Shown here: positions 1-17,624 of the stretch, piece after piece
Position numbering within the stretch: position 1 is the first letter of the stretch
Layout: each line of letters opens with the position of its first letter
Assembly: GCA_945639745.1 (NCBI GenBank)
Contig: CALZEK010000007.1
Coordinates: 1-17,624, forward strand
From: an uncultured Bacillaceae bacterium
GTDB lineage: Bacteria > Bacillota > Bacilli > Bacillales > Amphibacillaceae
Direction of reading: 5' to 3'
DNA: 17,624 nucleotides
Notes under the pieces: model-generated
Told to the model about the DNA's origin: nothing
Databases searched by the model: none
What the model saw: only the letters and a program-made list of their open reading frames with translations
Translations under genes and position numbers: made by a program

Positions 1-33
1 CTATTTGATATGATTGATATGATTATGAAGTAG
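1..33 (+). CDS. C-terminal tail of an upstream gene (partial), possibly trigger factor
   Basis: Reading from base 1 in frame 1 gives ten codons (LFDMIDMIMK) and a TAG stop at 31-33. The stop lies 42 bases before clpX, a normal intergenic distance. In Bacillus and Staphylococcus the gene just upstream of clpX is tig (ribosome-associated chaperone trigger factor), so synteny suggests its C-terminus. Ten residues cannot confirm this and I see no diagnostic motif. The frame could also be chance open reading. Confidence 0.3.
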   Translation, partial: LFDMIDMIMK

Positions 34-75
34 ATGGAAATAAAAAATGAGTTAAACACTTAGGGGTGAGGTATA

Positions 76-1359
76 ATGTTCAAATTCAATGATGAAAAAG
101 GACAATTAAAATGTTCGTTTTGTGGAAAAGATCAAGAATCAGTTCGTAAATTGGTCGCTGGACCAGGTGTATATATATGTGATGAGTGTATCGAGCTTTG
201 TACAGAAATTGTTGAAGAAGAGATTGGTACTCAAGAAGAAGAAGAAGTTGAATTTAAAGATATTCCTAAACCAAAAGAAATATGTGATACTTTAGATAGT
301 TATGTAATTGGACAAGATCAAGCTAAGAAAAACTTATCAGTAGCTGTATATAACCATTACAAACGTGTTAATTCAACTAAGAAAACAGATGATGTTGAAG
401 TTTCAAAAAGTAATATAGCAATGATTGGTCCAACAGGTAGCGGTAAAACATTACTCGCTCAAACCTTAGCACGAATTATTGATGTACCTTTTGCTATTGC
501 CGATGCTACATCATTAACAGAAGCAGGTTATGTTGGAGAAGATGTTGAAAACATTTTGTTAAAACTAATTCAAGCAGCAGATTATGATGTTGATCGTGCT
601 GAAAAAGGTATTATCTATATTGACGAAATTGATAAAGTTGCCCGTAAATCTGAAAATGCATCAATCACACGTGATGTTTCAGGAGAAGGTGTTCAACAAG
701 CCTTATTAAAAATTATTGAAGGAACTGTTGCTAGTGTACCGCCACAAGGTGGAAGAAAGCATCCACATCAAGAATTTATTCAAATAGATACATCAAATGT
801 TCTCTTTATCGTAGGTGGTGCATTTGATGGTGTTGATGATATTATTAAGCGTCGTTTAGGTAAACAAGTCATAGGATTTGGTGATGATTCTGGTGAAGTA
901 GAATTAGAAACGCCTGAATTACTTGCTAAAGTATTACCTGAAGATTTATTAGGTTATGGTTTAATCCCGGAATTTATCGGTAGATTACCAATTATTGCAA
1001 GCTTACAACCATTAGATCAAGATACTTTAATTGAAATATTAACTAAACCTAAAAATGCTTTAATTAAACAATATCAAAAATTATTCGAGATTGATGAGAT
1101 GGAACTTGAATTTGAAGAAGAGGCCTTAATTGAAATAGCTAAAAAAGCAATGGAACGCAAAACGGGTGCACGTGGACTTAGGTCAATCATTGAAACAATT
1201 ATGCTAGATATTATGTTTGAACTCCCATCCCGTACAGATATTGAAAAATGTATCATTACAAAAGATACTGTCCTAAATGAAGAAAGAAATCCTAAAATTG
1301 TCTTCAAAGATGGGACAGTAATTGAGAGCGTTAAAGACTTGCCAAAAGAAAGTGCATAA
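76..1359 (+). CDS. clpX: ATP-dependent Clp protease ATP-binding subunit ClpX
   Basis: AAA+ unfoldase that recognises tagged or misfolded proteins and threads them into the ClpP chamber in the cytoplasm. The 427-aa length is normal. The N-terminal zinc-binding domain has C13-x2-C16 and C35-x2-C38. Walker A is GPTGSGKT at 118-125, followed by the pore loop GYVG, Walker [10 protein letters not shown], the RKH loop (GGRKHPH) and the ClpP-docking IGF loop (KQVIGFGDD). Every hallmark of a ClpP-partner ClpX is present. The ATG at 76 follows a purine-rich ribosome site (AGGGGTGAGG, 62-71). A strong hairpin terminator follows, so it is probably transcribed separately from lonA. Identification is certain. 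Confidence 0.98.
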
Positions 1360-1380
1360 ATTTTGTTAAGAATTAGATAG

Positions 1381-1457
1381 AGGCTGACTCGATTAATTTT
1401 GCTCCGTTTATTCGTTTTAATATAAAATGGAGTTATTAATCGAGCAGTCTTTTTTTA
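1381..1457 (+). terminator. Long stem-loop terminator between clpX and lonA
   Basis: The 5' arm 1381-1396 pairs with 1436-1450: nine pairs (CTCGATTAA with TTAATCGAG), one bulged A at 1387, then six more including a G·U. Inside the 39-base loop, CTCC and GGAG plus flanking A/T can extend the stem. A run of seven T residues (1450-1456) follows the 3' arm. This is a classic intrinsic terminator for clpX. It covers the upstream end of the longest lon reading frame, which argues against that longer start. Confidence 0.85.
1399..1426 (+). promoter_or_regulatory. Candidate lonA promoter inside the terminator loop
   Basis: TTGCTC (1399-1404), a 16-base spacer and TATAAA (1421-1426) resemble a vegetative sigma promoter with a weak -35 box. 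It would start transcription near 1433, in the descending arm of the clpX terminator, and supply lonA with its own promoter. It rests on motif match only; an AT-rich region offers other -10 candidates near 1471-1479. Confidence 0.35.
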
Positions 1458-1504
1458 CTAAAAATAAGAATACTATTATATTGGAGTCGTATGGAGGTTT
1501 CGTT

Positions 1505-3832
1505 ATGGATAATCAGCTAAAAGAATTACCTTTAATTGCCTTACGAGGACTACTTGTTTATCCTTCGCTGACTATTAATTTAGATGTCGGTAGGAAAAAA
1601 TCAATTAAAGCAATTGAAGAAACAATGCTAAATAATAAACAGATTATTTTAGTATCGCAAAAAGATTTAATGGTTAATGAACCAAAAGAAAAAGATATAT
1701 TTAATGTAGGCGTTCTTGCTAAAATAACTAATTTACTTAAATTACCTAATGATACTTTACGGATTACAATTGAAGCGTTAAATCGCATAAAAATTGACGA
1801 ATTTAAGGACGAAAACGATTTATTTAAAGCTAGCTATACTAAATTAATTGATGAACCTGTTGAAGAATTTGAAGCAAAAGCTTTGAATCGTCAACTTTTA
1901 GAACATTATAAATCTTATGTTGAAACAACACAGAGAATAACTGAAGAGAAATTAGCTCAAGTACTCGAAATAGAAAATCCACATAAGCTCATTTATTCAA
2001 TTGCTAATGAATTATCAATCGCAATTAAAGAAAAGCAAGGTTTATTAGAAATAGACGATGTTTTTGAAAGGAACAAACAATTAATTGTACTTATTTCAAC
2101 AGAGCAACAAGTTGTTGATTTAGAAAAAGAAATTGGTAAACGTGTTCAAGCATCAATGGAAAAAACTCAAAAAGAATTCTTTTTACGCGAGCAATTAAAA
2201 GCAGTTCAAGAAGAATTAGATGATTCTGAAGGTAACTTAAGTGAAGTTGATAAATTAAAAGAAAAAATTAAAGAAGCAAAAATGCCTGAAAATGTGAACG
2301 CAGCTGCATTAAAAGAATTAAGTCGTTATGAAAAGATACCACAAAATTCTGCAGAAGGATCTGTCATTTTAAATTATTTAGATTGGTTAACATCAATTCC
2401 TTGGTATGAAAAAACAGAAGATACAATTGAAATTAACTATGCTCAAACTATTTTAGATGAAGATCATTATGGCTTAGATAAAGTTAAAGAAAGAATACTT
2501 GAATATCTGTCTGTTCAAAAATTGACTAATACTATCAAAGGACCAATTCTTTGTTTGGTTGGACCACCAGGTGTTGGAAAAACATCACTTGCAAAATCAA
2601 TTGCTCGTTCAATTAATCGTAATTTTGTAAGAATATCTTTAGGTGGAGTACGTGATGAAGCTGAAATTAGAGGTCACCGCAGAACATATATAGGAGCTAT
2701 GCCAGGCCGGATTATTCAAGGGATGAAGCGTGCTGAATCAATTAATCCTGTTGTTTTACTTGATGAAATCGATAAAATGGCAAGTGATATGAGAGGCGAC
2801 CCATCTTCTGCTATGTTAGAGGTATTAGATCCTGAACAAAATAGTAAATTTAGTGATCACTTTATTGAGGAAACATATGATTTATCCAATGTACTATTTG
2901 TTGCTACTGCTAACAGTGTAACAAGTATCCCAGGTCCACTTCTTGACCGAATGGAATTAATTTCATTATCTGGTTATACTGAAATCGAAAAAAAATATAT
3001 AGCTAAAGAACATTTAATCCCTAAGCAAATTAAAGAAAATGGTTTAACAAAAGCACAAATACAAATTAGAGAAGATGCATTACTAACTGTTATTCGTCGT
3101 TATACACGTGAAGCAGGGGTAAGGGAGCTTGAAAGGACAATTGCAGCAATTTGTCGAAAAGCGGCTAAAATGATAATTTCTGGTGAAAAGAAACGTGTGA
3201 TAGTCACAAATAAACTGTTAATTGAAATGCTAGGTAATTATAAATATTCTTATGGTTTAATGGAAAAGACAAACCAAATCGGAACAGCAACAGGACTAGC
3301 ATACACAGCATTTGGTGGCGATATTTTATCAATTGAAGTTGCTCATTATCCTGGAAAAGGGAAATTAATTCTAACAGGAAAACTGGGTGACGTTATGAAA
3401 GAATCAGCACAAGCTGCATTTAGTTACATTCGTTCACGGATTGATGAATTAAATGTTGCACCTGACTTTCATGAGAAAAATGATATTCATATTCATGTAC
3501 CAGAAGGAGCAACACCAAAAGATGGTCCTTCGGCAGGGATTACTATCGCAACAGCATTAATTTCATCTTTAACAGGTAACCCTGTAAAAAAAGAAGTCGG
3601 AATGACGGGTGAGATAACTTTAAGAGGTCGAGTTTTACCGATTGGTGGTTTAAAAGAAAAATCACTAAGTGCACATCGTTCAGGTTTAAAAACAATTATT
3701 ATACCAGCTGAAAACGAAAAGGATATTGATGATATACCTGAAAGTGTGAAAAAAGATCTAACATTTATTCCTGTTACACATTTAGATGAAGTTTTAAAAC
3801 ATGCATTAGTGGGTGTGAAAAATGAAAATTAA
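1505..3832 (+). CDS. lonA: ATP-dependent protease LonA
   Basis: Cytoplasmic serine-lysine AAA+ protease that degrades misfolded and regulatory proteins. From the ATG at 1505 the product is 775 aa, as expected for LonA: an N-terminal LonN substrate domain (about 1-200), a helical coiled region, an AAA+ module with Walker A GPPGVGKT at 353-360 and Walker B ([10 protein letters not shown]), then the S16 protease domain. The catalytic Ser is S676 (DGPSAG) and the catalytic Lys is K719 (second Lys of GGLKEK), with the same 43-residue spacing as E. coli S679/K722. I chose 1505 because GGAGGT lies at 1493-1498 and family homology starts there (ELPLIALRG). A start at 1427 would lie inside the upstream terminator and add 26 unrelated residues. 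The 3' end overlaps ysxC by 11 bases. The large N-terminal domain and lack of a membrane anchor rule out LonB. Confidence 0.97.
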
Positions 3833-4406
3833 TAAAGCAGAAATAATCACAAGTGCAGCAAAAAAAGAACAATATCCAACAACTAATTTAAAAGAAATTG
3901 CTCTGGCAGGTAGGTCAAATGTCGGAAAATCATCTTTTATTAATAAAATTATAAATCGCAGAAATTTAGTACGGACATCTTCTAAACCAGGAAAAACACA
4001 AACGTTAAATTTTTATAATATTAATGATGTTTTTTGTTTTGTTGATGTACCTGGTTATGGTTATGCCAAAGTACCCAAAGCAGAAAAAGAAAAATGGGCG
4101 AGAATGATGGAAGAATATTTTGAAACGCGAGAGAATCTAGGTTTAGTTATGTTAATTGTTGATTTGCGTCATAATCCGACACAAGATGATTTTAACATGT
4201 ATCATTATATAAAACATTTTGATATACCAGTAGTAATCGTGGCAACAAAAGCTGATAAAGTAAAGAAAAGTATGAAACAAAAAAATATTAATCAAATAAA
4301 AATAAAAATGGATATTGATTTAAATGATCCTGTCATTGCCTTTTCATCAGAAACGGGAGAAGGTAAAGATTTAATTTGGCGTCATTTAACACAATTCATT
4401 AAATAA
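3822..4406 (+). CDS. ysxC: Ribosome biogenesis GTPase YsxC/EngB (YihA family)
   Basis: Essential GTPase needed for late 50S subunit assembly; cytoplasmic and ribosome-associated. At 194 aa it matches the family. G1 is GRSNVGKS at 30-37, the T-rich G2 switch follows (SSKPGKTQT), G3 is DVPGYG from 75, G4 is TKAD at 142-145 and G5 is the SSETGEG segment. Its ATG lies inside the last codons of lonA (11-base overlap), so translation is probably coupled and both are co-transcribed. This position after lonA and before hemA is conserved in Bacillus. Certain. Confidence 0.97.
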
Positions 4407-4437
4407 AAAATAATCGCATTTCTGCGATTATTTTTTT
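4407..4437. terminator. Bidirectional hairpin terminator between ysxC and the membrane gene
   Basis: TAATCGCA (4411-4418) pairs perfectly with TGCGATTA (4423-4430) around a TTTC loop. A-rich sequence precedes the stem and T residues follow it (4431-4439), so it works on both strands. The stop codon of the convergent minus-strand gene (4428-4430) sits inside the 3' arm. Confidence 0.9.
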
Positions 4438-4910
4438 TTGTATAATGTGTAAAAACCTATACCAATTAATATAATTGGCCAAAAAGAATCTAAAAATTCA
4501 GTTACACCATAGAACCATTTAAAAGCATTGGGTAATGTGACAGAAAAAATAAGAATCAGTGCGATACCTATTAAAATTAATCCAGGAATTAATCCACTAT
4601 ATGTCTGTAAATATCTTATTACAAATGCAACACCAGCAATTAATAAGAAGATAGACCAATGATCAATCCAAAAACTATAATTTTCTAAGCCGTGGAAATG
4701 AATACCTAATCCGAGTAATAAGACACCTGTAAAGATATGTTGATATTCATGGGTAGAGTAGCTATGAATTAAAAAGACAATGCCAATAATTATTAAGACA
4801 GTTGGCCATGAGTAAAAATTATCAAACAATGAAAGATTTAACTGTTTGATTAAGAAATATGTACCAAGACCAATTAATAAATATGCTACAAAATGATTTT
4901 GTTTCTTCAT
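4428..4910 (-). CDS. Six-helix membrane protein with LiaI/LiaF-like transmembrane repeats (YsxD-like position)
   Basis: A 160-aa integral membrane protein with no soluble domain. Six short hydrophobic segments lie at about 7-22, 34-49, 59-72, 84-99, 106-124 and 142-157. They form three similar two-helix units, each a glycine-rich helix (for example LLIGLGTYF, VLLLGLGIHF, LILIGIALIL) followed by a Trp-led helix (WPTVLIIIG, HWSIFLLIAG, FWPIILIGIG). This pattern is typical of the LiaI/LiaF-like transmembrane region, often linked to envelope-stress sensing. In Bacillus subtilis the membrane gene ysxD occupies the slot between ysxC and hemA, so this is probably its counterpart. A GAGGTG ribosome site precedes the ATG (complement of 4920-4925). 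The gene runs against its neighbours, and its role is unknown. Confidence 0.8.
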   Translation of the reverse strand: MKKQNHFVAYLLIGLGTYFLIKQLNLSLFDNFYSWPTVLIIIGIVFLIHSYSTHEYQHIFTGVLLLGLGIHFHGLENYSFWIDHWSIFLLIAGVAFVIRYLQTYSGLIPGLILIGIALILIFSVTLPNAFKWFYGVTEFLDSFWPIILIGIGFYTLYKKK

Positions 4911-5149
4911 TATTCAAGACACCTCACTAAATTAACATCTCTCTCTAAATATAACTTTATCTTTTATAATTGTACAGTTAAAGTAGAAAATCGTCTTTTA
5001 TTTAACGAAATTGAGTCAAAAGTGTGTAAATGTAATGTAAAGTTTATATTAAGTTCATATTCAACTGTTACTAGCCTTAGCTAAATGTTAAAATATTAAT
5101 TATAAAGTATTAAATTAAGCTCATTCATCATTACAAAGGAGCAGGTAAT
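4911..5149. other. Divergent intergenic region upstream of hemA
   Basis: About 239 very AT-rich bases separate the minus-strand membrane gene from hemA and must hold promoters for both. For hemA, an extended -10 box (TG-T-TAAAAT, 5086-5094) is the best candidate, giving a leader of about 50 bases; no good -35 is visible. An AT-rich partly symmetrical stretch (5088-5112) could be an operator, but I find no clean PerR or Fur box. No convincing gene is present. Confidence 0.4.
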
Positions 5150-6502
5150 GTGCATATTATTCAAATAGGATTTAATTATAAAATAACTCCAATTGATATT
5201 AGGGAAAAATTTTCATTTGCTGAAGAAACGATTGTAGAAGCAATGAAAGAATTAAATGAACGTAAAAGTATTTTAGAAAATGTGATTATTTCTACGTGTA
5301 ATCGAACAGAGATATATGTTGTTACTGATCAACTTCATACAGGACGCTATTATGTCAAAGAGTTTTTAGCAGATTGGTTTAAAATTGAAATGAATGATTT
5401 TATTCCTTATTTGCAAATTATTGATAATGACAATGCTATAGAGCATTTATTACGCGTATCAACAGGGATTAATTCGATGGTTTTAGGTGAAACACAAATT
5501 TTAGGACAAGTAAGAGATGCGTTTTTATTAGCACAAAGACATCAAATTACCGGAACGATTTTTAATGAATTATTTAAACGAGCAATTACATTTGCTAAAA
5601 GAGCTCACCGCGAAACAGCGATAGGAGAAAATGCTGTTTCAATTAGTTATGCAGCAGTTCAGTTATTAAAAAGTAAGTTTGCAAATCTACAAGAAAAAAA
5701 GGTCGCAATTTATGGAGCTGGAGAAATGGGTAAATTAGCGATTCAAAATTTAATTGGTTCTGGTGTAACAGATATAACAATTGTTAACCGTTCAATGGAA
5801 CGAGCTTTAGGGCTTGCGGATAAATATAATGTCAAATCTGTTTCTACTGACCAATTAAATGAATTGTTGACTGACGTAGATATTTTAATAAGTTCTACTT
5901 CTGCATTAACACCTGTATTAAATAAAGCAGATTTAGAGGCGGTGCAAGAAAAACGTAACCAGCCCTTATATTTAATTGATATTGCTGTACCAAGAGATTT
6001 AGATGCAAATATTTCAGAATTAGATAATATGTATTTATATGATATTGATGATTTACAACACATTGTTGATGAAAATATTTCAAAACGAAGTAGAGCAGCA
6101 GAACAAATTGCTATAAGTATAGAATATGAAGTTGTAGAGTTTAAAGAATGGATTGCTAATCTTGGAGTTGTCCCAGTTCTTGCAGCGATTCGTAATAAAG
6201 GATTAACAATTCAAGCAGAAACATTAGCTAGTATTAATAGAAAGATACCAAATTTGACAGAAAGAGAACAAAAAGTAATAAGCAAACATACAAAAAGTAT
6301 TGTAAACCAAATGATTAAAGACCCGATTATTCAAGCTAAAGAAATGGCTAGTCAAGATAACTCAGCTGAGTTGTTAGCATTAGTTATTGATATATTTGGC
6401 CTTGAAGATAGATTGAAAAATGAAGTTGTCAATCGAATTGAACTGACAAATAAACTTGCTTCATTAGAAGAAAGAGATGAAGAATATGCTAATTATCGTT
6501 AA
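5150..6502 (+). CDS. hemA: Glutamyl-tRNA reductase HemA
   Basis: NADPH-dependent reduction of glutamyl-tRNA(Glu) to glutamate-1-semialdehyde, the first committed step of the C5 tetrapyrrole pathway; cytoplasmic. The 450-aa length is normal. The catalytic cysteine is C50 in STCNRTEIY. The substrate-binding signature GETQILGQVRDAF, the NADPH Rossmann loop GAGEMG at 189-194 and the C-terminal dimerisation helices are all present. Translation starts at GTG 5150, preceded by AAAGGAG (5135-5141) at good spacing. It heads the hemACDBL operon. In Bacillus and Staphylococcus the next gene is hemX, whose product restrains HemA in S. aureus; no hemX follows here. Function certain. Confidence 0.97.
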   Translation: MHIIQIGFNYKITPIDIREKFSFAEETIVEAMKELNERKSILENVIISTCNRTEIYVVTDQLHTGRYYVKEFLADWFKIEMNDFIPYLQIIDNDNAIEHLLRVSTGINSMVLGETQILGQVRDAFLLAQRHQITGTIFNELFKRAITFAKRAHRETAIGENAVSISYAAVQLLKSKFANLQEKKVAIYGAGEMGKLAIQNLIGSGVTDITIVNRSMERALGLADKYNVKSVSTDQLNELLTDVDILISSTSALTPVLNKADLEAVQEKRNQPLYLIDIAVPRDLDANISELDNMYLYDIDDLQHIVDENISKRSRAAEQIAISIEYEVVEFKEWIANLGVVPVLAAIRNKGLTIQAETLASINRKIPNLTEREQKVISKHTKSIVNQMIKDPIIQAKEMASQDNSAELLALVIDIFGLEDRLKNEVVNRIELTNKLASLEERDEEYANYR

Positions 6503-6521
6503 GTAATCTTAACGATAATTA
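6490..6521. repeat. Perfect 14-bp inverted repeat spanning the hemA stop codon
   Basis: TAATTATCGTTAAG (6490-6503) is perfectly repeated in inverse at 6508-6521 around a 4-base TAAT loop. The hemA stop codon (6500-6502) is inside the left arm. No T-run follows, so it is not a standard intrinsic terminator. It may attenuate, stabilise or mark cleavage of the hemA-hemC transcript. Its position is exactly where hemX sits in relatives. Confidence 0.85.
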
Positions 6522-6565
6522 GATTTATTATGTTTATATTAATGACTAAATAAGGAGTGTTTTTC

Positions 6566-7489
6566 TTGCGTGAATTAATTGTTGGGACTCGTGAAAGTAA
6601 ATTAGCTATGATTCAAACAAATTATATTATTAATCAATTAAATAAAGTGAAAGTTAAAAACCCTATTCAAATTAAAAAAATTGCAACTAAAGGCGATAAA
6701 ATATTAAATGTAGCTTTAGATAAAGTTGGTGGAACAGGCATTTTTATTAAGGATTTAGAAACATTATTAAGAAATAAAGAGATTGATTTTGCAGTACATA
6801 GTATGAAAGATTTAAATCCGGAAATAGATGAAGATTTTGTTATCGCAGCAGTGCCTGAACGTGAAGATCCACGAGATGCCTTTATATCAAGAAATCATTT
6901 AAAGTTGGCAGATCTTAAACCAGGTGCTGTGATTGGAACAAGTAGTGCTAGACGGGGCGCGCAAATTAAAGCAATTCGTCCAGATTTAGTAACAAAATGG
7001 ATTAGAGGACCAATCGATTCACGGATAGAACAATTAAACAATGGTGATTTTGACGCGATTATTTTAGCCGTTGCAGGATTAAATAGAATGAATTTAAGTA
7101 AAGAAGTGATTACTGAGTACTTAGAAATAGATCGTTTTGTTCCCTCAGTTGCACAAGGTGCCTTAGCAATTCAATGTCGAAAAGATGACAAGGAATTAAT
7201 TAATATTCTTAAGTTATTAAATGATCCTTTAGCTGAAAAAGCAACACAAGCAGAACGATATACTTTAAGTTTACTAGATGAAGATGAACGAGCACCAATC
7301 GGTGTTTATGCATTTTATAAAAACAATCAAATAACAATTCATACATCAATTGCTTCATTAGAAGGAACTCAATTACTTAATTACGCTGCTACAGGTGAAA
7401 ATTATCAAGATGTAGCTCAAGAAGTAGCAAAGGAATTGATTTCACAAGGTGCATTAACGATTATTGAAACATCTAAACAAGGTTTATAA
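6566..7489 (+). CDS. hemC: Porphobilinogen deaminase (hydroxymethylbilane synthase) HemC, cofactor cysteine replaced
   Basis: Family function: polymerises four porphobilinogens to hydroxymethylbilane on a dipyrromethane primer bound by thioether to a cysteine. From TTG 6566 the protein is 307 aa, close to the usual 310. The AAGGAG at 6552-6557 is its ribosome site; the in-frame GTG at 6557 overlaps that site and is rejected. Conserved features include GTRESK, HSMKD (catalytic Asp), PEREDPRDAF, GTSSARR, RG-x3-SR and AIQCR. However, the segment that reads EGGCQVPIG in typical enzymes reads DEDERAPIG here, aligning without gaps. Glu241 (codon 7286-7288) therefore takes the place of the cofactor cysteine (E. 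coli C242), and the only cysteine is C204. The frame is intact and other active-site residues are kept, so this is not plain decay. Family identity is sure; catalytic competence is uncertain. Confidence 0.93.
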   Translation: MRELIVGTRESKLAMIQTNYIINQLNKVKVKNPIQIKKIATKGDKILNVALDKVGGTGIFIKDLETLLRNKEIDFAVHSMKDLNPEIDEDFVIAAVPEREDPRDAFISRNHLKLADLKPGAVIGTSSARRGAQIKAIRPDLVTKWIRGPIDSRIEQLNNGDFDAIILAVAGLNRMNLSKEVITEYLEIDRFVPSVAQGALAIQCRKDDKELINILKLLNDPLAEKATQAERYTLSLLDEDERAPIGVYAFYKNNQITIHTSIASLEGTQLLNYAATGENYQDVAQEVAKELISQGALTIIETSKQGL

Positions 7490-7490
7490 A

Positions 7491-8240
7491 ATGAATTTAG
7501 CAAATAAATCTATTCTTGTCACTAGAGAAGCAAGCCAAGCAATTGAATTCAATCAAAAAATTAAAGATGCGTCTGGAAATGTATTAAACGCACCTTTACT
7601 TAAAATTAATCCAATAAAATTCGAGTCTTTTAATCCAACAAATTATAATTGGCTTTTTTTTACAAGTGCTAACGGGGTTGAAAAGTTTATAAATCAATTA
7701 ACTAATTTAGCATGGCTTAAAACAATTAAAATTGCTGTTGTTGGTCATAAAACTGAAGATGCTTTAAAAAAACATCATTTAGTGGCTGACTTTATACCAA
7801 CTGTTTACAATGCAGTAGAAATGGCTAAGGAATTTACTACTAAATACCCTCAAGCAAATAAGATATTACTTGTTCGTGGTAACTTATCACGTAATGTTTT
7901 ACCAAACTTTTTTCAAAAAATGAATATTGACTATGATACTGTTGTGGTTTACGAGACAGTTATAAATAAAGAAATTAAACCAAGACTAAATTGGATTTTT
8001 AAAACAAAGCAAATTGATTATATTACCTTTATGAGCCCGTCGACAATTGATAATTTTATGACACTGCTTGATGAAAAATATCATAATCAAGCGCTAAAAA
8101 TTAAAGTTATTTGTATTGGTACGACAACAGAAAAATTAGCTTTAGAGAAAGGGTTTAAACATGTCAGTATACCTAATCAATTTACTGCTGAAAGTATGTT
8201 AGAAAAAATAACAGAAATGGAAGGGATGACAAAATCATGA
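7491..8240 (+). CDS. hemD: Uroporphyrinogen-III synthase HemD
   Basis: Cyclises hydroxymethylbilane with inversion of ring D to give uroporphyrinogen III. This is a fast-diverging family, recognised here by scattered motifs in a 249-aa two-lobed protein: ILVTREASQ at the N-terminus, [44 protein letters not shown] and [15 protein letters not shown]. Position between hemC and hemB supports it. I chose the ATG at 7491, one base after the hemC stop, with AAGG (7479-7482) upstream; a TTG at 7464 would add nine residues overlapping hemC. The stop overlaps the hemB start in an ATGA junction, so translation is probably coupled. Confidence 0.9.
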
Positions 8241-9217
8241 TAGATTTACCTGAATTCGACCGTCATCGTCGGTTGAGATCATCAGAAGCAATGCGTTCAC
8301 TTGTCAGAGAAAATGAAATTTCAGTAAATGACTTATTATATCCGTTATTTATTATTGAGGGAAAAAATATAAAGAATGAAATCGTTTCAATGCCAGGAAT
8401 TTATCAACTATCTCTTGATTTATTAGCAGAGGAAATTAAAGAAATAAAAAAACTAGGTATCCAGGCTGTTATGCTTTTTGGTGTGGTAACAAATAAAGAT
8501 GAAGAAGGAACAGGTGCTTATTCTGAAACAGGAATTATTCAAGAAGCAACAAAGTTAATTAAACAAGAAGTACCTGAAATGCTTGTAATTGCTGATACGT
8601 GCTTATGTGAATATACATCTCATGGTCACTGTGGTGTGATTGAAAATGGTGAAGTTGCCAATGATCAATCATTAATATTACATGCCCAAACAGCTGTTTC
8701 TCAGGCTCGAGCAGGTGCTGATATTATAGCGCCATCAAATATGATGGATGGTTTTGTAATTACAATTAGAAAAGCATTAGATGATGCAGGCTATCATCAC
8801 ATACCGATTATGTCCTACGCTGTTAAATATTCATCAGCTTTTTATGGTCCGTTTAGAGATGCAGCTGATAGTACGCCAGAGTTTGGTGATCGTAAACAAT
8901 ATCAAATGGACCCTAGTAATCGCTTAGAAGCATTAAGAGAAGCTGAATCCGATGTAATAGAAGGTGCTGACTTTTTAATTGTTAAACCAGCACTTTCATA
9001 TTTAGACATTATTCGTGATGTTAAAAATAATTTTAACTTACCAGTCGTTGCCTATAACGTAAGTGGTGAATATTCAATGGTTAAAGCGGCAGCTCTAAAT
9101 GGGTGGATTGATGAACAAGCCATTGTTATGGAGAAATTGACAAGTATGAAGCGTGCAGGGGCTAATTTAATTTTAACTTATCATGCTAAAGATGTAGCTA
9201 AGTGGTTAACAAAATAA
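8237..9217 (+). CDS. hemB: Delta-aminolevulinic acid dehydratase (porphobilinogen synthase) HemB
   Basis: Condenses two 5-aminolevulinate molecules to porphobilinogen; cytoplasmic, usually octameric. The 326-aa length is normal for this TIM-barrel enzyme. Both Schiff-base lysines are visible: K197 ([17 protein letters not shown]) and K250 ([11 protein letters not shown]). The cysteine-rich site [15 protein letters not shown] (C122, C124, C132) marks a zinc-dependent form rather than the aspartate-rich magnesium form. The start overlaps the hemD stop by four bases (ATGA), with an AAGGGA-type ribosome site inside hemD. It is followed 21 bases later by hemL. Certain. Confidence 0.97.
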
Positions 9218-9238
9218 AAAATAAAGGTGGAAATATTA

Positions 9239-10522
9239 ATGAAAACATTTAATCGTTCAATTGATGCATATAAAGAAGCAGTTGATTTATTACCAGGTGG
9301 TGTAAATTCACCAGTTAGAGCATTTAAATCAGTTGGTATGTCACCAATCTTTATGGAATCTGGAAAGGGATCTAAAATAACTGATATTGATGGAAATGAA
9401 TATATTGATTACGTATTAAGTTGGGGTCCTTTAATTTTAGGACATGCAGAAGATAATGTTGTTAAAAAGCTTCAAGATGCTGCACTTAAAGGAACAAGCT
9501 TTGGTGCACCAACAACGCTTGAAAATGAATTAGCTCAGATGGTGATTGATCGTGTACCTTCCGTTGAAATGGTTCGAATGGTTAACTCAGGAACAGAAGC
9601 TACAATGAGTGCATTACGATTAGCGCGTGGTTATACAGGACGGAGTAAAATATTAAAGTTTGAAGGGAATTATCATGGCCATGGTGACTCGCTATTAATT
9701 AAAGCAGGTTCTGGTGTAGCTACTTTAGGTTTACCAGATAGTCCAGGCGTTCCTGAATCTGTTGCCAAACAAACAATTACAGTGCCTTATAATGATACAG
9801 AAAGTGTAAAAGCAGCTTTTGAAGCATATGGAGATGATATTGCAGCTGTAATTGTTGAACCTGTTTCTGGTAATATGGGTGTTGTCCCTCCTCATAAGTC
9901 ATTTCTTCATGACTTAAGAAGTCTAACAACAGAATATGGTTCATTACTTATAATTGATGAAGTAATGACAGGATTCCGTGTAGGATATAATTGTGCTCAA
10001 GGCTATTATAATGTAGATGCAGATATTACTTGTTTAGGTAAAGTAATTGGTGGTGGTTTACCAGTTGGTGCTTATGGCGGTAAACGTGAAATTATGGAAC
10101 ATATTGCACCAGCAGGTAACATTTATCAAGCGGGTACATTATCTGGTAACCCTTTAGCGATGGTAGCTGGCTTAGCAACCTTAGGTGCATTATCTGAAGC
10201 TGATTATGAAGAAATGAATAAAAAAGTTGATCGTTTAATTAAAGGTTATCGCGAAGCTGCTGATAAAAATAACATCCCACTTCAAATTAACCGTGCTGGC
10301 TCAATGATGGGTGTATTCTTCACAGATGAACCAGTAACTAATTTCGAACAAGCACAAACATCTGATTTACAGTTGTTTAAAAAATATTATCAAGGCATGA
10401 TTGAAGAAGGAATATTCTTACCACCTTCACAATTTGAAGGGCTCTTTATGTCAACGGCTCATACAGACGAAGATATTGATGATACAATTAGTGCGATTGA
10501 AAAAGTATTTGCTACATTATAA
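9239..10522 (+). CDS. hemL: Glutamate-1-semialdehyde 2,1-aminomutase HemL
   Basis: PLP enzyme converting glutamate-1-semialdehyde, the product of HemA, to 5-aminolevulinate. At 427 aa it has the normal length. The opening [11 protein letters not shown], the [15 protein letters not shown] segment, the YHGHGD motif and the PLP-lysine K268 in [17 protein letters not shown] are all present. The ATG at 9239 is preceded by AAAGGTGG (9223-9230). An in-frame GTG at 9227 lies inside that ribosome site and is rejected. It is the last gene of the hem operon, so HemA and HemL, which act consecutively, bracket the cluster. Certain. Confidence 0.97.
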
Positions 10523-10525
10523 ATC

Positions 10526-10550
10526 ATAAAGCCTGGCATACAGGCTTTAT
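10526..10550 (+). terminator. Hairpin after hemL, probable weak terminator
   Basis: ATAAAGCCTG (10526-10535) pairs perfectly with CAGGCTTTAT (10541-10550) around GCATA, four bases after the hemL stop. The T-rich sequence begins only about ten bases later (10561-10567), so termination may be incomplete and some readthrough into the valS leader is possible. Confidence 0.6.
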
Positions 10551-10554
10551 TCCC

Positions 10555-10583
10555 TTGCATTATTTTTAAAAAAATTGTATATT
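10555..10583 (+). promoter_or_regulatory. Candidate valS promoter
   Basis: TTGCAT (10555-10560), a 17-base spacer and TATATT (10578-10583) fit a vegetative promoter just upstream of the T-box leader. Transcription would start near 10590. The -35 matches the consensus at its first three bases only, and an overlapping -10 (TATTAT, 10580-10585) is also possible. Confidence 0.5.
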
Positions 10584-10589
10584 ATAAGA

Positions 10590-10853
10590 AGTAATTTAAT
10601 AGATACATACGTTGCAAGGGAATAGTAGAAACTGAACATCCTAGAGAGAGAATCACTGGTGGAAGATTCTTATGTTTACTTTTACGGGTCACCCTGAAGT
10701 AACTTTATTGAACAAGCAGTAGGTAAAGTCGGTGTCAAACATCGTTAAAAAATATTGAGTGTATAATTACAGTAGATAATTATAAATCAAGGTGGTAACA
10801 CGGAATTTATCTTTTCGTCCTTTATTAAATATTAAAGGGCGAAAAGTTTTTTT
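10590..10853 (+). promoter_or_regulatory. T-box riboswitch (valine-tRNA sensing) leader of valS
   Basis: This 5' leader lets uncharged tRNA(Val) prevent termination before valS. Stem I is closed by GTTGC (10611-10615) with GTAAC (10699-10703), then a kink-turn-like A/GAA element, then AGGG with CCCT (10692-10695). The specifier loop has AGTA (10624-10627) opposite the codon GTC (10688-10690), followed by a purine as expected; GTC is a valine codon and matches the downstream gene. The distal AGAGAG and TGGTGG elements are present (10643-10662). The T-box core AAGGTGGTAACACGG is at 10789-10803. The terminator pairs CTTTTCG and CCTTTA (10811-10823) with TAAAGG and CGAAAAG (ending 10846), followed by seven T residues. 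Confidence 0.93.
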
Positions 10854-10872
10854 ATTTCAAGGAGGCAATTAA

Positions 10873-13515
10873 ATGACTAATAAAAAAAGACAATTAGCAC
10901 CAAAATATAATCCGACTGAAGTAGAAGCGGGAAGATATAAATTTTGGTTAGATGGCAAATATTTTGAAGCAACAGGAGATAAAAATAAAGAACCTTTTTC
11001 AATCGTTATTCCCCCACCAAATGTGACAGGAAGACTTCATTTAGGTCACGCATGGGATACAACAATGCAAGATACTATTTCACGTATGAAAAGAATGCAA
11101 GGTTATGATGTTCTCTGGCTTCCTGGTATGGATCACGCAGGTATTGCTACACAGTCAGTCGTTGAAAATAAATTAAGAGAACAAGGAAAAACACGCTATG
11201 ATTTAGGTAGAGATAAATTTATTGATACAGTGTGGGACTGGAAAGAAGAATATGCAAATCATATTAGAGAGCAATGGGGTAAATTAGGTTTAGGTCTTGA
11301 TTATTCTAAAGAACGTTTTACGATGGATGAAAAATTATCAGATGCTGTTCAAGAAGTTTTTGTTAAATTATACGAAAAAGGCTTAATTTATCGTGGTGAG
11401 TATATTATAAACTGGGATCCAGTTACAAAAACGGCACTATCTGATATCGAAGTGATTCATGAAGAAATTAATGGTCATTTTTATCACATGCGATATCCAA
11501 TTAAAGATTCTGAAGAAGTTATTGAAATTGCTACAACACGCCCAGAAACAATGTTAGGAGACACAGCAATTGCAGTTCATCCTGAAGACGAACGTTATCA
11601 ACATTTAATCGGTGAAAAAGTTGTTTTACCAATTGTTGGTCGTGAGATTGAAATTGTGGCTGATGATTATGTTGATATGGAATTTGGTTCAGGAGCTGTT
11701 AAAATTACACCCGCTCATGATCCAAATGATTTCGAGATTGGTAACCGTCATAATCTAGAACGTGTTTTAGTGATGCATGAAGATGGAACAATGAATGGAA
11801 ATGCAGGTAAATATGAAGGTATGGATCGTTTCGAATGTCGAAAAGCGATTGTTAAAGATCTTCAAACTTTAGGTGTTTTAATTAAAATTGAAGACCACCT
11901 TCATCAAGTAGGTCATTCAGAACGAAGCGGTGCTGTTGTAGAGCCATATTTATCGACACAGTGGTTTGTTAATATGCAACCATTAGCAGATCGTGCAGTT
12001 GAATTACAAAAAGGTGAAGATAAAGTAAACTTCGTACCTGAACGCTTTGAACAAACATACTTAAACTGGATGGAAAATATCCATGATTGGGTAATTTCAC
12101 GTCAATTATGGTGGGGTCACCGAATTCCTGCTTGGTATCATAAAGAAACAAATGAAGTATATGTTGGCAAAGAAGCACCAGAAGATATTGAAAACTGGCG
12201 TCAAGACGAAGATGTGTTAGATACTTGGTTTTCAAGTGCTCTATGGCCATTTTCAACAATGGGTTGGCCAGACGAAGAATCTGAAGATTTTAAACGCTAT
12301 TTCCCAACAGATGTCTTAGTGACGGGTTATGACATTATATTCTTTTGGGTAGCAAGAATGATTTTCCAATCACTTGAATTTACTGAAGAAAAACCATTTG
12401 AAGATGTTTTAATTCATGGTCTTATTAGGGCATCTGATGGACGTAAAATGAGTAAATCATTAGGTAATGGTGTTGACCCAATGGATGTCATCGAGAAATA
12501 TGGTGCGGATTCTTTACGTTACTTTTTACTTACTGGTTCAACGCCTGGACAAGATTTACGCTTTTACTGGGAACGTGTTGAATCAGTCTGGAATTTCGCT
12601 AATAAAATCTGGAACGCTTCACGTTTTGTATTAATGAATATGGAAGACTTTAAATATGAAGATATCGATTTGTCTGGGGAGCTAACTTTACCTGATAAAT
12701 GGATTTTAACACGCTTAAATGAAACAATTCAAAATGTTACTCAAAATACAGACAAATATGAATTTGGTGAGGCAGGACGTGCACTATATAACTTTATTTG
12801 GGATGATTATTGTGATTGGTATATTGAAATGGCAAAAATTCCATTAAATAGTGATAATGAAGCTGCAAAACAAACAACACGTTCAGTGCTTGCTCATGTC
12901 TTAGATCAAATTATGCGCATGTTACATCCGTATATGCCATTTATCACAGAAGAAATATGGCAGCAATTACCACACGAAGGTGAGTCAATAACAGTAGCGG
13001 CTTGGCCTACTTATAATGAAGAATATCATGATGAAGTGGCTTCTAAAGAAATGAAACAACTTGTTGATATTATTAAATCAATTCGTAATATTCGTGCAGA
13101 GGTTGATACACCAATGTCACGTGAAATACCAATTATGATTAAAGCTAAAAACGATACTGTTCAAATAACATTAGATAAAAACAGAAGTTATTTAGAGCGC
13201 TTCTGTAATCCAAGTGAATTAACAATAGCAACAGAAGTAAGGGCTCCAGAAGATGCAATGACAGCAATCGTAACAGGTGCAGAAATATTTTTACCGTTAG
13301 AAGGTTTAATAGATTTTGAAAAAGAAATCGCTCGATTAGAAAAAGAATTAAAAAAATGGGAAAGTGAAGTTGAATTAGTAACAAAAAAATTATCTAATGA
13401 AGGATTTGTCAATAATGCACCAGAAAAAGTAGTTGAAGCTGAAAGACAAAAGCAAATAGAATACACAGATAAACATGAAAAAGTAAAACAACGTTTAGAA
13501 GAATTAAAGAAATAA
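10873..13515 (+). CDS. valS: Valyl-tRNA synthetase ValS
   Basis: Class Ia aminoacyl-tRNA synthetase charging tRNA(Val), with an editing domain that removes threonyl products. The length, 880 aa, is typical. The HIGH-type motif is HLGH at 56-59 after PPPNVTG. The CP1 editing insertion carries [12 protein letters not shown]. The KMSKS loop is at 525-529, followed by the anticodon-binding helical domain and a C-terminal charged coiled coil (about 810-880) typical of ValS. The ATG follows GGAGG (10861-10865). Expression is controlled by the T-box leader. In Bacillus and Staphylococcus folC follows directly, but here a three-gene inverted cassette intervenes. Certain. Confidence 0.98.
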
Positions 13516-13528
13516 GGTATTAAATATT

Positions 13529-13563
13529 AAAAGCACAGAATGTATCATACATTCCGTGCTTTT
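13529..13563. terminator. Bidirectional terminator between valS and the convergent serine hydrolase gene
   Basis: AAAAGCACAGAATGT (13529-13543) pairs with ACATTCCGTGCTTTT (13549-13563) with a single A/C mismatch and a short ATCAT loop. T-rich sequence follows on the plus strand and the A-rich 5' arm gives T residues on the other strand, so it can end both valS and the minus-strand cassette. Confidence 0.9.
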
Positions 13564-13566
13564 CTT

Positions 13567-14859
13567 TTATTTTTCATGCGTTAATATTTCTTTTACTTGT
13601 AGTTGGTAGTCTTCGTTATGAATGAATTTTGATTCAAAAGAGTTCAAATTATTTTGTAATAGTATATTTTGCCAAATATTTAAATCATTAAATAAAAGGA
13701 CGAGTTCATATGAATCTCGGTTATGTTCTTTTGCATAAATAGCATCAGTTAAAATAAATTTTGTTGAACCACCTTTTCCACCAAGATATTCAAATCTATC
13801 TTTATTATTTGGATTAAGTTCCATAGGCCATTCCATAATTTGATGAAGAATTTCAGTTGCAGCTTTAGGAAATTCATCATATGCAATCATTTGAAGTAAT
13901 TTACCGTAATCTTGAGCTGTAGAACTTATTAAACGATTTGACCAAATTTTTTCAAATTTATATGATGGAGTATACTTGGTGTTTTCTGCTTGAATTTCAC
14001 CACGGTCTAATTTTTCATTAATATCAATTGCTCGACTAGCATATTCCTTATCAGACATTGATTCTAGTGTTTCAGGACTTATATCTTTATCGTCATAAGG
14101 AATAAGTAAAGCACCAACAATTGGATAAAACGAATCATGTTTATCTAACTTTAAATCTTTTATACGTTTATTGATGTTATTTATTCCGAGTAGATTAATT
14201 AAGTAATCTGTATTAGCATTTGAACTATAAGTTATCATTCCTTTAACAACATCTTGCAAAGTAGCTTCATTATTCATATCTTGAGTTGCTGATAAGCTCT
14301 TTAACCAATCTTCATGTCCACCACCATCAGTACCTTTAATATAAAAATGATTTAATTCTGTCAGAGGAACATAACTATCCTTATTAATTTTACCCTCATC
14401 AACTTGTAAAGCATATTCTATAGCAATTAATATTTTAACAGTACTCGCTAATGGCTGAAGTTCATCAGATTGATATGTAATATAAGCTTGTTTATCTTTT
14501 GTCACATAGAGTGCTGAGTTTGTAGGATTTTCTTTTAAATGATTCACAATGTAATCAGGATTATCACGTAATAAGAAAAAAGCAAGCATACTCACCATTA
14601 TAATAATTAAACCATAAATAATTAATCGAGATTTTGTATAAGTTCTTTTATCTAATAAAATAAAAATAATTAATCCAATTAATAAAGCTAAAACAAAATT
14701 AATCTTAAATAACACAACAGAAAGAACTATACCTAAGACGATAATGATTGATGCTGAAGCCTTTATGTATGCTGATCTTCTTCGGTAATTTTTATTTAAA
14801 AAAGGAAATAAAGTAAAAATAATCATACCAATTAAAAAAGTCCAAATATAAATATTCAT
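13567..14859 (-). CDS. Membrane-anchored serine hydrolase, class A beta-lactamase/transpeptidase fold
   Basis: A 430-aa protein with three or four N-terminal membrane segments (about 2-22, 36-68 and 79-97), then an extracellular penicillin-recognising domain. Active-site motifs, numbered from the ATG: SxxK = S139-T-V-K142 (LASTVK), SxN = S212-S-N214 (MITYSSN, normally SDN) and K362-G-G (YLGGKGGST, normally KTG). A clear class A general-base ExxLN motif after SxN is not visible, so beta-lactam hydrolysis is doubtful; a carboxypeptidase or esterase acting at the envelope is as likely. ATG 14859 is chosen because GGAGG lies seven bases upstream, while an in-frame GTG two codons earlier is only two bases from that site. 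It is last in the minus-strand cassette, 94 bases after the second ATP-grasp gene, which may mean a separate promoter. Substrate unknown. Confidence 0.85.
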   Translation of the reverse strand: MNIYIWTFLIGMIIFTLFPFLNKNYRRRSAYIKASASIIIVLGIVLSVVLFKINFVLALLIGLIIFILLDKRTYTKSRLIIYGLIIIMVSMLAFFLLRDNPDYIVNHLKENPTNSALYVTKDKQAYITYQSDELQPLASTVKILIAIEYALQVDEGKINKDSYVPLTELNHFYIKGTDGGGHEDWLKSLSATQDMNNEATLQDVVKGMITYSSNANTDYLINLLGINNINKRIKDLKLDKHDSFYPIVGALLIPYDDKDISPETLESMSDKEYASRAIDINEKLDRGEIQAENTKYTPSYKFEKIWSNRLISSTAQDYGKLLQMIAYDEFPKAATEILHQIMEWPMELNPNNKDRFEYLGGKGGSTKFILTDAIYAKEHNRDSYELVLLFNDLNIWQNILLQNNLNSFESKFIHNEDYQLQVKEILTHEK

Positions 14860-14953
14860 TAACACCCCTCCTCTCTATTCATTTATCTATCTTATACTTT
14901 AATATAAATGAATAATTAATTCTATCGTTTATATATAATGTATAGAAAGATAA

Positions 14954-15802
14954 TTAAATACGTTTTTTTATATGATTAAGATAAAGTTTTAATAAGTTAA
15001 TGTCTGTTGTTTCACTAAGAATTCTTGATCCAACGACATCTTCAATCTCATTAAATAATAATTTACCTTCTTTATTAATTAAGAAATCAATCCCGACAAG
15101 GCCAAAATTAAAATGATTAATTATCTTTTTAACCATATTAATCTCATCTTCATTTAATTGATAAAGTTTAGCTGTACCACCTAGTTTAAAGTTAGCCCTA
15201 AAATCATTTTTATTCTCTCTTAAAACAGCAGCAATTATTTCCTTACCAATGATAAAGACGCGCAAGTCTTTACCCATATCAACATCTGCCGATTGAATAA
15301 TAAAACGATTATTTATTTTATTGTTTAGCACATGAATAAACTTTTCATAATTATCAATTAAAAATACTTGATTTCCGCTTCGTCCATTTACTGATTTTAA
15401 AATAAATGGGTAAGGAAGAGGTGGGTCTATTTGTTTAGATGTGTCAAAATGAAATGTTGTAACAGCGGGCACACCAATTTTAGCGAGTTCGATATGAGTA
15501 GCTGATTTATCATTACAAATGATTGAAGTCTGATAATTATTAAAACAAGAAATGTTTTGCGCATTAAAATGTGCTTGTAAGGTAGGGTCAATTACTCTAA
15601 TCACACAAAAGTCCGGGAGTGTTATCTGTTTATTATAATAAGTTGTTATAAATCTTGTACCGTCGATTCCGATTTGTAGTTTTTCTCTTAATATTAATGT
15701 CAGTTCAATATTTTGTGCTTTTGCTTCTGAAATAAACCAATCGATATAGGATTGGTTATTTACAGCATCTGTTTCCTTATAAATTAACCAACCTTTTTTC
15801 AT
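14954..15802 (-). CDS. RimK-like ATP-grasp ligase, second of a tandem pair
   Basis: A 282-aa soluble protein of the ATP-grasp superfamily, which joins a carboxylate to an amine through an acyl-phosphate. The RimK-like signature is seen in PFILKSVNGRSGNQVFLI (ATP-binding Lys and glycine-rich loop), DLRVFIIGKEIIAAVLR, DFRANFKLGG and VGIDFLI. The final metal-binding motif reads FNEIEDVVGSR, so the usual E-x-N is E-x-E. The N-terminal third, which selects substrate in this fold, matches nothing I can name. Its ATG overlaps the stop of the upstream ATP-grasp gene (ATGA), with GAGGT six bases upstream, implying coupled translation and perhaps a heteromeric or sequential pair. Reaction partner unknown; an amino-acid or peptide ligase is the family expectation. 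Confidence 0.85.
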   Translation of the reverse strand: MKKGWLIYKETDAVNNQSYIDWFISEAKAQNIELTLILREKLQIGIDGTRFITTYYNKQITLPDFCVIRVIDPTLQAHFNAQNISCFNNYQTSIICNDKSATHIELAKIGVPAVTTFHFDTSKQIDPPLPYPFILKSVNGRSGNQVFLIDNYEKFIHVLNNKINNRFIIQSADVDMGKDLRVFIIGKEIIAAVLRENKNDFRANFKLGGTAKLYQLNEDEINMVKKIINHFNFGLVGIDFLINKEGKLLFNEIEDVVGSRILSETTDINLLKLYLNHIKKRI

Positions 15803-16695
15803 TTGTTTACCTCACGATCAATATATTCAATGATTGAATCAGCAACATTAACTCCAGTACAGTCAAGTAAATTTCTAATATGAGCATTTGAATTCACTTC
15901 ACAAATAACTCGTTCTGAATTTTTACCAAAAAGTAAGTCTACTCCAGCAAAATCAAGTCCTAGTGCTTTTGTTGCAGTAATTGCGAGAGATTTTTCTGCC
16001 TCACTAGGTAAATAAGTATCCATTTTTCCACCTGAAGTAATATTAGCTCTAAAGTCGACTTCAGAAGAACGCTTCATTGTTGTAATAACATCATCTCCAA
16101 CAACCTGTAGTCGAATATCTCTTCCATAACTTGATGTAATAAATTCTTGACACATAAATGGCCGGTATCCAATTTTATCTAAAGCATTTTCAACATCAGA
16201 TTTATTATGGACAAGATAAACTTGTTCACCAAAAGATCCAAATGCTTCTTTAATTACAAACGGAAAATTAAAGGATTTAATGGCATGATTTAAAAATTTA
16301 GTATTATTTTCAAACGGATTAATAAAGTTTTTTGGTGCAATAAGTGTTTTAGGTATAGGGAGTTTTTTCTTCGCTAAGATTTGGTAAGATTTAATTTTAT
16401 CATCACTTACTTCTGTTGCATAAGCACTATTAAATAACCGATAACCCATTGCTTCTAAATGATGAGCTAAATAAATATCTTTATCTGTAAAAATAATATA
16501 ATCGATTGATTTTAAAGGGCTTTGACTAAGGAGAGCCAGTTCATTTGTTTTAAGTAAACTATGTATTTCGTTATTTTTCACTAAATGTATTGTATGCCCT
16601 TTTTTAATTGCTGACTCTTTTAACATATTTGCATAATCAATAAATTTATCGCTATATAGACTACCATTGTAAATTATTAGACCATTTAAACTCAT
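15799..16695 (-). CDS. RimK-like ATP-grasp ligase, first of a tandem pair
   Basis: A 298-aa soluble ATP-grasp protein of the RimK/LysX type, which includes ligases adding glutamate or other amino acids to protein tails or small molecules. Visible features are the N-terminal domain (LIIYNGSLYSDKF), the hinge SDDKIKSYQILAKKKLPIPKT, the ATP-binding FVIKEAFGSFGEQVYLV, the DIRLQVVGDDVITTMKR strand, DFRANITSGG and the intact metal-binding CEVNSNAH (E-x-N). The ATG follows GGAGG at nine bases. It heads the minus-strand cassette and is divergent from folC, which encodes another ATP-dependent glutamate ligase; a folate-related role is conceivable but unsupported by sequence. It is paralogous in layout to the next gene, though the two are clearly diverged. 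Confidence 0.87.
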   Translation of the reverse strand: MSLNGLIIYNGSLYSDKFIDYANMLKESAIKKGHTIHLVKNNEIHSLLKTNELALLSQSPLKSIDYIIFTDKDIYLAHHLEAMGYRLFNSAYATEVSDDKIKSYQILAKKKLPIPKTLIAPKNFINPFENNTKFLNHAIKSFNFPFVIKEAFGSFGEQVYLVHNKSDVENALDKIGYRPFMCQEFITSSYGRDIRLQVVGDDVITTMKRSSEVDFRANITSGGKMDTYLPSEAEKSLAITATKALGLDFAGVDLLFGKNSERVICEVNSNAHIRNLLDCTGVNVADSIIEYIDREVNK

Positions 16696-16784
16696 CAGCT
16701 AATTCCTCCGTGTAAAATCATTTAAGTCTTGTTATACTAATATTAATTGATATAAATAATTATACAAGAAATTAAGGTGAAAAG
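16696..16784. promoter_or_regulatory. Divergent promoter region between the ATP-grasp cassette and folC
   Basis: On the plus strand, TTGTTA (16729-16734), a 16-base spacer and TATAAA (16751-16756) form a good promoter for folC. On the minus strand TATAAC (complement of 16731-16736) is a possible -10 for the cassette, overlapping the folC -35. An imperfect inverted repeat (CTTGTTATA at 16728-16736, TATACAAG at 16762-16769) brackets the folC promoter and might be an operator. Confidence 0.55.
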
Positions 16785-17624
16785 ATGCAGATAAAAAATT
16801 ATCAAGAAGCAAAGCAATTTATTGAGTCCCGTCAAAGTTATGGTATTAAACCAGGCTTAGAACGTATGTGGTTTATGCTAAAAGCAATTAATTATCAAAG
16901 TAAATGTAAGATTATCCATGTTACTGGAACGAACGGTAAAGGATCAACGACTGCTTATCTTGAAGCTGGATTATTAACATCAAATAATGAAGTAGGTACA
17001 TTTACTTCACCGAGTTTATCAGGTTTTACAGGCCATTATACTCATAATAATAAAGCGATGTTAGAAACAGAATTTATTTCATACTTAAATATCTTATTGC
17101 CAATTATTAAAAGATTAGATCAAGAAGCTAATTATCCATCTGAATTTGAAATTATAACAATGATTGCTATTTTGTACTTTGAAGAAAAAGCAGATATTGC
17201 AATTGTAGAAACGGGAATGGGTGGTCTAGAAGATACAACTAATGTCTTATGTCCAATTGTCTCTGTCATTACTTCTATTTCAATTGATCACCAAGCTTTT
17301 TTAGGAAAGACACTAAAAGAGATAGCAACACATAAAGCGGGTATTATTAAACAAGGTGTCCCAATTGTTCTAGGGAGAGTTTCGCTTGAGAGCTTAGAAG
17401 TTGTTGAAGAAACAGCAAAGAGAAAGTCAGCAGAATTATTTCAACTAGGTTCTGAATTTAATATCGAAAAAGTTGAAAATAATTATCAATATAGACAAGA
17501 AGAAGCACAAATTAATAAAATGTTTAAGTTGAAAAATAAAGGCATCTATCAAAGTGAAAATGCGAGCCTTGCTTTACAAGTATTTGATATCTTAAATAAC
17601 AGTGAATTTAAACTTGATTTTAAT
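16785..17624 (+). CDS. folC: Folylpolyglutamate synthase / dihydrofolate synthase FolC (5' part, runs off the window)
   Basis: ATP-dependent ligase of the Mur family that adds glutamate to dihydropteroate and folates. The frame stays open for 280 codons to the window end; a full FolC is about 420-430. The start is staphylococcal in style (YGIKPGLERM-x2-ML). The P-loop is GTNGKGST at 48-55. Later motifs include FEIITMIAILYF, ETGMGG-x2-DTTN, SISIDHQAFLGKTLKEIA, HKAGIIK and ENASLAL. Two regions differ from usual FolC: after FTSPSL the FNER-type segment is absent (GFTGHYTHNN instead), and GGRLDATN is GGLEDTTN. AAGGTG precedes the ATG at 16785. It is transcribed away from the ATP-grasp cassette from its own promoter. 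Confidence 0.93.
   Translation, partial: MQIKNYQEAKQFIESRQSYGIKPGLERMWFMLKAINYQSKCKIIHVTGTNGKGSTTAYLEAGLLTSNNEVGTFTSPSLSGFTGHYTHNNKAMLETEFISYLNILLPIIKRLDQEANYPSEFEIITMIAILYFEEKADIAIVETGMGGLEDTTNVLCPIVSVITSISIDHQAFLGKTLKEIATHKAGIIKQGVPIVLGRVSLESLEVVEETAKRKSAELFQLGSEFNIEKVENNYQYRQEEAQINKMFKLKNKGIYQSENASLALQVFDILNNSEFKLDFN

What the first reader, a model, noticed from the sequence alone, without database searches (positions are those of the whole stretch)
7262..7312. HemC lacks the dipyrromethane-cofactor cysteine (Glu241 in its place)
Porphobilinogen deaminases attach their primer to a cysteine in a segment like EGGCQVPIG. Here the aligned segment reads DEDERAPIG, gap-free between the flanking ER and PIGVYA, so Cys becomes Glu (codon GAA) and the two preceding glycines also change. 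The GAA codon needs several base changes from a Cys codon, so a single sequencing error cannot explain it. Other substrate and cofactor contacts (HSMKD, SSARR, RG-x3-SR) are kept, and the only cysteine is C204. Either the enzyme holds its primer in a new way, is inactive, or has a changed role.
Basis: partly seen in the sequence, partly recalled or inferred. Interest (0 to 1): 0.85.

Follow-up and report, generated by a model that had tools for sequence, protein, structure and literature searches.

The report
Heme enzyme with replaced anchor cysteine
In a group of Bacillus-like bacteria, the heme-pathway enzyme that builds the first four-ring chain has an acidic residue where the cysteine thought to be indispensable for holding its starter molecule should be, so it probably holds its growing chain in a way not yet described.

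Summary
Confirmed: HemC (window 6566-7489, 307 aa) has Glu241 (GAA, 7286-7288) where hydroxymethylbilane synthases (HMBS) carry the cysteine that anchors the dipyrromethane primer. It is no isolate oddity. Of 262 top-scoring homologues, 164 have Asp or Glu there, 96 Cys, none anything else, 2 cannot be read there. The acid type forms one supported group on an 82-row tree and occurs in 14 of the 93 family genomes read, in six genera, each with one HemC hit. D and E interchange at least 8 times on one quick tree. Catalytic Asp82 and five cleft arginines are invariant; Asn149 is always replaced. It looks functional: hemE in 12 of 14 acid-type genomes; the other two carry the gene in a sulfite reductase-sirC-hem gene row. 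Seven of 164 acid-type proteins contain no cysteine, so no thioether is possible there. Best reading: a working HMBS whose primer is held reversibly by a carboxylate (ion pair or labile ester). Function is strongly inferred; the bonding mode is untested. Novelty: new variant of HMBS.

The parts
6566..7489 (+). hemC, acid-type hydroxymethylbilane synthase, 307 aa, TTG start
   Evidence: TIGR00212 321.8 bits, cut-off 164; PF01379 260.3 bits; PF03900 24.3 bits, just under its cut-off of 26; AF2 pLDDT 92.2, Foldseek TM 0.89 to 4mlq
7286..7288 (+). Glu241 codon GAA in the column of the cofactor-anchoring cysteine (B. megaterium Cys241; E. coli Cys242)
   Evidence: anchor residues named in passages
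7010..7012 (+). Pro149 codon CCA; Asn of the RGN motif in every Cys-type row, P/A/T/S in every acid-type row
   Evidence: N in 276 of 276 Cys rows and 0 of 182 acid rows
6713..6751 (+). active-site lid segment, residues 50-62; changed in the acid type at 50, 57 and 59, and often at 62 (the window keeps Lys62)
6809..6811 (+). catalytic Asp82 (E. coli Asp84), retained
   Evidence: 182 of 182 acid and 276 of 276 Cys rows
5150..6502 (+). hemA, glutamyl-tRNA reductase
   Evidence: TIGR01035 453.9 bits
7491..8240 (+). hemD, uroporphyrinogen III synthase, directly downstream
   Evidence: PF02602 E 3.9e-55
8237..9217 (+). hemB, porphobilinogen synthase
   Evidence: NF006762 509.1 bits
9227..10522 (+). 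hemL, glutamate-1-semialdehyde aminomutase
   Evidence: TIGR00713 657.7 bits

Best explanation
The gene encodes a working hydroxymethylbilane synthase of an 'acid type'. Shown by sequence: the column of the thioether-forming cysteine holds a carboxylate, Asp or Glu, throughout one group of sequences; the RGN loop, the lid and the cofactor loop differ with it; the catalytic Asp and the arginine cleft do not. Inferred: the primer (dipyrromethane, or one derived from hydroxymethylbilane) is still held in the arginine-lined cleft through its acetate and propionate side chains, but its anchoring end is held reversibly by the D/E carboxylate, by ion pair or hydrogen bond to a terminal aminomethyl or hydroxymethyl group and/or by a labile ester to the azafulvene carbon, instead of by a permanent thioether. 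Porphobilinogens are then added at Asp82 as usual and hydroxymethylbilane goes to HemD. My probability that it is a functional HMBS without a thioether at this site is about 0.9; the figure below is for the reversible carboxylate hold.
For: Only D or E at the column in 164 of 164 non-Cys proteins readable there. Among 120 acid rows column 241 is the only one where D and E mix freely with nothing else: five other all-acid columns are fixed or nearly so (four single-residue, one 119 D to 1 E), and 8 D/E changes are needed on a 100-row quick tree. The acid type is one side of one branch, SH-aLRT 99, on an 82-row tree built without columns 149 and 241. R9, S11, D44, K81, D82, R129, R130, R147, R153 and R174 show no substitution in 182 acid and 276 Cys rows, gaps aside. 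Changed with it: N149 (182 of 182), L59 (no L in 182), T50 (no T in 182), V/I243 (A in 159 of 182), lid K57 (K kept in only 7 of 182). One HemC hit per genome in 14 of 14 acid-type genomes. hemE in 12 of 14. In the 9 acid-type genomes of the 61-genome set: hemQ 9 of 9, hemH 8 of 9, CgoX over cut-off 8 of 9, haem-copper oxidase 8 of 9. In G002 and G011 hemC, hemE, hemH, hemY and hemQ lie within about 11 kb. G061 and G062 have no hemE hit but have cysJ-cysI-sirC-hemA-hemC-hemD-hemB-hemL in a row, with SUMT on the same contig. 7 of 164 acid-type proteins, 304-311 aa long, have no cysteine at all. D/E exchangeability fits an electrostatic or reversible contact better than a rigid one (inference).
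Against: No biochemistry on such an enzyme was found. Pyrrolylmethyl esters are expected to be labile (general chemistry, recalled), and a non-covalent primer would have to resist loss over many cycles. Human Cys261 is described as intolerant to mutation (PMC10577081, passages), so an acid alone does not suffice there. The window's own MAG (80% complete) showed neither a haem-copper nor a bd oxidase, so its heme users are not identified. G005 (510 contigs, 9% contamination) has a partial hemE, no hemH hit and no CgoX hit over the cut-off. Co-variation at 57, 62 and 156 is incomplete: Lys57 stays in 7, Lys62 in 21 (the window among them) and Lys156 in 9 of 182 acid rows. Because the acid type is one group, co-changed sites may be shared ancestry rather than compensation.
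Confidence: 0.55

Rival explanations
1. Stable covalent anchor: the D/E side chain forms an ester with the C1 methylene of an otherwise ordinary, permanent dipyrromethane cofactor; the mechanism is unchanged except for S to O.
For: Same column and loop, carboxylate strictly kept. Canonical apo-enzyme reacts rapidly with preuroporphyrinogen to gain its cofactor (PMC3949521, passages), so the electrophile would be presented to the carboxylate.
Against: Such esters should ionise easily (recalled chemistry). D and E interchange at least 8 times on the tree, more than I would expect for a precisely placed nucleophile, though this loop is mobile (Cys261 moves 4.4 A, PMC8561815, passages).
Confidence: 0.2
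2. Cofactor-free cycle: there is no standing dipyrromethane. The first porphobilinogen is itself parked at D/E241 (ester or ion pair), three more are added, and the tetrapyrrole leaves from the carboxylate each cycle.
For: A labile anchor would make release at the anchor itself easy; the RGN Asn is lost in 182 of 182 acid rows and the lid is changed.
Against: The arginines that bind the cofactor rings in canonical enzymes are all kept. In canonical structures the two cofactor rings lie between the anchor and the catalytic Asp (passages). No direct evidence.
Confidence: 0.15
3. The enzyme is inactive or has another role, and tetrapyrrole precursors come from elsewhere.
For: The anchor cysteine is called invariant (PMC3949521, passages) and is intolerant to mutation in human HMBS (PMC10577081, passages).
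Against: dN 0.14 against dS 0.97; unchanged catalytic residues; one HemC hit per genome together with heme or siroheme genes in 14 of 14 acid-type genomes; the 5 of 61 relatives without HemC also lack hemE, hemH, hemQ and haem-copper oxidase hits.
Confidence: 0.05
4. Another residue took over covalent anchoring, such as C204 or a new nucleophile.
For: C204 is present in 169 of 182 acid rows.
Against: C204 is as common in Cys-type rows (256 of 276). Of C, K, H, Y, S, T, D, E, only Thr143 (for Ile) is present in over 80% of acid rows and under 20% of Cys rows. 7 of 164 acid-type proteins have no Cys.
Confidence: 0.05

Closest known systems
Canonical hydroxymethylbilane synthase / porphobilinogen deaminase (HemC, HMBS, EC 2.5.1.61), e.g. 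B. megaterium 4mlq, E. coli 1ah5
   Same: Fold (TM 0.89 to 4mlq), catalytic Asp82, cleft arginines, HSMKD and TSS-x-RR motifs, neighbours hemA, hemD, hemB, hemL, curated HMM score.
   Different: No anchoring cysteine but Asp/Glu; no Asn149, Leu59 or Thr50 in any of 182 acid rows; Lys57 in only 7 of 182; residue 243 Ala in 159 of 182.
MurA (UDP-GlcNAc enolpyruvyl transferase) with Asp in place of its active-site cysteine
   Same: A natural Cys-to-Asp change in an active site of an essential enzyme; I saw only the abstract of PMC5652432 in the listing. That such MurA is active is recalled.
   Different: Unrelated fold and reaction; that cysteine does not carry a permanent cofactor (recalled).
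Siroheme supply operons next to assimilatory sulfite reductase (cysJI, sirC, SUMT, CbiX)
   Same: The gene row of G062, and of G061 where read, is of this ordinary kind.
   Different: The HemC in it is the acid type and neither genome gave a hemE hit.

Membership tests
Hydroxymethylbilane synthase (TIGR00212) | Score above the curated equivalog cut-off | tested here: met
   321.8 bits against 164
Hydroxymethylbilane synthase | N-terminal domain PF01379 | tested here: met
   260.3 bits, cut-off 22.1
Hydroxymethylbilane synthase | C-terminal domain PF03900 | tested here: inconclusive
   24.3 bits, cut-off 26; many acid-type relatives carry the precomputed PF03900 label
Hydroxymethylbilane synthase | HMBS fold | tested here: met
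   AF2 pLDDT 92.2; rows 1-32 of the Foldseek list are all HMBS/PBGD entries
Hydroxymethylbilane synthase | Catalytic Asp (E. coli Asp84) and cleft arginines | tested here: met
Canonical dipyrromethane-thioether HMBS | Cysteine that anchors the cofactor | tested here: not met
   Glu241; D/E in 164 of 164 non-Cys homologues readable there
Canonical dipyrromethane-thioether HMBS | Covalently bound dipyrromethane | not testable with these tools
   needs mass spectrometry of purified protein
Hydroxymethylbilane synthase | Forms hydroxymethylbilane from porphobilinogen | not testable with these tools
   inferred from pathway context only

The most novel reading that the evidence does not exclude
An HMBS that has dispensed with the permanent dipyrromethane cofactor: the chain is started on, or ion-paired to, an aspartate/glutamate and released from it in each cycle. 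That would be a second solution to tetrapyrrole assembly inside the same fold.
Probability: 0.15. Interest if true: 0.95.

Novelty: new variant of a known kind. Interest (0 to 1): 0.85.

Why it matters
The cysteine-bound dipyrromethane is the textbook feature of HMBS, and papers I saw in passages call the cysteine invariant or intolerant to mutation. A natural group of enzymes without it gives a direct way to ask whether covalent tethering of the primer is needed, how a chain length of four is counted, and what moves the anchoring loop. It also means that curated annotation names these proteins HMBS although the residue taken to define the mechanism is absent. Source labels for acid-type proteins include named organisms such as Virgibacillus alimentarius (a cultured species, recalled), so experiments look feasible.

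Tried and rejected
Sequencing or assembly error: rejected, since separate genomes and metagenome proteins show D/E. Pseudogene decay: rejected. Second canonical hemC: none found, with the limit that G000 is 80% complete. Loss of the stretch between hemA and hemC (hemX in Bacillus, recalled; not family-tested) as a partner of the change: rejected; the two genes are close in L002, L003, L008 and L027 but about 0.9 kb apart in L004, L005, L006 and L011, and close spacing also occurs in Cys types. The ten paper searches showed no report of a Cys-less HMBS in titles and abstracts listed; two searches were about organisms only; I read passages of six papers and no supplements; subscription papers are mostly not held. 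Model coordinates were not among the files in my box, so no active-site geometry was measured.

Rows left out of counts: 50 of the 56 HemC genes were read at the column (G048, G049, G050, G057, G058, G060, all outside the family, were not); 93 of the 149 HemC-bearing family genomes were read, chosen as all 32, 21 more among the best-scoring loci, and 40 of my choice so that each genus was covered; the row counts 182 and 276 include repeated loci (177 and 268 distinct sequences), while the 262 proteins come from a set clustered at 90% identity; P0015 and P0180 cannot be read at the column; the tree used 82 rows chosen by me and a quick search with many weak inner branches.

Full report
What is there. 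The window carries hemA, hemC, hemD, hemB and hemL in a row, between ORFs that read as clpX, lon and engB upstream and valS and folC downstream (names of these from reading the translations, not from a family search). hemC runs from TTG 6566 to 7489 and scores 321.8 bits on the curated HMBS model (cut-off 164). Its residue 241, codon GAA at 7286-7288, sits gap-free in the column of B. megaterium Cys241, named as the invariant cofactor anchor in PMC3949521 (passages).

Who else has it. Nearest genome relative G003 has Asp (79% identity). Of the 120 listed of 7036 homologues, 62 have D, 49 E, 8 C and one ends before the column. Two further searches from divergent acid-type proteins brought the set to 262 proteins: 95 E, 69 D, 96 C, 2 not readable at the column. 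No third kind of residue was seen; the set is the top of three capped lists, not a random sample. In the window's family, 149 of 159 genomes gave a HemC hit, one each. I read the column in 93 of those 149: 14 acid, 79 Cys. The acid genomes are all seven held of the window's genus (G000-G006) plus members of g6 (G011, G070), g10 (G061, G062), g25 (G030), g62 (G107) and g68 (G175). All 18 read outside the family and all 80 loci are Cys. Source labels on acid-type proteins include Pseudogracilibacillus sp., Virgibacillus alimentarius, Virgibacillus sp. W0430 and W0181, Amphibacillus sp. MSJ-3 and Oceanobacillus sp. CAU 1775; other proteins labelled Virgibacillus are Cys (P0073, P0119), so the labels do not follow the split. 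The window's organism may be Pseudogracilibacillus-like (P0007, 77% identical, bears that label); this is an inference.

History. On an 82-row tree built without columns 149 and 241, the acid type is one side of a single branch (SH-aLRT 99), and sequences from other families of the order lie inside the Cys part. Many inner branches are weak, but one switch from Cys to acid, with no return among the rows used, is the simplest account. On a 100-row quick tree of acid types, D and E changed into each other at least 8 times. Among those 120 rows no other column behaves so: five further all-acid columns are one residue or nearly so. Neighbouring loop columns 238-240 and 242 take seven to ten kinds of residue. 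This points to a need for a carboxylate, not to tolerance of anything.

What changed with it. Asn149 of the RGN motif is N in 276 of 276 Cys-type rows and P, A, S or T in 182 of 182 acid rows. Leu59 (275 of 276) and Thr50 (260 of 276) of the Cys type occur in no acid row. Lid Lys57 (276 of 276) stays in 7 of 182 acid rows, Lys62 (273 of 276) in 21, the window among them, Lys156 (275 of 276) in 9. Residue 243 goes from Val/Ile (274 of 276) to Ala (159 of 182) (these rows include some repeated loci). By contrast R9, S11, D44, K81, D82, R129, R130, R147, R153 and R174 show no substitution in either type (3 short acid rows are gapped at R9/S11, one of them also at D44). In E. coli simulations a lid lysine touches the cofactor loop (K55 with Q243 and E239) and N151 is among chain contacts at one stage (PMC3945110, passages), so joint change of lid, RGN loop and cofactor loop is understandable; the match of N151 to window 149 is by my offset from aligned residues. 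The AF2 model is confident (pLDDT 92.2, lowest at residues 41-60, the lid) and matches 4mlq at TM 0.89.

Does it work. Three lines say yes. First, selection: dN 0.14 against dS 0.97 between the window and G003 genes. Second, pathway: in the 61-genome set the five genomes without HemC also gave no hemE, hemH, hemQ (PF06778) or haem-copper oxidase hit, while the nine acid-type ones have hemE 9 of 9 (G005 partial), hemQ 9 of 9 (G005 in two pieces), hemH 8 of 9, CgoX over the cut-off 8 of 9 and haem-copper oxidase 8 of 9. G005, fragmented and 9% contaminated, accounts for the missing hemH and CgoX. The window's own 80%-complete MAG shows neither haem-copper nor bd oxidase, which stays unexplained; bd is found in 10 of the 14 acid-type genomes. 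In G002 and G011 hemC, hemE, hemH, hemY and hemQ lie within about 11 kb. Third, a natural test: G061 (86% complete) and G062 (96%) have acid-type HemC but no hemE hit. In G062 the row is SUMT, CbiX, cysJ, cysI, sirC, hemA, hemC, hemD, hemB, hemL. In G061 it is cysJ, cysI, sirC, hemA, hemC, hemD, hemB, hemL, with SUMT on the same contig. That reads as a route from glutamyl-tRNA to siroheme for sulfite reductase in which this HemC is the only hydroxymethylbilane source found. The G062 protein is identical to the one labelled Amphibacillus sp. MSJ-3 (P0046).

How it may work. Canonical apo-enzyme reacts quickly with hydroxymethylbilane to gain its thioether-bound cofactor (PMC3949521; PMC9714363; passages), and the loop cysteine moves 4.4 A as the chain grows (PMC8561815, passages). 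With a carboxylate in place a thioether cannot form there, and 7 of 164 acid-type proteins, 304-311 aa long, have no cysteine anywhere. I think the primer is held by the unchanged arginine cleft, with the carboxylate gripping its terminal CH2-NH3+ or CH2-OH, or trapping the azafulvene as a labile ester; D/E exchangeability favours a reversible contact. A stable ester and a cofactor-free cycle remain open. None of this is shown; it needs mass spectrometry and mutants.

What is known. In the open-licence library ten searches listed no report of an HMBS without the cysteine. Human Cys261 is intolerant to mutation (PMC10577081, passages), so an acid alone would probably not do; the co-changed sites may be what makes it possible, or may only mark shared descent. 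I file the window protein with the HMBS family by fold, catalytic residues and curated score, as a variant that fails the defining anchor residue.

Noticed in passing
L200 (G062:C28), 2-11568; L201 (G061:C55), 259-9890: Sulfite reductase (cysJ, cysI), sirC and hemA-hemC-hemD-hemB-hemL in one row in genomes without a hemE hit (SUMT and CbiX also in G062): hem genes apparently kept for siroheme.
   Followed up: yes
window 6503-6565: hemA and hemC are 63 bases apart; most loci have about 0.9 kb or more there (hemX in Bacillus, recalled). Close spacing is scattered and unlinked to the acid type.
   Followed up: partly
G000 whole genome: No haem-copper (PF00115) or bd (PF01654) oxidase hit in the window's 80%-complete MAG although hemE, hemH, hemQ and CgoX hits are present: which proteins use its heme is unclear.
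   Followed up: partly
window 14954-16695, strand -: Two adjacent ORFs that read like ATP-grasp proteins between a beta-lactamase-like ORF (13567-14865) and folC; by reading only, not searched.
   Followed up: no
window 6566: hemC starts with TTG here, ATG in G003.
   Followed up: no
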